Below, piece after piece: positions 1 through 64,000 of a DNA stretch of 64,000 bases. Source of the DNA: Polyangiaceae bacterium (GTDB taxonomy: Bacteria > Myxococcota_A > Polyangia > Polyangiales > Polyangiaceae); the NCBI GenBank assembly GCA_013214025.1, contig JABSRN010000065.1:1-64000 (forward strand), read 5' to 3'. The notes under the pieces were generated by a model. The model did no database searches and had not been told where the DNA came from. It saw only the letters and a list, made by a program, of their open reading frames with translations. Numbering within the stretch: the stretch's first letter is position 1; every line of letters starts with the position of its first letter. A program made the translations under genes and the position numbers.

Positions 1-137
1 TGGCGAAGTTAGGGGGGCACTTGTCGCAAAACGGCGAGCCTGGCTGGCTGACCCTAGGCCGAGGGTACGAGAAACTCGCGACTGGCGAAGCCTTCTACTT
101 GGACATGCTCAAGCTCGAAACTTGTGATCAATCATGA
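1..137 (+). mobile_element. IS4-like transposase, C-terminal end cut by the window edge
   Basis: The third frame is open from base 3 to a TGA at 135-137 and gives 44 residues. They contain LGGHLSQNGEPGW followed by LGRGYEKL. This pattern (LGGh-x-x-N-G-x-PGW-x-x-L-x-RG) is typical of the C-terminal end of IS4-family DDE transposases. Only the tail lies in the window, so the catalytic residues and the left end cannot be judged. The right inverted repeat of the element is not obvious; a small inverted repeat CCCCGTTAGGGG follows the stop at about 139-150. The adjacent cytochrome gene is convergent. The family call is from memory of the motif. Confidence 0.65.
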
Positions 138-190
138 GCCCCGTTAGGGGTGGCTTCGGAAGCGATCGCGAGTAGGTCTCGAACAGCGGA

Positions 191-205
191 CTCGCCGAAG
201 GCGAG
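191..205. terminator. Short hairpin between convergent genes
   Basis: CTCGCC-GAA-GGCGAG is a perfect 6-bp stem lying directly next to the TAG stop of the minus-strand cytochrome gene. It sits between the convergent transposase remnant and that gene. There is no T tract on either side, so it is at best a weak or Rho-assisted end signal. Confidence 0.3.
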
Positions 206-1561
206 CTAGCGTCGCCGACCTTGGGCTATCCAGCTCTCCACCAACTGTACCTGTTCGGGATTGAGTGGGGGCAGACCCAGAGGCATGCCACGCACGCCGG
301 GGGTTTCGGTACCGTGCTGCTCGCCGGAACGGGCAAGAATGGCCGCTAGTAGCAGCGGTTCGCCGCTCTCTGTCTTTTGGAAGACGCTGGCGCGGTCGCC
401 GCTTGGCGTGATGTGGCCCGTCATGGTGCCGCGGTAGCTCGATAGATCGAGGCCGCGCGGCTTGAAGCCAAAACCTCCGGTGTTGCCGGGGCCCCCGTCG
501 CCGCCTGCCGAGAGGGGATCCGTGTGGCAATGACCGCAGGTACGGCTCAGCACCTTTTCGTTCACTTCGTCGAAGCTCACGTCCCGGGTGAGCGCGGGGA
601 GGCGCTTGGGTGGCACCGGCGGCACCGGCGCTTTGAGCTCCGTTTGCCACAAGAACTCGGCGAGATCGGCTGCGTCCGCACCACTCAGTCCGTGGTTGGG
701 CATGCGCGTTCCGGAGCTCATGGCCGCGGGATCTCGCAGCCAGTCGATGAGTGCCGAGCTGAGGAAACGTTCGCGCGTGAGGCGCAAGTCTGGAGCGAGA
801 CGGATGCCCGGTTGATCTTCTGCTTTTGCGGCAGCCAGATCCGGGCTGATTGCCACTCCGCTGCCGCTAAAGTCGTGGCAGCGCCCGCATTGTTTGTTCT
901 CGAAAAGCTGGCGCCCGCGGCTGAGACTGCCGCTAACTGGCGAGTCGGGCGCGCTGGGCTGCTGCGTCTCGGTTAGGTAGTGGGCGATATCGGAGGCGTC
1001 GGTCACGCTGAGTCCGAGGCGGGGCATATTGGAGAGCAAGTGACGCCGGAGATCTGTCGGAGAATGTAGATACTTGGCGATCCAATGCCGTCGGATGCGT
1101 TTGCCGATGTGGGCCAGGGACGGCACGTATCGATAATGTTCGACGGTTTCTTGCCAGCCCGGCAGCTTGCGGGAACCCTGCCCAAAGCGACCGCGTGCGA
1201 TGTCCTCGTGGCAGCTGAAGCAATGCAGCTCCCGGGGAGCCGCTTGAAAACCTGTGCCTTCATGGCAGCGTGAGCATTCGTGTTTTTTTACTAGGGCTTT
1301 GCCCCGGCTAGCCGAGCTCTGAACCGCTACGAATAGCGCCTCTCCGGGATGTTCGATGACGGGAGGCGTTGAATTGCCGTTGGCTTGGGCGCTAGCGCTG
1401 GGGGCGGCTTTTGATGGGACCGCTTCGGATTTTGGATCCGACTGACAGCCCAAGCTGACGCCGAATAAAACCAAGTAGATCCCTATTTGCCGGATCGTCT
1501 TTGACAGCTGTCCGAAGTCAGACTGCCAAGCTAGCGGGGTCGGCGCGGAACGAAGACTCAT
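206..1561 (-). CDS. Tetraheme cytochrome c family lipoprotein
   Basis: The 451-residue product carries four CxxCH heme-binding motifs at about 96-100, 114-118, 225-229 and 342-346. Each probable cytochrome module is followed by a Met in an MP context (NMPRLGLS, RMPNHGLS, GMPLGLPP), the usual distal ligand region of class I c-type cytochromes. The N terminus has a hydrophobic stretch (about 26-38) ending at Cys39 in VSLGC, an imperfect lipobox, so it is probably an exported, lipid-anchored electron carrier. The residues just after Cys39 are a low-complexity Ala/Ser/Pro linker. The role (periplasmic electron transfer) follows from the motifs; its partner is unknown. The start is the ATG at 1561; the N terminus before the hydrophobic stretch is rather long, so a later start is possible. 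Confidence 0.85.
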   Translation of the reverse strand: MSLRSAPTPLAWQSDFGQLSKTIRQIGIYLVLFGVSLGCQSDPKSEAVPSKAAPSASAQANGNSTPPVIEHPGEALFVAVQSSASRGKALVKKHECSRCHEGTGFQAAPRELHCFSCHEDIARGRFGQGSRKLPGWQETVEHYRYVPSLAHIGKRIRRHWIAKYLHSPTDLRRHLLSNMPRLGLSVTDASDIAHYLTETQQPSAPDSPVSGSLSRGRQLFENKQCGRCHDFSGSGVAISPDLAAAKAEDQPGIRLAPDLRLTRERFLSSALIDWLRDPAAMSSGTRMPNHGLSGADAADLAEFLWQTELKAPVPPVPPKRLPALTRDVSFDEVNEKVLSRTCGHCHTDPLSAGGDGGPGNTGGFGFKPRGLDLSSYRGTMTGHITPSGDRASVFQKTESGEPLLLAAILARSGEQHGTETPGVRGMPLGLPPLNPEQVQLVESWIAQGRRR

Positions 1562-1609
1562 GGCGACAGTTTACGCGCTCTGCCCGGGGCTCGGTGGTCG
1601 GATTTTCTC

Positions 1610-2299
1610 TCAACTCTGGGCGATGTCGCCGCGACAGATAGCGCTGTTCTTGGTCATTTCGGTGCAACGTTTGAGGGCGAGCTTTTTCCCAGCCTTGTCC
1701 TGCCGCAGCTGGGCGAGCTTGGCGTAGCCTTCGGGGGTGGCGAGCAAATCGCGCTTAGCGAGACTCTCGAGCCTCTTCTTGCCCTCGGCGCGGTGACTCG
1801 GACTGGCTGCTAGGGTTTCGGCGAGCTCAGTTTCGAAGACGGGATCCGCCGTCTTCTTTTCGGCTGCCTGTTTCATCACCTGGACGGCCCAACTCAGGTT
1901 TTTCGCTCGGTCTTCTTCCGTGGTGCCGAGCCAGCTGCCGGTGGCATGTTTGGGAACCTCGTATCCTAGGGGGATGGCGCCGGCATGGCGGGCGGTAATG
2001 ACCGCCATGACTCGTTGGGCTCGTTCGACAGTTGAGCCGGGTATCGCGCTCAGTGTCTGCAGGTGCGGAATGGTGCGGAGGACCAGGCCGGCGGCGGAAA
2101 TCGTGAAACCCTTTTCAAGTTTGTCTTCGGCCTTCGGGATGTTGATGGGCCTATAATCGATCTGTTTCTGCGGGCGCTCAATTCGACTCATCTCGCCGAA
2201 CCACTCTCCTCCGCAGCCCAAGGCCGGGCTGGTGGCGAGACATAGAGTGCCCAGGGCGAGGAGGGTGGCGAGGTTTTGGCGGGTGTTGAGTGTCGGCAT
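1610..2299 (-). CDS. Exported protein of unknown function
   Basis: I place the start at the ATG at 2299 because AGAAGGA lies just upstream of it and because the product then opens with a clean signal sequence (charged MPTLNTRQN, hydrophobic LATLLALGTLCLATSPALG, then CGG). The cysteine after ALG could be a lipidation site or simply follow a Sec cleavage site. The 229-residue protein has no family I recognise. The body is mostly helical, with a Lys-rich C-terminal half (EGKKRLESLAKRDLL) that resembles a helical-repeat protein. It follows the cytochrome gene in the same direction with about 50 bp between them, so the two may be co-transcribed, the unknown protein being first. Confidence 0.65.
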   Translation of the reverse strand: MPTLNTRQNLATLLALGTLCLATSPALGCGGEWFGEMSRIERPQKQIDYRPINIPKAEDKLEKGFTISAAGLVLRTIPHLQTLSAIPGSTVERAQRVMAVITARHAGAIPLGYEVPKHATGSWLGTTEEDRAKNLSWAVQVMKQAAEKKTADPVFETELAETLAASPSHRAEGKKRLESLAKRDLLATPEGYAKLAQLRQDKAGKKLALKRCTEMTKNSAICRGDIAQS

Positions 2300-2636
2300 G
2301 TTGATGTTCCTTCTGTCTGAGATACGCGTGAGGAGCCGTTGTTCTTCTCGAATCGGGGACAAATATTGAATGGATCGCTGATGACTTCGTTTGGGGACAC
2401 CCCGGGTGGCGGATCGCCGGAATCGGCGCTGATCTGCCCCCATCTGCTCCGTTCGACTCCGAGCTGGTCCCCCTCCTTGGGTCGCTGGAAAAGCCCCGCA
2501 TTCAAGTGATAGCGGCCGCTTGGGACAAATTCGGCCCGGTGTTCAAAACAACGCTAGCCAAACCGCAAAGTTCCGGCTATCAAGCGCGCGCTTCCTGCCC
2601 GAAGTGGGCGATTGTTCTTCAGAAAAAGGTGTTCCA

Positions 2637-4445
2637 GTGACCGCTCCCAAGATCCGCAACGTGGCCATCATCGCCCACGTTGATCACGGCAAGACCACTT
2701 TGGTGGATGCCATGTTGCGCCAAACGGGGGTGTTCAAGGCGCACCAAGCAGTGGACGAACGCGTCATGGATACCGGCGATCTTGAAAAAGAGCGCGGAAT
2801 CACGATTCTCGCGAAGAACGCGAGCATCGTTTACGAGGGAACGAAGATCAACATCATCGATACCCCAGGTCATGCTGACTTTGGCGGCGAGGTCGAGCGC
2901 ACCCTGCGCATGGCCGATGGCGCCATTTTGCTGGTGGACGCAGCTGAGGGCCCGCTCCCCCAGACCCGCTTTGTGCTGAGCAAGGCACTGGAGCTGGGCA
3001 TGCCGATCATTGTGGTCATCAACAAGATCGATCGCCAGGATGCTCGTCCCGATGACGTGCTGACGGAAACCTTCGACCTGTTCTGCAATCTAGAAGCCAG
3101 CGACGAGCAGACGGATTTTGGGACTCTTTACGCGGTCGGCAAAGACGGCGTGGCATCATTGACCCTCGACGATCGCGGAACCGATCTCGATCCCATGTTC
3201 AAGATGATCATGGACAAGGTACCGGCACCGAAGGCGGACAACGAAGGTCCGGTTCAGTTCCTCGTGCATAACATCGAGCACGACGACTATGTCGGCCGTC
3301 TCGCGATTGGCCGTGTCTACCGAGGTAAGCTCGACACCGGCACCCGAGTGGCGCTGTTGGCTGACGGCAAAGAGACCGAAGGCAATGTGGGAACGATCTT
3401 CGCATTTGAAGGCGTCGAGCGCACCAAGATCCAAACTGCCATAGCTGGTGATTTGGTTTGTTTTAGCGGCTTCGAAGACGTGCAGATCGGTGACACTTTC
3501 ACGCACCCGGCTCATCGTGATGCGCTGGAACGCATTGTGGTGGAGCAGCCGACCATCAAGCTAACGATGAAGGTGAACGACTCGCCCTACGCTGGCTTGT
3601 CCGGCAAATGGGTGACGTCCCGTCATATCCGCGATCGGCTGATGAAAGAAGGCCGTCGGAACATCGCCATGAAAGTAGAAGCGACCGACTTGCCGGATAC
3701 CTACACAGTCTACGGCCGTGGTGAGCTCATGCTCAGCGTATTGGCGGAGACCATGCGGCGCGAAGGTTTCGAGTTCGCCTTGGGCATGCCCGAGGTGGTG
3801 ACCAAGGAAATCGACGGTGTGGTCATGGAACCCCTAGAGCGGGTGGTTATCGATACCCCCGAAGAATACGTTGGGACGATCACTACGTCTCTCGGTGAGC
3901 GTGGTGGCCGCATGGACAAGATGGTCGGTCTCGGCCACGGTCGGACTCGGCTGGAGTTCATTATCTCCGCGCGCGGTCTCATTGGCTTCCGCCCAGTCTT
4001 CCTTACCCAGACTCGCGGCATGGGGCTGCTCAGCACTATTTCCGAAGGCTGGGAGAAGCAGAGCACCGATCTGCTGCGTCGCCGCAACGGGGCTATCGTC
4101 TCCGACCGTAAGGGGACCACGACGCCCTATGCGCTCTTTCACTTGGAGCCGCGCGGCACCTTGTTCGTCGGGGCGAGCACTGACGTGTATGAGGGCATGG
4201 TCGTGGGCATGTTTAATCGTCCCAACGACTTGGACGTCAACGTCTGTCGCGAAAAGAAGCTGACGAATATTCGTTCTGCGAACAAGGACGAGAATGTCGT
4301 GCTGACGACTCCGCATCTGCAGACTATCGAGACGGCAATGGAGTACATCGACGCCGACGAGCTGATCGAAGTGACGCCGGATGCGGTTCGTATTCGTAAG
4401 CGCATCCTTCCGGGCAACATCCGCCCGAAGCGCCGCGAAGGTTGA
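2637..4445 (+). CDS. typA: GTPase BipA/TypA
   Basis: The product is a translational GTPase of the BipA/TypA family, a ribosome-associated factor linked to assembly and stress adaptation. Starting at the GTG at 2637 it has 602 residues, close to the family length, and the P-loop AHVDHGKTT lies at 13-21. Further G motifs are visible: ERGITI, DTPGHADF and NKIDR. The C-terminal half has the family pattern EPLERVVIDTPEEYVG and RGLIGFRPVFLTQTRG. A longer frame reaches back to a TTG at 2520, but AAAAAGG seven bases before the GTG and the length fit the later start better. The gene is monocistronic, with a terminator about 30 bp after the stop. Confidence 0.95.
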   Translation: MTAPKIRNVAIIAHVDHGKTTLVDAMLRQTGVFKAHQAVDERVMDTGDLEKERGITILAKNASIVYEGTKINIIDTPGHADFGGEVERTLRMADGAILLVDAAEGPLPQTRFVLSKALELGMPIIVVINKIDRQDARPDDVLTETFDLFCNLEASDEQTDFGTLYAVGKDGVASLTLDDRGTDLDPMFKMIMDKVPAPKADNEGPVQFLVHNIEHDDYVGRLAIGRVYRGKLDTGTRVALLADGKETEGNVGTIFAFEGVERTKIQTAIAGDLVCFSGFEDVQIGDTFTHPAHRDALERIVVEQPTIKLTMKVNDSPYAGLSGKWVTSRHIRDRLMKEGRRNIAMKVEATDLPDTYTVYGRGELMLSVLAETMRREGFEFALGMPEVVTKEIDGVVMEPLERVVIDTPEEYVGTITTSLGERGGRMDKMVGLGHGRTRLEFIISARGLIGFRPVFLTQTRGMGLLSTISEGWEKQSTDLLRRRNGAIVSDRKGTTTPYALFHLEPRGTLFVGASTDVYEGMVVGMFNRPNDLDVNVCREKKLTNIRSANKDENVVLTTPHLQTIETAMEYIDADELIEVTPDAVRIRKRILPGNIRPKRREG

Positions 4446-4476
4446 TGCTCGCGCCAGCCTGGCGCACGCACCACAG

Positions 4477-4508
4477 AAAAAACGGCATGCTTGGGTATGT
4501 CGTTTTTT
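4477..4508 (+). terminator. Rho-independent terminator of typA
   Basis: AAAAAACGGCATGC, a TTGG loop, then GTATGTCGTTTTTT form a stem with two G-U pairs, ending in six T residues. It lies 31 bp after the typA stop, and its A and T flanks would also allow some termination in the other direction. Confidence 0.8.
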
Positions 4509-4976
4509 CGTTTGTTGGCACCGGCGGGGATCGTGTCTTTTCGGGCCAACAGAATGTCGGTTCGCGTGCGTGACTGTAGGGTGGATGGATTCCGGTCGCT
4601 GGGGGTCAGTCATCGTCCCATTCCGCTCGATAGGAGCGGTTGGCGCCGTTCGACGTTGGTATTCCTATTGCGATTAAAACAGGAACTTGCTTTGCGGATG
4701 CTGTGCGCCTGAAGTGATCCGAGACTGAGATTTTCACTGGCGCGGGATCCCGCGGCATCCGAAGTTTTGCTAGTCTCCTCCGCATTCCCGGCGAGCACTA
4801 GGCCCGTCGCCCATTCCCCTGCCCCCATACCCTCGCGCCTGACGAGTCGCCCGAGGCATGACGGATTTCGATCCTTCGCTCTAGCTACGAGAGGACCTAT
4901 CGTTCTTCATGCCGCCCCAGAGGCAATTCGCGAAGCTCCGTGCCGGCCGGAGCCTTCGACATTTCTGGAGGCGTTC
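4509..4976. other. Intergenic region with a 14-bp perfect palindrome
   Basis: No convincing gene is seen in these 468 bp. The sequence CGCGGGATCCCGCG at 4741-4754 is a perfect palindrome, about 220 bp ahead of the next likely start, and could be an operator or simply a chance GC palindrome. A reading frame continues upstream from the next gene to about 4767, but that part is Ser/Pro/Arg-rich and has no ribosome binding site, so it is read as untranslated. Confidence 0.4.
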
Positions 4977-5336
4977 ATGCGCGGAGACGCGCCTCACGGG
5001 GTCTACGCAGCTTTCCTAAATCGCCTGTCCCACGTGTCTATCTCCAGGGCGAGGGGCTTGCCCAACGATCGCAACCCCGCTTTCGTTGTAGAGTTACAGC
5101 GCTCTGAACTCCGGCGAGTTGAGGCGCTGGCTCGGGACTTGAGAGATTTTTACGGAGCCGGTGGCGGCGCGGTTGCCCGAGCTTCTGCTGCGGCTGTTTC
5201 TGCTGAGGTGTTGAGCTTCGTGGCGCACCTGGAGGACTTGAGCGAACAAGGTTCCGTCCGCCTCACGGCCCAGTCCGAAATGCGTCACCTCGGCAGCCTA
5301 TCGGGAGTGGTAGGTGCTGGCCCGCATGGCGTGTAA
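4977..5336 (+). CDS. Small protein of unknown function (119 aa)
   Basis: The ATG at 4977 is preceded by a strong ribosome binding site (CTGGAGG, six bases before the start), which decides this start over the longer frame from 4767. The 119-residue product is soluble and largely helical; the central part (QRSELRRVEALARDLRDFY) and the stretch VSAEVLSFVAHLEDLSEQG look amphipathic. There is no signal peptide, membrane segment or family motif I recognise. It lies in an otherwise gene-poor gap, with another short frame directly after it. A real gene is likely because of the ribosome binding site, but function is unknown. Confidence 0.5.
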   Translation: MRGDAPHGVYAAFLNRLSHVSISRARGLPNDRNPAFVVELQRSELRRVEALARDLRDFYGAGGGAVARASAAAVSAEVLSFVAHLEDLSEQGSVRLTAQSEMRHLGSLSGVVGAGPHGV

Positions 5337-5341
5337 ACAGC

Positions 5342-5563
5342 TTGCAGCTGTCAGGGGATGAAGGCGGGGACTTTCACTTTCCAGACGCCAAGCAGCAGAC
5401 CGGCTACACTGGAGCGTTCGGTCCACAGGAGTCGCCATTGCCGCAAGAGCAGATGGATCATGTTGTCCAAGCGTTGAGGGAAGTGTTTGCCTTGAGCGAT
5501 CAGCTAGTCAGGCGAAGTCTGGCTAGAGATGGTCGGAAGCCGAGAACTGCCCGTATAGGGTAG
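5342..5563 (+). CDS. Possible small protein (73 aa)
   Basis: This frame starts five bases after the previous stop, with a TTG as the first possible start. The residues look protein-like (GDFHFPDAKQQTGYTGAFG, then an amphipathic MDHVVQALREVFALSDQLVRRSLA). The frame is also open upstream of the TTG into the preceding gene. So it may be a coupled second gene, or the end of the preceding gene displaced by a frameshift. No family is recognised and no clear ribosome binding site is present. Confidence 0.3.
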   Translation: MQLSGDEGGDFHFPDAKQQTGYTGAFGPQESPLPQEQMDHVVQALREVFALSDQLVRRSLARDGRKPRTARIG

Positions 5564-5570
5564 GGTTGGG

Positions 5571-5602
5571 GGGCCCATGCGCGCGGGGGCGCGTGTGGGC
5601 CC
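5571..5602. terminator. Strong GC hairpin after the small ORFs
   Basis: GGGCCCATGCGCGC, loop GGGG, then GCGCGTGTGGGCCC form a 14-bp stem with two G-U wobbles. It begins seven bases after the stop of the small ORF. No T tract follows, so it may be a Rho-independent-like stop without U-run, a 3' end stabiliser, or a structured element. Confidence 0.45.
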
Positions 5603-5766
5603 GTTCGGTTTCGAGGCGCGGACCCGTCAGGCGTGCCGGGGGGCAGCCCGCCGCACGAAGTGATGGCGAGCGCCGGAAACACCGAGAATCCGCGATAGTT
5701 TTGTGGACGAGCGAATACCCCACCGAATGCGTGAGCGACGTGCTGAAGTCGCCCCGACAAAAGTTA

Positions 5767-5794
5767 TTGTTCAAACGGAAAATAACTGTATACT
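5767..5794 (+). promoter_or_regulatory. Sigma-70-like promoter
   Basis: TTGTTC, a 16-bp spacer and TATACT match the housekeeping -35/-10 pattern well, and they sit in a local AT-rich patch that stands out from the GC-rich surroundings. The predicted transcript would begin near 5801 and run about 235 bases before the start of the large fusion gene. Confidence 0.5.
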
Positions 5795-5800
5795 GGGTTC

Positions 5801-6036
5801 ACTGAGATGGACCGTTTCCCGGCAGTATATGGCCGTCGGGGCCGACATAAATCGAAGTAGTATTAGCAGCTTACGGATTAACGAACGATTGATGGGCAAG
5901 CTGCTCGTCATCCCCCGATGACAACTACCCCCGGCGCTCGCGCCACGATTGGCCGGCTGAATCCGGCCGCTCTGACCCCTTGGCGACGCAGGCTAATTGC
6001 TGCCGAGCCAATATAGAAACGAACCTCGGAGACCCT
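5801..6036 (+). promoter_or_regulatory. Structured leader upstream of the fusion gene
   Basis: This leader holds two perfect hairpins: GTCATC-CCCC-GATGAC at 5907-5922 and GGCCGG-CTGAAT-CCGGCC at 5951-5968. A smaller one, GTCGG-GG-CCGAC, lies near 5833-5844. None is followed by a T tract. No known riboswitch class is recognised. The arrangement could be a cis-acting RNA controlling the fusion gene, or unrelated stems in GC-rich DNA. Confidence 0.35.
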
Positions 6037-9000
6037 ATGAGCTACTTGATGGGCTTGGATATTGGCGGCGGCGGCGGCCGTTGTTTGCTGGTGAATACTG
6101 AATCCGGCGAGACCACTTCAGCCTTCCGCGCCTGGAGCTTTCCCGTGGCCCCAGAGACCGGCAACGTCGGCTTCGACATCGACCTCGATGCCCTGTGGTC
6201 GAGTCTCTGCGAAGCAGCCCAGGAGGCATTGGCCAAAAGCGGTGCGTCGTCGACCGATGTCAAGGGCGTCGCGGTGGCTGCGTTTCGCTTCGGCACCGTC
6301 ATCCTCGATGGCAATGGCGAGGCCGTCTACGCGGGTCCCAATCGTGATGGCCGAGCGGCGATGCAGGGCATGAGCATGGCTGGCGAGTACGGCGATGAAG
6401 TGGCAGCCGCGACCGGTCGATACCCCAATCCTGCCTTCGCGGTATCGCGAGTGCTGTGGCTCAAGGATGTGGCCGGCGATGAGTTCGCCAAAGCCAAGAC
6501 CGTGCTCGCGGCGAACGATTGGGTTGCTTACAAACTGTGCGGAGAATTAGCGACGGATTTTTCTCAAGCCGGGGAAACCGGAGTGTTCGATCTGAAGAAG
6601 CGGCAGTGGGCGAGCGACGTGCTCGAAAAGGTCGGTCTCTCGCCGTCCTTGTTCCCCGCGGTGAAACAGGCAGGCAGTTTGCTGGGCAAGCTAACTGGGG
6701 AATCTGCGGCGGCCCTTGGCTTGAACGCTGATACCGCGGTTGCCGTTGGCGGCGCCGACACCCAATGCGGTTTGCTCGGCATCGGTGCTGTCAACAGCGG
6801 TGACCTCGCTATTGTGGCAGGTACCACCGCTCCCATCCAATGGGTGACGGAGCAGGCGGAAATCGATCCGGCCAATCAGATTTGGTCCGGACAGCATGTG
6901 ACCGAGGGGCAATTCTTGCTCGAGGCAAACGCGGGTCCCGTCGGTGACGCTCTCGACTGGATGGGCAACACCATGTACGCCACGTCCCCTTCGCCGGCAG
7001 CGGCGCTATTGGGCGATGCGGCAGCGGCAGCTCCGGGCGCCCGCGGCGTGCAGTCTACTTTTGGGGTGTCCATTCACGATGCTCGCGCGGTCAAGGTGCC
7101 CATCGGCAGCGTAACCCTCTCGCACTTGTTCACGGCGCCCGAAACCGACCGCTCTGACATGGCTCGCTCGGTAGTAGAAGGTCTAGCCTTCGGCCTGAAA
7201 AAGAACCTCGAGCTGCTCGAGACCCTTCGAAAAGACAAGGCCGCAAAAATCCTGTTGGCAGGGGGCATGTCGCGGAGCGGGCTCTTTGCGCAAATTCTTG
7301 CGGACGTCAGCGGTGTGCCGGTCGAGGTCGGCGACTGCAACGAAGCGACCGCGTTGGGAGCCGCGATCTGCGCGGGTGTAGCCGCCGGAGTGTTTTCGGA
7401 CCTGGGCGCAGGTGCGACCCAGTTGGCGAAGCGCAGCCGGGTATTCACGCCGGGCACCAATGCCGAAAAATACGCGTCGATCTACTCCGGATGGTCGCGA
7501 TTGCACACGGCACAGGCCGCCGCGGATGAAGTCGCCCAGGAGCTAAAGATCGGTCAGATCATGGAGGGGATGGGCCAGCCGGAGGCGGAGACGGCCAGCG
7601 TCAAACGCACGAAGATATTCGTGAGTGCTGCGATGGACGACGAGGGCATCGCGGCTCTCGAAGAGCTAGGCGACGTCACCTATCAGAACTTCCGCGAGAC
7701 CCACAACCTGCTCACCGGCAATAGCCTCGTGCAAGCTCTGCAGGGTTACGAGGTATTCATCTGCGAAGTGGATCCGGTCGACGTTGGCGCGATTCAAAAG
7801 TGCAAGGAGCTCCGAGTGATTGCCACTTGTCGCGGCGATCCCGTAAATATCGACATTCCCGGCATGGGAGCTTTGGGCATTCCGGTGATCAACGCGCCTG
7901 GCCGCAACGCCGACGCAGTGGCGGACCTAACAATAGGTTTCGCTATCTCGATGGCCCGAAAACTCGCTGAAGCGGGCGAGTTCTTACGAGACGAAGATGT
8001 AGAAGCGGGCGACTTGGGCAAGATGGGCGCCGCATTTTCTCAGCTCCAAGGTAAGGAGCTCTGGCGCAAAACGTTCGGCTTGGTGGGCTTTGGGGCCATC
8101 GGGAAGAAGGTGGCGGCGCGCCTGGTGCCCTTTGGGGTCAAGGTGATCGTCAGCGATCCATTCGTGACTCCCGAAATCGCGGCCCTGCATGGCGCCACCA
8201 AGGTGGAATTCGATGAGCTGCTGGAAACGGCGGACTTTGTGTCGCTGCACGTGCCGGTTACTAAGTCCACCACGGGCATGATGGGTGTCGAGCAGTTCGC
8301 GAAGATGAAGCCCGGCTCCTTTTTCATCAACTCCGCCAGGGCGGCGCTCATTGACGAGCAGGCTCTGGTGGATACTCTGGAAGACGAGCATCTAGGCGGC
8401 GCTGCTGTCGATGTGTTCGCCGTTGAACCTCCGGGCTGGGATCATCCGCTGTTGGATCTCGAAAACGTGATCGCGACCCCCCATGTGGGCGGCAATACCT
8501 TCGAGGTAGCCACCCACCAGGGTCGGATTATCGCGGAAGATCTGAAGCGTATCCTCAGTGGACAAAAGCCTCGCTATGCGCTCAACCCCGAGTGTCTAGA
8601 GGCATTTGACATGAGCCAACCCCGAGTGGAGGCGAGTGCCGAAGAATTGGCGAAACTAGCGTCCGATGGCGGACCCGCCACAACGGACCTGGCCAAGGCG
8701 AAAAACGCCGATAAAACAACGGGCGCTGCCGCACGGCGCTCCGACGAAGACGAAGACGAAGACGAAGATTACGACGACGACGAGGAGGACGCCATGGGCA
8801 TCCCAGAAGAGAACCGCCAGATCATGGCGAGCATTTGTAGAGAATTTGTTCAAGGCATCATCACTGACGACGAGATCAAGAAGACCGAGGTGCCGCCGGT
8901 GACGCTCCACTTCAATATCTCCGACATTGGCGAGGAGTTTTGGTTCGCCCTAGATGACGGCAAGGTGAGCGGCGGCATGGGACCGCCGAAAGAAGACGCC

Positions 9001-9933
9001 GACGTGCAGCTCAAGATGGGCGCGTACATTCTCGACGGCATGTTCACCGGGAAGATCAACGCCATGGAAAAAGCCATGGCGGGTGAGTTGAGCTTTATGG
9101 GCGATGCCTCCAAGGCGATGACGCTACAGGAGATGCAGTCGTCTCTCGGACGTCTCTACAAAGCTGGTCGTGAAAAGTACGGCGATCCCGGCGATCTTGA
9201 GAAGCTAGCCAAAGAAGGCCCGCCGAAGAAAAAGGGCCGCAAGGGCAAACGCGCTGGCGCGACCGCAACGGTGGTTGCGGCGGGCCCCGTGAAGAAGCGC
9301 GTCGGCGACGAGCGCGACGATCTCTGCGATGTGGTCGAAGAACTGTACGGAATCGAACTCATCACGGCCACCGGCGGCAACGTCAGCGTGAAAGCCAGCA
9401 CCGGCGACGACGAATACTGGATTACGCCGAGCGCGATGTTCAAGGGGAACCTGGATCCGGAGACCATGGTTCGCATTTCGAACGACGGTAAGAAGGTGGG
9501 CGAGGGTGGCACCCCGTCCAGCGAGCGAATGGTGCATCTGGCCATGTACGAAGCACGGCCCAACGCCCGCGCGGTCATTCACTGTCATGCACCCCATGCG
9601 ACAATCCTCGCCAATACCGGATTGCCCTTCCTCCCCATCTCTACCGAGGCTGCATTCTTCGGTGAAATCGCCCGTATTCCCTTCATCATGCCGGGTACTC
9701 CCGACTTGGCGAGCGCCGTGGGCGAAGCGGCTAAGAACAGCCACGCTGTCTTGATGACCAATCACGGACTCGTGGTTGCCGGGCTCAGCCTGCGTAAATG
9801 CGCGGACATGGTCGAGGTCGTGGAACGCACCGCCGAGATCATTCTGGGCTGCTACGCGGTCGGCAAAGAGCCGCCAGTACTGCCGGCCGACGATGTGAAG
9901 AAGCTCCGTGAGATGGGCACGATGATGGCCTAG
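6037..9933 (+). CDS. Four-domain fusion: FGGY sugar kinase / 2-hydroxyacid dehydrogenase / SCP2 / class II aldolase
   Basis: The 1298-residue protein reads as four units. Residues 1-510 are an FGGY carbohydrate kinase (LDIGGGGGR near the start, GGADTQCGLLG, and LLAGGMSRSGLFAQ near 409). Residues 523-865 are a D-2-hydroxyacid dehydrogenase with Rossmann GFGAIG at about 684-689 and catalytic Arg768, Glu797 and His816. A run of Asp/Glu (901-918) leads to an SCP2-like domain (920-1045), then a Lys-rich linker. Residues 1089-1298 are a class II aldolase with GGNVS, Glu1163 and zinc ligands His1182, His1184 and His1243. The start at 6037 is chosen for its GGAG and because MSYLMGLDIGG opens the kinase fold. 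All catalytic residues checked are present. Separate kinase, dehydrogenase and aldolase genes of these families form sugar-catabolic operons in other bacteria (known, not checked here). The substrate is unknown. An ATG with GAGGAGG ahead of it at 8794 could also give a separate SCP2-aldolase product. Confidence 0.9.
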   Translation: MSYLMGLDIGGGGGRCLLVNTESGETTSAFRAWSFPVAPETGNVGFDIDLDALWSSLCEAAQEALAKSGASSTDVKGVAVAAFRFGTVILDGNGEAVYAGPNRDGRAAMQGMSMAGEYGDEVAAATGRYPNPAFAVSRVLWLKDVAGDEFAKAKTVLAANDWVAYKLCGELATDFSQAGETGVFDLKKRQWASDVLEKVGLSPSLFPAVKQAGSLLGKLTGESAAALGLNADTAVAVGGADTQCGLLGIGAVNSGDLAIVAGTTAPIQWVTEQAEIDPANQIWSGQHVTEGQFLLEANAGPVGDALDWMGNTMYATSPSPAAALLGDAAAAAPGARGVQSTFGVSIHDARAVKVPIGSVTLSHLFTAPETDRSDMARSVVEGLAFGLKKNLELLETLRKDKAAKILLAGGMSRSGLFAQILADVSGVPVEVGDCNEATALGAAICAGVAAGVFSDLGAGATQLAKRSRVFTPGTNAEKYASIYSGWSRLHTAQAAADEVAQELKIGQIMEGMGQPEAETASVKRTKIFVSAAMDDEGIAALEELGDVTYQNFRETHNLLTGNSLVQALQGYEVFICEVDPVDVGAIQKCKELRVIATCRGDPVNIDIPGMGALGIPVINAPGRNADAVADLTIGFAISMARKLAEAGEFLRDEDVEAGDLGKMGAAFSQLQGKELWRKTFGLVGFGAIGKKVAARLVPFGVKVIVSDPFVTPEIAALHGATKVEFDELLETADFVSLHVPVTKSTTGMMGVEQFAKMKPGSFFINSARAALIDEQALVDTLEDEHLGGAAVDVFAVEPPGWDHPLLDLENVIATPHVGGNTFEVATHQGRIIAEDLKRILSGQKPRYALNPECLEAFDMSQPRVEASAEELAKLASDGGPATTDLAKAKNADKTTGAAARRSDEDEDEDEDYDDDEEDAMGIPEENRQIMASICREFVQGIITDDEIKKTEVPPVTLHFNISDIGEEFWFALDDGKVSGGMGPPKEDADVQLKMGAYILDGMFTGKINAMEKAMAGELSFMGDASKAMTLQEMQSSLGRLYKAGREKYGDPGDLEKLAKEGPPKKKGRKGKRAGATATVVAAGPVKKRVGDERDDLCDVVEELYGIELITATGGNVSVKASTGDDEYWITPSAMFKGNLDPETMVRISNDGKKVGEGGTPSSERMVHLAMYEARPNARAVIHCHAPHATILANTGLPFLPISTEAAFFGEIARIPFIMPGTPDLASAVGEAAKNSHAVLMTNHGLVVAGLSLRKCADMVEVVERTAEIILGCYAVGKEPPVLPADDVKKLREMGTMMA

Positions 9934-9948
9934 GGCTCGCCTTCGGCG

Positions 9949-9967
9949 AGTCCAGTGTACGAGCCGG
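9949..9967. repeat. Dispersed 19-bp intergenic repeat, copy 1
   Basis: AGTCCAGTGTACGAGCCGG lies about 15 bp after the stop of the fusion gene. An identical copy, in the same orientation, is at 13232-13250, and a copy with two mismatches is at 59782-59800. All three sit at gene ends. Confidence 0.6.
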
Positions 9968-10083
9968 GCGCGTCGCTGCACATTTCAAGCCCCCTTGGGC
10001 GAGGGGTGAAATGCTGCGCTCCGTCGCCAAATTTTGGCTCTACCGGAGTTTTTTCTAGGCCCTGGCCCCTTTGGCCTGCGGGG

Positions 10084-10872
10084 TTACGCCGGTTCGGTGT
10101 CTCGGTGCTCGACCGCCGGGGGCGGTCGACTCGTATGTTTGGCTGGTTCGATAGCGCTGATGACGGCTACTTGAAGCGCCAGGCGCCGTTCAGCGTTGAG
10201 TGGCGAACCGTCGAACTCGACCAAAGTGAAGCGGTCGAAGACTCGCCCGTTGGCCGTACGAACTGCAGACGAGACGATTTGTACTCGCTCTTCAAAGAGA
10301 GCGCTGGAGAGCGCGAGCAATAGGCCCGAGCGATCGCTGGTTTCGACTTCGAGCACGCAGGTTCGGCCGTTGTCTTCTTCTGAGAACTTTACGCGGGTAT
10401 CGATTCGACGATCCGCTGCGCGGTTTGCCCGCAAAGAGAGCTCGCGTGCCTTGCCGTGGCCGCCTTTGAGAAGTTCGGTGATCCGAGCCACCAATTTCGC
10501 GACGGCGGTTGAGCCCGGTAGGGGTTTGCAGGCCGAGTTGGGACGCAACCAGAATAGATCGACAGCCTGGCGTCGCCCCTCTGGACTGGTGCGCGTATAG
10601 GCTTGAGCGTGTACCAGCTTGAGCTCGATAATGAATAGCGCCGAGCTGATGGTGGAGAGCAGCCCCGGTCGGTCTTCGGCAATTACACAGACGCCAGCGA
10701 TATCAGCAGAGCCGACATCGAAGAGTCCGGCGCTAACTAGTTGTTCGCCGTGAGCGAGGGCAACGGCTGTGTGAGAGGCAATGGCGCTTGGCTCGAAGTA
10801 CTCCGTGTAGCTGTCCGGCATCGACGACACAAAGGCCGCGATCTGATCCGGGTGGGGCACCGAGTCCATCAC
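10084..10872 (-). CDS. Stand-alone double-ACT protein, GlnD C-terminal-like
   Basis: The 262-residue protein has two ACT domains: one near 59-130 (VIAEDRPGLLSTISSALF) and one near 170-240 (VETSDRSGLLLALSSALFEERVQI). This tandem resembles the C-terminal half of the PII uridylyltransferase GlnD, where the ACT pair senses glutamine, but the nucleotidyltransferase and HD domains are absent. It may therefore be a free small-molecule sensor. The start is a GTG followed at once by an ATG, with CGGAG upstream. The gene is convergent with the fusion gene, whose end is about 150 bp away, and it follows a Ser/Thr kinase gene in the same direction. Confidence 0.8.
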   Translation of the reverse strand: MMDSVPHPDQIAAFVSSMPDSYTEYFEPSAIASHTAVALAHGEQLVSAGLFDVGSADIAGVCVIAEDRPGLLSTISSALFIIELKLVHAQAYTRTSPEGRRQAVDLFWLRPNSACKPLPGSTAVAKLVARITELLKGGHGKARELSLRANRAADRRIDTRVKFSEEDNGRTCVLEVETSDRSGLLLALSSALFEERVQIVSSAVRTANGRVFDRFTLVEFDGSPLNAERRLALQVAVISAIEPAKHTSRPPPAVEHRDTEPA

Positions 10873-10989
10873 GCAGGTATACTCCGATTGAGCGAATTTG
10901 TGTGAGTCACGACTGACGCTATGCGCTATCGTGGATGGCAGACGCTGTTGCCGGAGCGACTCTCGCCGAGGGATGGCAGGTTTGTAGAT

Positions 10990-12549
10990 CTACGGTTGAG
11001 TTCCGAGGGGAGTCGAGCCGGGCATCCCAGGTGGAATCAATGGCCCCAAGGAACTGGGAAGTGGCGGCATTGTTTGGGGGAACACTGTGGGTAGTCCGGG
11101 GATGACCGGCAGGGCGCTGGGCAGTGCCAATACGGGACCTGTGCGAGCTTGGTGCGAGGTGGACGGTGCGCGCTTCGACCCGCTATGGGAGTGGGGTCGT
11201 TGTTTTTTTGTTCGTTTCCGATCGGAAGCTTTCACTGGGCGAAGTGGTAGTGCCACTTGAGCCGCGGCTTGGCGTTCGATTTCGGCCAAGTGTTTGCCGG
11301 GGGTGGGGAGTGGCGGCGGAACATGATGAGGCTGCATTTGTTGGGCGACGAGGCCGGCGCCGGCCGTGAGTACGCCGGCGAGCAATAGCCAAACCCAGCG
11401 CCCTCGGCTCGACTTCGAGTCGTCGCAGGTTTTCTGGGGAGGGGATGCAGTGACGGCGGGCAATGCGGCAGTGGGTACTCCGGCGGTGGGTGAAGCGCCG
11501 GAGTGAGTCGGTCGTGTCGCGGTTGCCGGGGACAGCACCGGCGCTGCGTCGTCTACGGGAGCGACGGTTTTTGCTACTCCAGGGGCGGGCCCGCCAGGAG
11601 CCGCCGCTTCTTGCCAGCTTGCCATGGCCATCGCGCCGGTTTGATCCGCAGAGACTGCCACTGCACCCTGACTGATTGAGCACGCTGCCCGGCCTAGTGA
11701 ACGCGCGTGGGGCAGCAGCTCGGCCATAAAAGCTTCGGCGGATGGGGGTCGGAGCTTAGGATCGGCGCTCAGCCCCCGATGCACCAACGCACTCAGCTCA
11801 GTGCTCACGTGAGGCGCCCGCTGATGAAGCGGGACGATGGAATCGCGGATGAACTGCTGGGCAATAGCTTGGGGATTGGCTCCGCGAGCGGGAAGCTCCC
11901 CGCAGAGCATTTCGTACAAGATAGCTGCTGTACTGAAGAGGTCTGCCCGGGCATCCGCTTGGTCGGCAGAATAAGCCTGCTCGGGTGCCATATATTCCGG
12001 CGTGCCCATCACTGTGCCCGGTCGAGTCTTGAAGCGCTTGTACTCTTCTGAGTCGCGAACCTTGGCGATACCAAAGTCGAATAGTTTGACGCTCACGCCA
12101 TCGCCACTGGGTAGGACGAACACGTTGTCTGGCTTCATATCCCGATGAACGATTCCGTTCTGGTGGGCCGCACTCAATCCGGCCAGCATCTGAACCGTGA
12201 TGTCGATGGCGAGAGCCAGCTCAAGCTTTCCGGAGATATCCAGTATGGCTTGCAGCGATTCGCCCACCAGCAACTCCATGACCAAATAGGCGGAGCCATC
12301 GTCTGTGGTATCGACGTCTGTTACTTGTGCGACGTGGGGGTTCTTGATTGTCGCTGAAACTCGGGCTTCAGTCAGGAACCGTTCTACCAATCCCGGCTGG
12401 CGGCTGAGTTCCTCAAGCAGGAACTTCAGTGCGACGCGAGTCTTGAGGATTTCGTGTTCGGCTTCGTAGACCGTGCCCATGCCGCCTTCGCCGATCAGTC
12501 TGATGATTCGGTAGCGACCGCCGATGCGAGAACCAGATTCCAGAATCAT
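10990..12549 (-). CDS. Membrane-anchored Ser/Thr protein kinase
   Basis: This is a Hanks-type kinase of 519 residues. Its kinase domain spans about 12-280: Gly-rich loop GEGGMG at 20-25, catalytic Lys42, HRDMKPDN at 135-142, DFG at 158-160 and APE at 188-190, so it should be active. A single membrane segment lies near 385-402 (WVWLLLAGVLTAGAGLVA). The C-terminal part is a Pro-rich, low-complexity extracytoplasmic tail with many PLP/PGMP turns and no sensor domain I recognise. Such kinases are numerous in Myxococcota. The neighbouring gene upstream is a cobalamin adenosyltransferase, which gives no hint about the signal. Confidence 0.93.
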   Translation of the reverse strand: MILESGSRIGGRYRIIRLIGEGGMGTVYEAEHEILKTRVALKFLLEELSRQPGLVERFLTEARVSATIKNPHVAQVTDVDTTDDGSAYLVMELLVGESLQAILDISGKLELALAIDITVQMLAGLSAAHQNGIVHRDMKPDNVFVLPSGDGVSVKLFDFGIAKVRDSEEYKRFKTRPGTVMGTPEYMAPEQAYSADQADARADLFSTAAILYEMLCGELPARGANPQAIAQQFIRDSIVPLHQRAPHVSTELSALVHRGLSADPKLRPPSAEAFMAELLPHARSLGRAACSISQGAVAVSADQTGAMAMASWQEAAAPGGPAPGVAKTVAPVDDAAPVLSPATATRPTHSGASPTAGVPTAALPAVTASPPQKTCDDSKSSRGRWVWLLLAGVLTAGAGLVAQQMQPHHVPPPLPTPGKHLAEIERQAAAQVALPLRPVKASDRKRTKKQRPHSHSGSKRAPSTSHQARTGPVLALPSALPVIPGLPTVFPQTMPPLPSSLGPLIPPGMPGSTPLGTQP

Positions 12550-12607
12550 GATCGGTTCCGGTATCGGGGTGGCTGTCCGTCAGTTGTCCGGGCGGGATGA
12601 ACTTCGG

Positions 12608-13162
12608 TCATGGGGATTGCGGTGGCCAAGGGATATCATTTACGCCAGCCGTGTGATTTGCCAAACGGGCGAAGCTGAACAACAGATCGCTGAGGCGGTT
12701 GAGATACATCAGGATGTTGCCTCGCACCGGCGACTCGGCACTCAGGCGGAGGACGCATCGTTCGGCTCGGCGACAGACCGTTCGACCATGATGCAGGGCG
12801 GCGCTGGCGGGAGTGCCACCCGGAAGAACGAAGGATTTTAAAGCTGGTAGTTCTGCCTCGGATTCGTCGATCCAGCCCTCCAGTCGTTCAATTTCCACGG
12901 TGCCGATGGGGCTGACCCGAAGTTTGTCTTCCTTGCCAGGCGTGCAGGCCAACTCGGCGCCGATCACAAACAGATCGCCCTGAATCGTGACGAGCTGAGC
13001 TGTGATGGATTTCGGGGGTTGGCTGGCAGCTGCGACGCCGACCACGGCGTCCAGTTCATCCACCGTGCCGTAGGCCTCGACACGCAGATCATCTTTGCGG
13101 ACGCGGGAACCACCGAAGAGCCCGGTAGTGCCGTCATCCCCCGTTTTTGTATAGATCTTCAC
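12608..13162 (-). CDS. pduO: Cob(I)alamin adenosyltransferase, PduO type
   Basis: The enzyme transfers the adenosyl group of ATP to cob(I)alamin, giving coenzyme B12. Family motifs are present: TKTGDDGTTGLFGG at the N terminus, AYGTVDELDAVVG, then LPGGTPASAALHHGRTVCRRAER and YLNRLSDLLF. Starting at the GTG at 13162 the product has 184 residues, the usual size; a longer frame runs to 13357 but would overlap the next gene and include the 19-bp repeat. No good ribosome binding site precedes the GTG. The gene points toward a Ser/Thr kinase gene with a 58-bp gap. Confidence 0.9.
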   Translation of the reverse strand: MKIYTKTGDDGTTGLFGGSRVRKDDLRVEAYGTVDELDAVVGVAAASQPPKSITAQLVTIQGDLFVIGAELACTPGKEDKLRVSPIGTVEIERLEGWIDESEAELPALKSFVLPGGTPASAALHHGRTVCRRAERCVLRLSAESPVRGNILMYLNRLSDLLFSFARLANHTAGVNDIPWPPQSP

Positions 13163-13231
13163 CGGGGGGAGCTTAGCAGAGCCCGCCGACAGGACGCCAA
13201 TCGCGGGTGGGGAGGCGCCTGGTCCTCGGCC

Positions 13232-13250
13232 AGTCCAGTGTACGAGCCGG
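13232..13250. repeat. Dispersed 19-bp intergenic repeat, copy 2
   Basis: This is an exact match to copy 1 at 9949-9967. It lies between the PilZ gene (stop at 13263) and the adenosyltransferase start, 12 bp past the PilZ stop, so both exact copies sit just downstream of a gene end. Confidence 0.6.
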
Positions 13251-13262
13251 CTCGTCCTGTTC

Positions 13263-14369
13263 TTAGGCTGCGAGGCCCAGGACCTCAGCGAAACATTGAT
13301 AGCGGTCCTTCCACAGATCCAGATCGGCGGCGCAGCCGTCGCTGATTCGCACGCCAAATCCAGGCGGAACGGTCGCGCCTATCCCGGGCCCGAACGCACG
13401 TCGCCAGACCACTTCGCCTTCCACGCGCACGCGGCGGTCCGATCGGGGAGGGGTGAGTTCCAACCAGACCTTGTCCTCTTGGGGTGGGGCCAGCGTCCGC
13501 ACGTAGAGGCCGCCTTCGCTGAGGTTGTAGGTGTATCCGACGTCGTCTCGGTCACTGCCTGCATTTCGGAACATGACTTGAGTTCCAAAGAGGAGCCGGC
13601 GCGAGGCGCGATTGTCAGTGCTGCTGCCGCGCATCAGCTCGTTAGCGAGGAAGACGACATTCTCTGGCGGAGCAAAGCCGTCGGTAACGGCGGCTTTTTC
13701 AAGATTACTGAGGGCTTCGCGGTGTTCAGAAATCTTACGCGGCGCGGCTGTGATGATCCATATCGCTTGGCTACCGCCTTCTTGGCCTCGCCTGACTGAT
13801 TCGGCTGGCGTATCATGTAGTTCGGCGCTCACCACGACTACCTTCACCTTCTCATCTTGAGAAAATTTCACGGTATCGTCCGGTGTCACGGCGAACATGA
13901 TTTCGTAGCCGGCGTTTTGAAGAACTCGAGCCAGTACTACTCGACGGGTTCGGTCTCCATCCGCCACCAGTGCGAAGCCCCGGCCGGCCGCGCTCATACG
14001 AGATGACTGTCTGGCGGGCAGAGCGCGGAGGCGGGCAAGCAGTGCGCGCATTTCGGAAAGTTTAACGACGTCGTCGCCGCCCCAACTGAAGGCTTCCGCG
14101 AAGCTCAGATCGTCCAAGTCCCGGGCGAGAGCCATGATGGGCACGGTTGCGTGCCGTGCGTGGGATCTGGCTTCGAGACACAGGCCCTCGGCCGACTTGG
14201 CCGAGTCCTCCACCAGCAGCACCGCTGGTTCGTTGCGCTGCATCCAGTCGGAGGCTTCTTTTAGGGTTTCGACGATGCAGAGATCGAGGGTGGCTTGGCT
14301 AGCAGCAACCGACAGCGCTACTCGCTCGTCACGTCGGAAGTTGCCTAGGAGTAGGGCTGGGTGATTCAT
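13263..14369 (-). CDS. PilZ-domain protein with two degenerate receiver domains
   Basis: The product (368 residues from the ATG at 14369) has two receiver-like folds followed by a C-terminal PilZ domain (LSEGGLYVR, with a following VEGEVVWRR strand). In the first receiver the segment expected to hold the phosphoacceptor reads AVLLVEDSA; in the second it reads VVVVSAEL. Aspartate is missing from the aligned position in both, so these look like pseudo-receivers. PilZ domains often bind c-di-GMP; the RxxxR part of that motif is not obvious here. An upstream TTG at 14426 is an alternative start, and neither start has a clear ribosome binding site. A regulatory protein tied to surface behaviour is a reasonable guess. 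Confidence 0.75.
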   Translation of the reverse strand: MNHPALLLGNFRRDERVALSVAASQATLDLCIVETLKEASDWMQRNEPAVLLVEDSAKSAEGLCLEARSHARHATVPIMALARDLDDLSFAEAFSWGGDDVVKLSEMRALLARLRALPARQSSRMSAAGRGFALVADGDRTRRVVLARVLQNAGYEIMFAVTPDDTVKFSQDEKVKVVVVSAELHDTPAESVRRGQEGGSQAIWIITAAPRKISEHREALSNLEKAAVTDGFAPPENVVFLANELMRGSSTDNRASRRLLFGTQVMFRNAGSDRDDVGYTYNLSEGGLYVRTLAPPQEDKVWLELTPPRSDRRVRVEGEVVWRRAFGPGIGATVPPGFGVRISDGCAADLDLWKDRYQCFAEVLGLAA

Positions 14370-14468
14370 CAACGGGATCAACGGCCACACCGCGTGTCGC
14401 GATACCCCAATCTGGTATAAAGCCAAGCGGTGCCCAGCCAGCGCGGCGTGCAGCGCTGGCGCGCGCGA

Positions 14469-14951
14469 CTAGGCTGACAGGATTTGTTGAATTTCGCCCT
14501 CGATGGTGTCGGGCTGTACCTGTTTGGCAAGTGCGAGTTCCTGCACGAGCAGGGTACGGGCCTGCTCCAGGAGCCTTCGCTCCCCGAAGGAGAGCGCCTT
14601 GGCGAATTTGAGTCGGTACATATCTCTCAGTACCTTCGCGATCTCCGACGGGAGTCCGCTTTGCAGCATGTTGGTGTAGGCACGAAAGCGCCTGTTCCAG
14701 GGTTGCTCGCTGACCGCGACCGCTGGAGTCTTGAGAATGTCAAAGATGCTACAGGCTTCGTCTTGTTGCATGACTGGGCGCAGGCCGACGCGGTCTGCAG
14801 CGCTGAGGGGGACCATGACCTTCAGCCCGCTACCGAGAATATTCATCACGTAAAACTCGGTCTTGGTTCCTCCCAGGTCTTTCTCCTCCACTCCGACGAT
14901 TTCGCCAACCCCGTGTTTCGGATGCACCGACAGATCCCCTACCTTGAACAT
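14469..14951 (-). CDS. cdnL: CarD/CdnL-family RNA polymerase-binding regulator
   Basis: The 160-residue protein begins MFKVGDLSVHPKHGVGEIVGVEEK, the CarD_N/TRCF fold that binds the RNA polymerase beta subunit. Its helical C-terminal part contains PWNRRFRAY, LRDMYRLK and LSFGERRLLEQARTLLVQELA. These match the CdnL/CarD group that stabilises open complexes at housekeeping promoters in myxobacteria and mycobacteria. The length matches CdnL and not the larger HMGA-bearing CarD of Myxococcus. The ATG at 14951 has AAGGGG upstream; an in-frame start at 14978 is less likely. Confidence 0.92.
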   Translation of the reverse strand: MFKVGDLSVHPKHGVGEIVGVEEKDLGGTKTEFYVMNILGSGLKVMVPLSAADRVGLRPVMQQDEACSIFDILKTPAVAVSEQPWNRRFRAYTNMLQSGLPSEIAKVLRDMYRLKFAKALSFGERRLLEQARTLLVQELALAKQVQPDTIEGEIQQILSA

Positions 14952-15073
14952 TGTTCCCCTTTCATGAGTGAGGAGCATGACTCCCCAATATCATCTGGTG
15001 TAGCACTGCCGGCACCTCCTGAGCAATTGGCCGCCGCTTTAGTTTCGAGAGTAGGTGGTGGAAATGTCAGCAG

Positions 15074-16198
15074 CTATAGGGGTTTCGTAGGGTGCGATAT
15101 GTCGGTGCTTTTGTCCCAATTAGACGATTTCATGATTTCCCAGACATCTGCTGCGACCGCTGCGCGCAGTCCCTGGGCCATCGCGTTGGGGTGCAGAAGC
15201 ACCGTCAACTCAAGGCGCTCACGGCTTGAGTTCACTTCTGCTGGGACTGCTGGATGACGCAGTGCGAGCAAGTGGCCGAGAGAGCTCGCGCGCAAGGCTT
15301 CCCAACTGCGCTCGAGCGTTGGGATATCCGCGGCGGGGTCCCAGTCACCGCTCATTGCGATGGTCAGACGGAGCTGAGTGCCTTCCACCCGAAGCGATGC
15401 GACAACCGCGGTGGCCGCGCCGAGCAGACCGCCGGCGCCGGCCACCCACTCGCCGGTAAACGGTCCAGGTGCGAAGAATGCACAGTCGGCTTCGGAGAAA
15501 TCACGGGCGAAGGCCCGGAAGTCTTCGGTGCGGGATATGGGCGAGGCTCGCTTGAGACGGCGGCGAGCAAATAGCTCCGCCGTGTTAGCGAGAGTTGGAT
15601 CGCCGACTGCGATGGCGCTGAAGCGATCTTCGGCGATTAGCAGCGTCTGCGGGGTGTTCCCGATGATGCCGGTATGGGCGCGGAGATTGGGCACCGGGTG
15701 CCGGCTCCGTTTGCCACTCAGCAGTCTCTGTAGGAAGGCCTTTTCGACCCGAACACCATTGCCTGACAGCCGGCTGAGGTAGAGAGTGCCAAGCGGATAA
15801 TTCGCGATCGCGCCGGCTCGGAGCCGGCGCAAGTCTACGCCGCTCTCCTGGGCGAATAGGTCGAGCCGGGGTCTCGGGAGTAGGAGCGCGAGAGCGTCCT
15901 TGAGTGTTGGCTGAGACGCGATCTGTTTGGGTTTGGCCAGAAGCAGCCAACGCAGGCTGGCAGCTTGAATGTAGTCCGCTAGCGGGCCTTGGTGGAGGGC
16001 CTCGGGAGCTGTCGGCTGGGCTTGCGGGTGGGGCTTCGGACCGCAAGCGGAGACCAGGAGCAGCGCCAGGAGCTGCGCGACGAGCGCCCAATGCCGGGGG
16101 ACTCGGCGACGCGGTGGCGTGGCATCGTCGAAGGGAGGCGGACTGGGCATGGCAGACTGGGCAGGCTGGTATCGTCTGTACTGGGCCTGCGCCGTCAC
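15074..16198 (-). CDS. Lipoprotein of unknown function
   Basis: A GTG at 16198 lies one base after the tyrS stop, suggesting translational coupling; a second start is the ATG at 16150. After a basic, Pro-rich leader comes a hydrophobic run (WALVAQLLALLLVSAC) with a good lipobox, giving lipidated Cys52 (or Cys36 from the later start). The mature part has about 320 residues with no family motif I recognise. It has an ordered alpha/beta feel (ADYIQAASLRWLLLAKP, LTIAMSGDWDPAADIPTLERSW), like many myxobacterial envelope lipoproteins that estimate barrier functions. Function is unknown. It is the last gene of a tyrS-lipoprotein unit. Confidence 0.75.
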   Translation of the reverse strand: MTAQAQYRRYQPAQSAMPSPPPFDDATPPRRRVPRHWALVAQLLALLLVSACGPKPHPQAQPTAPEALHQGPLADYIQAASLRWLLLAKPKQIASQPTLKDALALLLPRPRLDLFAQESGVDLRRLRAGAIANYPLGTLYLSRLSGNGVRVEKAFLQRLLSGKRSRHPVPNLRAHTGIIGNTPQTLLIAEDRFSAIAVGDPTLANTAELFARRRLKRASPISRTEDFRAFARDFSEADCAFFAPGPFTGEWVAGAGGLLGAATAVVASLRVEGTQLRLTIAMSGDWDPAADIPTLERSWEALRASSLGHLLALRHPAVPAEVNSSRERLELTVLLHPNAMAQGLRAAVAADVWEIMKSSNWDKSTDISHPTKPL

Positions 16199-16199
16199 C

Positions 16200-17414
16200 T
16201 TAGGTGACGCGAATGTACGCGAAGCGGCGTTTCTTGGAACCCACTCGGACTAGGTAGCGGGAGCCTCGGTCGAGTTGGTGTTGCCTGTCTCGAACGCGCT
16301 CTTCGTTGACGGATACGCCCCCTTGGGTAATCAAACGCCGCCCTTCGCTCCCCGAGGACGCGAGCTTGGCCGCTGCGAGCGCTTTGGCGAGTAGAAGGTG
16401 CTCGCCTTCGGTCGGGACATCGATTTCGGGGACATCGTCCGGAATGCCCGTTCCCATGTACGTACTGTCGAAGGTTTTTTTCGCAGCCGCGGCAGCTTCG
16501 GCGTCGTGGAAACGAGTCACCATCTCGTTGGCGAAACTGGCTTTCGCTTGGAGCGGCCGGCTCTCCTTCTTGAGCGTGGAGAGCTCGCTCGCCGATTTGT
16601 CGCTCAGCAAGTCGAAGAATCGCCAGATGATGTCATCGCCGATTTGCATGCACTTGCGATACATCTCGACGGGCGCGTCGTTCAGCCCGACGTAGTTGTC
16701 GGCGCTCTTGCTCATCTTCTTGCCGACGACGACGCTGTCGACCATCTTGGCGTCGATGCCTTCGAGGATCGGGACCGTCATGACGATCTGCGGCGTCTTT
16801 CCGTAGCGAGTCATGAGATCTCGGCCCACCATCAGATTGAATAGCTGATCGGTGCCGCCCAGTTCGACATCGGACTCCAGGGCGACCGAATCGTATCCCT
16901 GCAGTAGCGGGTACAGGAGCTCATGAATGTAGATGTCCCGATGCGACTCGAAACGTTCCATAAAATCTCGGCGCTCCAGAGTACGCGCGACGGTGCGTTT
17001 CGCTGCCAGCTCGATCATCTCGGAGAGCGGCATCTTGTCGAGCCATTCGCTATTGTAGACAACCGTGGTGGCGTCCCGATCGAGGATTTTGAACGCTTGC
17101 TCGGTGTAGGTAGCGGCTGCGGCGAGCACCTCGGGGCGCGTGAGCCGAGGACGCAAATCGTTTCTTCCCGTGGGGTCGCCGACCATCGCCGTGAAATCGC
17201 CGATGAGAAATTGTACCTCGTGCCCCAGCTCCTGGAACTGACGCATCTTCTGCATCAGCACCGTATGGCCGAGGTGGAGATCCGGGCGTGTGGGATCGAA
17301 GCCGGCTTTGATTTTTAGCGGTTTGCCGGTCTCCAGGCGTCGGAGGAGGTCGTCTTGATCGTGTACATCTACGCAGCCACGCAGGAGGATTTCGAGTTGA
17401 TCGCCGGCGTTCAT
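16200..17414 (-). CDS. tyrS: Tyrosyl-tRNA synthetase
   Basis: A class I aminoacyl-tRNA synthetase that charges tRNA-Tyr. The HIGH motif reads HLGH inside DLHLGHTVLMQ, and KMSKS is intact in VVVGKKMSKSADNY. The C-terminal part (about 340-404) is an S4-like RNA-binding domain (GGVSVNEERV). The start at 17414 gives 404 residues, typical for the bacterial long TyrRS subgroup, and a weak GGTGAT lies upstream; an in-frame extension to 17522 looks untranslated. Its stop is followed one base later by the GTG of a lipoprotein gene. Confidence 0.95.
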   Translation of the reverse strand: MNAGDQLEILLRGCVDVHDQDDLLRRLETGKPLKIKAGFDPTRPDLHLGHTVLMQKMRQFQELGHEVQFLIGDFTAMVGDPTGRNDLRPRLTRPEVLAAAATYTEQAFKILDRDATTVVYNSEWLDKMPLSEMIELAAKRTVARTLERRDFMERFESHRDIYIHELLYPLLQGYDSVALESDVELGGTDQLFNLMVGRDLMTRYGKTPQIVMTVPILEGIDAKMVDSVVVGKKMSKSADNYVGLNDAPVEMYRKCMQIGDDIIWRFFDLLSDKSASELSTLKKESRPLQAKASFANEMVTRFHDAEAAAAAKKTFDSTYMGTGIPDDVPEIDVPTEGEHLLLAKALAAAKLASSGSEGRRLITQGGVSVNEERVRDRQHQLDRGSRYLVRVGSKKRRFAYIRVT

Positions 17415-17572
17415 GAAATCACCACGGGAGAGAAGTTTGACGCCGATGACTGAACTTCGACGGCGCGGTCCCGGACACCGCCTGCAGGCAGCAGCGCGCG
17501 TGTGGACGCCGCTCAGAACCAACTAGAGCAGTTGTGCCGAGCGGGCTAAGGGACCCAGGGAGCGACGGGTCT

Positions 17573-17914
17573 TCAGGGCGCGTCGAGCTCGTCGTCGTCG
17601 TCGTCGTCGTCATCGCCGCCAGTGATTGCACGGTGACGACTGTTGTTGACAAGCTCTTTGAGTTCTTTGCCAACCTTGAAGAACGGAAGCCGCTTGGCCG
17701 GAACTGTAACTGGCTGACCAGTCCGGGGGTTTCGACCGGCGTAAGGCTTGTACGGACGGACGGTAAAGCTACCAAATCCGCGGACTTCGATGCCCTCGCT
17801 GCCGCGCAGGGCGTCGGTCATGGTGTCGAACACGCAGTTGACCACCATTTCGGCCCTAGCCTTAGTGAGACCGGCCCGTGCCGCAATCACATCGATCAGC
17901 TCGCTTTTGGTCAC
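17573..17914 (-). CDS. HU/IHF-family DNA-bending protein with poly-Asp tail
   Basis: The product is a histone-like protein: VTKSELIDVIAARAGLTKARAEMVVNCVFDTM, then GFGSFTVRPYKPYAGRNPRTGQ, the beta-arm with the conserved GRNPxTG that intercalates DNA. It resembles IHF-beta. The start is set at the GTG at 17914, with GGAGG seven bases upstream; an alternative ATG at 17971 would add 19 residues. The core (about 95 residues) is followed by a tail containing eight Asp in a row and ELDAP, encoded by a GAC-repeat tract. An acidic tail of this kind is unusual in HU/IHF and could autoinhibit or tune DNA binding. Confidence 0.9.
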   Translation of the reverse strand: MTKSELIDVIAARAGLTKARAEMVVNCVFDTMTDALRGSEGIEVRGFGSFTVRPYKPYAGRNPRTGQPVTVPAKRLPFFKVGKELKELVNNSRHRAITGGDDDDDDDDELDAP

Positions 17915-18167
17915 CCGCCGCCCTCCATTCGTCAGGCAACTATTGCCTAACTCTGTAATTATCCTCGCCATTTCCAGAAAGTGAAAGGAGAAAAGAGCAA
18001 TTTTTCGTTGGAATTTTCGGCTGAAGATTCAGTCTCGGCGGGTTGTTCGCCCCCGGCGCATGGCTCTGATGGTCGCTCCACGGCTATCAACAGCGCGTTT
18101 TCCCGGGATTTATGGCTTAGAGCGGGTCGGCGGGGCTGTTGCCTACATAAGCCCTGGAGATCAGTAT

Positions 18168-20249
18168 TCATTTCTGTTGGGCGGGCTGCTGGAATCGCCC
18201 AGGCAGGCCCCTCGTTTCCGTTGGCGGCTGCTCGGGGCCTGGGAGTACCGGCCGTTGGTCCGAAATGTGTCCGGGTCGAAGATCGATGTAGTCGAGCGCG
18301 ATGTCCGAAAAGCCCGAGGATGTCCTGTGCAGCTTCAGCTCGGTAAGGTTGTTCCCGGCCTGGACAGCAACGGCGTGCACTGACGTCCCGCACTCTCCGA
18401 CGTTGTCCCATCGGAGCCGCTGTCGATCTCCGCCGAAACTTAGGTCGAGTGGTTCCGGTTTCGCTGACCACCAATGCAGCGCGACGACGAGCCGCTCGGA
18501 AGCCACGCTCGGCACACTCAGGGTCACGCTGAGCTCCTGCTGGTCGCTATCAATTTGTAACGCGCCCCGCGAGACGCAGGCATGGGGACGAGGGATTCGG
18601 CGAACACTTGCGCCGCGAACAGCCAGGACCGGCCATTGAAACTCCGCCTCGAGGATCGACAACGCTGGCGGGACAAAAGCAATCAGCCGTGGCGCATCGG
18701 GCCAGGGCAAAAATTCGTAACGATAGCTGGGTGGTTCGCCCTGCTGTTGCCAGAGCAAACGATCCGACGCATCGCCGCGGTACCGAGCGAAGAGCAATTG
18801 GCGATGGGGGCCCATGCCTGTGGAGCCGTGAGCCAAGTTGAAACCGTGGTCGGAGGCGATAAATACCAAGCCATTCGGGATGTCCGCCACAGCCCCGGGT
18901 CGGAACATCGGCGCGCCGCCGTCCATGTCCCGCAGCGCTTCGTGATCGAATCGGGTGTGCAGCGCAAAACCAAAGAGGCAGGCGGCGGGTAACCAGAGTT
19001 CGAAGCGCCATTGCCGAAGGAGCCAGGCGATCAACAGCTGTTCGAACACGACGGCGTCCATGAAAAAGCGTGCTCCCGCCCCCGGAAGGTTGCCGTCGAA
19101 ATAAAAGGGGGCGTAGGCCAGCACCAACGCTCCGAGGGCGGTTGCAGCGACTCGCACGCCTGGGGAACGCGCGCCGATGATCATGGCGAGCCACGCTCCG
19201 ACCCCGAGCAGCTCAAGGTTGGCGGCATCTCGAAGATGCAAGAACAGTCGGCGCCAGGTACCGCTGACCATCTCACGGAAGTGAAAACCGTTGGCTTGAA
19301 ATCGTTGAATGAAGTCCCCGTGTTCGCCGAGGCAGCCGTGCCCGGTGCCGTACCCGAAACACGATTGCGGGGAGTCGGCGAGGGCGTAGTAGCTCAGTTG
19401 AGGAGCCTGACCCGGATCGCCGGTAGCCGCCCAATGATAGGCGAGCAGCAGCAGCAGGCCGGGGAGGGAGCCGAGCATCACCAGGCTGGCGAAGCGCGGT
19501 CGGCGCCAGAGTCCTGCGCCCAGCTGCGAGCTGGCGACGATCATCAGGAGTATGCCAACCATTCCGCTTAACGGTCGGGTGGCGATCAAGCAGCCCAAGG
19601 CGAAGCCGCAGAGCAGGGGACGCCGCTTTACGACCGCCCAACAACAGCTCGCGAGCAGAAGCGCGCAGAGCCCATGGGCCATGGTGTCGGCCGTGTGATA
19701 GCGAAGGGCGACGGACAGCACGCTCAGCGTGGCCGCGGTCCACGCGACGCGAGGGTCGTCGAAGAGCGCGCGCCCGAGGTAGTAGGTCACGACCACCAGG
19801 GTCGCGGCCAAGCATGGCCCGAGCACCAGGGGCGAGCCGAAGTAGCTCGGGACCGCCAACAAGGCCGCGTACCCGGGCGGGAATAGGACATAGCCGCTGG
19901 AGAGGTCGGCCCCCGACAGCAAGAATCGACCCTGAAAGGAAGAGAGAGGAAATTCCGTCGGGACGCTGAAGCTACCGCTAGCGAAGGCACGCGCTTGAAG
20001 GGCGTAGCTGGTGGCGTCGATGATGCGAGGACCGCCGCGCAGGTAGTAGGCGATGTACGCTGTGGAACCCAGGGCCGCTGCGATGGCGAGCACGGCGAGC
20101 CGGCTGCGCTCGGAGCCCCAAGCCGTCGGCGACAGCTTGCACTGGCTTCGGTAGGCGAAGGCGGCAGCGGCGGCGGCGATGATAGCGCTGACCAGGGCGA
20201 GCCAGCTGGCAGGATCCGAGGGAACACCCAGGCTCCCGTAGCCGCTCAT
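18168..20249 (-). CDS. Polytopic membrane protein, probable GT-C glycosyltransferase
   Basis: From the ATG at 20249 the product has 693 residues. The first 430 hold about ten hydrophobic segments in a GT-C-like order, with an early Asp-bearing loop (IIDATSYALQARAF) that could be the catalytic acidic motif after the first membrane span, as in ArnT/PMT-type enzymes. The remaining part is a soluble, probably periplasmic beta-rich domain with conserved-looking WW and DYIDLRPG. The ATG overlaps the TGA of the upstream gene in ATGA, so the two are translationally coupled. The acceptor and sugar are unknown, and glycosyltransferase activity is inferred. Confidence 0.65.
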   Translation of the reverse strand: MSGYGSLGVPSDPASWLALVSAIIAAAAAAFAYRSQCKLSPTAWGSERSRLAVLAIAAALGSTAYIAYYLRGGPRIIDATSYALQARAFASGSFSVPTEFPLSSFQGRFLLSGADLSSGYVLFPPGYAALLAVPSYFGSPLVLGPCLAATLVVVTYYLGRALFDDPRVAWTAATLSVLSVALRYHTADTMAHGLCALLLASCCWAVVKRRPLLCGFALGCLIATRPLSGMVGILLMIVASSQLGAGLWRRPRFASLVMLGSLPGLLLLLAYHWAATGDPGQAPQLSYYALADSPQSCFGYGTGHGCLGEHGDFIQRFQANGFHFREMVSGTWRRLFLHLRDAANLELLGVGAWLAMIIGARSPGVRVAATALGALVLAYAPFYFDGNLPGAGARFFMDAVVFEQLLIAWLLRQWRFELWLPAACLFGFALHTRFDHEALRDMDGGAPMFRPGAVADIPNGLVFIASDHGFNLAHGSTGMGPHRQLLFARYRGDASDRLLWQQQGEPPSYRYEFLPWPDAPRLIAFVPPALSILEAEFQWPVLAVRGASVRRIPRPHACVSRGALQIDSDQQELSVTLSVPSVASERLVVALHWWSAKPEPLDLSFGGDRQRLRWDNVGECGTSVHAVAVQAGNNLTELKLHRTSSGFSDIALDYIDLRPGHISDQRPVLPGPEQPPTETRGLPGRFQQPAQQK

Positions 20250-22480
20250 TTTTCTTGGGTCAGCCAGAGGTGGTAGAGGACCAAGCTGCGCTTGATCGGA
20301 ACGATCGAGACCTGACTTAGGCTCTCCAGTTGAGCTTGGGGGATGACGAAAGAAAGCTCCCGCCACTGATCGCCCGCGGGGAACTCGCGAACCATTGCGT
20401 CTGCCCCCGCCCTTCGTAGCTCCAACTTACCGGCTTGACTGGGGGCGATACGCAGCCAGATTTTCGCGTCCCGACCGGCCTGTACTCCGCCTAGTTGGAA
20501 GCTCGCGCCGTCTCCGGCGAGCGTGCTCCTGCCTCCGTCCCAGATCTCTTCGCGGGCAGTGGGAGACACTCGAAGAATCTTCATGTTCAGGTGAGAGGGG
20601 TACTTTCCGAACGTTGTATGGTGCGCTTTCTCACTGAGGAGATCTGCAAAGTCGAGTTCATCTCGGAGCTCTTCGGCATCGGTCAGTTCGCTCGGAACCA
20701 AGCCGCGGTCTAAGGCCCGCCAATCGGTCTGGTACACCACTTTGGTGGCACCGCCGCAGATGACGTTCCCGCGTACGTCGACGCCGAACATGCGACTGCC
20801 GAACCAGAGCGGAAGTGTGCCCCACCAACTCGGGTAGAGCGCCATTACGTCCGGTCGTTCTCGGGGACCCATACGCTGAATCAGTTCGACGGCTCCCGGA
20901 ACGCCCAGCCGCGTGGCTCGGGCGAAGGGCAAATCATGGTAGCCGCCGAGACCGATGATATCGAGGGCCGGCAGGTAGCTCACGTAGGGGATGGCTCCCG
21001 CGTCTCCGAGCAACACCCGGCGTGGTTTGGGTGTGAGAGAGCGCAGGTGCCGGGCTGCCATCATGTGTTGGTCGCGGATGTTGCGAGAGGCACGGCCGTA
21101 GAACCACATCTGGCCTTGGAATTTGGGGGCTTGATGTAGCAGCCAGAAACCGAGCCCGCCGACGACGGCAGTAGCGGCAAATACAGCGCCGAGGCGTCGC
21201 CGTCCGGTCTCTGCCCGCACGCTTTCATAGGCCCAGCTCAGCAGGCTGCCCGTACCCAAGGCGCTGCACAACAGCAGCCAGGCGACGGCAGGCATGGTGT
21301 AGCGCTCGTTTTGCCAGCGTACTTGCCCGTTGAGCGCCGTCACGGCGATCCATAACAACGCGCTGAGCCAAAGAATGATGGCGGGTCTGCGAGTTCGAGA
21401 AGAAAACAGCGCGCCGAAGGCGGGCGCCCACATCAACCAACCGACACTGATGTTCACGCCGCCGGGACGGGGCATGTCGGTTAGATGGTAATCAGTGATG
21501 CGGAAGATTTGGTAGAGGCTGAAGTGTTTCCAAGCGTTCCACACATCCGTACGGCTGAGATAGGGGTGATGCAGCTCAAGTTTCGCCAGGGCGCCTGCTG
21601 CCGAGCTTTCGCCGGTGAAGTGGTGATTGGCCAGGGCGTGTCCGACGAGCACAAGAGCCCCGGGCACGCCTGCCAGCAGCACACTAGCTAGGGCCGGGCG
21701 CATGCCTTGGTGACGAGCGATTTTCACGGCGCCCCACAAGCCGAACACGGCCACGATTACGGCGGCTTCCGGCCGCGTGGCGATCATGATTGCGCCCGCG
21801 AGGCCCAGTATAGTGGCGTTGAGCAAGGGACTTTGCTCGGGATGGGTTTCGAGAGTCGTGGTGAGCCGGTGCCAGGCCGTCAGGTTCAGAGCCCAGACGG
21901 CGAGGAAGAACGCGACCTCCATCCCGCTAAATAGAGTCCAGTCCAGAGCTCCCACGGACAACAGAAAGAGAGGCGCGAGGTAGCTGGTCCAAATCGGCAG
22001 CCGATGAAAGAGCACGCGGGAGCCCAGCAGACAGGCAAAGACGCAGGTGGCTCCCACCATGGTGGCCCACAGCATCAGACGTTCGTCCACGAAGCCAGCC
22101 AGGTAACCCGCAGCCAACACGAATGGGTACAGCAAACTGGTGCCGCCGCTTGAGTATCCGTTGCCCGGGATCCATTCGAAGGGCGCTCCGAAGGCGATGG
22201 AGCGGGCGAAATCGAAATGGATGAAGACGTCGTCTAGCGGGGCTGACCACTGGAGCGGGGGCACACCCGGACCCCAGCGGGCATCCGCGTAGGCGAGCTG
22301 TAACTTCAGCGAGGAGACGAACAGGTGAGCGATCCACAGGGTCAGCGCTCCCGCTAGGAAGGCGTAAACCTTGGGCTCCAGCCTCCGCCAGCGATCGGAG
22401 CCCGGCGATTGAGCGCTGTTCCCAGGTTCCGACGATGTGGTCACCGGCCCGGAGTTACCCCGGATCGTCCGTGAAGGCAC
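20246..22480 (-). CDS. GT-C-like membrane glycosyltransferase
   Basis: The 744-residue protein has about ten membrane segments followed by a C-terminal soluble region. The first loop has LDDVFIHFDFARSIAFGAPFEW, then NGYSSGGTSLLYP. This Asp-Asp pattern with a following Ser/Thr-rich segment resembles AftB-like and other GT-C polyprenyl-phosphate sugar transferases (known family feature; similarity is by eye). The C-terminal end, starting near QLGGVQAGRDAKIWLRIAP, looks like a beta-sandwich. The start is a GTG at 22480 with no clear ribosome binding site; the gene is divergent from the GAF protein gene 337 bp away and overlaps the next gene by four bases, so the pair probably acts on one glycan. 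Confidence 0.7.
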   Translation of the reverse strand: MPSRTIRGNSGPVTTSSEPGNSAQSPGSDRWRRLEPKVYAFLAGALTLWIAHLFVSSLKLQLAYADARWGPGVPPLQWSAPLDDVFIHFDFARSIAFGAPFEWIPGNGYSSGGTSLLYPFVLAAGYLAGFVDERLMLWATMVGATCVFACLLGSRVLFHRLPIWTSYLAPLFLLSVGALDWTLFSGMEVAFFLAVWALNLTAWHRLTTTLETHPEQSPLLNATILGLAGAIMIATRPEAAVIVAVFGLWGAVKIARHQGMRPALASVLLAGVPGALVLVGHALANHHFTGESSAAGALAKLELHHPYLSRTDVWNAWKHFSLYQIFRITDYHLTDMPRPGGVNISVGWLMWAPAFGALFSSRTRRPAIILWLSALLWIAVTALNGQVRWQNERYTMPAVAWLLLCSALGTGSLLSWAYESVRAETGRRRLGAVFAATAVVGGLGFWLLHQAPKFQGQMWFYGRASRNIRDQHMMAARHLRSLTPKPRRVLLGDAGAIPYVSYLPALDIIGLGGYHDLPFARATRLGVPGAVELIQRMGPRERPDVMALYPSWWGTLPLWFGSRMFGVDVRGNVICGGATKVVYQTDWRALDRGLVPSELTDAEELRDELDFADLLSEKAHHTTFGKYPSHLNMKILRVSPTAREEIWDGGRSTLAGDGASFQLGGVQAGRDAKIWLRIAPSQAGKLELRRAGADAMVREFPAGDQWRELSFVIPQAQLESLSQVSIVPIKRSLVLYHLWLTQEK

Positions 22481-22816
22481 TAGAGCGACCGCGCTACGAG
22501 GCTAGCGTTTGACGGCGCGAGCCCCCATACGGCCAGGGGTCCGGCCATTCGTTTCGAGCGGGAAGTAGCCGTTGAAACTGTGTAAGTACCTGTAATTACC
22601 TGGACCAGAGAGCACTACTACGTTTGGCCGGGTCAAAAAGCCAAGCCCGGAGGCCGAATTCTGCTAAGTCTGGAAGCCCTTCTCCTCATTATTCGTCCCG
22701 ATTTCCCGTCAAGAGCCCGCTCTGGGCTGGCGGGGGCGATTATCCTTCCACTCCCTAAAAGCCCCCTTATATCCATGCGCTGGTCCGTCGAAGTTTGCCC
22801 TATTGGCTCGGAAAGC
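22481..22816. promoter_or_regulatory. Divergent intergenic region
   Basis: This 336-bp gap separates the minus-strand GT-C pair from the plus-strand GAF/histidine kinase pair, so it must hold promoters for both. TTGAAA at 22572 with TAATTA 15 bp later is a weak plus-strand candidate, and TACCTG occurs twice (near 22587 and 22597), spaced by a TAAT. No gene is visible. Confidence 0.35.
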
Positions 22817-24472
22817 ATGATGACGAAGTACGTCGTCGATGCTGCTCAGTGGCGTCCTGCCCTCGAGCAAGCGCGGAGCCTTAGGGGGGAAAAAGGCTCG
22901 ATCGCGCGATTCACTGTTGAGCTGTTGGATAACGGCTGCCGAGCGATCGATCCGTTAATGCGGCTTCGCTACAGCATGTCGCCGACGACCGAGGAGGTGA
23001 CGGAGGGGGCGGCTGAGCCGGAAGCCCCACCACCGGCGTCGTCGGTCCCATCGGCGATCTCTAGCATTCCTCGGGCGGGGGCTGTGTCGGGGCGACCGCC
23101 TCCCAGCACCGGCGGCATGTTGCTCACGTCTCGAAGCGAAGAGCCTACCGAAAGCACACCGATTTGTTATCGGGAGTTTGCTTATGCGGTGAGCGGGCGG
23201 GGCAAGACCCCAGAAGAGCTGGAAACGTTGCTTCGCTCCTATCTGGCGGATGCGCAGGCGGAGCTAGAGGGTCGTCCCGATGGTAAGTTTGTTCAGATAG
23301 CATTGTTTGACCACGTCTTCAGCACGAAGCCGAAGCGCGCGCCCGTTGCGACTCTTTCGTGGAAGGATTGGCGCGGCGATCCCGTAGTGAAGGTAGCGAA
23401 GAGCATGGTGCCTTCGGTCCGCCCCGCTTCGGTACCGGCTGCGGGACCCGACGTGCGTAAACTCGCGGCAGAAAAGCTCGCCGCCGAGCAAGCCGCAGCG
23501 GAAGCGGCCGCCAAGGCTGCGACTGAAAAGGCCAGAATCGAAGGGGAAGCCGCCGTAGAGAAGGCGAACCTCGAAGCTCACGCGCATGCCGAACAGGTCG
23601 CGGCTCAAGCGAAGGCTGAGCAGCAGCAGGCGGAAGCGAAGCAGCAGGCTGAGCAGAACGCGAGCTCTGCTGGCACCGCACCTGCAAATCTCGATGCGGC
23701 AGCCGCCATGGCGGAGAGCTCCGCTGTGGTGGCGGATGCTGACAGACGGAGTGCGCCTCCAGCCAAATCAGTGGCCGCGAAACGCATCAATGGCAGCAGT
23801 CAGCATGCGGAGTTCGTAGAGCCCGCGCCGCTGATGCTGACGGTTCCCAAAGGAGCGATCCATCGTCCGAACTCTGCACCCTCAGAGGCGGTGACTCTGG
23901 CGCCGAGCAAACCGGATACGGAACGGGTTCGTCCCCCGGAAAATCACGACCGAATCGGCGAACTGTTCGAAGCCATGCACGACCTGCACTTCCGTCCGGA
24001 CATTGCTGCTGGCGCTGAGTTTGTTCTGGACATCATTTGGGATTCGATTCCTAGCGAGGCGGCGATCGTGCACGTCTTCGATATCGACATCCAAAAATTC
24101 GTAGTGGTGCGAGCCCGCGGCGCAGGGGCCCAAGAGCTGGTGCTCGAGCGCACCAGTGACAAGGAACCGCTGTTCGTTGAGGCCCTGCGACGGATGCGGT
24201 CCGTACGGATCAGCCAGGTTAACGGCGACCCACGCTTCGCTGTACCGCGCTGGAAGCGAGTCGACTGCAAGATCGAATCGGTGCTCTGCGGACCAGTCCA
24301 GCAAGGGGGCCGTTACCTCGGTATCATTGAGCTCGCGAATCCGATCGGCGGGGGTGGCTACTACGAGAGCGAAGCGAATTCGCTCGACTACATCTGCGAG
24401 CAGTTTTCGGAATTTGTGGCGGATCGGCCCATCGTGTTGGAGGCCGAGACCTTGATGCCCCTATCCCCCTGA
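22817..24472 (+). CDS. GAF-domain protein with Ala-rich coiled coil
   Basis: From the ATG at 22817 the product has 551 residues. The N-terminal 130 or so form a small unknown fold (TKYVVDAAQWRPALEQARSL). Then come a Pro/Ser linker, a second region near 125-215, and a long Ala/Glu/Lys/Gln heptad-like stretch (AAEKLAAEQAAAEAAAK), probably a coiled coil. The C-terminal 170 residues form a GAF-like domain (EAAIVHVFDIDIQKFVVVRA, GPVQQGGRYLGIIELANP), which may bind a small ligand or partner. It lies 14 bp ahead of a sensor histidine kinase gene and may feed that kinase. Two adjacent ATGs (22817 and 22820) exist, with a weak GGAAAG upstream. Confidence 0.75.
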   Translation: MMTKYVVDAAQWRPALEQARSLRGEKGSIARFTVELLDNGCRAIDPLMRLRYSMSPTTEEVTEGAAEPEAPPPASSVPSAISSIPRAGAVSGRPPPSTGGMLLTSRSEEPTESTPICYREFAYAVSGRGKTPEELETLLRSYLADAQAELEGRPDGKFVQIALFDHVFSTKPKRAPVATLSWKDWRGDPVVKVAKSMVPSVRPASVPAAGPDVRKLAAEKLAAEQAAAEAAAKAATEKARIEGEAAVEKANLEAHAHAEQVAAQAKAEQQQAEAKQQAEQNASSAGTAPANLDAAAAMAESSAVVADADRRSAPPAKSVAAKRINGSSQHAEFVEPAPLMLTVPKGAIHRPNSAPSEAVTLAPSKPDTERVRPPENHDRIGELFEAMHDLHFRPDIAAGAEFVLDIIWDSIPSEAAIVHVFDIDIQKFVVVRARGAGAQELVLERTSDKEPLFVEALRRMRSVRISQVNGDPRFAVPRWKRVDCKIESVLCGPVQQGGRYLGIIELANPIGGGGYYESEANSLDYICEQFSEFVADRPIVLEAETLMPLSP

Positions 24473-24486
24473 GCGCCGAAGGGCTT

Positions 24487-26046
24487 ATGGCGGATAGCGA
24501 GAAAGAGCCGCGCACATTCTTGCTGCTGTCAGCGGTGATTGTTGCGGTTCTGGTGATCACCGGCGGCAGCTTGCGCACGAGCTTTCAGCTGCAACGATTG
24601 CGCGAGCAGTCGGTGGTGGAAGCGGCCCTGTCCTTGGCCAACGAAAAGGCCGATCGTCTGGATCAGTTCATTATCGAACAAGACAACGCCCTTTCCGCAG
24701 AAGTCAGGGTCGAGAGATTGCACACCTTGCGCGAGGATTGGCTGCGGGTAGCTACCCAGTCCACTCCCACTGTTCGGGCGGTGCTGGTGCTGGATCTGAG
24801 CTCTCCCCTGCGGGAAGTCGTGGCGCACATCTCACGCAGCCCCGGTCCGGACGACGATGCCTTTCGACGCTTGATCTTGTACGAGTTGTACCCAGATCTG
24901 AAGTTGGGCGGCAAAGACCCCTCCGAGTTACGGCACTTGCATGGGACCTATAGCGAGGAGAACTACCTGCTGAGCTACTGGCAGAGGGAATACGCCGGGC
25001 GAAAGTATTTGGTGGTGGCCTGGCATGACGTGAATCGCATCGTTCACCAGTACTTTCCGTCGATCTACACGGAGCGGGATGTTCACAGTCGAGTGAACGT
25101 TGTGGATGTAGAGGGACGAATTGTTTTCGGGCCGCCGCTAAGCAGCGGTGAGTACACGGTGGGGCGTTTCTTTGAGACCACGCTGTACCGTTGGCGGTTG
25201 AATCTTTCGCTGAAGGCGGCTGAAGATTTGGCAGCCAGTTCCGACCAAGGGCGACTCTTCGGCATCGTGCTCATGGTGTTGAGTGGTTTGGTCGTCGTCG
25301 CGGGGACCATCGTGATCTTGGCGGCGGTCGCTCGCGAACGGAAATTGTCGAATCTGAAGAATGAATTTGTCGCGAACGTGAGTCACGATCTGAAGACTCC
25401 GTTGGCTTTGGTCCACATGTTCGGTGAGCTGTTGCAAAGCGGAAGAGTGGAAAGCGAAGACAAGCGAAAACAATATATCGATATTATCGTTACCGAGAGC
25501 GAACGCTTGGGGAGTCTCATCGAGAACGTCTTAGATTTTGCCCGGGTGGAGCGCGGGGACGAACCCTACCGATTTGTTAACGCGCATGCCGGAGAGGTCG
25601 TGCAACGGGCGGTGGACGTGTGTCGCATTCGCGCGGAACAGGCGGCCGTCACGCTGGAGACCGATATCGAAGTCGACCTCCCGCCGTCTCAGTTGGATGA
25701 ACGCGCTCTGGAGATCGCGATCATCAATCTCATCGACAACGGGCTCAAGTATGCCACCAGTGGTCGGCGCCTGATGGTGCGTGCCCGATATGTGGACGAT
25801 ATGATCGAACTATCGGTCACCGACTATGGCCCTGGGATCCCCGCAGAAGATCGCAAACGGGTGTTCGAACGTTTCGTTCGCGGTGACGGCGTGAAGCAAG
25901 TTCGCGGCAGCGGCATCGGTCTCGCGTTGGTACGGCACATTGCCCGGGCCCACGGCGGTGATGCTTGGGTCGATCCTGTCGAGCCTCACGGGAGTCGCTT
26001 TGTGCTGTGCATCGCCCAAGTGGAGCCGGCCCCCGTAGTTGGCTGA
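24487..26046 (+). CDS. Sensor histidine kinase
   Basis: The 519-residue kinase has membrane segments near 11-29 and 257-282 that bracket a periplasmic sensor region of about 225 residues with no recognised fold. The cytoplasmic part shows an H-box FVANVSHDLKTPLALV (phosphorylatable His at 300), then an N-box IINLIDNGLKY, a G1 box DYGPGIP, an F-box ERF and a G2 box GSGIGLALV. All ATP-binding motifs are intact. There is no HAMP or receiver domain, and no cognate response regulator lies next to it, so its target is elsewhere. It is the second gene of the GAF-kinase operon. Confidence 0.93.
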   Translation: MADSEKEPRTFLLLSAVIVAVLVITGGSLRTSFQLQRLREQSVVEAALSLANEKADRLDQFIIEQDNALSAEVRVERLHTLREDWLRVATQSTPTVRAVLVLDLSSPLREVVAHISRSPGPDDDAFRRLILYELYPDLKLGGKDPSELRHLHGTYSEENYLLSYWQREYAGRKYLVVAWHDVNRIVHQYFPSIYTERDVHSRVNVVDVEGRIVFGPPLSSGEYTVGRFFETTLYRWRLNLSLKAAEDLAASSDQGRLFGIVLMVLSGLVVVAGTIVILAAVARERKLSNLKNEFVANVSHDLKTPLALVHMFGELLQSGRVESEDKRKQYIDIIVTESERLGSLIENVLDFARVERGDEPYRFVNAHAGEVVQRAVDVCRIRAEQAAVTLETDIEVDLPPSQLDERALEIAIINLIDNGLKYATSGRRLMVRARYVDDMIELSVTDYGPGIPAEDRKRVFERFVRGDGVKQVRGSGIGLALVRHIARAHGGDAWVDPVEPHGSRFVLCIAQVEPAPVVG

Positions 26047-26071
26047 GGCTGTCCCCGAGTCGACCGCACGA

Positions 26072-28126
26072 CTACTCGTCACTCTCGCCGTCGTCCTGCT
26101 GGGATTGACTTCTGAGTAATTCGCGATCCGTGAGATAAAGGGTGCTGTAATCTCGGCGCGTTGCCGCGGCGGAGGCGCTGGTTGGGCGGGCGGCGGTCGC
26201 AGTGGCAGTGGGCGCTAGCTTGGGGGCAGCCGGGGGGGCCACGTTGACGCTCGGCAAATCGGGCGAGGCTGTGGGACTCGCGCCTCGTTCGAAGTGGGGA
26301 GCGTCGTCTACTACAATAGGGGCACTGGCCGCCGGAGGAGGGGCGACGGCGACGGCTTCCGGTAGCTGAATTACGTCGAGCAGCCGGTCGTAGCGGCTTC
26401 GAACCTCGGACAGCATGGCGCGTTCTTTCGGGCCGAGCATGGTGAGCGCGTCGAGCTTCAGAGACTCAGGGTCGATGTATTTCCCATCTCGCTTGGCACT
26501 GAAGTGAAGATGCGGTCCAGTGGAGCGCCCTGTAGAGCCGCAGTAGCCGACCACCTGCATGCGGGCGACACGGTCCCCGACTTTTAGTCCCGAGGCAAAG
26601 CGAGACAAGTGGGCGTAGCCTGTCTCGATTCCCGCGGAATGTTGAATCTTGACCAAGTTGCCGCTGGGTCCGGCGTTACCAATAAATGAGATCACCCCGG
26701 AGGAAGAGGCGCCGATGGGCGTGCCCGTAGGCGCGCCGAAATCGGTGCCGTTGTGCGGCATGATGATCTTCTTGATGGGATGCAGACGACGAGGATTGAA
26801 TTTCGATGTTCGAGGGGCGTCGGGGATCGGCTTCCGCCAGCCTCCCTGACCGGGAGCTCGCCCCCGGGCGTCGAAGTATCCCTTCGAGACTGTGCCTCGG
26901 AAGTAATACAGCCGCAGAGCTTTCTCGCCTACGGGCAGATACTCAATTGCCTCGATGCCACTGTAACGGGAGAACTGGCCGAGTACCGTCACCTCTTGGG
27001 CGATGATGCGAAAGCGATCGCCCGCTTGGATATCCCCGAGGCTGTAGCGCCCCTCAAGGGCGCGGCTGAGGACTGGGCTCAGCCCCTCTTCGAAGCCGGC
27101 AGCCTGACTGGAGAGCAGAAAGCCCTGCTTTGACACGGCGATAGCGCCCTGAACGCGTTCGCGTCCAATCTTCATGTCCAGCTTGCTGGCTCGTAGCAGC
27201 CCCTCTTTGTTTTCGCGAGCTTGATAGATTTCCTCGTCGTTTACGATGTACTCGAAGGCCAGCAAGCGTTGCCGGGGGCGGTCCAACAGAGCTGAGAAAC
27301 GATGAGAGCTCTTGCAGCGATCGAGGTTGCGCAATCCCTTGTAGGCGATGAGCAGACGGTAGGATTCCTTGAGCGGAACACCGGCGTCTTGGACAGCAAT
27401 TAAAAAGGCCTTCTTGCCAATCTTGCCGGTGACGCGACGTCGATCGGGGGTCATCTTGGCCTGTGCGATTCGCCAGGGACCCACCAGCTTGGGCTGTGCG
27501 GGGCGTGCCAGCACAGCCCCGATAGGCGCGTTGGCTGAATCCGCTGCATCGGCAGAGGCTGTGTCCTCTGCCTCCTCGGCGAATGGCAGAGTTTGTAACA
27601 TGGCGTAAATCGCCGCGCCGGCGATCAGGCCGCCCATGGCGGTAAGGATGGTCGCTGAGCCCTGGGACAGGCGTTTCCTTCCGGTGGTGTCGCCGCGAGG
27701 CGCGCTGCGCCGCTGTTTGGCGTATTCGTAGTCGTCGTCAGTGTCTTGATTCGGTGATTCGTCGAGGCTTGAGAAACGCGGGAAGTCGGAGGCCGGGGGT
27801 TCGTTCGGCTCTGCTGCTAGGTGGCCACTGGCGCGAGCTAACAGCTTGTCTCGAACCGGGTGTGAGCCACCGGAATGAGGGCCCTCCGCCTTCCTGTGCT
27901 TTGCCGGTGGGGTGCCACGCAGATCTAGATAGTCTGACGGGTCGACTTGGTCCGTCTCTTCTAGCGGTCTGTGCGCGGACAACAGCCCGCCTGGCCGTTC
28001 GTCGTCCGCGTCCTTGTTCGACGCCACGGCGGGCACGGTTAGCAGTCGGTCCGGCCAGCGGCAAGCTCGGTGCTGGCCCTCAGGCCCGGCGCAGACAGGC
28101 CTCCCAGCGGTGTGGGGAGCCTTCAT
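26072..28126 (-). CDS. M23-family metallopeptidase, membrane-anchored
   Basis: A cytoplasmic-side, acidic and Pro-rich N terminus (about 1-155) precedes one membrane segment (158-178), then a periplasmic part. The C-terminal peptidase domain has HNGTDF (first zinc His and Asp) and HLHF, with the intervening ETGYAHLSRF strand, so the LAS zinc site is intact. The region upstream (YYFRGTVSKGYFDARGR) resembles the domain preceding M23 in OapA/MepM-like endopeptidases. This suggests cleavage of peptidoglycan cross-links. The tail is Ala/Pro-rich. The start is uncertain: ATG at 28126 (GGG upstream) or GTG at 28027. The gene is convergent with the histidine kinase gene. Confidence 0.85.
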   Translation of the reverse strand: MKAPHTAGRPVCAGPEGQHRACRWPDRLLTVPAVASNKDADDERPGGLLSAHRPLEETDQVDPSDYLDLRGTPPAKHRKAEGPHSGGSHPVRDKLLARASGHLAAEPNEPPASDFPRFSSLDESPNQDTDDDYEYAKQRRSAPRGDTTGRKRLSQGSATILTAMGGLIAGAAIYAMLQTLPFAEEAEDTASADAADSANAPIGAVLARPAQPKLVGPWRIAQAKMTPDRRRVTGKIGKKAFLIAVQDAGVPLKESYRLLIAYKGLRNLDRCKSSHRFSALLDRPRQRLLAFEYIVNDEEIYQARENKEGLLRASKLDMKIGRERVQGAIAVSKQGFLLSSQAAGFEEGLSPVLSRALEGRYSLGDIQAGDRFRIIAQEVTVLGQFSRYSGIEAIEYLPVGEKALRLYYFRGTVSKGYFDARGRAPGQGGWRKPIPDAPRTSKFNPRRLHPIKKIIMPHNGTDFGAPTGTPIGASSSGVISFIGNAGPSGNLVKIQHSAGIETGYAHLSRFASGLKVGDRVARMQVVGYCGSTGRSTGPHLHFSAKRDGKYIDPESLKLDALTMLGPKERAMLSEVRSRYDRLLDVIQLPEAVAVAPPPAASAPIVVDDAPHFERGASPTASPDLPSVNVAPPAAPKLAPTATATAARPTSASAAATRRDYSTLYLTDRELLRSQSQQDDGESDE

Positions 28127-28370
28127 CAGGCCCTGAACGCATGACGCAAATGAGTATCAAGCTGTCGAATTCGCACAGAAATATTGGATATAGGGGGCTC
28201 CCTCGTGGGCTGCCGCATGTTCCGGGGTGCCCGGCCACGAGCCCCACTCGTGGGCGTGAATGGGTCGAAGGCTTCTGTCGTCGCCATCCAGCGTTATCCG
28301 TTAAGCTTAGTTGTCCACCTTTGGGGCGGGCGAGATCTGCGGTTTCCCGAACCGCGTTCACTGAGAGAGC

Positions 28371-29114
28371 GTGATGGACGACAAGCTAAAACAACTGCTC
28401 CTCCTGGGGCGCGAGCACTACGAGAAGCGTGAGTACGATCAGGCGGAGCCGCTGTTGCAGCAGGTCGTAAAGTTGAGCGATCGCTACGCGGACGTCTTCG
28501 ACATGTTGGGAGTGATTTCCCACACCCATGCCCAACTGCCGCGGGCGCGTGCCTACTTCGAGCGCGCCATTGCGCTGAATCCGAATTACACCGAAGCGCA
28601 ACTCAACCTGATGGTGACGTTGAACGATCTCGGGGATTACGAAGCCGCGCGTGAAATTTACGGCAACCTGCGAACCCGCGATGGCACCGAGCAAAAGGAT
28701 TCCTTCGCCAAAGGCAAGATCGCCAACATGCACGCCGAACTGGCGAGTGCCTATCAGGATTTGGGTATGGCCAACCATGCGGCCGCTGAGCTCGAAAAGG
28801 CAGTGGCCCTTTGCCCTGAATTTTCCGATCTCCGAACTCGCTTGGCGATCCTGTACCGAGACAATGGCGACCCAAGTCGGGCGTTGTTGCAGGTAGACTC
28901 CGCTCTGGCCGCCAAACCCGACTACTCGGCGGCGCGAGTCCTGCGCGGTGTGTTGTTCCTGAGCCAAGGTGATCCCGCCAAGGCGGCGGACGAGTTCAAC
29001 ACGGTGCTCGCCTCGGACCCCGATAACAAGAGCGCCAGGATGTATCTGAAGATTGCCGCGAGCCGGCCATCCCAGGTCCCGCCTCAGCCCGACAGCTCGG
29101 GCTCCGCGTCGTAG
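28371..29114 (+). CDS. TPR-repeat protein
   Basis: The 247-residue protein is built from about five tetratricopeptide repeats, for example HYEKREYDQAEPLLQQVVKLS, ARAYFERAIALNPNYTEAQ, and a last SQGDPAKAADEFNTVLASDPDN. It has no signal peptide or catalytic domain, so it is likely a soluble scaffold. The start is a GTG directly followed by ATG at 28374, with GAGAG upstream. The short C-terminal tail is Pro/Ser-rich. It is divergent from the M23 peptidase gene and convergent with the hydrolase gene. TPR proteins of this type often act in complex assembly; the partner is unknown. Confidence 0.85.
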   Translation: MMDDKLKQLLLLGREHYEKREYDQAEPLLQQVVKLSDRYADVFDMLGVISHTHAQLPRARAYFERAIALNPNYTEAQLNLMVTLNDLGDYEAAREIYGNLRTRDGTEQKDSFAKGKIANMHAELASAYQDLGMANHAAAELEKAVALCPEFSDLRTRLAILYRDNGDPSRALLQVDSALAAKPDYSAARVLRGVLFLSQGDPAKAADEFNTVLASDPDNKSARMYLKIAASRPSQVPPQPDSSGSAS

Positions 29115-29171
29115 TCCCGTAGGCCTGGCCGTAAATCGCGTGCGCCGCGTTATCGAGACTGTGGGGACAGC

Positions 29172-30032
29172 CTACAGTAGGTACTTGTTGAGCGCGTCGG
29201 TCATCCCGGCGGGGTTATCGATCATGATGTTGTGGGACGCGCCTTCGACGGCGGCGCCTTCCGCGTTGGGCATGATTTCGCACATCTTCTGAACCGTGGG
29301 CTCCGAAAGCATTTTCGACTCTGCACCGCGCACCACAAGTGTGGGGCAGGTGATTTTCGCTACATCGGCCCAGAGCTTGCCCTCTTCTTTTTTTGCCCAA
29401 GCTTCGCGGTCGAAATCCTTCTTGTGCTTGGGATCCTCTTTCGACTTCGGCTTGTAAAACCCCGGATCTAACTTGGGGATCCACATGCCATCGTCACGCT
29501 GCTTGAGCCAGTGGTGGGCGAGGGTCTCGAGCGTGTCCATGGAGGCGCGCCGATACATCATCTTCAACATTTTTGCGTACTGCTCGGGTCGCTTGAAGAC
29601 GGGTTCAAAACTGGCGTCGCCGCCGCCGCCGCCGCCCTTGCCCTTGAGTTGAGCACCGGCGTCCACCAGAACAAGGCGCTTGAGCCGGTCTGGAAAGCGC
29701 GCGGCCAATCCGATCAGCGCGTGTCCGGAGGTGGAATGCGCAACGATGGTCGCTTGGGGAATTTCTAGGTGATCCAATACCGAGATCAAGTCTTTGCCGA
29801 TCATCACGTGGTGATAATTGAAGCTGGGATCGTAGTCGGAGTCACCATGTCCCCGCAGATCGAGGGCGAGACATTGATACTTAGCGGCGAGGGATTTCGC
29901 CATTGGGTCCCAAACACGAGCGCTGTGGCCGAAGCCGTGCAGCATCAGCAGCGGTTCGCCTTCCTGGCTCCACTGCACAAGGTTCAAACTGAGATCACTG
30001 GCACCCGGGACGGCGCGATGGGTCGGCTCCAT
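29172..30032 (-). CDS. Alpha/beta hydrolase with atypical nucleophile elbow
   Basis: The 286-residue product has the alpha/beta hydrolase order: LMLHGFGHSARVWDP (oxyanion loop), LDLRGHGDSDY, then VAHSTSGHALIGLAARFP, then a later acid (CPTLVVRGAESKM) and the terminal His in VEGASHNIMIDNP. In place of the usual GxSxG the nucleophile elbow reads AHSTS, so both glycines are replaced. The Ser/Asp(Glu)/His set otherwise seems present. A Gly-rich insert (GKGGGGGGD) lies near residue 130. The gene is convergent with the TPR gene. Hydrolase specificity cannot be told from sequence. Confidence 0.8.
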   Translation of the reverse strand: MEPTHRAVPGASDLSLNLVQWSQEGEPLLMLHGFGHSARVWDPMAKSLAAKYQCLALDLRGHGDSDYDPSFNYHHVMIGKDLISVLDHLEIPQATIVAHSTSGHALIGLAARFPDRLKRLVLVDAGAQLKGKGGGGGGDASFEPVFKRPEQYAKMLKMMYRRASMDTLETLAHHWLKQRDDGMWIPKLDPGFYKPKSKEDPKHKKDFDREAWAKKEEGKLWADVAKITCPTLVVRGAESKMLSEPTVQKMCEIMPNAEGAAVEGASHNIMIDNPAGMTDALNKYLL

Positions 30033-30224
30033 AGGGCCCCTCTTAGCACGGGCGAAAGTAGCGATTGTTGTCCAAGAGATCGGAGTGTCAGATTGTCAAA
30101 GACCGTAGGCGTTGCCGCTACTCGTCTTGCCACTCTGTCCGAAGCGCTAATAACCCCCGGATAAAATCCGCCAAAAATGGCCGATTTTCTCTCCGGCATG
30201 ACCTTTGCTCTCTGAATCGTCATC

Positions 30225-30605
30225 ATGTCCCTCACCAGCTTCTCCCGTGGTCCGACCGTGCTCCAGCTTGGCATTCTCGCACTGTTCGTAATCGGCATTG
30301 GCGGTGCCGTTCAGTTGGCCGGGCCGGATGAGACCGACCGGTTGGGCGAGGCGTCGGATACGGCTGGGGAGATCCTTGCGGCGGCCGAGGCTTGGCAATC
30401 GGAGAACACAGATCGCGGGTGCCCCACTCTCTCAAGACTGATGTCGGACAATCAACTGGCCGAGGATGCGCGAGTGGAGGACCCCTGGGGTCAGCGATTC
30501 AGCATTCAGTGTGAGGACGCGGACATCATGGTTCGCTCTGCTGGTCGAGATGGTCGCAACCGCACGTCCGACGATGTTCGTGCCGGGTCGAATCTCTCGT
30601 CCTGA
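30225..30605 (+). CDS. GspG-like C-terminal domain protein, orphan
   Basis: The 126-residue protein has one N-terminal hydrophobic helix (VLQLGILALFVIGIGGAVQL) and a C-terminal part with EDPWGQRFSI followed by RSAGRDGRNRTSDDV. This resembles the conserved DPWG and calcium-binding loop of type II secretion major pseudopilins. The prepilin-type leader cleavage and GFxxxE motif of true pseudopilins is not visible, so this is either a divergent minor pseudopilin or a membrane-anchored domain relative. No Gsp genes neighbour it. It lies upstream of aat with a 63-bp gap. Confidence 0.6.
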   Translation: MSLTSFSRGPTVLQLGILALFVIGIGGAVQLAGPDETDRLGEASDTAGEILAAAEAWQSENTDRGCPTLSRLMSDNQLAEDARVEDPWGQRFSIQCEDADIMVRSAGRDGRNRTSDDVRAGSNLSS

Positions 30606-30668
30606 GCGGCGCAGAGAGCTTTTGAGCGGCCGCTTCGCTCATCGCGCTAGCGGGTGTAGCCTCAGAAC

Positions 30669-31382
30669 ATGCAGGCTACACCGTGGCTAATCCTTCCGGG
30701 TCGTGGGGTACAATTCCCGAACCCCGAAGACTTCGACGATGAAGGGCTGATCGCGGTGGGCGGAGATCTGTCCCCAGAGAGACTGCTTTCGGCCTACCAG
30801 AGCGGGATATTTCCATGGTTTAGCGAAGGCGTGCCCCCTCTGTGGTGGAGTCCGAACCCGCGCGCCGTCATTGAACCGGAAGAGCTCCACATCTCTCGGA
30901 GCATGCGTCGCTTGCTCCAGCGCGGGACCTACCGGCTCAGTGTGAACACGGCCTTCGCGTCGGTCATGCGGGGCTGCGCCGAGGAGCGGGAGGACGGCAC
31001 GTGGATCCTGCCGGAAATGCTGGACGCGTATAGCTGCCTTCACCGACTAGGCCATGCTCACAGTATTGAAGTTTGGAGCCAGGACGAGCTGGTGGGTGGA
31101 CTCTACGGGGTGCAGCGCGGGGGGCTATTTGCCGCCGAAAGCATGTTTCATCGCTCCAGCAATGCCTCGAAGGTCGCGTTGGTAGGCGCTGTTCGGGGAT
31201 TCGGGCGCATGGGCATGAGGTTGTTCGACGTGCAATTCGTCACGGAGCATCTCAAGTCTCTGGGGGCGAAGGAGATGTCCCGTTCTGACTACCTCTTGCG
31301 GCTTTCCGCTGCCGCGAGCCAGAGCCAGGAGAGCTTTGCTCGCGCCAATCTGGGGGCATCAAAAGACCTGTTAGAACAGTGA
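30669..31382 (+). CDS. aat: Leucyl/phenylalanyl-tRNA-protein transferase
   Basis: Aat adds Leu or Phe from aminoacyl-tRNA to proteins with N-terminal Arg or Lys, feeding the Clp N-degron pathway. The 237-residue sequence matches the family closely: FPNPEDFDDEGLIAVGGDLSPERLLSAYQSGIFPWF, WWSPNPRAVI, GLYGVQRGGLFAAESMFHR and FDVQFVTEHLKSLGA. The length is the usual one. It precedes the cysD-cysN genes in the same orientation with a gap of about 60 bp, and is probably not functionally linked to them. Confidence 0.95.
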   Translation: MQATPWLILPGRGVQFPNPEDFDDEGLIAVGGDLSPERLLSAYQSGIFPWFSEGVPPLWWSPNPRAVIEPEELHISRSMRRLLQRGTYRLSVNTAFASVMRGCAEEREDGTWILPEMLDAYSCLHRLGHAHSIEVWSQDELVGGLYGVQRGGLFAAESMFHRSSNASKVALVGAVRGFGRMGMRLFDVQFVTEHLKSLGAKEMSRSDYLLRLSAAASQSQESFARANLGASKDLLEQ

Positions 31383-31445
31383 TTACAGCCGCTTACCACG
31401 TTCCCTCGAAAGCCAATCGGAAAGGTGTTAAATACGCGCCCCCTC

Positions 31446-32420
31446 ATGACCCCCGAACTATCGACAACATCGTCCAGCCGAACCGCCAACGCTGGTGACA
31501 TGGCGGACGCTGCCGTGTCCCGTCGTCTCTCGCACCTGCGCCAGCTGGAAGCCGAGAGCATTCACATCATCCGCGAGGTTGCCGCCGAGTTCGACAACCC
31601 GGTGATGCTCTATTCCATCGGCAAAGATTCGTCGGTGATGGCTCGCCTCGCACGCAAAGCCTTTTATCCGGCGAAGCTGCCCTTCCCGATGCTGCACATC
31701 GACACCACGTGGAAGTTCAAGGAGATGATCGAGTTTCGAGATCGCTTCTGCGCCGAACACGACATCGACTTGATTGTGCATACGAATCAAGAGGGTAAGA
31801 AGGCGAACATCAACCCCTTCGACCACGGCAGCAACAAGTACACCGACGTCATGAAGACCCAGGCGTTGTTGCAGGCTCTCAAGAGCGGCGGCTACGACGC
31901 GGCCTTCGGCGGAGCGCGTCGCGATGAGGAAAAGTCCCGGGCGAAAGAGCGAATCTACTCCTTCCGAAATCGATTCGGTCAATGGGATCCTAAGAATCAG
32001 CGCCCGGAACTCTGGAATTTGTATAACGGTCAGCTCACCCGTGGCGAAAGCATACGCGTCTTCCCCATCTCCAACTGGACGGAGCTGGATGTCTGGCTGT
32101 ACATCCACTTGGAGAAAATCCCGATCGTACCTCTGTACTTCGCCAAAAAGCGCCCGGTCGTTGAGCGCGAGGGCATCCTTGTGATGGTGGACGATGAGCG
32201 CTTGCCACTGGCTCCGGACGAAGTACCTAAAGAAGAGCTAGTCCGCTTTCGGACACTGGGTTGTTACCCTCTGACCGGCGCGCAAAAATCTGCAGCCACG
32301 ACTCTGCCGGAAATCATCCGAGAGATGTTGTTGACCAATCACTCTGAGCGCTCAGGCCGGCTTATCGATCACGACGAAGACGGATCGATGGAGAAAAAGA
32401 AGCGCGAAGGCTACTTCTAG
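31446..32420 (+). CDS. cysD: Sulfate adenylyltransferase subunit 2
   Basis: CysD with CysN makes adenosine 5'-phosphosulfate (APS) from sulfate and ATP. The PP-loop reads SIGKDSS, and the family pattern [34 protein letters not shown] and [15 protein letters not shown] is clear. The C-terminal end has GYF, the usual finish. The ATG at 31446 is chosen. An in-frame GTG at 31425 and a later ATG near 31500 are alternatives, since the core homology starts around [14 protein letters not shown]. Neither has a good ribosome binding site. A 79-bp gap leads to cysN. Confidence 0.95.
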
Positions 32421-32499
32421 AGGCCACAGTAGCCGATCACGGCTCTGGAATGCCCCAGAGAGTCGGCATGGCACCTCCCCACTGGGGACTACGGATTTC

Positions 32500-34338
32500 A
32501 TGGACCAAGAGACAGAACTAATCGAACGCGATATTGACGGCTATCTGGTGATGCACCAAGAGAAGGAGCTCCTTCGTTTGGTTGCCGTCGGATCTGTCGA
32601 TGATGGCAAATCCACCCTGATCGGCCGATTGCTTCATGACACCCACGGGGTCTACGAAGATCAGCTGCATGCCGTGAAAAAAGCCTCCACCCAGGAGGGC
32701 ATGGAGATCGATTTTTCGCTATTCACGGACGGATTGGTGGCGGAGCGCGAGCAGGGCATCACGATCGATGTGGCGTATCGCTATTTTTCGACGGTGAAGC
32801 GTAAGTTCATCATCGCCGACACCCCGGGCCATGTGCAGTACACGCGTAATATGGCCACCGGCGCGTCGACGGCCAACGTCGGCGTTATCTTGATTGATGC
32901 TCGTCTGGGCGTGCTGCAGCAGTCACGCCGCCACGCCTACATTGCGTCCCTGCTGGGGATCCCGCACTTGGCCGTTGCGGTGAACAAGATGGATCTCAAG
33001 GACTACGACGAGGGCGTCTATCGGGCGATCGTGGACGATTTTACGGCCTTCGCGCGTCAGCTGCGCTTCAAGGATGTGCAGTTCGTTCCTATCTCGGCTC
33101 TGAAGGGCGACAACGTTGTGCACGCGAGTGAGCGCATGCCCTGGCACAAGGGTGGGACCATGTTGGACTACCTGGAGAGGGTGCCGATCGCCGAGGACCG
33201 CAACCTGAAGGACTTCCGCTATCCGGTTCAGTACGTCCTGCGCCCGGATCTAGACTATCGCGGATTCGCGGGTGAGATTTCGTCCGGCGTGATTCGCCCC
33301 GGCGACTCCATTACCGTGCTGCCGTCGCGCCAAGAAACAAAAGTGGCGGGCATTGATGTTTTCGACGGAGAACTAGCGGAGGCTTATGCGCCCATGAGTG
33401 TCGCTATTCGTCTAGAGGATGAGGTCGACGTCAGTCGCGGCGATATGTTGGTGCGAACTGGTGAACTGCCCCACGTACGGGATTGCTTCGAGGCCATGGT
33501 GGTGTGGATGAACCAGCAGGAGCTCGATACCGAGAAGTCCTACCTGATCAAACACACGACCCAGACCACTCGCGTCGATGTCGAAGCCGTGATCTCGAAG
33601 ACGGAACTAGAGACGCTGGAGGCCCACAGCGTAGACACGTTGGGACTCAATGACATCGGTCGCATTCGTTTGCGGACGCATCGTCCTCTGTACATCGACT
33701 CCTATATTAGCAACCGCAAAACCGGCGCGTTCATTCTGATCGATTCCCTGACCAACGCTACGGTCGCGAACGGGATGATCATCGAGCCGGAGGTCGGCGT
33801 TTCTCAGATGCCGAGGGCCGATGTCAATGAGCCGGCTCGATCTGTGCGGTCTCAGGTGAGTCCCAAGGAGCGAGGGAATCGCCTAGGACAGAAGCCGGGC
33901 CTCGTTATCCTGTGTGGCGCACCAGCATCCGGCAAGTCTGCCATCGCCTACGCTCTGGAGCGCCGGTTGACCGACTTGGGTCGGGTGGCGACTGTTCTGG
34001 ATGATACGGGGCAGGGGACCAGTCAGTCGGTTCGAATGTTTGCGGCCTCCGCGCTGTTTCACGCCGGGTTGATCACGATCGTATCGGCGCCAACGGACGA
34101 GGTCGACCGAAAAGAGCTGGCAACTTTGGCGTCGGACGCGGCGGTCGAAGTGTGGGTGAACACGCCAGCGAGCTTGTGCCGCAAGCGCGACCACCGCGGC
34201 AGCTATGACCAGGGGGCGCCGGCTTTCGTGGAGCCTTCGTCGCCGGCACTCAGCCTATCCCTGGCGGATCTTGCCCCGGAACTAGCGGCGCGGAAGATCG
34301 CAGAACTGCTGGAAGAGCGCGGTCTGTACTCCCAATAA
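32500..34338 (+). CDS. cysN: Sulfate adenylyltransferase subunit 1 with a degenerate APS-kinase-like C-terminal domain
   Basis: Residues 1-450 are the GTPase subunit CysN: G1 GSVDDGKST, the switch region EREQGITIDVAYR, DTPGHVQYTRNM and the NKMD motif, all intact. From about 466 a second domain resembles APS kinase (CysC) of the CysNC fusion. Its Walker A GAPASGKSA at 471-479 is recognisable. The usual CysC motifs (DGD-x-x-R, LGFS, and the RxxNxxR region) are not seen, and the domain is only about 146 residues. It is therefore likely a decayed or repurposed kinase domain. CysNC normally couples APS synthesis to PAPS formation; here only the first step can be assigned. Confidence 0.88.
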   Translation: MDQETELIERDIDGYLVMHQEKELLRLVAVGSVDDGKSTLIGRLLHDTHGVYEDQLHAVKKASTQEGMEIDFSLFTDGLVAEREQGITIDVAYRYFSTVKRKFIIADTPGHVQYTRNMATGASTANVGVILIDARLGVLQQSRRHAYIASLLGIPHLAVAVNKMDLKDYDEGVYRAIVDDFTAFARQLRFKDVQFVPISALKGDNVVHASERMPWHKGGTMLDYLERVPIAEDRNLKDFRYPVQYVLRPDLDYRGFAGEISSGVIRPGDSITVLPSRQETKVAGIDVFDGELAEAYAPMSVAIRLEDEVDVSRGDMLVRTGELPHVRDCFEAMVVWMNQQELDTEKSYLIKHTTQTTRVDVEAVISKTELETLEAHSVDTLGLNDIGRIRLRTHRPLYIDSYISNRKTGAFILIDSLTNATVANGMIIEPEVGVSQMPRADVNEPARSVRSQVSPKERGNRLGQKPGLVILCGAPASGKSAIAYALERRLTDLGRVATVLDDTGQGTSQSVRMFAASALFHAGLITIVSAPTDEVDRKELATLASDAAVEVWVNTPASLCRKRDHRGSYDQGAPAFVEPSSPALSLSLADLAPELAARKIAELLEERGLYSQ

Positions 34339-34475
34339 TCAACGGATCGTACAGAACAATCCACCGGAACTCGTCGGCCGAGACGGCGTCATGGGTGATT
34401 TTTCCTGAGTATCGGTCTAGCGTGGCGCCGGAAGACGCCGCGCCCTAGCGTCGTCGAGTTCACGGAAGAGGAAGC

Positions 34476-35333
34476 ATGCGCCGCACGATCAGCACACTAC
34501 CCGCACTCGTTTTGATCGGAGCCATGGCCCTCGGCTGTGGCTATTCCGAAGATGAGTGGCAGGCCCAGCTCTCCAAATACGGGAAGCTCGATCAAGCACA
34601 CAAGTCGCAGTCCAAAACATTGGCCGAGATTCAGGCAGAGCTTGGCGGTGCGAAGGCGCGAGTCAAGCTGTTGGTGGAACAGCTGGAGGCGATGGGCGTC
34701 AACTTGGACGAAACTCAGGCGCAGCTCGAAGTGAGTGGCTCGGAAAACGATATCCTCGCCGCGAACCTGGCCGAGGTGAACCGCGCGCTAGTGGAGTACA
34801 AGGCCCGGGCCGTTCAGTTGGAAAAGATCAAGAACCGCTTCGAAGTTCTGCGCGACAAGCTGAAGAAGCTGACCAACCTCGGTCTCAAGGTGGCCATTCG
34901 CCACAATCGAATGGTGATATCCTTGCCCGGCGATGTGTTGTTCGCTTCCGGGCGCGACAATTTGCGTGCCGAGGGTGTGCAGGTGTTGGCGGCCGTGGCT
35001 CACGTGATTCGAACCGACGATCAGCTGGCCAAACGGTACTTTCAGATTGCTGGACACACCGACAGCAACGCCCTGAAGGGCGGACGCTTCAAAGACAACT
35101 GGGGCCTTTCTGCCATGCGGGCTCGCGAAGTGCTCGTCTTCATGATCGCACCGCTCGACGGGGACACCGGCGGCGGAGGGCTCAGCTCGGAGCGACTTCA
35201 CGCCGCGGGATATGCGGCCACCGACTCGATCGCGAGCAACGATACCAAAGAGGGACGGCAGACCAATCGTCGTGTGGAATTGGTGTTGATGCCGGATGTT
35301 GAGGAAATGCTCGACCTAAAGGGCATGCTGTAG
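34476..35333 (+). CDS. OmpA-family lipoprotein with coiled coil
   Basis: The 285-residue protein begins with a signal peptide ending AMALGC, so Cys21 is likely lipidated. A helical coiled-coil region follows (about 30-140: ARVKLLVEQLEAMGVNLDETQ). The C-terminal domain is OmpA/MotB-like and binds peptidoglycan: VLFASGRDNLR, IAGHTDSNAL, LSAMRAREVLVF, and TKEGRQTNRRVEL with the two Arg typical of diaminopimelate contact. It resembles outer-membrane tethers of the Pal family, though the long helical linker is different. It precedes the ECF sigma operon, from which it is probably separate. Confidence 0.9.
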   Translation: MRRTISTLPALVLIGAMALGCGYSEDEWQAQLSKYGKLDQAHKSQSKTLAEIQAELGGAKARVKLLVEQLEAMGVNLDETQAQLEVSGSENDILAANLAEVNRALVEYKARAVQLEKIKNRFEVLRDKLKKLTNLGLKVAIRHNRMVISLPGDVLFASGRDNLRAEGVQVLAAVAHVIRTDDQLAKRYFQIAGHTDSNALKGGRFKDNWGLSAMRAREVLVFMIAPLDGDTGGGGLSSERLHAAGYAATDSIASNDTKEGRQTNRRVELVLMPDVEEMLDLKGML

Positions 35334-35398
35334 ATAGCTACGCCCGGCCGGAATTACCAAGATTCGCCGGGAAAGCCGGCATTTACCCTCGCGGCAGA

Positions 35399-35421
35399 AA
35401 CCTGGGGAGCGGCCCCCGCGT
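35399..35421 (+). promoter_or_regulatory. ECF-type promoter upstream of the sigma gene
   Basis: AACC at 35399-35402 and CGT at 35419-35421 are separated by exactly 16 bp, the classical ECF sigma -35/-10 pattern (AAC-N16-CGT). It lies about 50 bp ahead of the ECF sigma gene, consistent with autoregulation, as seen for many ECF factors. The call is by pattern only. Confidence 0.45.
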
Positions 35422-35471
35422 ACTCTCGGGGTGCCACTCAATTTCTGTCGCCGATTTCAGAGGAGCTACCT

Positions 35472-36146
35472 ATGATGGTGGCTGTCTTGTCGGCGACCAA
35501 CCTCGGGCATCCTGACACGCCTTTGGGGCCAAGCTCCGATCGGGGTCGAGCGTCTGCTTCCGCGGAACGAGCGGAGCCCGCGAGGGCTCAGGATATGGCG
35601 AGCCAGTGCATCGAAGACCTCATGGAGGCCTACGTAGACGGTGACAGCTCCGCCTTCGACGAACTGTACCGCCAGACGGCGCCGCGCCTCATGGGGTATC
35701 TGATTCGGCTCACCCGTCATCGCGAGCGTGCGGAGGATCTAGTGCAGATCACCTTTTCCAAAGTGCACCGTGCCCGCGGCAGTTACTTTCGAGGCGCCCC
35801 GTTGCTGCCCTGGATGTTGGCGATCGCCCGACGATCCTTCTTGGACGAAGTGCGCTCGGCAAAGTATCGGCGGGAGCGACTGAGCGCGGACGGTAGCCTG
35901 CCGGAGCCCGCACCGGAGGATGAGCCGGGGGTGCCGGCGGGTGTATCCGAGGCGCTAGAGCGAGCACTGGAAAAATTGCCGGACAACTATCGAGAGGCAA
36001 TTGTGCTCACGAAGGTTACGGGGCTGAGCATCAAGGAAGCTGCCGAAGTGTTGGGGGTCACACCGACCGCGGTGAAGCTGCGCGTCCATCGAGGCTATAA
36101 GGCTCTCAGAGTCGCGTTAGAACAGTTCGAAGGAGGCACCCCATGA
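35472..36146 (+). CDS. ECF-family RNA polymerase sigma factor
   Basis: The 224-residue protein has region 2 (SAFDELYRQTAPRLMGYLIRLTRHRERAEDLVQITFSKVHRARGSY) and region 4 (LEKLPDNYREAIVLTKVTGLSIKEAAEVLGVTPTAVKLRVHRGYKALR) of ECF sigma factors. An N-terminal extension of about 45 residues precedes region 2. A strong ribosome binding site (AGAGGAG) precedes the ATG-ATG at 35472. Its TGA overlaps the ATG of the next gene, a six-segment membrane protein that is the likely anti-sigma factor. The layout resembles carQ-carR of Myxococcus. Confidence 0.93.
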   Translation: MMVAVLSATNLGHPDTPLGPSSDRGRASASAERAEPARAQDMASQCIEDLMEAYVDGDSSAFDELYRQTAPRLMGYLIRLTRHRERAEDLVQITFSKVHRARGSYFRGAPLLPWMLAIARRSFLDEVRSAKYRRERLSADGSLPEPAPEDEPGVPAGVSEALERALEKLPDNYREAIVLTKVTGLSIKEAAEVLGVTPTAVKLRVHRGYKALRVALEQFEGGTP

Positions 36147-36835
36147 GTCAGCCGCCGGAAGAAGAAATGTTGCCCTTTGCGAACGTCGGCGCTCCTGGCG
36201 AGCGTTGTCTGAAGGCGATACGGGCTGAGTGCACCGAGGACTTGAAGCCTTGTCCGTCGCACAGCGTACGGGGGCGGTTACTGCTCTCCGGCTTGTTGTG
36301 TGGGGGGTTACTGCTCTTGACCTCTGTGTTCTCTCAACACGCCCCTGCGGATCTGCTGAGTGTCGGGGTGCTGGGAGCGCTGGCTTGGGTCATCGTTCAG
36401 CTTCTCGTATTGATTATGGGGTTGGGCACCGCGCCTGGAAAACCGGGTGGCACTCGTCGGCGAATGATCATGGCTGTGACGGTACCGACCTTGTTCCTGG
36501 TGTATCTGGCGTGCATGGGCACGGGTCATGGCTCGCCGTCTACATTGTTTAGCGAAGCCGCTGCCTGTGTCTACACCGCCAAGTGTGCGCTGTTCTGCTT
36601 TGGTCTGGGGGCAGTGGCTTCTGGAGGATTGTTTTTCCTGTGGAAGCGTAGCGACCCCTTCGGCCCCGGCGCTTCAGGTGCCCTGTTGGGTCTAGTGGGC
36701 GGACTTGTCGGTGGTGTGGCTGGCTTAGGTTGCGCCGGTATGCACGCCTGGCACCTTTGGTTGGGTCACGGTCTGAGTCTGTGCCTGCTCGTGGTGGCGT
36801 GCGGCTTGTTGGGTCGGCGAGTGCTGCGCCCCTGA
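36143..36835 (+). CDS. NrsF-like (DUF1109) transmembrane anti-sigma factor
   Basis: The 230-residue protein has about six membrane segments after a short cytoplasmic N terminus. The motif RSDPFGPGASGALLGLVGGL and the HAWHLWLGHGL near the end resemble the NrsF/DUF1109 group. Such proteins hold a cytosolic ECF sigma factor at the membrane and release it on a signal. The start overlaps the sigma stop (ATGA), with GGAGG upstream, so the two are co-translated and probably made in fixed ratio. No zinc HxxxCxxC motif is present, so it is not a ZAS-type anti-sigma. The family call is moderately sure. Confidence 0.75.
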   Translation: MSQPPEEEMLPFANVGAPGERCLKAIRAECTEDLKPCPSHSVRGRLLLSGLLCGGLLLLTSVFSQHAPADLLSVGVLGALAWVIVQLLVLIMGLGTAPGKPGGTRRRMIMAVTVPTLFLVYLACMGTGHGSPSTLFSEAAACVYTAKCALFCFGLGAVASGGLFFLWKRSDPFGPGASGALLGLVGGLVGGVAGLGCAGMHAWHLWLGHGLSLCLLVVACGLLGRRVLRP

Positions 36836-36855
36836 TATCGCAGGTGGCAGTCAGG

Positions 36856-37470
36856 CTACAGCGTACTGCGTTGGGTTGTCTTCCAGTACGCACCGCTTCG
36901 CTCGAGCATGACGGCGAAACGAGTCGTACTGTCGCCCAGGCGGGACGTGACTTCGGCGCGAGCGCTGGTGCCGGTTTTATCAAGCAGCACCGCTCGCGTG
37001 GTTGTGTCTGCGCGGCGCTTGCGTTCGGCCTCGCAAGGTGCCGGAGTCTGACGGCACTTTTCAATCAGCCCTTTCACTTCTTCGGCGGCGGCTCCCTCGG
37101 AAAGTTCGAGAGCCCCTCGCAGATCGTAAGAGGCGAGACGCTGCTGTCGTTCCAGAGCTGCGCCTTTGGGTGATTTCGCCAGCAACTCAGTGGAGAGTTT
37201 CGCAGGTCCTCGGGTCATCAGCGGATGGGCGTTGCACACCAGCTTCGCGCCACCCCAACTGAGGAACGTGACGGTGAACAGAACGGTCAACAATACGAGA
37301 GTTTCTCTGTTGGGCGTGTCGAGCTCCGCCTCGGTCCGTAGGCTGAGCCGCGAGGAATCATCTTGCGGGGCCGAGCTGCTGTCCGCTTCATTTCCCGGCG
37401 TCGACTTCGGAGCCGGCCCCCGCTCGTCGGAGGACGCAGTTTTGTCGGTCGGTTCGCTGGGGCCGCTCAT
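36856..37470 (-). CDS. Single-pass membrane protein of unknown function
   Basis: The start is set at the ATG at 37470; a longer frame to 37722 would overlap the divergent gene, and its extra residues look non-coding. The 204-residue product has a Pro/Asp/Ser-rich, probably disordered N-terminal third, one membrane segment (ETLVLLTVLFTVTFLSWGGAKLV), then a periplasmic part with two Cys (ECRQTPAPCEAERK region) and a beta-rich end (TSRLGDSTTRFAVMLERSG). No family is recognised. It is convergent with the anti-sigma gene (20-bp gap) and divergent from the ABC-like operon. Confidence 0.7.
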   Translation of the reverse strand: MSGPSEPTDKTASSDERGPAPKSTPGNEADSSSAPQDDSSRLSLRTEAELDTPNRETLVLLTVLFTVTFLSWGGAKLVCNAHPLMTRGPAKLSTELLAKSPKGAALERQQRLASYDLRGALELSEGAAAEEVKGLIEKCRQTPAPCEAERKRRADTTTRAVLLDKTGTSARAEVTSRLGDSTTRFAVMLERSGAYWKTTQRSTL

Positions 37471-37561
37471 GGCCGGGCGAGCATCGATCCGAGGCCTGGG
37501 TTTGGCAACTACCGAATGGCCGTGACAAGAAATCCGGCCGGGCTCGGGGCTGCATGGAGCA

Positions 37562-38284
37562 TTGCCGCCGGCCTTGGGGTACACTTCCGCTGTGGGTGCG
37601 AGTTCCCCGGATAGTGCGCCGAACGGCCGATTCTGGGGCGACCTGGGGCGGACCCGCGCCATCGTGGCGCTGCACTCGGCCGATCTGACGAGAGCGCTGG
37701 CCATGCGGCTTGTTGGCGTCATGGCCTTGTGGATAGGAGCGGGTTATTGCGGGCTAGTTGTCCTGAGCTTGATTCGGGCCGAAGACGTCTCGCACCATTT
37801 CGCTGTCAGCGCCTTGCGCCCCCTGTGCGTGCCATTGCTGCTGGCGATGATTTGTGGGGTCCCGAGCCTGGCCGTCGAGCGAGCTGACGAGGGCATGCTC
37901 GCATTGCTCAGTGAAGCTGGGGTGGGGAGGAGCCAGTGGACGTCTACCCGCGCACTGGCATTGAGCTGGGTCGCGTTTCAACGGAGCGCGTTGCCCGTGA
38001 TCGTGCTTCTCGCCTTAGTGGCCGCGGTATCGAATAGCTGGGCGAGCTTGGGTCTTCGTTTGGAACTTCTATTGGTAGCAGCTCTGCTCATGGCGGCCAT
38101 GAGCTTGGCGCTGGCGGCCCTCGGCGTTGTGGCGGCCGCTATTTTGCCGCGTTGGCCGCGCGCTGGATTCATGGCGCTGCTGCTGGTGCCGGAGGTGCTC
38201 GGCAGTCTCGTGGGAGACTTCCCCAGCTGGCTTAGCGCCGCTTCATGGATGCTGTCCCTATTGGGCGGACTCGCGGCTTCATGA
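37562..38284 (+). CDS. ABC-2-like membrane protein, first gene of ABC-like operon
   Basis: The 240-residue protein has six or so membrane segments (MRLVGVMALWIGAGYCGLVVLSL, LCVPLLLAMICGVPSLAVERADEG, LPVIVLLALVAAVSNSW and others). The cytoplasmic loop ALLSEAGVGRSQWTSTRALALSW resembles the coupling-type loops of ABC-2 permeases. The start is a TTG at 37562; a GTG at 37592 is an alternative. Its stop overlaps the ATG of the next gene (ATGA at 38281), so it is co-translated with the ATPase-like protein. Family assignment is from overall topology only. Confidence 0.6.
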   Translation: MPPALGYTSAVGASSPDSAPNGRFWGDLGRTRAIVALHSADLTRALAMRLVGVMALWIGAGYCGLVVLSLIRAEDVSHHFAVSALRPLCVPLLLAMICGVPSLAVERADEGMLALLSEAGVGRSQWTSTRALALSWVAFQRSALPVIVLLALVAAVSNSWASLGLRLELLLVAALLMAAMSLALAALGVVAAAILPRWPRAGFMALLLVPEVLGSLVGDFPSWLSAASWMLSLLGGLAAS

Positions 38285-39177
38285 CACGGCTGCTTTTGAA
38301 GTCTCTTCGGGGCGTAGCGATCCAGCGTTTGGACATGAGCCTAGACGGTGGTCAACATTTGTTGCTGGGCACCGAAGGCGACGGAACCGCCGAGTTGGTG
38401 GCCCTGTTAGCGGGACATCAGCGACCTCGGAAGGGTAGCATCGAGCTGTCAGGCACGGCTCCCTACCGATCTCCCGCCCTTCGGAGGCGCATCGGCAGCT
38501 TGCTCAACCAAGAGTCTTTGGTTCCGGCGCCGAATACCCGTTCGGCCTTGAACATGCTGGGACAGGCGGCGGCTGCGATTAGCGAGTTGGAGGCGATGGG
38601 TCTGAGCTCGGTCATCAATGGCCCGGTGGAGACTCTGTCGCCCGCGGCACTTCGAGCTGTGGTGCTGGCCCGCGCACTGACCCTGCCGGACCCGGTTGGG
38701 CTGTTTTTGTATGAACCGTTTCAGACCGCTCTGCCTAGCGATTGGGTTGTCGCTCGACTCGCCGAGGCGCGTGCCCGAAGTATCGTGACGGTGATTGCCT
38801 CCTCGAATGTGGAGCTAGCTAGCTGGATCGATGGATCTCTCATGGTGATGGAACAGGGCGCGGTCGTGGCGCGCTATGCAGACAGTACGGAGTACCGCGA
38901 GGCGGTGGGCCAAGCTGTGCTGATGGTGCGTTCGCCTCAGTCGCGATGGTTAGCGCACGCATTGACAACGGCGGACGGAGTGTCAGCGGTTCAGTGGGAT
39001 CACGTGGCGGCACCGAATCAGCTCATCATCAGCGGCGCTAATGCTGAACAGCTGGTGAGCGAGCTGCTGCGAGTATCCCGCGCTCCCGAGGTGCAGTTGG
39101 AGTCGTATCGTCTGCTGCACAGTCCCGGGGAGCAGCCCTATTCAGTGGCGATGACGGCAACGGGGGTGAGCCCATGA
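38281..39177 (+). CDS. ABC-ATPase-like protein with degenerate nucleotide-binding motifs
   Basis: The 298-residue product has the layout of an ABC transporter ATPase but not the chemistry. The Walker A region reads GTEGDGTA at about 30-37, where GxxGxGK[ST] is expected, so Lys and Ser/Thr are lost. The signature reads LSPAALR at 119-125 in place of LSGGQ. Walker B reads LFLYEP at 141-146, with Asp replaced by Tyr. The H-loop region ASSNVE lacks the usual His. Order, spacing and the Q-loop-like NQESLVPAPNT remain ABC-like. It therefore looks like a non-hydrolysing pseudo-ATPase, coupled by overlap to membrane genes on both sides. The start at 38281 is fixed by the ATGA overlap; an in-frame ATG at 38245 lies inside the previous gene. 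Confidence 0.7.
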   Translation: MTRLLLKSLRGVAIQRLDMSLDGGQHLLLGTEGDGTAELVALLAGHQRPRKGSIELSGTAPYRSPALRRRIGSLLNQESLVPAPNTRSALNMLGQAAAAISELEAMGLSSVINGPVETLSPAALRAVVLARALTLPDPVGLFLYEPFQTALPSDWVVARLAEARARSIVTVIASSNVELASWIDGSLMVMEQGAVVARYADSTEYREAVGQAVLMVRSPQSRWLAHALTTADGVSAVQWDHVAAPNQLIISGANAEQLVSELLRVSRAPEVQLESYRLLHSPGEQPYSVAMTATGVSP

Positions 39178-39869
39178 GTCCCTCGCTGTGGAGCGATTCG
39201 CTGCGCGTAGGGGGAGTAGGTGCCGCCTCTCGCTTTTCACGAAGCTTCATCGCGGCCACGGCTCTGGTGCCCGCCGCCTTTGTGTTGGTGGTGTCGCTGC
39301 TTGAGCGGCAGGCACAGCTTTCGGGGGCGCTCGACCGCACGTTGCTCGGGGGTACATTTGGCATAGCGCTGCCCTTGGTCGCCTACGTTCTCGTGGACCA
39401 TGTGTCCCAAGGGGCGCGACTCGATAGCCAATTATCGCCCCTGATCCGGGCGGGCTACGATCGTCGAGCGTGCGTGGCGGCCAACCTAGGTCTCGTCACG
39501 ATGGCGGCTGGGCTGAGTGGCGCCTCTCTCGGCCTGATGGCGGTGGTCGGTTCTCGAGGGCCGTCCTGGATTTCCGAGCTCGCTCCGGCGATGTGGATCG
39601 GTGCCCTGGCGGGCGCCTGTTATGCGGCTGTACTGGGGACAGCGTCGCTGATCGGAAAAAACGGTAATGGCCGTGCGTGGGTGATCTTTCTCGACTGGGT
39701 GTTAGGATCGACGGGAGGCACCTTGGCGCTGCTCTGGCCGCGCTCCCATGTTGCCAATCTGCTCGGCGGGGTAGCGCCCTTGAACATGGACCAGTCTAGC
39801 GCGTCCCTCGCCCTCGCTACCCTGCTCTTGACTTCGCTCGGGATCGCTTGGGTTCGGACCGACCCGTAG
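39174..39869 (+). CDS. Membrane protein, third gene of ABC-like operon
   Basis: The 231-residue protein has about six hydrophobic segments (FIAATALVPAAFVLVVSLL, TFGIALPLVAYVLV, LVTMAAGLSGASLGLMAV, and others). A cytosolic loop (SQLSPLIRAGYDRRACVAAN) carries a pattern like ABC-2 coupling loops and parallels that of the first gene. The ATG overlaps the preceding TGA, and all three genes are thus translated as a chain. The protein is probably the second permease partner of the degenerate ATPase. It is convergent with the LolC/E-like gene (21-bp gap). Confidence 0.6.
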   Translation: MSPSLWSDSLRVGGVGAASRFSRSFIAATALVPAAFVLVVSLLERQAQLSGALDRTLLGGTFGIALPLVAYVLVDHVSQGARLDSQLSPLIRAGYDRRACVAANLGLVTMAAGLSGASLGLMAVVGSRGPSWISELAPAMWIGALAGACYAAVLGTASLIGKNGNGRAWVIFLDWVLGSTGGTLALLWPRSHVANLLGGVAPLNMDQSSASLALATLLLTSLGIAWVRTDP

Positions 39870-39890
39870 AATCCCGCGAGGCGCTCTGGC

Positions 39891-41495
39891 TCACTCCGAG
39901 CGGAATGCTTCGGCTGGGCGAAGGCGTGCGGCGTGCATCGCCGGCCATGCCGTTGCCACGACGCAAACCAAGACAGCGAAAGCGCCAGTGATCCAAAACT
40001 CCGTTGGGTTCAGATTCACGGGAACGTGAGAGATAAAGTAGACCTTTGGATCGAGGGGGAAGCCGCGAATCAAGATCCACTTGCACATGGCATATCCGAA
40101 GCCGAGTCCAACTGCAGCGCCGCCGACTCCGATCAATAGACCCTGAGATAGGAAGACCATTAGAATGGTGCCGTCGGTTGCGCCCATGGCTTTGAGCACA
40201 GCGATTTCTTTCTTCTTGTCGAGCACTACCATGATCAAGGTTGCGAGCACTGTGAAGGCGGCGACCAGGATGATCAGTGCCAGCACGAGGCTGATCAAAA
40301 TCTGCTGAATGCGTAGCGCGGTGAACAATCCGTGGTTCAATTCTTCCCAATCCATGACGTGGTAGAGTGCATCGTTAAGTTTGGTGGTGACGAGGCCGGC
40401 CGTGAACTTGGCGTTTTGGACGTCGGACACTTTCATCTCGACGCCGGTGACCGTATCTCCCGCGTCGTAAAAGGCCTGGGCCTCGTACAAGTCCGTGTAG
40501 ACCAGTTTGGCGTCGTACTGATCGAAGCCGGCCTCGAAGACGGCAATCACGCGAAACTGCTTGGCGACTGGCGGGGTGATGGCACCGCTCTTGGAGTAGG
40601 AGTAGCCAATGGTTGGGGAGGTGACCTGGATGCAATCCCCGAGCACGACGTTGAGCGTGTCCCGGAGGGTCGTGCCAATCACGATGCCGGGGAAGTCTCG
40701 TGCGCTATCGGCTTGGCAGGGATCGGGATCCTCCTCCTCGGGAATGAAGTCGTCATCCGGGAGTTCGCTTTCAAAGCCGCCGTCGGGTTCGATTTTACCA
40801 ACCGGATCTCCGGGATCCATCGCCATGGGCAGTGGGGGGTCCCCGATACTGTCCGTTCCAGGCGGGCTGGCGTCCGATGAAGGAGGATTTCCGGCGTGCT
40901 TGCGGTCGACGGGGGGCTCTCCGAGAGCGCTTTCTCCCAGCATCTCTCGGATGGTCCGATGCAGCATCTCCCGGGTGTCGGCTCCGGCGTCCTTCTCGCT
41001 TGAGATCTTGCGCGCTGGAACCGTTTTTTTTCTGCTCGTCGGTTGCTTGATGGAGGGCGGTTTGGCGTTAGCGACGCGAAGTCCGTCCAAGCTGCCGCTC
41101 ACAATGTGTCGCGGCAAATCCAGCACCTTGGGCATGAGCTCGGGGTCGACGCCCTTGACCAGTACACCTGTCGCGGTGCGATCCTTGTGGGTCAGCATCA
41201 TGGGGTTGATGATGAAGGGCGCCACTCCGATCACTCCTGGCACTCCCTCCATACTTTCCATGACTTCGCGATAATCTCGGAACTCGTGGGAGTACTTGAG
41301 CACCAGAACGTGGGCGTTGACGCCGAGCACCTTCTCGCGGAATTGGGCGCGGAATCCGCTGGTGACACTGAGCACGGTGGCCAAGGCGGCTGTGCCCAGA
41401 GCGACGCCAAGAATGGCGAATGCGGTGCCGACGGATATGAAGGCACGTCTGCGCGCGCCCATATAGCGAAGTGCCAAGCGAACTGCGAAAGCCAT
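39891..41495 (-). CDS. LolC/LolE-type lipoprotein-release permease with a large insert
   Basis: The 534-residue protein has the LolC/LolE/FtsX-like topology: one N-terminal membrane segment (AFISVGTAFAILGVALGTAALA), a large periplasmic region, then three C-terminal segments (LVLALIILVAAFTVLATLI, LLIGVGGAAVGLGFGYAM, ITGAFAVLVCVVAT). Conserved features are visible: FRAQFREKVLG, VLDKKKEIAVLKAMGATDG and ARLRPAEAFRSE. Between about 150 and 285 the periplasmic part carries an acidic, Pro/Asp/Gly-rich insert absent from the enteric proteins. An ATP-binding LolD partner is not adjacent. Confidence 0.85.
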   Translation of the reverse strand: MAFAVRLALRYMGARRRAFISVGTAFAILGVALGTAALATVLSVTSGFRAQFREKVLGVNAHVLVLKYSHEFRDYREVMESMEGVPGVIGVAPFIINPMMLTHKDRTATGVLVKGVDPELMPKVLDLPRHIVSGSLDGLRVANAKPPSIKQPTSRKKTVPARKISSEKDAGADTREMLHRTIREMLGESALGEPPVDRKHAGNPPSSDASPPGTDSIGDPPLPMAMDPGDPVGKIEPDGGFESELPDDDFIPEEEDPDPCQADSARDFPGIVIGTTLRDTLNVVLGDCIQVTSPTIGYSYSKSGAITPPVAKQFRVIAVFEAGFDQYDAKLVYTDLYEAQAFYDAGDTVTGVEMKVSDVQNAKFTAGLVTTKLNDALYHVMDWEELNHGLFTALRIQQILISLVLALIILVAAFTVLATLIMVVLDKKKEIAVLKAMGATDGTILMVFLSQGLLIGVGGAAVGLGFGYAMCKWILIRGFPLDPKVYFISHVPVNLNPTEFWITGAFAVLVCVVATAWPAMHAARLRPAEAFRSE

Positions 41496-41745
41496 CGCCC
41501 GCGGGTTTAGCCCGAATCATCCCCAAAGGCACGGCTGGCAGCAGTGGGGAGAGGGGCCAGTGCCAGCTCCTCCTGTCGCTCTGGGGAAGTGTCTGCGCCT
41601 GAGATCGCTCCAATGTACCACTAAACAGATAATCAGCTATGTGCACCAGCACCTGCAGCAAAGGCGTGAGGTCGGGGGGCTTCCCGTTAAACTAGCAGCT
41701 GGCCCGTTTCCACCCTGGGATGCGCAGTAGCGCCAGCCATTTCGA

Positions 41746-43428
41746 ATGACCGACGAAGATCAGCCCGCTAAGGACAGCGCCGCGCGCGAAGCGTCCGATT
41801 CCGGGGAGCGCTCGGTGGGCGGCAATACCGGACTGAAACTCGTGTCATTGCGGTCCGATCCCTCGGAGTTGGATCTGGACAACACCTCGCTTGAGGAAGC
41901 CGAGCCCGAGAGTCGGCGCCTGCCGCCCGCCTCAAATACCGCTCCCGATCCGTACATCGGCTGCACCATCGACAATCGCTATCGAGTGGAGAGCATCCTC
42001 GGCGAAGGCGGGATGGGAGTCGTCTACCAGTGCAGTCACAAGATCATCGGCAAAAAGGTCGCGATGAAGATCCTCCGTTCGGATCTGGCGCGAGATAGTG
42101 AGCTGACAGAGCGCTTCTTGATTGAAGCGCGCGCCGCCTCGTCCATCGGCAGCGAGCACATCATCGATATTAGCGACTTCGGTCAGCTGCCGGATGGTTC
42201 CGCCTACTTCGTCATGGAGTTTCTCGAAGGGCAGCCTCTGGCGGCACTCGTCGAGGATCACGAGCCGCTGCCCGTCCCGCGCATCTTGAATATTGCAGCG
42301 CAAATGACGGCTGGATTGGCTGAAGCTCACACCCGTCAGATCGTTCATCGCGATCTGAAGCCCGATAATATTTTCTTGATTCGGAAGGGCAACGAGCCCG
42401 AGTTCGTAAAGATTCTCGATTTCGGAATCGCGAAGGTCTCCACTAGCGCCACTGGCAAGCTCACGCGGGCCGGGTCCGTATTTGGCACGCCCCACTACAT
42501 GTCTCCAGAGCAGGCCGCCGGCGCGGCGGTGGATCATCGCGGAGACATCTACGCGCTCGGCGTGATTCTGTACGAACTATCTACGGGCAATGTGCCCTTT
42601 GACGCCGATAACTTCATGGGGATTCTGACCCAGCATATGTACAAGGCGCCCATACCGCCTCGTCAGCTGGAGAAGCCGCCGGCCGATATGCCCGCCGGGC
42701 TGGAAGCCATCATCCTGAAGTGTCTCTCCAAGCGCGCGGAGCAGAGATTTCAGTCGATGGAGGAGCTGGGAGAAGACATCGGCCGAATGCAGCGGGGGGA
42801 TGTCCCTCTTGCGGTGGAAGAGATGTTGCGGCGTTCTGGGAGTTTCCAGGTACCGGACGACTATTTCGCCAGTCCGGTCCCGGCAGCCGATGTAGGGCCT
42901 GGGTCTAGCGTCGCTGGTCTGGTAGCGGCCAGAGCCCCCGGCTTGCCCATGTTGGCGGGCGGGGCAGCCGTGGTCTTATTAGTCGCTGGCTTCCTTCTGC
43001 TTGGCGGGGCTGATGAGGCTCAGCCAACCACAGAAGCGGTTCCAAGTGCCGCCGCGGTTCCGGCGATCGTGGAAGCTCCGGCGCCTCCCCCGGTAGTGAG
43101 TCGTCAGGTGGTGGTGGGTGTTGCTCCCATGGCCGCCCATGTTTTTGTTGGAGACGAGGATCTCGGAACCAGCCCGGTAGTGGTCGATGTCAAAGAAGGG
43201 GCAACCGTTCTGCTCGAAGTCCGCCACGAGGGCTACAAACCCCAGCGGATGAAGTTGGATGGTTCGGAGCCGAAAATGAGCGTACATCTATCGAAGTTGG
43301 AGCCCGCCAAGCCAGTCGCGAAGGTGGTTCGTCGAGTGCATCGACCCGCTCCCGCGAGGAAGAAAAAGAAGAAGAAGAAGAAGACAGCGATTGGGGGTGG
43401 CGAAATCGTGAACCCGTGGGCTAATTAG
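41746..43428 (+). CDS. Ser/Thr protein kinase with PEGA-like extracytoplasmic domain
   Basis: The 560-residue Hanks-type kinase has an acidic N-terminal region of 75 residues, then the kinase domain: GEGGMG starting at 86, Lys108, HRDLKPDN starting at 201, DFG soon after and SPE. All key residues are present, so it should be active. A membrane segment lies near 400-422. Outside it is an Ala/Pro linker and a PEGA-like domain (VFVGDEDLGTSPVVVDVKEGATVLLEVRHEGYKP). The very C terminus has eight Lys in a row, then GGGEIVNPWAN. It sits six bases ahead of the CCA-adding enzyme gene, with which it may be co-transcribed. Confidence 0.95.
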   Translation: MTDEDQPAKDSAAREASDSGERSVGGNTGLKLVSLRSDPSELDLDNTSLEEAEPESRRLPPASNTAPDPYIGCTIDNRYRVESILGEGGMGVVYQCSHKIIGKKVAMKILRSDLARDSELTERFLIEARAASSIGSEHIIDISDFGQLPDGSAYFVMEFLEGQPLAALVEDHEPLPVPRILNIAAQMTAGLAEAHTRQIVHRDLKPDNIFLIRKGNEPEFVKILDFGIAKVSTSATGKLTRAGSVFGTPHYMSPEQAAGAAVDHRGDIYALGVILYELSTGNVPFDADNFMGILTQHMYKAPIPPRQLEKPPADMPAGLEAIILKCLSKRAEQRFQSMEELGEDIGRMQRGDVPLAVEEMLRRSGSFQVPDDYFASPVPAADVGPGSSVAGLVAARAPGLPMLAGGAAVVLLVAGFLLLGGADEAQPTTEAVPSAAAVPAIVEAPAPPPVVSRQVVVGVAPMAAHVFVGDEDLGTSPVVVDVKEGATVLLEVRHEGYKPQRMKLDGSEPKMSVHLSKLEPAKPVAKVVRRVHRPAPARKKKKKKKKTAIGGGEIVNPWAN

Positions 43429-43434
43429 ACAGTC

Positions 43435-44835
43435 ATGATCGAGCCTAGGACCCTTCGGAAAACTCTACCGAAGGACGTTCGTACTCTCTGCCGAACGCTC
43501 CGCGACAAGGGCTATCGCGCTTGGGTTGTTGGCGGCTGTGTGCGAGACACCCTACTCGACGATCTGGCTGGTTCGGATTCAGTCGGGGCTCGTAACGACT
43601 GGGACTTGGCAACCGATGCTCGTCCGGAACAGGTCCAGGCACTGTTTCGCCGTGTCATCCCTACGGGTGTGGAGCACGGCACTGTGACCGTGATGATGGG
43701 GACCATGGGTTACGAGGTCACGACCCTTCGAGCGGAGGCGGGATATGCCGACGGGCGCCGCCCCGACACCGTTAATTTTGTTGACGATATCGTCGCTGAT
43801 TTGGCGAGGCGCGATTTTACGATCAACGCGATTGCCTACGATCCCGAGCTTGACGAGCTGCTCGATCCCTTCGATGGGATTTCCGATCTGAAGGGCCGCT
43901 GCCTGCGTGCGGTAGGGGTTGCCAGCGAACGATTCACCGAAGACGGCTTGCGTGTGCTGCGCGCTGCTCGATTCGTTGCCACGTTGGATGTCGAGTTGGA
44001 GCCAGCGACTGCTGCTGCCATCCAGCCGTCCCTGGCCAGTTACCGAAAAGTGAGCGCCGAGCGAATTCGCGATGAGTGGATGAAGGCGATGAAGGCCCGA
44101 GTGCCGAGTCGTGCCTTTTGTACAATGCTCGAACACGGACTCCTAGAGATCACCGCGCCTGAACTCATCGAATCGGTCGGTTGCGAGCAAAATCGATATC
44201 ACGCCTACGATGTGTGGGGCCACGCGATGGCCTGCCTGGATGCGAGTTGCGAATCGCCTCAGCTGCGCATCGCCGCGCTTTTGCACGACGTCGGGAAACC
44301 GCGCTCCCGGGAAAAGCACGAGGTCACCGGCGAGTACACGTTTTACAATCACGAAAGCATCGGCGCGAAAATGGCCGAGCCCATCCTACGGCGCCTCAAA
44401 TTCTCCAACGACGACCGGCAGCGCATTGTGTCGCTAGTACGACACCATTTGCTTTGTTACGACGAGACGTGGAGTGATGCGGCTGTGCGACGTTGGTTGC
44501 GTCGTGTGAGTCCGGAGCTGGCTGAAGATCTTTATTTGCTCGGGACAGCGGACGCGTTGGGGAAGGGGTTGGATGCCACATCCAGTCTCGACAAGATTGT
44601 CGCACTCAAAGCGCATGTTCGCCGCGTAGTGGAGGCGGGGGCGGCGCTGAGCGTGCGCGATCTCGCAATCAGCGGCACCGATCTGATGAGTGAGCTGGGG
44701 CTGCGACCGGGTCCGATCCTGGGGACCATCCTTCGGACCCTGCTGGACGAAGTGACGGAAGAGCCCGCTCACAATCAGCGGGAACACTTGTTAAAGCGGG
44801 CCGTTGAACTCGCGGACGCAGCACCCGATCCCTAG
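43435..44835 (+). CDS. cca: CCA-adding tRNA nucleotidyltransferase, HD-containing
   Basis: The 466-residue class II nucleotidyltransferase has the signature GGCVRDTLL at 33-41, catalytic DWD in NDWDLAT, and RRDFTINAIAYD. The class II tail includes FTEDGLRVLRAARFV. Downstream is an HD phosphohydrolase domain (ALLHDVGKPRSREK) as in the bacterial CCA-adding enzymes with 2',3'-phosphatase activity. The enzyme could also be a poly(A) polymerase; the presence of the HD domain makes the CCA role more likely. It follows a Ser/Thr kinase gene by six bases. Confidence 0.88.
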   Translation: MIEPRTLRKTLPKDVRTLCRTLRDKGYRAWVVGGCVRDTLLDDLAGSDSVGARNDWDLATDARPEQVQALFRRVIPTGVEHGTVTVMMGTMGYEVTTLRAEAGYADGRRPDTVNFVDDIVADLARRDFTINAIAYDPELDELLDPFDGISDLKGRCLRAVGVASERFTEDGLRVLRAARFVATLDVELEPATAAAIQPSLASYRKVSAERIRDEWMKAMKARVPSRAFCTMLEHGLLEITAPELIESVGCEQNRYHAYDVWGHAMACLDASCESPQLRIAALLHDVGKPRSREKHEVTGEYTFYNHESIGAKMAEPILRRLKFSNDDRQRIVSLVRHHLLCYDETWSDAAVRRWLRRVSPELAEDLYLLGTADALGKGLDATSSLDKIVALKAHVRRVVEAGAALSVRDLAISGTDLMSELGLRPGPILGTILRTLLDEVTEEPAHNQREHLLKRAVELADAAPDP

Positions 44836-44914
44836 TAGCTGACGCCTCGGTCGACCGGATTCGTCGCGGAACCGAAGCGGCCTGTGCCGCCGCGGCCCAG
44901 CTGCTCATTGCGGT

Positions 44915-46864
44915 TCAGGTGCTCGGCGCGGTTTTGGGTGAGCCGAAGATGCTAGCGGGCCTCTTCTTCTCGGTATCGGTTTCCTTGGGAGCGGAGTCGC
45001 GGGTGCCGTAGGTCGGCATCACGATCTTCTCGCGATCCGGGAGCTCCGTGCCCGCCATAGCGGCGGTGATTTCTTCGCGGTCCAGGGTTTCGCGGACGAG
45101 CAAGGCCTCGGCGATACGGTCCAGCTGTTCTCGATTCTCCTCGATGGTGCTGACGGCCAACTCGTATTGACTGTCCACGATCTTGCGGACTTCCTCATCG
45201 ATTTTGCGGGCGGTTTCGTTGGAGTAATCGTCGCTTCGGCTGGCCATTTCGCGTCCGAGGAAGATGTTGCTGTCGGAGTTACCGTAGGCAATGGGGCCCA
45301 TCACCTCGCTCATACCTAGTTCACACACCATGGCGCGAGCGAGCTTGGTGGCGCGCTTGATGTCGTCGGACGCCCCGCTCGTGAGCTCATCGAACACGAG
45401 CTCTTCGGCGGCACGGCCGCCCATTGCCATCGCGATGCGGGCGAGGGTCTGCGTCTTGTTGACGGTGTGCCTATCTTCTTCGGGTAAGAACATCGTGACT
45501 CCGAGAGCTGCCCCTCGAGGGATAATGGAGACCTTGTGCACGGGGTCGTTGCCTTTAACCAGACGCCCCACCAGGGTGTGACCGGCCTCGTGCCAGGCTG
45601 AGATCCTTTTTTCTGCCTCGCTCATCACCATGCTTCGGCGCTCGGTTCCCATCAGGACCTTGTCCTTGGCGAACTCGAAATCGGTCATGCTGACCGAGTC
45701 TTTGTCCTGACGGGCGGCTAATAGGGCTGCCTCGTTCACCAGATTTTCCAAATCGGCGCCGACAAATCCGGGGCAGCCGGCAGCAATGACCGAGAGCTTC
45801 ACGTTGGTGTCCAGAGGCACCTTCTTGGTGTGGACTACGAGGATGCCCTCCCGGCCGCGCACATCAGGTCGAGGCACGGTGATCTGTCGGTCAAATCGGC
45901 CCGGTCGCAGCAGGGCGGGATCCAGCACGTCGGGACGGTTCGTCGCGGCGACCATGATCACGCCTTCGGAGGATTGAAAACCGTCCATTTCTACGAGCAA
46001 CTGATTCAACGTTTGCTCGCGTTCGTCGTGCCCACCGCCGAGGCCAGCACCCCGATGACGCCCGACCGCATCGATTTCGTCGATGAAGATGATGCAGGGA
46101 GCATGCTTCTTGCCCTGCTCGAATAGGTCTCGGACTCGGCTAGCGCCCACGCCGACGAACATTTCGACGAAGTCAGAGCCGGAGATCGCGAAGAAGGGCA
46201 CGGCAGCTTCCCCGGCGATGGCTCGGGCCAACAGGGTCTTGCCGGTGCCCGGGGGCCCCACCATGAGCACGCCCTTGGGGATGCGTCCGCCGAGTCGCTG
46301 AAATTTCTTGGGATCCCGCAGGAAGGCGATGATCTCCTCCACTTCGTCCTTCGCCTCATCGGCGCCGGCGACGTCCGCGAAGGTGACCTTATTTTGGGCG
46401 TCGTTGAGCAGGCGAGCTGGGCTCTTGCCGAAACTCATCGCCTTACCGCCGCCGGCCTGCAGCTGCCGCATGAAAAGGTAAAACATCACCAATAGGAATA
46501 CCATTGGCAGCAGGAAGGTGAGAGCGGTGGCCAGGTACGGGCTGTCGTCCTGCTTCTGGAAATTTACGTTAACGCCGTGCTCAAGCAGTTCGGTGACGAT
46601 GGCATCGTCCTCGGGGCCAACGGTGATGCCCTTCTCTTCCAGATCGCCGACCTTCGGGTTGACCGTGATGAAACTGTACTCTCGGCCTTTGATCTCTACC
46701 GAGGTGACATGTTTCACCTTGTCGCCAGCTTTGACGAACGCCATGAACTCGCTGAACGGCTTAGGCTTGGTCCCCGCCGCCTCCGGGCTGAGCATGTGCC
46801 AGATGGCAAGGAAGGCGACGATAAGAGAGACCCAAAGGAGTAGGGTTTTGTGCGGTTGCTTCAC
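44915..46864 (-). CDS. ftsH: ATP-dependent zinc metalloprotease FtsH
   Basis: A membrane-bound AAA+ protease of 649 residues. N-terminal membrane segments ([17 protein letters not shown] and [21 protein letters not shown]) bracket a periplasmic domain. The AAA+ module has Walker A GPPGTGKT, Walker [16 protein letters not shown] and the arginine finger region RPGRFDRQI. The protease zinc motif HEAGH lies in [13 protein letters not shown]. Length and order are standard for bacteria. It is the last gene of the tilS run, with 89 bp after tilS, an arrangement common in bacteria (known context). Confidence 0.97.
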
Positions 46865-46953
46865 GAATTACCTCAGAGCTTTGGTGGCCACTCGGCGCGA
46901 CCAGAAGCTGATATTGAGTTAATCACGTTTTGTGTATTTGGCACCCCCGATGC

Positions 46954-47850
46954 TCACGATCCTGGCGGTTTTTTCCGCCAGGACCGGGCATTTCGGAGCT
47001 CCAATTTTCCAGTTTGCTCGCTGAATCCAGCCTCGGTTTTTTCGTCAATCGGTACGCTCAGGTGCCGTTGCCCTAGTCGGCGCGCCCTGCGTAGCGCCTC
47101 GATTTGAGACCTCTTGAGCAGAATTGGCCGTCCCTGCCTATCTGACAGCCCTTCGAGGGGCTCCTCGAGCAGGTCGTCTGCCAGGCCGTTCAGGTGCTCG
47201 ACGATCCGCGGGGATAGGGATTCCATCAACGGAATCAACTCGTTCCGGACTCGTACCCGGAGAAAACGTGAGTCTCGGTTGGACGGGTCACTGGCAAAAG
47301 TCAGCTCGTGGCGTTGCAAGTGGGAGATTATTGATGCCTTGCGAGACCGTAAAAACGGGCGGATCCGCGACTCGTCCCGGGCCGGAAGCACCCCTAGGCC
47401 GGGCGGGCCAGCACCTCGCAAAAGGCGCTGAAGTACCGTTTCAGCACGGTCATCGGCGTGGTGTGCTGTGGCCAGGCTCGTGAGCTGGAGTTTCTCGGCC
47501 ACGGCTTCGAGAGCCTGGTACCGGGCGTCCCGGGCCCGCTCCTGGAGATTCCCGCCATCGCTAAGTTGGAGGCGAGTCTGAGTGAAGGGCACGCCCAGAG
47601 ATTCGGCTAGAGTCTGGGCCAGAGCCAGTTCGCCGGGAGCTTCAGCTCGCAGACCGTGGTCGACCCCGTGGGCGTGGAGCTCATATCCGAATTGCTGCCG
47701 GAGCCGAGCCAAAACACTCAGCAGGGCTTGAGAGTCGCCCCCGCCGGATACCGCGATCAGAATCCGTTCAGTGGGCGCAAGATCGCATTCTTCTTTGAGT
47801 GTTCGACTGACTTGGGTCACCAGGCTCGGCGAGTGGGAGCCACGGCTCAT
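46954..47850 (-). CDS. tilS: tRNA(Ile)-lysidine synthase
   Basis: TilS converts the wobble cytidine of the AUA-decoding tRNA-Ile to lysidine. The PP-loop reads SGGGDSQALL; the family pattern HAHGVDHGLRAEA, HHADDRAETVLQRLLRGAG and FASDPSNRDSRFLRVRVRNELIP follows. The start is the ATG at 47850, which shares its A with the TGA of the preceding small gene (TGATG), so translation is coupled. The protein (298 residues) is short: the C-terminal TilS domain found in longer forms seems absent, as in many compact bacterial versions. Confidence 0.93.
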   Translation of the reverse strand: MSRGSHSPSLVTQVSRTLKEECDLAPTERILIAVSGGGDSQALLSVLARLRQQFGYELHAHGVDHGLRAEAPGELALAQTLAESLGVPFTQTRLQLSDGGNLQERARDARYQALEAVAEKLQLTSLATAHHADDRAETVLQRLLRGAGPPGLGVLPARDESRIRPFLRSRKASIISHLQRHELTFASDPSNRDSRFLRVRVRNELIPLMESLSPRIVEHLNGLADDLLEEPLEGLSDRQGRPILLKRSQIEALRRARRLGQRHLSVPIDEKTEAGFSEQTGKLELRNARSWRKKPPGS

Positions 47851-48044
47851 CAGCACAACTCGAAGGACTTGCAGAACACAATTTCATCGCAACGGCGCAG
47901 GTCGACCAAGCGGTGCTCTTCGTTGGGAAAGCCCTCGGCGCAACGCTCGGCGTCTACATTCCAGTGCGCGCAATGCTCGCAGCTAAATCGCAGGGCGTAG
48001 TGAGCGGCTTCGCTTCGGAGGCTGTCGTCGACGCGAGTCCGCAT
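47850..48044 (-). CDS. Small cysteine-rich protein (64 aa), possible zinc-binding
   Basis: The 64-residue protein has six Cys: 22, 25 (in CEHC), 35, 52, 58 and 64, plus several His and Glu, in a small, charged, non-membrane protein. This pattern suggests a zinc-binding or iron-sulfur small protein. Its start ATG shares one base with the TAA of the upstream lipoprotein gene, and its TGA shares one base with the tilS start. The gene is thus translated in a chain of overlapping genes, a strong sign that it is real. No family is recognised. Its location between a lipoprotein and tilS hints at a tRNA or regulation link, not shown. Confidence 0.75.
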   Translation of the reverse strand: MRTRVDDSLRSEAAHYALRFSCEHCAHWNVDAERCAEGFPNEEHRLVDLRRCDEIVFCKSFELC

Positions 48045-48799
48045 TAGGGGAAGGGCTGTCCGGGGGAGCCACGTTGAAAGAAGAAATGGAAGTTTCCCTC
48101 CAACTCGCTGGCTCGAGCCGCGGGGTAAGCCAAGCCGGGATTGCTCTCGCTCACGATTTGGTTGTCGGTGGAGTCAGTGTTGTCGGTGTCGCCCCCGGGG
48201 AGCTGGAGATCTGCTGGGCTGACGACGGTCGCTTGGAAGCTACCGGCGGTGAGACGATCGTCGGACTGGTCTTCGTTGCGGTCTCCGCTGAATAGGGCAG
48301 AGAAGGTGATGGTGCCGTCGAGAGCGTACAGGGAGCGATTTTGTACGTGACAGGTGCGGTTCAGATACAAGACCAAGCTGGCCAGTGGGGGCGCCCCGGA
48401 CGATTGCAGGGCGAAGCCGGGAGGGCTGACGCCGGCGGGTAAACCCAGTGCAATGGGTTGTCCCAGCAGTTCCTCGCGGATGCGTTCGACGTCTTGCAGC
48501 AAGATCAGCACACCGTCGGATACTTCGGAGCTGTCGGTTCCCCGTTGGATTCGGAGTGTGACCGTGTTCTCGAATGGGTTAGCGGCGAAGAAGCTCGGCT
48601 CCAAATCGAACTGTCCGTTCCAGCAGTCGGGGACGAGCAGATTTTCGCTTGTGACTTGCCCGTTGCCCTCGCCCACACTGCAGCCCGCCGACAGCATCGC
48701 CAGTACAGCGAAACATGCAGCGCTCAGGGATGTTGCGGTGGCTTGCCTGGCAGGTCTCGACAGCACATTTTGGACGGGTCGGGCAGGCTCACGGGACAT
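48044..48799 (-). CDS. Lipoprotein of unknown function
   Basis: From the ATG at 48799 the product has 251 residues and a signal sequence ending MLSAGC (Cys40), a good lipobox, so an envelope lipoprotein. The mature part is beta-rich with paired Cys (VPDCWNGQFDLEPSF, LNRTCHVQNRSLY) and an acidic, Thr/Asn-rich segment (GGDTDNTDSTDN). It has no family I recognise. It lies 22 bp after mnmA and overlaps the next small gene by one base. It shares the operon with tRNA-modifying genes but shows no sign of acting on tRNA. Confidence 0.8.
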   Translation of the reverse strand: MSREPARPVQNVLSRPARQATATSLSAACFAVLAMLSAGCSVGEGNGQVTSENLLVPDCWNGQFDLEPSFFAANPFENTVTLRIQRGTDSSEVSDGVLILLQDVERIREELLGQPIALGLPAGVSPPGFALQSSGAPPLASLVLYLNRTCHVQNRSLYALDGTITFSALFSGDRNEDQSDDRLTAGSFQATVVSPADLQLPGGDTDNTDSTDNQIVSESNPGLAYPAARASELEGNFHFFFQRGSPGQPFP

Positions 48800-48821
48800 G
48801 GAGAATAGCGCTTCGTAGCTA

Positions 48822-49922
48822 CTAATTGGGGACCGTCGAGGTGGGCGGCACGGAGGCTTCGGTATCGCGGATGGTTCCGCCCCCCAATACCCGCTCGTCA
48901 TCATAGAACACTGCGACCTGTCCGGGAACCACCGCGCGCACGGCTTGGTCGAAGAGCACGCGCACGGCTCCATTTTCCCGGGTCACGGTGCCCTCATGGG
49001 GGCGCCCCCGATAGCGAACGGCGACTTGGCAGCGTAGGGGCAGCGAAATGTCTTCCGCGAAACTGACGTCGTCTGCCAGGATCGCGAGCTTGCGGTCCAG
49101 TTCTTCCGGTCGTCCGAGGCGCACGGTCTGGGTGGCGGCGTCGACCCCGACCACATAGGTTCGATGCCCTACCGCGACCCCTAGGTTGCGTCGCTGACCC
49201 ACCGTGAATTGATGCACGCCCTTGTGCGTGCCGATGGTCTTCCCCGTATCATCGACAATGGGTCCCGGGCGGAGTCGTTCGCTGGCCTGCTCTTCAAGGA
49301 AGCTATCGTAGCGGCCAGTAGGCACGAAGCACAGCTCCTGGCTTTCGCCTTTGGTGGCGCCCGGCAGCTCAAGCCGTAGAGCCTCGGCGCGGACTTCGGA
49401 CTTGGTCACATCACCGAGGGGGAAATGCAGCCGGGCGAGCACATCGCTGGGCAACATGTGCAGAAAATAGCTCTGGTCCTTCGACTCGTCCTTGGAGCGG
49501 AGCAGTCGGGGAACGGGGCCGCTCTTATCGATGCGCGCGTAGTGACCGGTCGCCACGAGATCGGCGTCCAGGCGATCGAGCAGACCGAAGAGTTCGCCCA
49601 TTTTGACGCTTCGGTTGCAGGTCACACACGGGCTGGGGGTCGTGCCCGCCAGGTACCCGTCGATGAACGGGTCCACAACGGTCGTGCGAAAATGTTCCCG
49701 CCGATCGAAGGCGAAGTGGGGAATGCCCAGGGTGTCGGCGACCCGGCGCGCGTCGTGCACGTCCTCTGGGGCGCAGCAGCGACCCTTGACGCTGCCATCA
49801 TCAGGGTAATCCCACAGGTGCAGGGTGATGCCGACGACGTCGTATCCCTGTTGCACCAGGCGTGCTGCCGCTACAGAGGAATCCACTCCTCCGCTCATCG
49901 CCATCAGTACCCGCTCGGTCAT
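48822..49922 (-). CDS. mnmA: tRNA-specific 2-thiouridylase MnmA
   Basis: MnmA puts sulfur on U34 of Lys, Glu and Gln tRNAs. The PP-loop reads MSGGVDSSVAA at the N terminus, the first catalytic Cys is in TPSPCVTCN, and the second is in GESQELCFVP. The beta-barrel C-terminal domain follows (GQRRNLGVAVGHRTYVVG, AVRYRGRPHEGTV). The 366-residue length is standard. It opens a five-gene minus-strand run (mnmA, lipoprotein, Cys-rich protein, tilS, ftsH). A long hairpin lies 45 bp upstream. Start at 49922 is the first ATG and fits the family start MSGGVDS context. Confidence 0.95.
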   Translation of the reverse strand: MTERVLMAMSGGVDSSVAAARLVQQGYDVVGITLHLWDYPDDGSVKGRCCAPEDVHDARRVADTLGIPHFAFDRREHFRTTVVDPFIDGYLAGTTPSPCVTCNRSVKMGELFGLLDRLDADLVATGHYARIDKSGPVPRLLRSKDESKDQSYFLHMLPSDVLARLHFPLGDVTKSEVRAEALRLELPGATKGESQELCFVPTGRYDSFLEEQASERLRPGPIVDDTGKTIGTHKGVHQFTVGQRRNLGVAVGHRTYVVGVDAATQTVRLGRPEELDRKLAILADDVSFAEDISLPLRCQVAVRYRGRPHEGTVTRENGAVRVLFDQAVRAVVPGQVAVFYDDERVLGGGTIRDTEASVPPTSTVPN

Positions 49923-49966
49923 CGCGCCCGAGCCTAGTGCGGGACTCAGGTACGCTGAAAGGGCAA

Positions 49967-50006
49967 TCGATTGATTCGCTCACTTGGGTGAGAGCGAATC
50001 AATCGA
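49967..50006. promoter_or_regulatory. Long inverted repeat upstream of mnmA
   Basis: TCGATTGATTCGCTC and its exact reverse complement GAGCGAATCAATCGA (15 bp each) are separated by 10 bases, and the inner CAC-TTGG-GTG also pairs. No T tract follows on the minus strand, so it is not a textbook terminator of the sigma gene, which ends at 50193. It could be an operator or an mRNA leader stem for mnmA. Confidence 0.5.
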
Positions 50007-50137
50007 CGATTTAGGCCCAAGATCGTACCTGCCGCATGTTTTTGAGGGTCGCGATTCCCTTCAAGAGAAGTGAATCGCTCGTTAGTCCGCGCGCCTCGGG
50101 CGGGGAGATTTTCCGCCAGTCAGAGTGTCGAAATGAC

Positions 50138-50167
50138 GAGATTTGCGGAGATTTGCGGAGATTTGCT
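50138..50167. repeat. 10-bp tandem repeat, three copies
   Basis: GAGATTTGCG occurs twice in tandem and a third copy has one change (GAGATTTGCT). It lies just downstream of the sigma gene, 26 bp before its stop on the map. No known function. Confidence 0.6.
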
Positions 50168-50192
50168 GGGCTACCAAGAGCGGGCGGGGGGC

Positions 50193-50903
50193 TCAGCGCT
50201 GGATTCCGCGCAGTCGCCGGCTCAGCCGATCGATGGCGCGAGTGTGAAGTCGGCTCGCCCAGGACTTGCTGAGCCCGAGCTCGTTTGCCACCACGTCGAA
50301 GCGTTCTCCCTCAAAGTAGTGGCGGCGAATGAGGGTCGCTTCTTTTTCCGGCAGGTCGCTGATGGCATGGCGAACAGCTTCCCGGAGCTGCTGATTCTCC
50401 AGCGCGCCTTCGGGGTCCGGTGCTGTGGATACGGCTGATGTTTCGCCACCTTCGCCAAATACGGTCTGAGATACGAGGCCGGCCGCCATCGCGGTGGCCA
50501 TGCCCGCCATGTGCTCGGCTAACTGTTGGTGGGCCTGTTCGGCGGTCGCCTTGGCTTCCGATCCGAGGCGATCTTCGTGAGCGCCTTCACTATATAGGGC
50601 GGCGGATTCGGCGGCCTTGAGGCGCTGGTACACGCGGCGGGGCAGGCGCGAGTGGGAACGCAGGCCGTCCATGATGGCCCCGCGAATGCGGAAATGGGCA
50701 TAGCCCGCGAAGGCAACTCCGCGGGAAGCGTCGAACTTTCGGGCTGCGTCGAGCAAACCCTCCTGCCCGAAGCTCACTAACTCCTCGAACTGAACCTCGG
50801 TGCCGCTGAACCGGGCACGCAACATTCGTGCGGCGCGATCCACCAGATCCAGGTGGCTTTCGAAGCGTTGCAACACCTCCCGACTGTCAACTGGCCCGCC
50901 CAC
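50193..50903 (-). CDS. FliA/SigB-like sigma-70 family factor
   Basis: The 236-residue protein has sigma region 2 (VQFEELVSFGQEGLLDAARKFDASRGVAFAGYAHFRIRGAIMDGLR) and region 4 (LPEKEATLIRRHYFEGERFDVVANELGLSKSWASRLHTRAIDRLSR). The region 3 zone is divergent. The DGLR motif and overall order resemble FliA/SigD or SigB/F group 3 factors. Between regions lies an Ala/His-rich variable stretch. The start is a GTG at 50903 with no good ribosome binding site. No flagellar gene is nearby, so the regulon cannot be named. The gene is separated from mnmA by the hairpin and repeats described. Confidence 0.85.
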   Translation of the reverse strand: MGGPVDSREVLQRFESHLDLVDRAARMLRARFSGTEVQFEELVSFGQEGLLDAARKFDASRGVAFAGYAHFRIRGAIMDGLRSHSRLPRRVYQRLKAAESAALYSEGAHEDRLGSEAKATAEQAHQQLAEHMAGMATAMAAGLVSQTVFGEGGETSAVSTAPDPEGALENQQLREAVRHAISDLPEKEATLIRRHYFEGERFDVVANELGLSKSWASRLHTRAIDRLSRRLRGIQR

Positions 50904-51083
50904 TGAACGAGAACCTAGCTTGGATCATCTCAAAAGGGGAGAGCGGGGATGTCGCGGGGGGGCTGTGCCCCGTGTCGAGGATTCAGCTCCGCCCTGAAAA
51001 AACCGTTCAAGACTGACGCGCCGACTGCGCACTTTGGGGGAAACGCCGGTGCGAAATACGCCCGCCCGTGGCATAGTGCCCGT

Positions 51084-51677
51084 ATGAGGAGGTGGGGGCG
51101 TTTCGTTGTTGCGTACGCCCTATTGTCGCTCTTCGCCTACGCGCTCTGTCACCTGTTGGGAGTGAACCCCTGGAGTCATCCGGAGCCGTGGTGGGTGTTG
51201 GATGACTCCGAGCGTTGGGTCTACAGCGCCGGGTTAGGTTTGGTACTCGCCGCCCTCTTGATCTACTCCACGCGCGTTGCCGTGAAGCACTTCGGCTGGG
51301 CTCAAGAGCTCCACCGAGTGTTGCGTCCCGTGGCGCGCGGTATCGATCCTTTGGGCATTGTGCTGCTCGCCGCCCTCAGCGCGGTGGGAGAGGAGTTGCT
51401 GTTCCGCGGTTTGCTCACTCCGCTGCTGGGTGTCACGGCACAGGCTGTAATTTTTGGATTGGTTCACCAAGTGAGCGGCCCGAGTCGCTGGGTTTGGGTC
51501 GTCTGGGCTGGCGTGGTGGGGGCCTTGCTGGGTTTGTTGTTTGTCGCCACAGGTTCGTTGCTCGGCCCATTGTTGGCCCATGGTCTGGTCAACGCGGTGA
51601 ACCTTAGCTACCTCAAGTGGAACGATCTCGAGTCCAAGGGCGCTCAGCTCGGTGGCTTGCTGGGTCAACGTGGATAG
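51084..51677 (+). CDS. CPBP-family intramembrane metalloprotease
   Basis: The product (197 residues from the ATG at 51084) has about six membrane segments and the CPBP/CAAX-like motif set: SAVGEELLFRGLLTPLLG (EExxxR), FGLVHQ and LLAHGLVNAVN. These glutamates and histidines coordinate the metal in Rce1-like proteases, so activity is plausible. The frame is open upstream to 50949, but residues there look non-coding. Members process or protect membrane proteins, or confer bacteriocin immunity; this one cannot be assigned. It is divergent from the sigma gene. Confidence 0.85.
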   Translation: MRRWGRFVVAYALLSLFAYALCHLLGVNPWSHPEPWWVLDDSERWVYSAGLGLVLAALLIYSTRVAVKHFGWAQELHRVLRPVARGIDPLGIVLLAALSAVGEELLFRGLLTPLLGVTAQAVIFGLVHQVSGPSRWVWVVWAGVVGALLGLLFVATGSLLGPLLAHGLVNAVNLSYLKWNDLESKGAQLGGLLGQRG

Positions 51678-51985
51678 CGTCTCCGGATCCAGCTTTCTCC
51701 CTAAGCAGGTCGTCGGGCCAGCCCGGGCAGTGATTATGTTCAGTTCCCTTGGGTCTTAGGTCACTGGGGCCAAGACGGCGTCACCGATCCCGGCCGGTTT
51801 GGCGGTCCGGCCGGGCCACGCTGGGTCGCCGCAAGATTCCGTAAATTTGATCGGACGCTGCCAGCAGGCGCCGGCGGGACGCAAAATATCGAGGGTGTGC
51901 GGTCTCAGGTCAGCGGCCGGGCACTGAAGAGCCTGCGCACTGAAGAGATTGTTCAGGGGGACGTTCTGCTAAGCTGGAGCTGATT
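51678..51985. promoter_or_regulatory. Intergenic region before the HD-GYP regulator
   Basis: A perfect hairpin CCCGGCCGG / CCGGCCGGG with a 9-base loop lies at 51789-51815, possibly ending the protease transcript. Nearer the gene, GCACTGAAGAG occurs twice (51921-51931 and 51937-51947) with a 16-bp period, a possible paired binding site. No gene is visible in these 308 bp. Confidence 0.45.
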
Positions 51986-53482
51986 ATGCCGGTACCCCAA
52001 CCCATCGCCATCGGCACAGAGAAGCCTCGGATTCTCGTGGTGGATGACGAGAGCTTCATCCGAGACATGTTAGCGGACTTCCTGGGCATGGAGGGCTACG
52101 CCGTCCAGTGCGCCGCGGACGGCGTAGCGGCGCTGCGGGAATTGCGCGCCCAGCCGTTCGACGTGATCGTCAGCGATCTCAAGATGCCGGGCATCGGTGG
52201 CCTCGATCTCCTGAAGGAGGCGAGGCAGGCCTATCCCGATACCGTGATGATCATGATGACCGGTTTCGGAACAGTCGAGACCGCCATCGCCGCGATGAAA
52301 TCGGGCGCCTACGACTACATCCTAAAGCCGTTTAAGGTCGAGGAGGTAATCCAAGTCGTAGAACGCGGACTCGCGCGGCGACGTCTCGAAGCAGAGAACA
52401 TCCGCCTGCGAGAAGCGGTGTCACTCTACAAAGTGAGCGAGGCTATCAGTGCCAGCCTGGGCATGGACGACGTGGTGAAAACCATGGCGGCGAGTGCCAT
52501 CGATGACCTGAACGCTGACTGGGCGGACATCTGGCTGGCAGACGGAGAAGGTGGATTTGCCCCTCGGGGCCCGTGGACGGGCGGCGAGCTCAAGGACGTG
52601 GTGCCGGGGGATGTGAATCACGGCGCATTGGTAGCCGCCGTCGAAGGTGGCGATTGCGTACTAGTCCATGGTCCCGAAGTAGCGCCCTACGTGAACAAGC
52701 CGGACCGGCTTCCGACCACGATGTTGGTGGTACCGCTCAAGGTGCCGACTCGTTTTCACGGCTGCCTGTGTGTGGCGCGCTACGGAACCGGCGAGAAGTT
52801 CACCGAGGGGCAACGAAAGTTGCTGATCTTGATCGCATCGCGCGCGGCAGCGGCGATCGAGAATTCTCGATTGTACGAGAACCTCCAGGCGACATTTAAA
52901 CAAACGATTCAAAGCTTGGCGCGGACCATCGACAAGATGGACACCTACACTTCCGGGCATTCAACACGAGTGAGCGAATACGCCGGCAAGTTAGCTCGTT
53001 GGTGCGGCCTCGACGATGGCAAGATCGAAATCGTTCGCCAAGCAGCTCTGATGCACGACATCGGAAAAATTGGCTGTGTCATGAAGCTGAATAAGCCGGG
53101 CAAGCTCACGGCTGAAGAATACGAGACCTTCAAGGCGCACCCGGAATATGGGCGCGACATCCTGGAGCCCATCGATTTCATTCAACCGGTCATCCCCGGG
53201 GTACACTTGCATCACGAACGGTGGGATGGCGGAGGATATCCCCTGGGCCTGTCCGCTCAGAGCATCCCGCTCATCGCTCGAATTATATCGGTCGCCGATA
53301 CCTACGACGCGATGACCAGTGATCGTGCCTACCGCAAGAAGCTCAGTCATGACGTAACGCGTAAAGAAATCGTTAGCTGTTCGGGTACTCAGTTCGATCC
53401 GGACGTGGCGACGACTTTTTTGGACAAAATCGACGATTGGCTTGCAGAGCAGCGTGAACTCGGGCGAGACATGCCTCAGTAG
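51986..53482 (+). CDS. Response regulator with GAF and HD-GYP domains
   Basis: The 498-residue protein has an N-terminal receiver (ILVVDDESF, VIVSDLKMPG with the phosphoacceptor Asp, and the Lys in ILKPF), then a GAF domain (about 150-305), and a C-terminal HD-GYP domain. The latter shows MHDIGKIG, then the GYP box as HHERWDGGGYPLGL. Such proteins usually hydrolyse c-di-GMP. The HD and GYP motifs are intact, so activity is likely. No partner kinase is adjacent. The start at 51986 is the first ATG, with AAGCTGGAG upstream. It lies 19 bp before lipB. Confidence 0.95.
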   Translation: MPVPQPIAIGTEKPRILVVDDESFIRDMLADFLGMEGYAVQCAADGVAALRELRAQPFDVIVSDLKMPGIGGLDLLKEARQAYPDTVMIMMTGFGTVETAIAAMKSGAYDYILKPFKVEEVIQVVERGLARRRLEAENIRLREAVSLYKVSEAISASLGMDDVVKTMAASAIDDLNADWADIWLADGEGGFAPRGPWTGGELKDVVPGDVNHGALVAAVEGGDCVLVHGPEVAPYVNKPDRLPTTMLVVPLKVPTRFHGCLCVARYGTGEKFTEGQRKLLILIASRAAAAIENSRLYENLQATFKQTIQSLARTIDKMDTYTSGHSTRVSEYAGKLARWCGLDDGKIEIVRQAALMHDIGKIGCVMKLNKPGKLTAEEYETFKAHPEYGRDILEPIDFIQPVIPGVHLHHERWDGGGYPLGLSAQSIPLIARIISVADTYDAMTSDRAYRKKLSHDVTRKEIVSCSGTQFDPDVATTFLDKIDDWLAEQRELGRDMPQ

Positions 53483-53501
53483 TCATGTCCACTCTGTCGT
53501 T

Positions 53502-54254
53502 ATGTCCACATCGCGTCCCCTAACCACATCGCGTCCCCTAGTGGGTATCTGGCTAGGTCGGCGTTCTTATCGTCCCGTATACGATCTCCAAGTTCGGCTC
53601 ATGGAAGAGCGCAAGCGGGGGGAGGGCGTGGACCGCATGCTGCTCGTCGAGCACGATCCGGTGATCACTCTCGGGCGGACGGCCCAGTGGTCCAATCTAT
53701 TGGCGTCGCCCGAGGCGCTGGAGAACCGCGGTGTTGAGCTAGTGCGCACGGATCGGGGGGGCGACGTCACTTTGCACGGCCCCGGACAGCTGGTGGGCTA
53801 CCCCATCGTGGACTTGCGACCCGAGCGCTGCGATGTGCGGCGCTATGTTCGAGATCTGGCCTTCACCATGAACCAGGTCATCGCCCCCTTCGACGTGCAG
53901 GGCGGCCTGGTGGATGATCTCGTGGGGCTGTGGGTGGATCCGACCAGTCGGAGTGAATGGCCCGGTCAGGGCAAGACGACGGCTCTACATAAGATCGGCG
54001 CCATCGGCGTGCGACTGTCACGCTGGGTCACCATGCATGGCTTCGCGCTCAACCTCAGTATGGACCTCGACTTGTTCCGATTGATCGTGCCCTGTGGGAT
54101 CTCTCAGCATGGCGTGACCACTCTCGAGAAACTCCACGGTGACGCTCCTTCGGTGCGCGACGCCGCGGACTCCGCCTTTGAGCACTTCTCTCAGCGCTTC
54201 GAGGCCAGCGACGTGCATTTTGAGGACTGGTCTCAGCGAAGCAGTCTCGACTGA
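53502..54254 (+). CDS. lipB: Octanoyltransferase LipB
   Basis: LipB moves octanoyl from acyl carrier protein to lipoyl domains. The family pattern RTDRGGDVTLHGPGQLVGYPI is clear. The catalytic Lys is in LHKIGAIGVRLSRWVTMHGFALN and the Cys in VPCGISQHGV. Length is 250 residues from the ATG at 53502; an in-frame extension to 53442 overlaps the HD-GYP gene. The N terminus contains a duplicated segment (TSRPL twice) that matches a DNA direct repeat (ACATCGCGTCCCCTA twice) and is not part of the core fold. No LipA is adjacent. Confidence 0.95.
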   Translation: MSTSRPLTTSRPLVGIWLGRRSYRPVYDLQVRLMEERKRGEGVDRMLLVEHDPVITLGRTAQWSNLLASPEALENRGVELVRTDRGGDVTLHGPGQLVGYPIVDLRPERCDVRRYVRDLAFTMNQVIAPFDVQGGLVDDLVGLWVDPTSRSEWPGQGKTTALHKIGAIGVRLSRWVTMHGFALNLSMDLDLFRLIVPCGISQHGVTTLEKLHGDAPSVRDAADSAFEHFSQRFEASDVHFEDWSQRSSLD

Positions 54255-54275
54255 GACCGCACCTGGCTGCTGTGC

Positions 54276-54345
54276 GGCTACTGCTGTGCGGCTACTGCTC
54301 GGTGGCTACTGCTGTGTGGCTACTGCTGTGTGGCTACTGCTCGGC
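54276..54345. repeat. 14-bp tandem repeat, five copies, at a convergent gene end
   Basis: Five 14-bp units of the form GGCTACTGCTGTGT (last base variable; two copies end in CGGT or CGGC) lie between lipB and the convergent LuxR-type regulator. A sixth, imperfect, unit precedes them. The last unit contains the stop codon and last three codons of the regulator on the minus strand, so the repeat seems to have grown from its 3' end. Confidence 0.8.
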
Positions 54346-54978
54346 TTTGAGCAGGCCGCGAGAAATCGCCCACTTGGTCAATCCGACCGTGCCTTGGATG
54401 CCGAGCTTGTTCGTAAGTCTCTCGCGGTAGGTTTCCACGGTACGCAATCCGATGCCGAGCTTTTCGCCGATGGCTTTGCTGGTGAGACCGTCCGCGATAA
54501 GTAGTAAGACTTCTCGCTCCCGTGGAGATAGCTCGGGGGTCTCTCCGGAATCTGCTTCGAGCGCGGCCGCTTCGAGCTCGGGAGGGATAATTCGTTCGCC
54601 TTCTTCGACACGAGCGATGGCCGCGGCGATTTCTTCGGGACCACAGCTGCCCTTGTCGATGACTCCCCAGACGCCCGCCTTGACCATGTCGCGGGTGAGC
54701 GGAGCGCGATGGTGGGCGGTGAAGGCGAGGACGCGGGTGCTCGGGGAGATCTTGCTGATTCGCCGAGTGGCGTCCACGCCGTTCATCTTCGGCATATCGA
54801 TGTCCATCAGCACGATGGTCGGCTTGAGATCGGCGACCAGTCCAACAGCTTCCTCACCGTCGCTCGCGGTACCAATCACTTCGATGCCGTCGTAGCTTTG
54901 CAAGTATCGACGCACACCGTCTCGGACAACGCGGTGGTCATCGACGATCAAGACACGGGTTGGGGGTGGGATGGACAT
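54334..54978 (-). CDS. NarL/FixJ-type response regulator
   Basis: The 214-residue protein has an N-terminal receiver: acidic pair at 13-14 (VDDHRVV), phosphoacceptor Asp59 in LMDIDMPKMNG, and a conserved Thr/Lys (AFTAHH, VIDKGS). The C-terminal LuxR helix-turn-helix reads LSPREREVLLLIADGLTSKAIGEKLGIGLRTVETYRERLTNKLG. The ATG at 54978 is chosen because the core begins there; a longer frame reaches 55161. No clear ribosome binding site is seen. No sensor kinase is adjacent. Confidence 0.93.
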   Translation of the reverse strand: MSIPPPTRVLIVDDHRVVRDGVRRYLQSYDGIEVIGTASDGEEAVGLVADLKPTIVLMDIDMPKMNGVDATRRISKISPSTRVLAFTAHHRAPLTRDMVKAGVWGVIDKGSCGPEEIAAAIARVEEGERIIPPELEAAALEADSGETPELSPREREVLLLIADGLTSKAIGEKLGIGLRTVETYRERLTNKLGIQGTVGLTKWAISRGLLKAEQ

Positions 54979-55358
54979 GAGAAGGGGAGACGATTCGCTA
55001 TACTCTGGGTGTTTCGTTTTATGTGTCCGTATTTGTACGGACAGTGCCGCCGTATTCTCTAGGGAATGGCGGTCATGTATATCGGGGAGCTGGGGATACA
55101 GTTTCCGCGGTGCACCCAAAGAATGCCAAATTTTGGGGCGCGGTTCCAGCGCGCGGAACAACAGAGTTGTCGTCTTCGTTTAGCAGTAGCTGCCGGCCGG
55201 AAGAATAAGTTCGTTCTGGCACGGTCCCGCAACCCACGTCGTGTGGGCGCCTAGGAGTAGGCTAATCACGCTGCCAGCCATCGTCCGAAGGGGCGGTCGG
55301 CCGGGGCTTCCCGTCTCATATTCGATCCCCCCGGTTGCCGGTGCTACCCTGGCGAGTC
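54979..55358. promoter_or_regulatory. Intergenic region upstream of the NarL-type regulator
   Basis: About 380 bp hold no gene. A perfect hairpin GTCCGTA-TTTG-TACGGAC at 55025-55042 lies 47 bp ahead of the regulator, a candidate operator. A minus-strand TATAGC near 54997-55002 could be a -10 box between them. Short plus-strand frames here look non-coding. Confidence 0.4.
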
Positions 55359-55490
55359 ATGGAAGCCGTTGCCGTCATTTTACTTCCCGCCGCTTGGGGT
55401 GGGTTGATGTACGGCGTGTTTGAATTTCTCGACCGTCGGCGACGTCGGTTTCGTCGCGATGACATCCCTCCTATCGACTACTCGATCTGA
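55359..55490 (+). CDS. 43-residue putative small membrane protein
   Basis: The ATG at 55359 opens a 43-codon frame ending in TGA at 55488-55490. The product starts MEAVAVILLPAAWGGLMYG, a hydrophobic segment, followed by a basic run RRRRRFRRDD and an acidic end. That is a plausible single-pass small protein. GGCGAG lies just upstream. It sits 15 bp ahead of the TauE gene, with the same direction. It is too short to be called by length alone, and homology is unchecked. Confidence 0.45.
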   Translation: MEAVAVILLPAAWGGLMYGVFEFLDRRRRRFRRDDIPPIDYSI

Positions 55491-55505
55491 ATGGGCCCGT
55501 AGCCA

Positions 55506-56390
55506 TTGGAGGTAGCGGGGCAAGTACTCAGCTACCCGGGGCTGATCGCGCTCGGCGTGATTGTGGGCCTCGTGGCGGGCATGTTCGGAGTGGGCGGCGG
55601 CTTCTTACTCACGCCGCTGCTCTCTGTGGTGTTCGGTGTTCCCATGCCGATCGCTGTGGGCACGGGCCTTTGCCAGATGGTGGGATCCTCCACCTCGGCG
55701 GCACTTCGCCATCGCAAAATGGGACAGGGCGAACCTCGATTTGCCATCGTCATGATCGTGGGCAGCTTGGCAGGAGTGTCCGCCGGGGCCCGCGCCATCG
55801 CCGAACTGAACGAGTCGCTGCCGAGTGGTCGTGGGCAAATCGACGTGACGGCTGTCCTCTACGGCGCTTACGTTTTTTTCCTGCTGTGTATCGCGGGCGT
55901 TCTTTGGTGGCAGGGTCGCGGGGGCTTTGAAGACCTTGAGTACGTGAGGCGCGGACCGCTGAGTCGCTGGCGACTGCCTCCCTACATCGATTTACTGAGC
56001 ATTCCCATGCCCCAAGTGAGCGTCATGGGGATCGCCTACCTCGGGTTGTTCTTGGGTTTCTTGTCCGGCTTCCTGGGCACCAGTGGTGGTATCGCGTTGA
56101 TCCCAATTCTGCTCTATGGCTACGGATTTCCGTTTCGACAAGCGGCTGGTACCGGTATCGTCGTCACCTGGCTAACCGCCGTGGTCGGCACCCTCGCGCA
56201 CTACGCCGACGGCAACGTGCACGTGGGTCTAGCCATGGTGTTGATGGTGGGCTCGAGCCTGTCCGCCCAGGTGGGGGCGGAGCTGACCCGGTCCGTATCT
56301 GCGACTCGACTACGCAAAGGATTGGCGGCCATCGTGTTCACCATGGCGCTGGTGATCGTTGGAGAGCTAGTGAACCGTCTGCAGGGCTAA
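55506..56390 (+). CDS. TauE/SafE-family sulfite/sulfonate exporter
   Basis: The 294-residue membrane protein has about eight hydrophobic segments and the duplicated TauE/SafE motif: GMFGVGGGFLLTPLLSVVFGVP in the first half and GFLSGFLGTSGGIALIPILLYGY in the second. The family exports sulfite, sulfonates or other small organic anions. The start is a TTG at 55506; a later GTG is possible since no clear ribosome binding site is seen. It lies 80 bp before cysK and points the same way. A link to sulfur traffic is suggestive but not shown. Confidence 0.85.
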   Translation: MEVAGQVLSYPGLIALGVIVGLVAGMFGVGGGFLLTPLLSVVFGVPMPIAVGTGLCQMVGSSTSAALRHRKMGQGEPRFAIVMIVGSLAGVSAGARAIAELNESLPSGRGQIDVTAVLYGAYVFFLLCIAGVLWWQGRGGFEDLEYVRRGPLSRWRLPPYIDLLSIPMPQVSVMGIAYLGLFLGFLSGFLGTSGGIALIPILLYGYGFPFRQAAGTGIVVTWLTAVVGTLAHYADGNVHVGLAMVLMVGSSLSAQVGAELTRSVSATRLRKGLAAIVFTMALVIVGELVNRLQG

Positions 56391-56469
56391 GGCGCTGCAG
56401 GGAGAAGACGGCTGGGCGGCCGTTGGCGAAACGGTTTCGGAATGGGCAGTAGTCATCTAGTCTGCGGTC

Positions 56470-57396
56470 TTGGCTTTTCTGAAGTCCATACTCGACGTCA
56501 TCGGAGGGACGCCGCTCGTTCATCTCCCACGACTCTCCCGTGAGTTGGGGGCGGAGGTACTGGCGAAGTTGGAGAGCGTGAATCCGGGAGGCAGCGTCAA
56601 GGACCGCGTGGCGCGCGCCATGGTCGACGAAGCGGAGCAATCCGGTGCTTTGAAACCGGGGGGCATGCTGATCGAAGCGACCAGCGGCAACACGGGCATC
56701 GCATTGGCGATGCTGGCGGCTGCTCGCGGATATCAGCTCACTCTAGTGATGCCGGAAGCGATGAGCTGTGAAAGGGTCAGTCTACTGAAGGCCTACGGTG
56801 CGGCGGTGGTTCTGACTCCGGGCACACTGATGCGCCAGGCTGTCGAGCAGGCGGAAGCTCTGGGACGCAGCACTCCGGGCGCGGTCCTGCTTCGTCAATT
56901 CGAGAACCCAAGCAACCCGGCTGCCCACGAACGCACAACAGCGGAAGAGATTTGGTCCGACTGTGAGCATCAGCTGGATGTATTCGTGTCGGGTATCGGT
57001 ACGGGGGGCACCATCACGGGTGTGGCCCGGGCGCTGAAGCCGCGGCTCCCCGAGCTACGAATCATCGGCGTGGAGCCGGCAGGGGCAGCGGTGTTGCAAG
57101 GCGACGCGGCGGGAGCCCATCACCTTCAGGGCATAGGTGCCGGCTTCATCCCCAAGGTGTTGGACCCGTCCCTGATCGATCAGCTGATCAGTGTGACGGA
57201 AGAACAGGCTTTGGCCGCGGCACGTCGGGTGGCGCGCGGAGACGGGGTGCTTTCCGGGATCTCGTCGGGGGCAGCGTTGGCCGCGACAATCTCCCTGGGC
57301 AAGACTGAGTTAGCGGGCAAACGGGTGGTGGTCATGTTGCCGGACGCCGGTGAGCGCTATGTTTCGACGGCGCTGTTCCGGGCCCTCAGCGAGTAG
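56470..57396 (+). CDS. cysK: Cysteine synthase A (O-acetylserine sulfhydrylase)
   Basis: CysK makes cysteine from O-acetylserine and sulfide with pyridoxal phosphate. The pyridoxal-Lys is at 44 (GGSVKDR). The substrate loop TSGNTGIA, the GIGTGGTITGVARALK pocket, the SGISSGAALAA region and the PDAGERY finish are intact. Length (308) is typical. The start is a TTG at 56470. A Rho-independent-like terminator follows. Together with cysDN elsewhere in the window it supports assimilatory sulfur metabolism, though no sulfite reductase is seen. Confidence 0.95.
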   Translation: MAFLKSILDVIGGTPLVHLPRLSRELGAEVLAKLESVNPGGSVKDRVARAMVDEAEQSGALKPGGMLIEATSGNTGIALAMLAAARGYQLTLVMPEAMSCERVSLLKAYGAAVVLTPGTLMRQAVEQAEALGRSTPGAVLLRQFENPSNPAAHERTTAEEIWSDCEHQLDVFVSGIGTGGTITGVARALKPRLPELRIIGVEPAGAAVLQGDAAGAHHLQGIGAGFIPKVLDPSLIDQLISVTEEQALAAARRVARGDGVLSGISSGAALAATISLGKTELAGKRVVVMLPDAGERYVSTALFRALSE

Positions 57397-57425
57397 GGGT
57401 GCCCGCTCGCCGCCGCCGTTGTCGG

Positions 57426-57453
57426 GGCAAAGCCAGCGGGCTTTGTCATTTTT
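57426..57453 (+). terminator. Terminator of cysK
   Basis: A stem of GGCAAAGCC and GGGCTTTGTC with an AGC loop is followed by ATTTTTC. It lies 30 bp after the cysK stop. Confidence 0.7.
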
Positions 57454-57576
57454 CTGGGCCGACAGATCTTCTGGGGGGCGGAGCCCCGAGCCGCCCGTTT
57501 AGGTCGGTTTGGCAGCCCCCCGGGACCCGCCTACGCTGAACCACCCGGCTTTCTGGCGGCCCTCACCACGCGGAGG

Positions 57577-57618
57577 GCGGCGAACGCAGGGCGGCGAACG
57601 CAGGGTGGCGAACGCAGG
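57577..57618. repeat. 14-bp tandem repeat, three copies
   Basis: The unit GCGGCGAACGCAGG occurs twice, and a third copy has one change (GTGGCGAACGCAGG). A fourth begins with GTGGCGGCGA and diverges. The length equals that of the repeat at 54276-54345, but the sequences are unrelated. Confidence 0.7.
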
Positions 57619-57857
57619 GTGGCGGCGATACCACTGTGTTTACGGAAGCCGCATGATCCCGCGGAAAGCGGTCGAACCGAGAAGCAGCCTCGGCTACCAT
57701 TGGGGGTTGTGGAACCCGAACTGGCGCTGGACGAAGGCTTTCGTAGCCCGACGAATCGCAGGCACCTGGCTCTTTCCTGGGCACGTCGGTCGGGATATCG
57801 AAGCCATCGGGTCAACCGTCGCATCACCGCTTGTGTCGCCGAACTCCAGGAGCATGA

Positions 57858-59783
57858 ATGAGATTGTCGCGTATCGTCGTTGGCGCACTCAAAGCCGGAG
57901 CCACTGAGATGCGACTTGTTCCGGGTTACCCACCCGTGGTGGTCGTGAAGGGCAAGGACGCCGCGCTCGGTCGCAAGAAGTACGATTCAGCCGCCATCGA
58001 AGGCTTGGTGGACGGCATCCTCACCGCCCAAGCGCAAATGGATCTTTCGCTGGGTGAAGCGACTTGGGACGTGAAGATCCCAGATGTCGGGATCCTACCG
58101 GTTTCGGCCCGCATGAAAAACGGCAAGCTGCGCGCTACCTTCGCCTTGAGTCAGGTTCGAGAGCCTACCGCGGAAGACGGCGCCGAGTTTGCTGAAGACA
58201 TTACGGACGACATTGAGTTGCTGCCGACGGAAGAGGAGGCGGTGGCTGTCACTCTCAATTCCGATGATGGCGTCGTGGAGATCGAGCCCGAAGAATCGGC
58301 GTCGCCTGCTATAGGCCCGGAACCGTCGGGAGGCGCGACTCAACTAGCCAAAGCCAAGGCGGCGCGGCAAGCGGCGGCGCAGCAAGCGGCAGCGCAGCAA
58401 GCGGCGGCGCAGCAAGCGGCAGCGCAGCAAGCGGCGGCGCAGCAAGCGGCGGCGCAGCAAGCGGCGGCGCTTGCTGCGGCGCAGGCCCAGCTGGTCCAAC
58501 AGCGAGACGCCCTGCAGAAGGCCCAACTGCAGCTTCAACAACAGCAGCAGGTATTCCAAAATCAACAAAAGCGGGCGCGGGAAACGGCGGCCGCCAGCGC
58601 TGCACCTCAGGGGGGCCCTGTGGCAGCCAGCGCCATGCGTTCGGGGGGCTCCAGTGCAGATATTGATCGTTTGCTGACCATTTTGCTGGAGACCAAGGGA
58701 TCCGATCTACACATCTGCTCGGGGGTCAAGCCGATGATTCGGGTCGACGGCGACATGCGCGCGCTGACGAACCAGGCTCAGCTCACGCCGGAAGCCGTAC
58801 AGAAAATGCTTTGGCCCATTGTGCCTCCTCTCAATCGGGAAGAGTTTACGCGGCGTAGAGACACGGATTTTGCCTACGAGATCCCGGGCAAGGCGCGATT
58901 CCGCGCCAACATGTTTGTGGACCGACGCGGGGTGGGCGGTGTGTTCAGAATCATCCCCAGCGACATCATGACCGGCGAAGATCTGGGCATCCCCAGTGAA
59001 ATCCTGCATCGCTTCTCCACACTGCAAAAGGGTCTTGTGCTGGTCACTGGGCCGACCGGTTCCGGCAAGTCGACAACGTTGAATGCCTTCGTGGACTACA
59101 TCAACCGTAACCGATCGGCGCATATCATCACCATCGAGGATCCCATCGAGTTTGTTCACGAGAACCGGCGGTGTTTGATTAATCAACGCCAGGTGGGGCA
59201 GCACACGGATTCCTTCAAAGACGCGCTTCGAGCCGCTCTACGAGAAGATCCAGACATCATCTTGGTGGGTGAGATCCGCGATCTGGAGACCATCGAAATC
59301 GCGTTGGAGACGGCAGAAACCGGGCACTTGGTCTTCGGTACGCTGCACACCTCGTCAGCGGCGAGCACGGTAGACCGCATCATCGACCAATTTCCCGCGG
59401 ACCGTCAGTCGCAGATCCGAGTGATGCTTTCGAGTTCTCTGATGGGCGTGATCGCGCAGGTCTTGTGCAAGAAGACCAACGGAGGTCGGGTCGCCGCCTA
59501 CGAAATCTTGATCGGGATCCCGGCGGTGTCGAACTTGATTCGAGAGCAAAAGGTCTTCCAGCTGGCCAGCGTGATGCAAACGGGCCGAAAGCTCGGCATG
59601 CGCATGATGGCCGATAGCCTGGTAGCGCTGGTTAAGGGAGGAGCTATCACTCCGGAGGAGGCGATCACTAAAGCCCAGGACCGCAGTCAGCTGATGGCGG
59701 CCTTTGCGGCGGAGAACATCGAACCTATGTCGCCGAAGTCAGGCACCAAGAGTCCCCGAAGCAAGAAGAAGAAGGGGGGGTAG
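57858..59783 (+). CDS. PilT-type ATPase with N-terminal extension
   Basis: The C-terminal 375 residues (from about 266) are a PilT/PilU-like secretion ATPase: N2 domain (TKGSDLHICSGVKPMIRVDGDM), Walker A GPTGSGKST with Lys404, Asp box TIEDPIEF, Walker B ILVGEIRDLET and the His box GHLVFGTLHTSS. These are intact. The N-terminal 265 residues begin with a segment (ALKAGATEMRLVPGYPPVVVVKGK) that resembles the PilT N2 domain and may be a degenerate duplicate, then an acidic part, then a Gln/Ala repeat (171-205). Such retraction-type motors power twitching. No pilus gene is adjacent, but a Tad locus lies 2 kb away. The start at 57858 is an ATG with CAGGAG upstream. Confidence 0.88.
   Translation: MRLSRIVVGALKAGATEMRLVPGYPPVVVVKGKDAALGRKKYDSAAIEGLVDGILTAQAQMDLSLGEATWDVKIPDVGILPVSARMKNGKLRATFALSQVREPTAEDGAEFAEDITDDIELLPTEEEAVAVTLNSDDGVVEIEPEESASPAIGPEPSGGATQLAKAKAARQAAAQQAAAQQAAAQQAAAQQAAAQQAAAQQAAALAAAQAQLVQQRDALQKAQLQLQQQQQVFQNQQKRARETAAASAAPQGGPVAASAMRSGGSSADIDRLLTILLETKGSDLHICSGVKPMIRVDGDMRALTNQAQLTPEAVQKMLWPIVPPLNREEFTRRRDTDFAYEIPGKARFRANMFVDRRGVGGVFRIIPSDIMTGEDLGIPSEILHRFSTLQKGLVLVTGPTGSGKSTTLNAFVDYINRNRSAHIITIEDPIEFVHENRRCLINQRQVGQHTDSFKDALRAALREDPDIILVGEIRDLETIEIALETAETGHLVFGTLHTSSAASTVDRIIDQFPADRQSQIRVMLSSSLMGVIAQVLCKKTNGGRVAAYEILIGIPAVSNLIREQKVFQLASVMQTGRKLGMRMMADSLVALVKGGAITPEEAITKAQDRSQLMAAFAAENIEPMSPKSGTKSPRSKKKKGG
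58368..58472. repeat. 15-bp coding tandem repeat in the PilT-type gene
   Basis: Seven units of CAAGCGGCGGCGCAG (one base variable; the last unit ends in CTT) encode QAAAQ repeats. Because the unit is a multiple of three, copy-number change would leave the frame open while altering linker length. It is a likely variable-number locus. Confidence 0.85.
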
Positions 59784-60747
59784 TCCGGTGTAGGAGCCGG
59801 CCGAGCGCGGCGTGGTCGTGAAGTAGACGTTGGCGTTCTACGTGATGCAATGGATTGGGGATCTGAAACATCTCCGCGGGCAGCTCGTCGTACGGCGTAG
59901 CCTCCTCCTGGATGCAAAGCAGCTTGGCGACGTCGTGTATCATGCCCGCTAGGAAGGCCTGCCCGACGGTGGTGCGGCCCTGACGACTCGCGATGGTGCG
60001 GGCCAGTACGCCGACTCCGAGGCAATGAGCCGGCCCAGTTTGTCGAGATGCTCAAAGCGAGCGAACAGCCCGATGCCCATCAGTAGCTCGGAACAGTCAC
60101 GGGCTCCCAGTCGAGATACTGCCTCTGCGATGTTGCTGCAGGTGACGCCGCGGAAGTACAGGCCGGAGTTGGCGAGCCGAATGAGCTTGGCGATGATGGC
60201 GGGGTCTTTTTCCACGGTGGCGATGACCTCTGGCAGTCCAATGCCGGGCTTAGCCAGCACGGTGATGGCGCGTTGGATGACGTCAGGAAAGGCCTTGACC
60301 TCAAACGGTGCCGCGAGGCCGGCGGCTTGGCTGCGCGCTGCCAGCAGCTCTATCAGATTCCACTTCGTGGGCGGATACCGAACGGGCGTTGGGGGCGAAC
60401 TGCTCGTGGAAATCCTGTTGGGCGTTCTTGGCCTGGTCGCGGGTCAGCAACCCGTGTTTGACCAAGATGTCTTCGAAGGATCGCGTGTCTTGGTGCTGTT
60501 CCCGTAAGAGCGCGCCCAGATCGTTGCTGTCTAGCAGGCCCATGCTGACCGCGAGCTGGTCGAACGGAAGTGAACTGCTGTGTTGTTTTCCGAGGAGGCG
60601 GAATACACTGCGAACGTTGAGTTTACTGTGGTTCCGCGCGAGCTCTCCGAGACGCGGTCGGGAGTTATCCCGGCTGGCCAGAACTGTGGTGACCTGCTGC
60701 CGGGACATCAGACCGATTTGAATGAGGTCGGCATCAAATAGGGGCAT
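59725..60747 (-). pseudogene. HDOD-domain protein broken by two frameshifts
   Basis: Read 5' to 3' on the minus strand, the gene begins with MPLFDADLIQIGLMSRQQV (ATG at 60747) and a region with repeats like type II secretion ATPase N termini (QLAVSMGLLDSNDLGALLREQ). Near 60391-60395 a run of five G/C bases shifts the frame: with one base fewer it continues TPVRYPPTKWNLIELLAARSQ and the HDOD core AFPDVIQRAITVL, ATVEKDPAIIAKLIRLANSGLY. Near 60035 a second shift is needed to reach HCLGVGVLARTIASRQ and GMIHDVAKLL. The frame ends at 59725, inside the PilT gene end, and the C-terminal part of HDOD is missing. It is a pseudogene or contains sequencing errors at homopolymers. Confidence 0.8.
59782..59800. 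repeat. Dispersed 19-bp repeat, diverged copy 3
   Basis: AGTCCGGTGTAGGAGCCGG differs from the two exact copies at two positions. It overlaps the last two bases of the PilT-type gene, so like the others it sits at a gene 3' end. Confidence 0.5.
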
Positions 60748-60979
60748 GCGTCGGCCTGTGAGCAAGGGCGGTTTGCCGCCACGTTCTATGAACGTCCATC
60801 TACAGGAAGGTCTTTAGAATTAATCCGACTAGTTGACCTCGGGACGGAGAATATTCGGCAGCTCGAATCGGTTGCTCCCTGCGCCGAACCCTGTGCCGAA
60901 GTCTGCCCGCTCGACACTGCTTTAGCGGCGTCGGAATAATCCGCCATCGGCTCGCGTTGGCGCCACTGTGTAGAGTGCT

Positions 60980-61579
60980 ATGCTCAGTGAATCTAGAGTC
61001 ATCGTGATGGAACCCGCCTACCGAGCCAGTCTGATTCAAGCGCAGAAGCGCGCCATGTTGGTGTTACCCCGAGGATTGGGAGAGCGCGTTGCCGAGCGCG
61101 TCGGGGCCGAGGCCTTGACTGTCATCGATGAGGCGGGGGCGACGGATTGGCTTCCCGTCGAGCTCACCAATAAGTTGGGACAGGCGCTTTACGAAGAAGC
61201 AGGAGCAGAGGGCAGCATTGAGTTCTGGCGCCGCTTCGCTGGCACGTTGTCGAGCATGTCTCTTTTCGACGCGATGGTGAAGGGGGTGCTCAAACTGGTG
61301 GGCACGCCGGAAGGCTTGCTGCAGCTGATTCCGCGGGCCTATGCGCTCACTTCACGCGGCCTCGGAAGCTTCGATCTTACGGTAGATCCGGATGAGAACC
61401 GAGCGACCCTCAGCGTTACGGGACTTCCGAAAGTATCCCAAACCAAATCGGTGATCATCTCCATTCAAGCATCGTGTTTGGGCGTGTTGGACATGGTTAG
61501 TGTGGATGGCGAGGTCGGGGTCGACGACTTTCGTGTGGACGAAGGCACCGTCAACTACATCGTTCTCTGGAGGAACTGA
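60980..61579 (+). CDS. Hypothetical protein, possibly DUF2378-like
   Basis: The 199-residue soluble protein has a helical N-terminal half (RASLIQAQKRAMLVLPRGLGERVAERVGAEALTVIDEAGATDWLPVEL) and a C-terminal beta-rich half (SFDLTVDPDENRATLSVTGLPKV). The order and length resemble the myxobacteria-restricted DUF2378 group, recalled but not checked. There is no signal peptide or membrane segment. Start at 60980 is the first ATG; the later ATG at 61007 (MEPAYR) is possible. It precedes the Tad pilin genes in the same orientation by about 45 bp, and may be transcribed with them. Confidence 0.6.
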   Translation: MLSESRVIVMEPAYRASLIQAQKRAMLVLPRGLGERVAERVGAEALTVIDEAGATDWLPVELTNKLGQALYEEAGAEGSIEFWRRFAGTLSSMSLFDAMVKGVLKLVGTPEGLLQLIPRAYALTSRGLGSFDLTVDPDENRATLSVTGLPKVSQTKSVIISIQASCLGVLDMVSVDGEVGVDDFRVDEGTVNYIVLWRN

Positions 61580-61623
61580 GTTGCGCTTCCCAGCGATTTG
61601 AAGCTGACAGCGCGCAACTGAGG

Positions 61624-61899
61624 GTGGCAGTGGCCGAGAGTCGCTGCATGTCGAACTGCCCAGAAATTTCGGAAATGGCCGGCGGGTCCGGCGGTGCCCA
61701 GCGCGCCGGGCACGATGACGTACCGAATCGCCGAATTTCTTACCGTCGAATTCGACAACGGGGGGTCATTACTGTCGAGTATGCCGTTCTGCTCTCCCTG
61801 GTGGCCGTGGGCGTCAGCTTCGCAGTTTACGGATTGCTGGGCCCCTTGAGGTCGTATTTTCTGGCGCAGCAACTCTGGTTGCTGCTGCCCATTCCCTAG
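61624..61899 (+). CDS. Flp-type pilin, first copy
   Basis: The 91-residue product has a basic leader and the Flp/Fap prepilin signature GVITVEYAVLLSLVAVGVSFAVYGLL: Gly, four hydrophobic-polar residues, then Glu-Tyr, then a hydrophobic helix. A prepilin peptidase would cut after the Gly. The leader is long for a Flp pilin, about 45 residues if the GTG at 61624 is used and 37 from the ATG at 61648. The mature part is short (about 44). It is followed by a second pilin with about 130 bp between them. It is a Tad pilus subunit or minor pilin. Confidence 0.65.
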   Translation: MAVAESRCMSNCPEISEMAGGSGGAQRAGHDDVPNRRISYRRIRQRGVITVEYAVLLSLVAVGVSFAVYGLLGPLRSYFLAQQLWLLLPIP

Positions 61900-62032
61900 C
61901 TGTTAGGGCCTACCGGGCGGGCCTGCAGCGCTTTGTTGGGCTTTTTCTAGCAACTGCCGGCGGCGCTGACCGAAGAGCTGGCGTTAGCCAATGAAGGCTG
62001 CCCGGGCAAGCGCCCGAAATTGGAGATTTGTC

Positions 62033-62257
62033 ATGCAGAAATACACCCCGCGCCAGGCCCTCGTGAAACTGAAGGCCTGGCTCAACGTCGGACTCGAAGG
62101 CTTCACTGCCGATACCCGAGGCCTCACCACCGTAGAGTACGTGATTGTGCTCGCGTTGATCGCGATGATCGCGATCGGGACCTGGGGGGAGTTCGGAGAA
62201 GCGGTTGAGAAACACGTTGACGGCGCGCGAGTCAATATCGAAGCGATGGGAGAGTAG
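62033..62257 (+). CDS. Flp-type pilin, second copy
   Basis: From the ATG at 62033 (GGAG upstream) the product has 74 residues: a 25-residue leader, then RGLTTVEYVIVLALIAMIAIGTWGEF, the Flp prepilin motif with the cleavage-site Gly and Glu-Tyr. A short polar C terminus follows (VEKHVDGARVNIEAMGE). It is the more typical Flp pilin of the two and lies 29 bp ahead of the prepilin peptidase gene. It is probably the major pilin of the Tad locus. Confidence 0.85.
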   Translation: MQKYTPRQALVKLKAWLNVGLEGFTADTRGLTTVEYVIVLALIAMIAIGTWGEFGEAVEKHVDGARVNIEAMGE

Positions 62258-62286
62258 AAGTAGCGCCCTCCGGAAGTCTTCTCGCC

Positions 62287-62919
62287 ATGAATTTCATCTA
62301 CCTAGCGGCGGCCCTCATCACATTGGTGGCGGCCGTCACGGACGCCAAAGGAGGGCGTATTCCCAATTGGCTCACGTTCCCGGTCATCGCGATGTCCCCT
62401 GTATTTCACGGGGTCAGCGCGGGCGCCTCGGGGCTTTGGCTGTGTGTCGGTGGGCTCGTGATCTGCGGCGCCGTCCCATTGTTGATCTACATCGGCAGTC
62501 GCGGAGCCGGCATCGGGGGAGGCGATGTCAAGTTGTTCGCTGCCCTAGGTTGTGTCGCGGGTCCGGGCTTCGGTTTGGAAGTTCAGTGGGTCGCGTATTG
62601 CCTGGCCGGTGCCGGGGCGATGCTGTGGCTCACGTGGCGAGGCTGTTTGTGGAGCACGCTGGCATCGGCGCTCCGAGTGCGTTTTTTCGGAGTTTTCTCA
62701 GGCTCCAGCTACCAGTTGGCGCCATCGACGACCGGGTTGACCCCTGTCGTCGAGCCCTCACACCGGGCACGCTGTGAATGCGACGTGGGTGACGACGGCG
62801 CTAGCGACATGGCTCACGAGCTTAGGCGCTCTCTGCGTCTCGGTCCCTGCATCGCCGTGGCGGCCGTCTGTTTGATGGTCCTCCGCACGCCTTGGTTGTG
62901 GATATGGCTAGGCCGGTGA
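62287..62919 (+). CDS. tadV: Tad prepilin peptidase
   Basis: The 210-residue membrane protein carries the type IV prepilin peptidase/CpaA motifs: a first Asp in TDAKGGRIPNWLT and the second in GGGDVKLFAALG, the GxGDxK pattern of these aspartyl proteases. About six hydrophobic segments surround them. A hydrophilic stretch (EPSHRARCECDVGDD) and a last membrane segment form the end. It would cleave the Flp leaders. Its end overlaps the start of the TadE-like gene by 16 bp, so the two are coupled. Confidence 0.9.
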   Translation: MNFIYLAAALITLVAAVTDAKGGRIPNWLTFPVIAMSPVFHGVSAGASGLWLCVGGLVICGAVPLLIYIGSRGAGIGGGDVKLFAALGCVAGPGFGLEVQWVAYCLAGAGAMLWLTWRGCLWSTLASALRVRFFGVFSGSSYQLAPSTTGLTPVVEPSHRARCECDVGDDGASDMAHELRRSLRLGPCIAVAAVCLMVLRTPWLWIWLGR

Positions 62920-63932
62920 GCTTGCGCCGGTGGTTGCGCCAGCGCCGGGCCGTGTGCCTACGCCGGATGGAGTGTCTGCTGTGTCGGCGGCGGGGCTTGA
63001 GGCAAGACCAGCGGGGTGCAGTCTATTTCGAGTTTTTGCTCTGCTTTGTGCCGGTCTTTCTTTTGTTTTTGGCTGGCGTCCACATCGCGCTACTTTACAC
63101 AGCCAAACTGGTCGTGGCCGACGCGGCCCTTCGTGCCGCTCGCTCAGCCATCGTGGTGCTCGATGAAGATCCCGAACGCCATGGTGGCGTGCCGCGGGGG
63201 GATCTCTTGACCCTGGGCGGGGGCGACGACTCCGGCGATAGCTGGCTCGCCGCCGTGCTTGGTGGCGCGGCTCCCGGAAATTCTGGGGCATCGAGCGGGT
63301 CCGCGTCGGGGCTGGCTGGGGTGTTGATGCCCGGAAATTCACGACTGCGTATGATTCGACGAGCCGCTTACGCGCCGCTCGCGGCCTTGTCCCCCAGTGC
63401 CGGTCGCGCGGTTTCCGGGGGGGCCTTGTCGACAATCTTTGGAGCGAGTGCTCTCGGACGCCTCGCCGTTGGTTATGCGCTGTATACGCCGACGATGACC
63501 GCCGTGACTCTACGGGAAGCTCCGGGCAGTTCTGTGGTCATCGATCAGGTGGTCTCCCAGGGGCTGGTCACTCTGCACGTGACATACCTGTACTACTGTC
63601 AGGTCCCGCTGGTGGACCGCTTCGGTTGCCGGCCGCTTTACGATCTTGCGGGCTTTGGCGAAGTCGCGAAGGAGTTTCAGAAAGCCGTCGAGAGCTTTGA
63701 GCCGTCCCGGCCGGATCTGTTTTACAAACGTATCTCTGAGATTCGCGGCCGCGGATTGAATGCGTCGGAGCGACAGCGCTACCTGATCGCTGAGTTCGAT
63801 CGGGTGGAGCGGCCCATCCTGTTGGCGGCGCATTTGCTCACTGGCGCCAGATTCGTCGTGCTGGAGGCGGAGGTGAGTTTGCCGAATCAAGGCGCCTGCT
63901 ATCACGGCGGATGCGTTGGGGGCGGTACATGA
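62904..63932 (+). CDS. TadE-like pilus assembly protein
   Basis: From the ATG at 62904 the product has 342 residues. A short basic N terminus leads to DQRGAVYFEFLLCFVPVFLLFLAGVHIALLYTAKLVVADAALRAARSAIVVL, the TadE/TadF-like module of a hydrophobic helix followed by a helical region. The rest is a Gly/Ser-rich linker (GGGDDSGDSW and SGASSGSASGLAGV) and a poorly conserved periplasmic part. The TadE-like proteins are pseudopilins of the Tad apparatus. The stop overlaps the next ATG (ATGA). Confidence 0.8.
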   Translation: MARPVSLRRWLRQRRAVCLRRMECLLCRRRGLRQDQRGAVYFEFLLCFVPVFLLFLAGVHIALLYTAKLVVADAALRAARSAIVVLDEDPERHGGVPRGDLLTLGGGDDSGDSWLAAVLGGAAPGNSGASSGSASGLAGVLMPGNSRLRMIRRAAYAPLAALSPSAGRAVSGGALSTIFGASALGRLAVGYALYTPTMTAVTLREAPGSSVVIDQVVSQGLVTLHVTYLYYCQVPLVDRFGCRPLYDLAGFGEVAKEFQKAVESFEPSRPDLFYKRISEIRGRGLNASERQRYLIAEFDRVERPILLAAHLLTGARFVVLEAEVSLPNQGACYHGGCVGGGT

Positions 63933-64000
63933 CGTGCCTGTCTCGCGGCGCCCAGGGTGTGACCGACGAGCGTGGGGCGATCATGGTGTGTTGCGTATTC
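63929..64000 (+). CDS. TadG-like/pilus protein, 5' end cut by the window
   Basis: An ATG at 63929 overlaps the previous stop (ATGA) and opens a frame running to the window end. It begins MTCLSRGAQGVTDERGAIMV, a Gly-Ala pattern with a start of a hydrophobic stretch as in TadE/TadG-type proteins. Only 24 codons are seen, so the rest and the exact class are unknown. Confidence 0.6.
   Translation, partial: MTCLSRGAQGVTDERGAIMVCCVF

Follow-up and report, generated by a model that had tools for sequence, protein, structure and literature searches.

A four-domain kinase–dehydrogenase–SCP2–aldolase fusion as a possible enzyme of bacteriohopanepolyol breakdown

Architecture of the fusion protein

The window, meaning the whole 64,000-nucleotide stretch of DNA analysed, contains an uninterrupted frame at 6037–9933 (+), which runs from an ATG at 6037 to a stop codon at 9931–9933 and translates into 1298 amino acids. 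Its features are the following.

6037..9933, +, four-domain fusion gene, complete, 1298 aa (stop-free frame; some 40 homologues of full length from further genomes)
6043..7386, +, FGGY kinase, FGGY_N 3–248 and FGGY_C 257–450, catalytic Asp241 (Pfam; PDB; conservation)
7618..8586, +, D-2-hydroxyacid dehydrogenase domain, residues 528–850 (Pfam; PDB; conservation)
8743..8790, +, acidic low-complexity linker, approximately residues 903–918, at the dehydrogenase/SCP2 junction (sequence; alignment A1)
8830..9180, +, SCP2 (sterol-carrier-protein) domain, residues 932–1048 (Pfam; AF2; structural match)
9211..9291, +, basic flexible linker, approximately residues 1059–1085 (AF2 pLDDT)
9292..9930, +, FucA/DrdA-like class II aldolase domain, residues 1086–1298 (Pfam; profile; VIA-align; conservation)

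The translation and a Pfam search of the full protein bear out the initial annotation, which had read one 1298-codon frame with four domain types: all four are present, not merely two, and every domain scores over its gathering cut-off. The kinase part comprises FGGY_N (3–248, 5e-39) and FGGY_C (257–450, 2e-22), and the dehydrogenase part (528–850) comprises 2-Hacid_dh (2.8e-13) and 2-Hacid_dh_C (1.7e-53); SCP2 (956–1033, 9.5e-09, 36 bits, with the gathering score at 21.3) and Aldolase_II (1095–1269, 1e-43) follow. The acidic linker falls in columns that are gapped and unconserved in alignment A1, and the basic linker has a pLDDT below 50 at model residues 135–153 (AF2). The gene has the same GC content as its surroundings, which consist of housekeeping genes. 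An assembly or frameshift artefact is ruled out by the recurrence of the same fusion on about 40 independent contigs, its domain order being retained at approximately 41–52% identity in many unrelated assemblies.

The catalytic residues that the annotation had described as intact in the three enzymes are present and almost invariant across homologues. The kinase domain belongs to the FGGY kinases by its FGGY_N and FGGY_C parts and its catalytic Asp, D241, kept in 69 of 70 aligned sequences, with a gap in the remaining one; its nearest PDB chain is LsrK (5ya0, E 3e-63). The dehydrogenase domain, which matches McyI and PGDH in the PDB (E ~1e-45), has the GxGxxG motif (684–689) and the Arg/Glu/His triad of the D-2-hydroxyacid dehydrogenase superfamily (R768, E797 and H816, kept in 69–70 of 70 sequences), together with an invariant C598–R599 loop. 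It falls outside SerA (phosphoglycerate dehydrogenase), scoring 226 bits versus the TIGR01327 equivalog cut-off of 454.

A joint fold search with SCP2 and aldolase returned in effect only aldolases, and the SCP2 domain was therefore modelled by itself (AF2 pLDDT 93.4). Its best structural match is the SCP-2L domain of human MFE-2 (1ikt; Z 13.1, 107 residues aligned, rmsd 2.3), so that both fold and family score place it in the SCP2 family; its hydrophobic pattern is conserved, and it is kept in nearly all fused-aldolase proteins, across several phyla. The aldolase was confirmed by structure prediction (pLDDT 90) and fold search, with Z 28 to both FucA and DrdA (VIA-align) and the 5-deoxyribulose-1-phosphate aldolase DrdA (6btd, E 7e-38) as the best PDB hit of its profile. 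Metal ligands H1182, H1184 and H1243, catalytic E1163 and phosphate-site residues N1115, S1161 and S1162 occur in 42 of 42 sequences, and phosphate-site S1132 in 39. Fold, three metal His, catalytic Glu and phosphate-site Asn/Ser assign the domain to the FucA/DrdA branch of class II aldolases.

Distribution and partly fused versions

A search of other genomes located 40 independent four-domain loci, in Myxococcota, Mycobacterium, Chloroflexota, Gammaproteobacteria and others; the homologues sharing the domain order include proteins from Mycobacterium isolates and one encoded on a complete chromosome of Planctomycetota. The parts also occur partly fused or wholly separate. Kinase, dehydrogenase and aldolase are separate, adjacent genes in locus L114, as sought by the annotation's check for unfused neighbours, and L092 and others encode a kinase–dehydrogenase fusion with a separate aldolase. 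SCP2 is missing from the versions at L092, L101 and L114. Deep-branching kinase–dehydrogenase forms from Actinomycetota and Smithella lack a nearby SCP2, and their substrates need not be lipids.

The other 38 genomes of the search among relatives, 24 of them in the window's own family, lack the fusion, as does genome G397. Vertical inheritance within the family is rejected on this basis. Because the fusion is absent from close relatives and present in distant families of the phylum and in other phyla, a patchy spread is likely.

Gene neighbourhoods

Neighbouring genes were called by tblastn, longest-ORF calling being unreliable in these high-GC loci. Of the 36 four-domain loci with enough flank, 8 are followed on the same strand, at a distance of at most 1.1 kb, by a CasG-like ligase, compared with approximately 0.02–0.04 expected; in the majority of loci neither CasG nor KshA lies beside the fusion. 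These ligases share 49–100% identity with the L061 copy, at ~550–1150 bits. Judged by score, the neighbour ligase is CasG-like and not CasG: the cut-off of NF052580, the steroid-24-oyl-CoA synthetase (CasG) family, is 750 bits, the L061 copy reaches 684 and the maximum over 379 genomes is 731. Whole-genome matches, some from genomes that overlap the loci counted above, place the CasG-like gene 41–77 bp from the fusion in G316, G238, G372, G054, G310 and G352, and after KshA in G168 and G132. At genome level, co-occurrence of the fusion with CasG is confounded by taxonomy.

A KshA-like Rieske oxygenase and a P450 often accompany the CasG-like ligase; genes of both kinds also serve other substrates. 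L058 and L074 share the order AMP-ligase–(TetR)–P450–fusion–KshA–CasG, and L071, L084 and L086 carry KshA/VOC/CasG/amidohydrolase. An aldehyde:ferredoxin oxidoreductase (AOR) adjoins the fusion in L065 and L126, and an aldehyde dehydrogenase (ALDH) is found in four Mycobacterium loci. The order in L060 is DUF1329–fusion–YCF48–MMPL–DUF1302. ChsH2/Ltp2-like genes occur at some loci, L071 having a thiolase and ChsH2.

The window's own genome has a KshA–ACAD–ACAD–CasG (638 bits)–two amidohydrolases set on contig C13, and this partner set and the fusion lie on different contigs. Its CasG-like copy is missed at the family threshold of E 1e-130, probably because it is split by an insert, and is found by direct search.

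A proposed route of bacteriohopanepolyol breakdown

The reading in the annotation of sugar phosphorylation, oxidation and retro-aldol cleavage within one protein fits the domain order, the residues and the separate-gene versions; its word 'sugar' does not stand up as well, as the gene context indicates a polyol attached to a steroid-like body, with a bacteriohopanepolyol the likeliest candidate. Its companion suggestion, that SCP2 hints at an unusual hydrophobic substrate, gains support from the CasG-like ligase, KshA-like oxygenase, P450, AOR and DUF1329/RND neighbours. The fusion probably handles some steroid-like polyol lipid, and the chances are even that it is a multifunctional catabolic enzyme removing the polyol end of bacteriohopanetetrol (BHT) or a related bacteriohopanepolyol of external origin. 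No HpnH match is found in genome G000 or in 27 of the 36 genomes that carry the fusion or parts of it, the other 9 having one, and the substrate would thus mostly not be home-made.

Domains, residues, recurrent fusion and gene linkage are observed; substrate, reaction order, cleavage site and channelling we infer as follows. The FGGY kinase would use ATP to place a phosphate on the terminal C35 hydroxyl, and the dehydrogenase, with NAD, would oxidise the neighbouring C34 hydroxyl to give a 5-alkyl-5-deoxy-ribulose-1-phosphate. The FucA/DrdA-like metal aldolase would then split C32–C33 to yield a C32 hopanal and DHAP, the latter entering glycolysis, while the SCP2 domain would hold the hydrophobic ring body and hand it between active sites. 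At some loci, AOR or aldehyde dehydrogenase could oxidise the hopanal, and the CasG-like ligase could activate the C32 acid for bile-acid-type side-chain breakdown. In its five-carbon side chain the C32 hopanoid acid matches the cholan-24-oic acids, the substrate class of CasG. The dehydrogenase family normally uses 2-hydroxy acids and not CH(OH)-CH2-O-phosphate, which speaks against the proposed route. As a separate observation on that side, the sequence holds nothing that favours hopane over another triterpenoid or steroid. The housekeeping surroundings of the window's gene with the partner set on a different contig, the many loci with neither CasG nor KshA, the sub-threshold scores of the ligases, the broader use of KshA-like and P450 genes, the SCP2-less deep-branching forms and the taxonomic confounding of CasG co-occurrence also weigh against it.

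Carbons 33 and 32 of BHT derive from ribose C3' and C4', and so would have the 3R,4R configuration of DrdA and FucA substrates. These two aldolases form or cleave 3R,4R ketose-1-phosphates giving DHAP (PMC6079011), and BHT is made via adenosylhopane and ribosylhopane (PMC12583986). Hopanoic acids, among which C32 is often the commonest, are ascribed to oxidative cleavage of the vicinal diols of bacteriohopanoids (PMC4339782, PMC11884234), an attribution that names no enzyme. A literature search found no paper on the kinase–dehydrogenase–SCP2–aldolase fusion or the proposed pathway, and none naming a hopanoid-breakdown gene or an enzyme that removes the sugar-like tail of hopanoids.

At slightly less than even probability, the fusion could open a pathway, widespread in bacteria, that degrades bacteriohopanepolyols: an enzymatic counterpart of the chemical periodate ('Rohmer') cleavage, performed on a single polypeptide that includes its own lipid carrier, with DHAP and the C32 hopanoid acid often met in sediments as products. 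Hopanoids rank among the most plentiful bacterial lipids of soils and sediments, and hopane molecular fossils derive from them. If the proposal is true, the fusion would mark hopanoid consumption at the genetic level, offer a route to C32 hopanoic acid and, in tethering an SCP2 domain to enzymes of successive steps, form a bacterial counterpart of MFE-2; even with another lipid polyol as substrate, it would be a multi-step assembly line.

Alternative substrates and directions

The same kinase–dehydrogenase–aldolase logic might act on another steroid-like or terpenoid polyol, such as a bile alcohol, a hydroxylated sterol side chain or another triterpenoid. The neighbours would suit this, since CasG, KshA, P450, DUF1329/RND and ChsH2/Ltp2-like genes all belong to steroid catabolism and none is hopanoid-specific; but to give a C24-type acid by this chemistry requires a terminal linear tetrol, which BHT has and which, to our knowledge, no common sterol or bile alcohol has, and we regard this alternative as unlikely. 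An ordinary soluble-sugar route resembling the DHAP shunt, acting on a 5-deoxy-pentitol or a ribityl compound (for example, riboflavin/F420 derivatives) with SCP2 as spacer or stabiliser, is likewise improbable. The kinase is nearest LsrK and the aldolase nearest DrdA/FucA, a ribityl chain bears the same terminal tetrol and the three SCP2-less versions agree with such a route, whereas the retention of a conserved hydrophobic SCP2 domain, the steroid-type ligase and oxygenase neighbours and the lack of an LsrK-type operon beside the fusions (inspected by eye) argue against it. Biosynthesis or remodelling, with the aldolase working in the joining direction or the cell editing its own hopanoids, would suit the reversibility of aldolases and the HpnH matches in 9 genomes, but is very improbable given a kinase step that is irreversible in practice, the HpnH-less majority and the catabolic neighbours.

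Comparison with known systems

For the kinase domain, both the closest solved structure and the top NCBIfam match are LsrK, the autoinducer-2 kinase; unlike LsrK, this domain scores 276.9 bits versus the NF008187 equivalog cut-off of 528, and no lsr genes were seen by eye beside the fusions. Simple LsrK-type use of autoinducer-2 is ruled out by that score and the different gene context. Bile-acid side-chain catabolism (CasG, Sal/Ltp2, KshA) resembles the present system in the CasG-like ligase adjoining the fusion; we know of no counterpart of the fusion itself in that catabolism. Human peroxisomal multifunctional enzyme type 2 (MFE-2, HSD17B4), which acts on bile-acid side chains, likewise joins consecutive enzymes, including a dehydrogenase, to an SCP2 domain, the nearest in fold. 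The structural likeness is that of the SCP2 domain, and MFE-2 differs in having a beta-oxidation dehydrogenase and hydratase and neither kinase nor aldolase.

The DHAP shunt of 5-deoxyribose salvage (DrdA; the kinase–isomerase–aldolase cluster of B. thuringiensis) shares phosphorylation, a ketose-1-phosphate and a class II aldolase giving DHAP and an aldehyde, and the fusion's aldolase profile is nearest to DrdA. The fusion, in contrast, is one protein with an LsrK-like FGGY kinase, a lipid-binding domain and steroid-type neighbours, and has a dehydrogenase (polyol to ketone) where the shunt has an isomerase, a domain that Pfam does not find in it. It may thus work like the DHAP shunt without being a member of it.

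Domains and conserved residues of the fusion protein

The gene at 6037–9933 (+) is a stop-free frame of 1298 aa which, as the initial annotation proposed, joins four domain types in a single polypeptide, all matched by Pfam above gathering scores:

residues 3–450, FGGY_N/C (kinase)
residues 528–850, 2-Hacid_dh with its NAD domain (dehydrogenase)
residues 956–1033, SCP2, flanked on both sides by flexible linkers
residues 1095–1269, Aldolase_II

Matches to NCBIfam families are partial and below cut-off: the kinase part scores 277 bits with LsrK (cut-off 528), the dehydrogenase part 226 bits with PGDH (cut-off 454), and 3-oxo-tetronate-4-phosphate decarboxylase and FucA reach 111 and 97 bits.

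D241 of the kinase and R768, E797 and H816 of the dehydrogenase are kept in 69–70 of 70 aligned sequences, as is the dehydrogenase's invariant C598–R599 loop, an unusual feature. The C–R pair lies within a CRGDxVNxD-like loop (residues 598–606; window 7828–7854), where other 2-hydroxyacid dehydrogenases grip the carboxylate of the substrate with a G-rich loop; the extra arginine could be a phosphate binder. The aldolase residues E1163, H1182, H1184 and H1243 and phosphate-site residues N1115, S1161 and S1162 are invariant in all 42 aldolase domains, and S1132 is kept in 39. The best PDB match of an SCP2+aldolase profile is DrdA (6btd; E 7e-38), with FucA second, and the AlphaFold model of the aldolase has Z ~28 to both. 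For a model of the SCP2 domain by itself (pLDDT 93.4), the closest fold is human MFE-2's SCP-2-like domain with bound ligand (1ikt; Z 13.1, rmsd 2.3 over 107 residues); other SCP2 proteins come next, and then the SCP2-like domain of alkylsulfatases.

Distribution and architectures

A near-whole fusion occurs in ~20 of 379 genomes of the window's phylum (identity 44–52%) and is absent from all 38 other 'relatives' genomes searched (24 of the same family, the rest of the same order). A scan in which each species was represented by a single genome yielded 401 relatives; the best 80 of these, which were taken further, come from Myxococcota/Deltaproteobacteria, five Mycobacterium species, Chloroflexota, Halioglobus and other Gammaproteobacteria, Planctomycetota, Actinomycetota, Smithella and others. 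Among near-complete members of the best 80, the four-domain order with a full aldolase domain is found 40 times in other genomes, in addition to the window gene, kinase–dehydrogenase–SCP2 four times and kinase–dehydrogenase–aldolase once. Such recurrence in several phyla shows that the fusion is not an artefact.

The kinase–dehydrogenase architecture accounts for 22 proteins of the tree set, some of which are truncated by contig ends; that of locus L082 terminates at an in-frame stop. In eight such forms, a class II aldolase is encoded by its own gene 25–91 bp downstream, and in L114 (Anaerolineales) kinase, dehydrogenase and aldolase are three adjoining genes. In the tree of the kinase–dehydrogenase part, the window protein groups with those of L058, L055, L056, L061, L074 and L082 and with three kinase–dehydrogenase–SCP2 proteins (support 94). 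Architecture labels change on the tree far less often than in shuffles, but fusion and loss have taken place several times.

The flanks examined around the kinase–dehydrogenase–SCP2 proteins of L095, L102 and L127 hold no aldolase, and these proteins may represent another exit from the pathway; in L095, the start is overlapped by another gene of dehydrogenase type (29% to the dehydrogenase of the fusion). The Actinomycetota kinase–dehydrogenase fusions (~888 aa; L090, L093, L097–L100, L104, L110 and L125) have neither aldolase nor SCP2 close by, and an aldehyde:ferredoxin oxidoreductase lies upstream in L099 and L110. In Smithella and relatives (L088, L091, L092, L094, L096, L103 and L105), immediately behind an 888-aa kinase–dehydrogenase comes a class II aldolase as its own gene, more distant in sequence (~30% identical to the aldolase of the fusion).

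Gene neighbourhoods

Neighbours were determined by tblastn across all 80 loci. A recurrent order in Myxococcota and Proteobacteria is AMP-ligase, (TetR), P450, fusion, KshA-like Rieske oxygenase and CasG-like ligase, complete in L058 and L074 and partial in L055, L056, L061, L063, L068, L077, L102 and L124. The ligase behind the L061 fusion scores 684 bits with 'steroid-24-oyl-CoA synthetase CasG'. In whole-genome coordinates, CasG-like genes begin 41–77 bp after the fusion in G316, G238, G372, G054, G310 and G352, and the fusion is followed by KshA and then CasG in G168 and G132. Of the 36 four-domain loci whose flanks are long enough, 8 carry a CasG-like ligase on the fusion's strand at a distance of up to 1.1 kb (expected 0.02–0.04). 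Genome-level co-occurrence (32/36 versus 59/343 genomes, hand count) is confounded by taxonomy.

Gammaproteobacteria loci additionally contain an amidohydrolase and VOC, with thiolase and ChsH2 in L071. L060 has the order DUF1329–fusion–YCF48–MMPL–DUF1302, a set familiar from steroid and hydrocarbon gene clusters. Aldehyde:ferredoxin oxidoreductase adjoins the fusion in Chloroflexota L065 and L126, and an aldehyde dehydrogenase is a neighbour in four Mycobacterium loci. These are the enzymes expected after release of a hydrophobic aldehyde. Counting against the hopanoid reading proposed below, the CasG-like genes fall below the equivalog cut-off, neighbours are uninformative at the majority of loci, and a deep kinase–dehydrogenase branch has no lipid context.

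The window gene itself is set among housekeeping genes, named by eye:

2604–4445, TypA-like
16200–17414, TyrS-like
44915–46864, FtsH-like

A serine/threonine protein kinase-like protein (10990–12549, −) adjoins the fusion. Elsewhere in this genome, contig C13 (L134:2121–11374) has a consecutive run of genes resembling an operon for steroid or triterpenoid catabolism: a KshA-like Rieske protein, two PimC/PimD-like acyl-CoA dehydrogenases, a CasG-like ligase that scores 638 bits and carries ~50–60 additional residues as an insert, two Amidohydro_2 proteins and an FAD oxidoreductase. Among 36 genomes of the family, a comparable ligase occurs in just one other, which is without the fusion.

Proposed reaction and substrate

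Beyond the domains, residues and gene linkage established here, we infer a substrate, a step order, a cleavage site and channelling by SCP2. Together, a kinase, a dehydrogenase and a FucA-type aldolase need a terminal R-CHOH-CHOH-CHOH-CH2OH: the kinase would place phosphate on the chain end, the dehydrogenase would form a ketone beside the phosphorylated end, and the aldolase would cleave the product to DHAP and R-CHO. Bacteriohopanetetrol (BHT) has precisely such an end attached to a steroid-like body. Breaking its C32–C33 bond would yield a C32 aldehyde and then a C32 acid. This C32 hopanoid acid bears CH(CH3)-CH2-CH2-COOH on its five-membered ring, a side chain that it shares with the cholan-24-oic acids, CasG's class of substrate. 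The window's genome has no match to HpnH, which C35 hopanoids require, and neither do 27 of the 36 genomes that carry the fusion or parts of it, so that taking up and degrading hopanoids is a better fit than making them.

The BHT side chain derives from adenosylhopane and ribosylhopane (PMC12583986); if the ribose configuration is retained at C33 and C32, a 3R,4R ketose phosphate would result. This is the configuration of DrdA as inferred from FucA (PMC6079011). The origin of natural hopanoic acids has been attributed to vicinal diols being cleaved oxidatively (PMC4339782); one recent study found more of the C32 acid than of any other hopanoic acid (PMC11884234). The sequence contains nothing that separates hopane from another polycyclic lipid.

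Comparison with known systems

In the openly accessible literature we found no paper on the fusion or on hopanoid side-chain cleavage genes. The fusion resembles MFE-2 in that SCP2 is tethered to consecutive enzymes, but is not a member of that family. It would work like the DHAP shunt, the kinase/phosphorylase, isomerase and aldolase route with DrdA (PMC6079011), but is likewise not a member, a dehydrogenase replacing the isomerase of the shunt.
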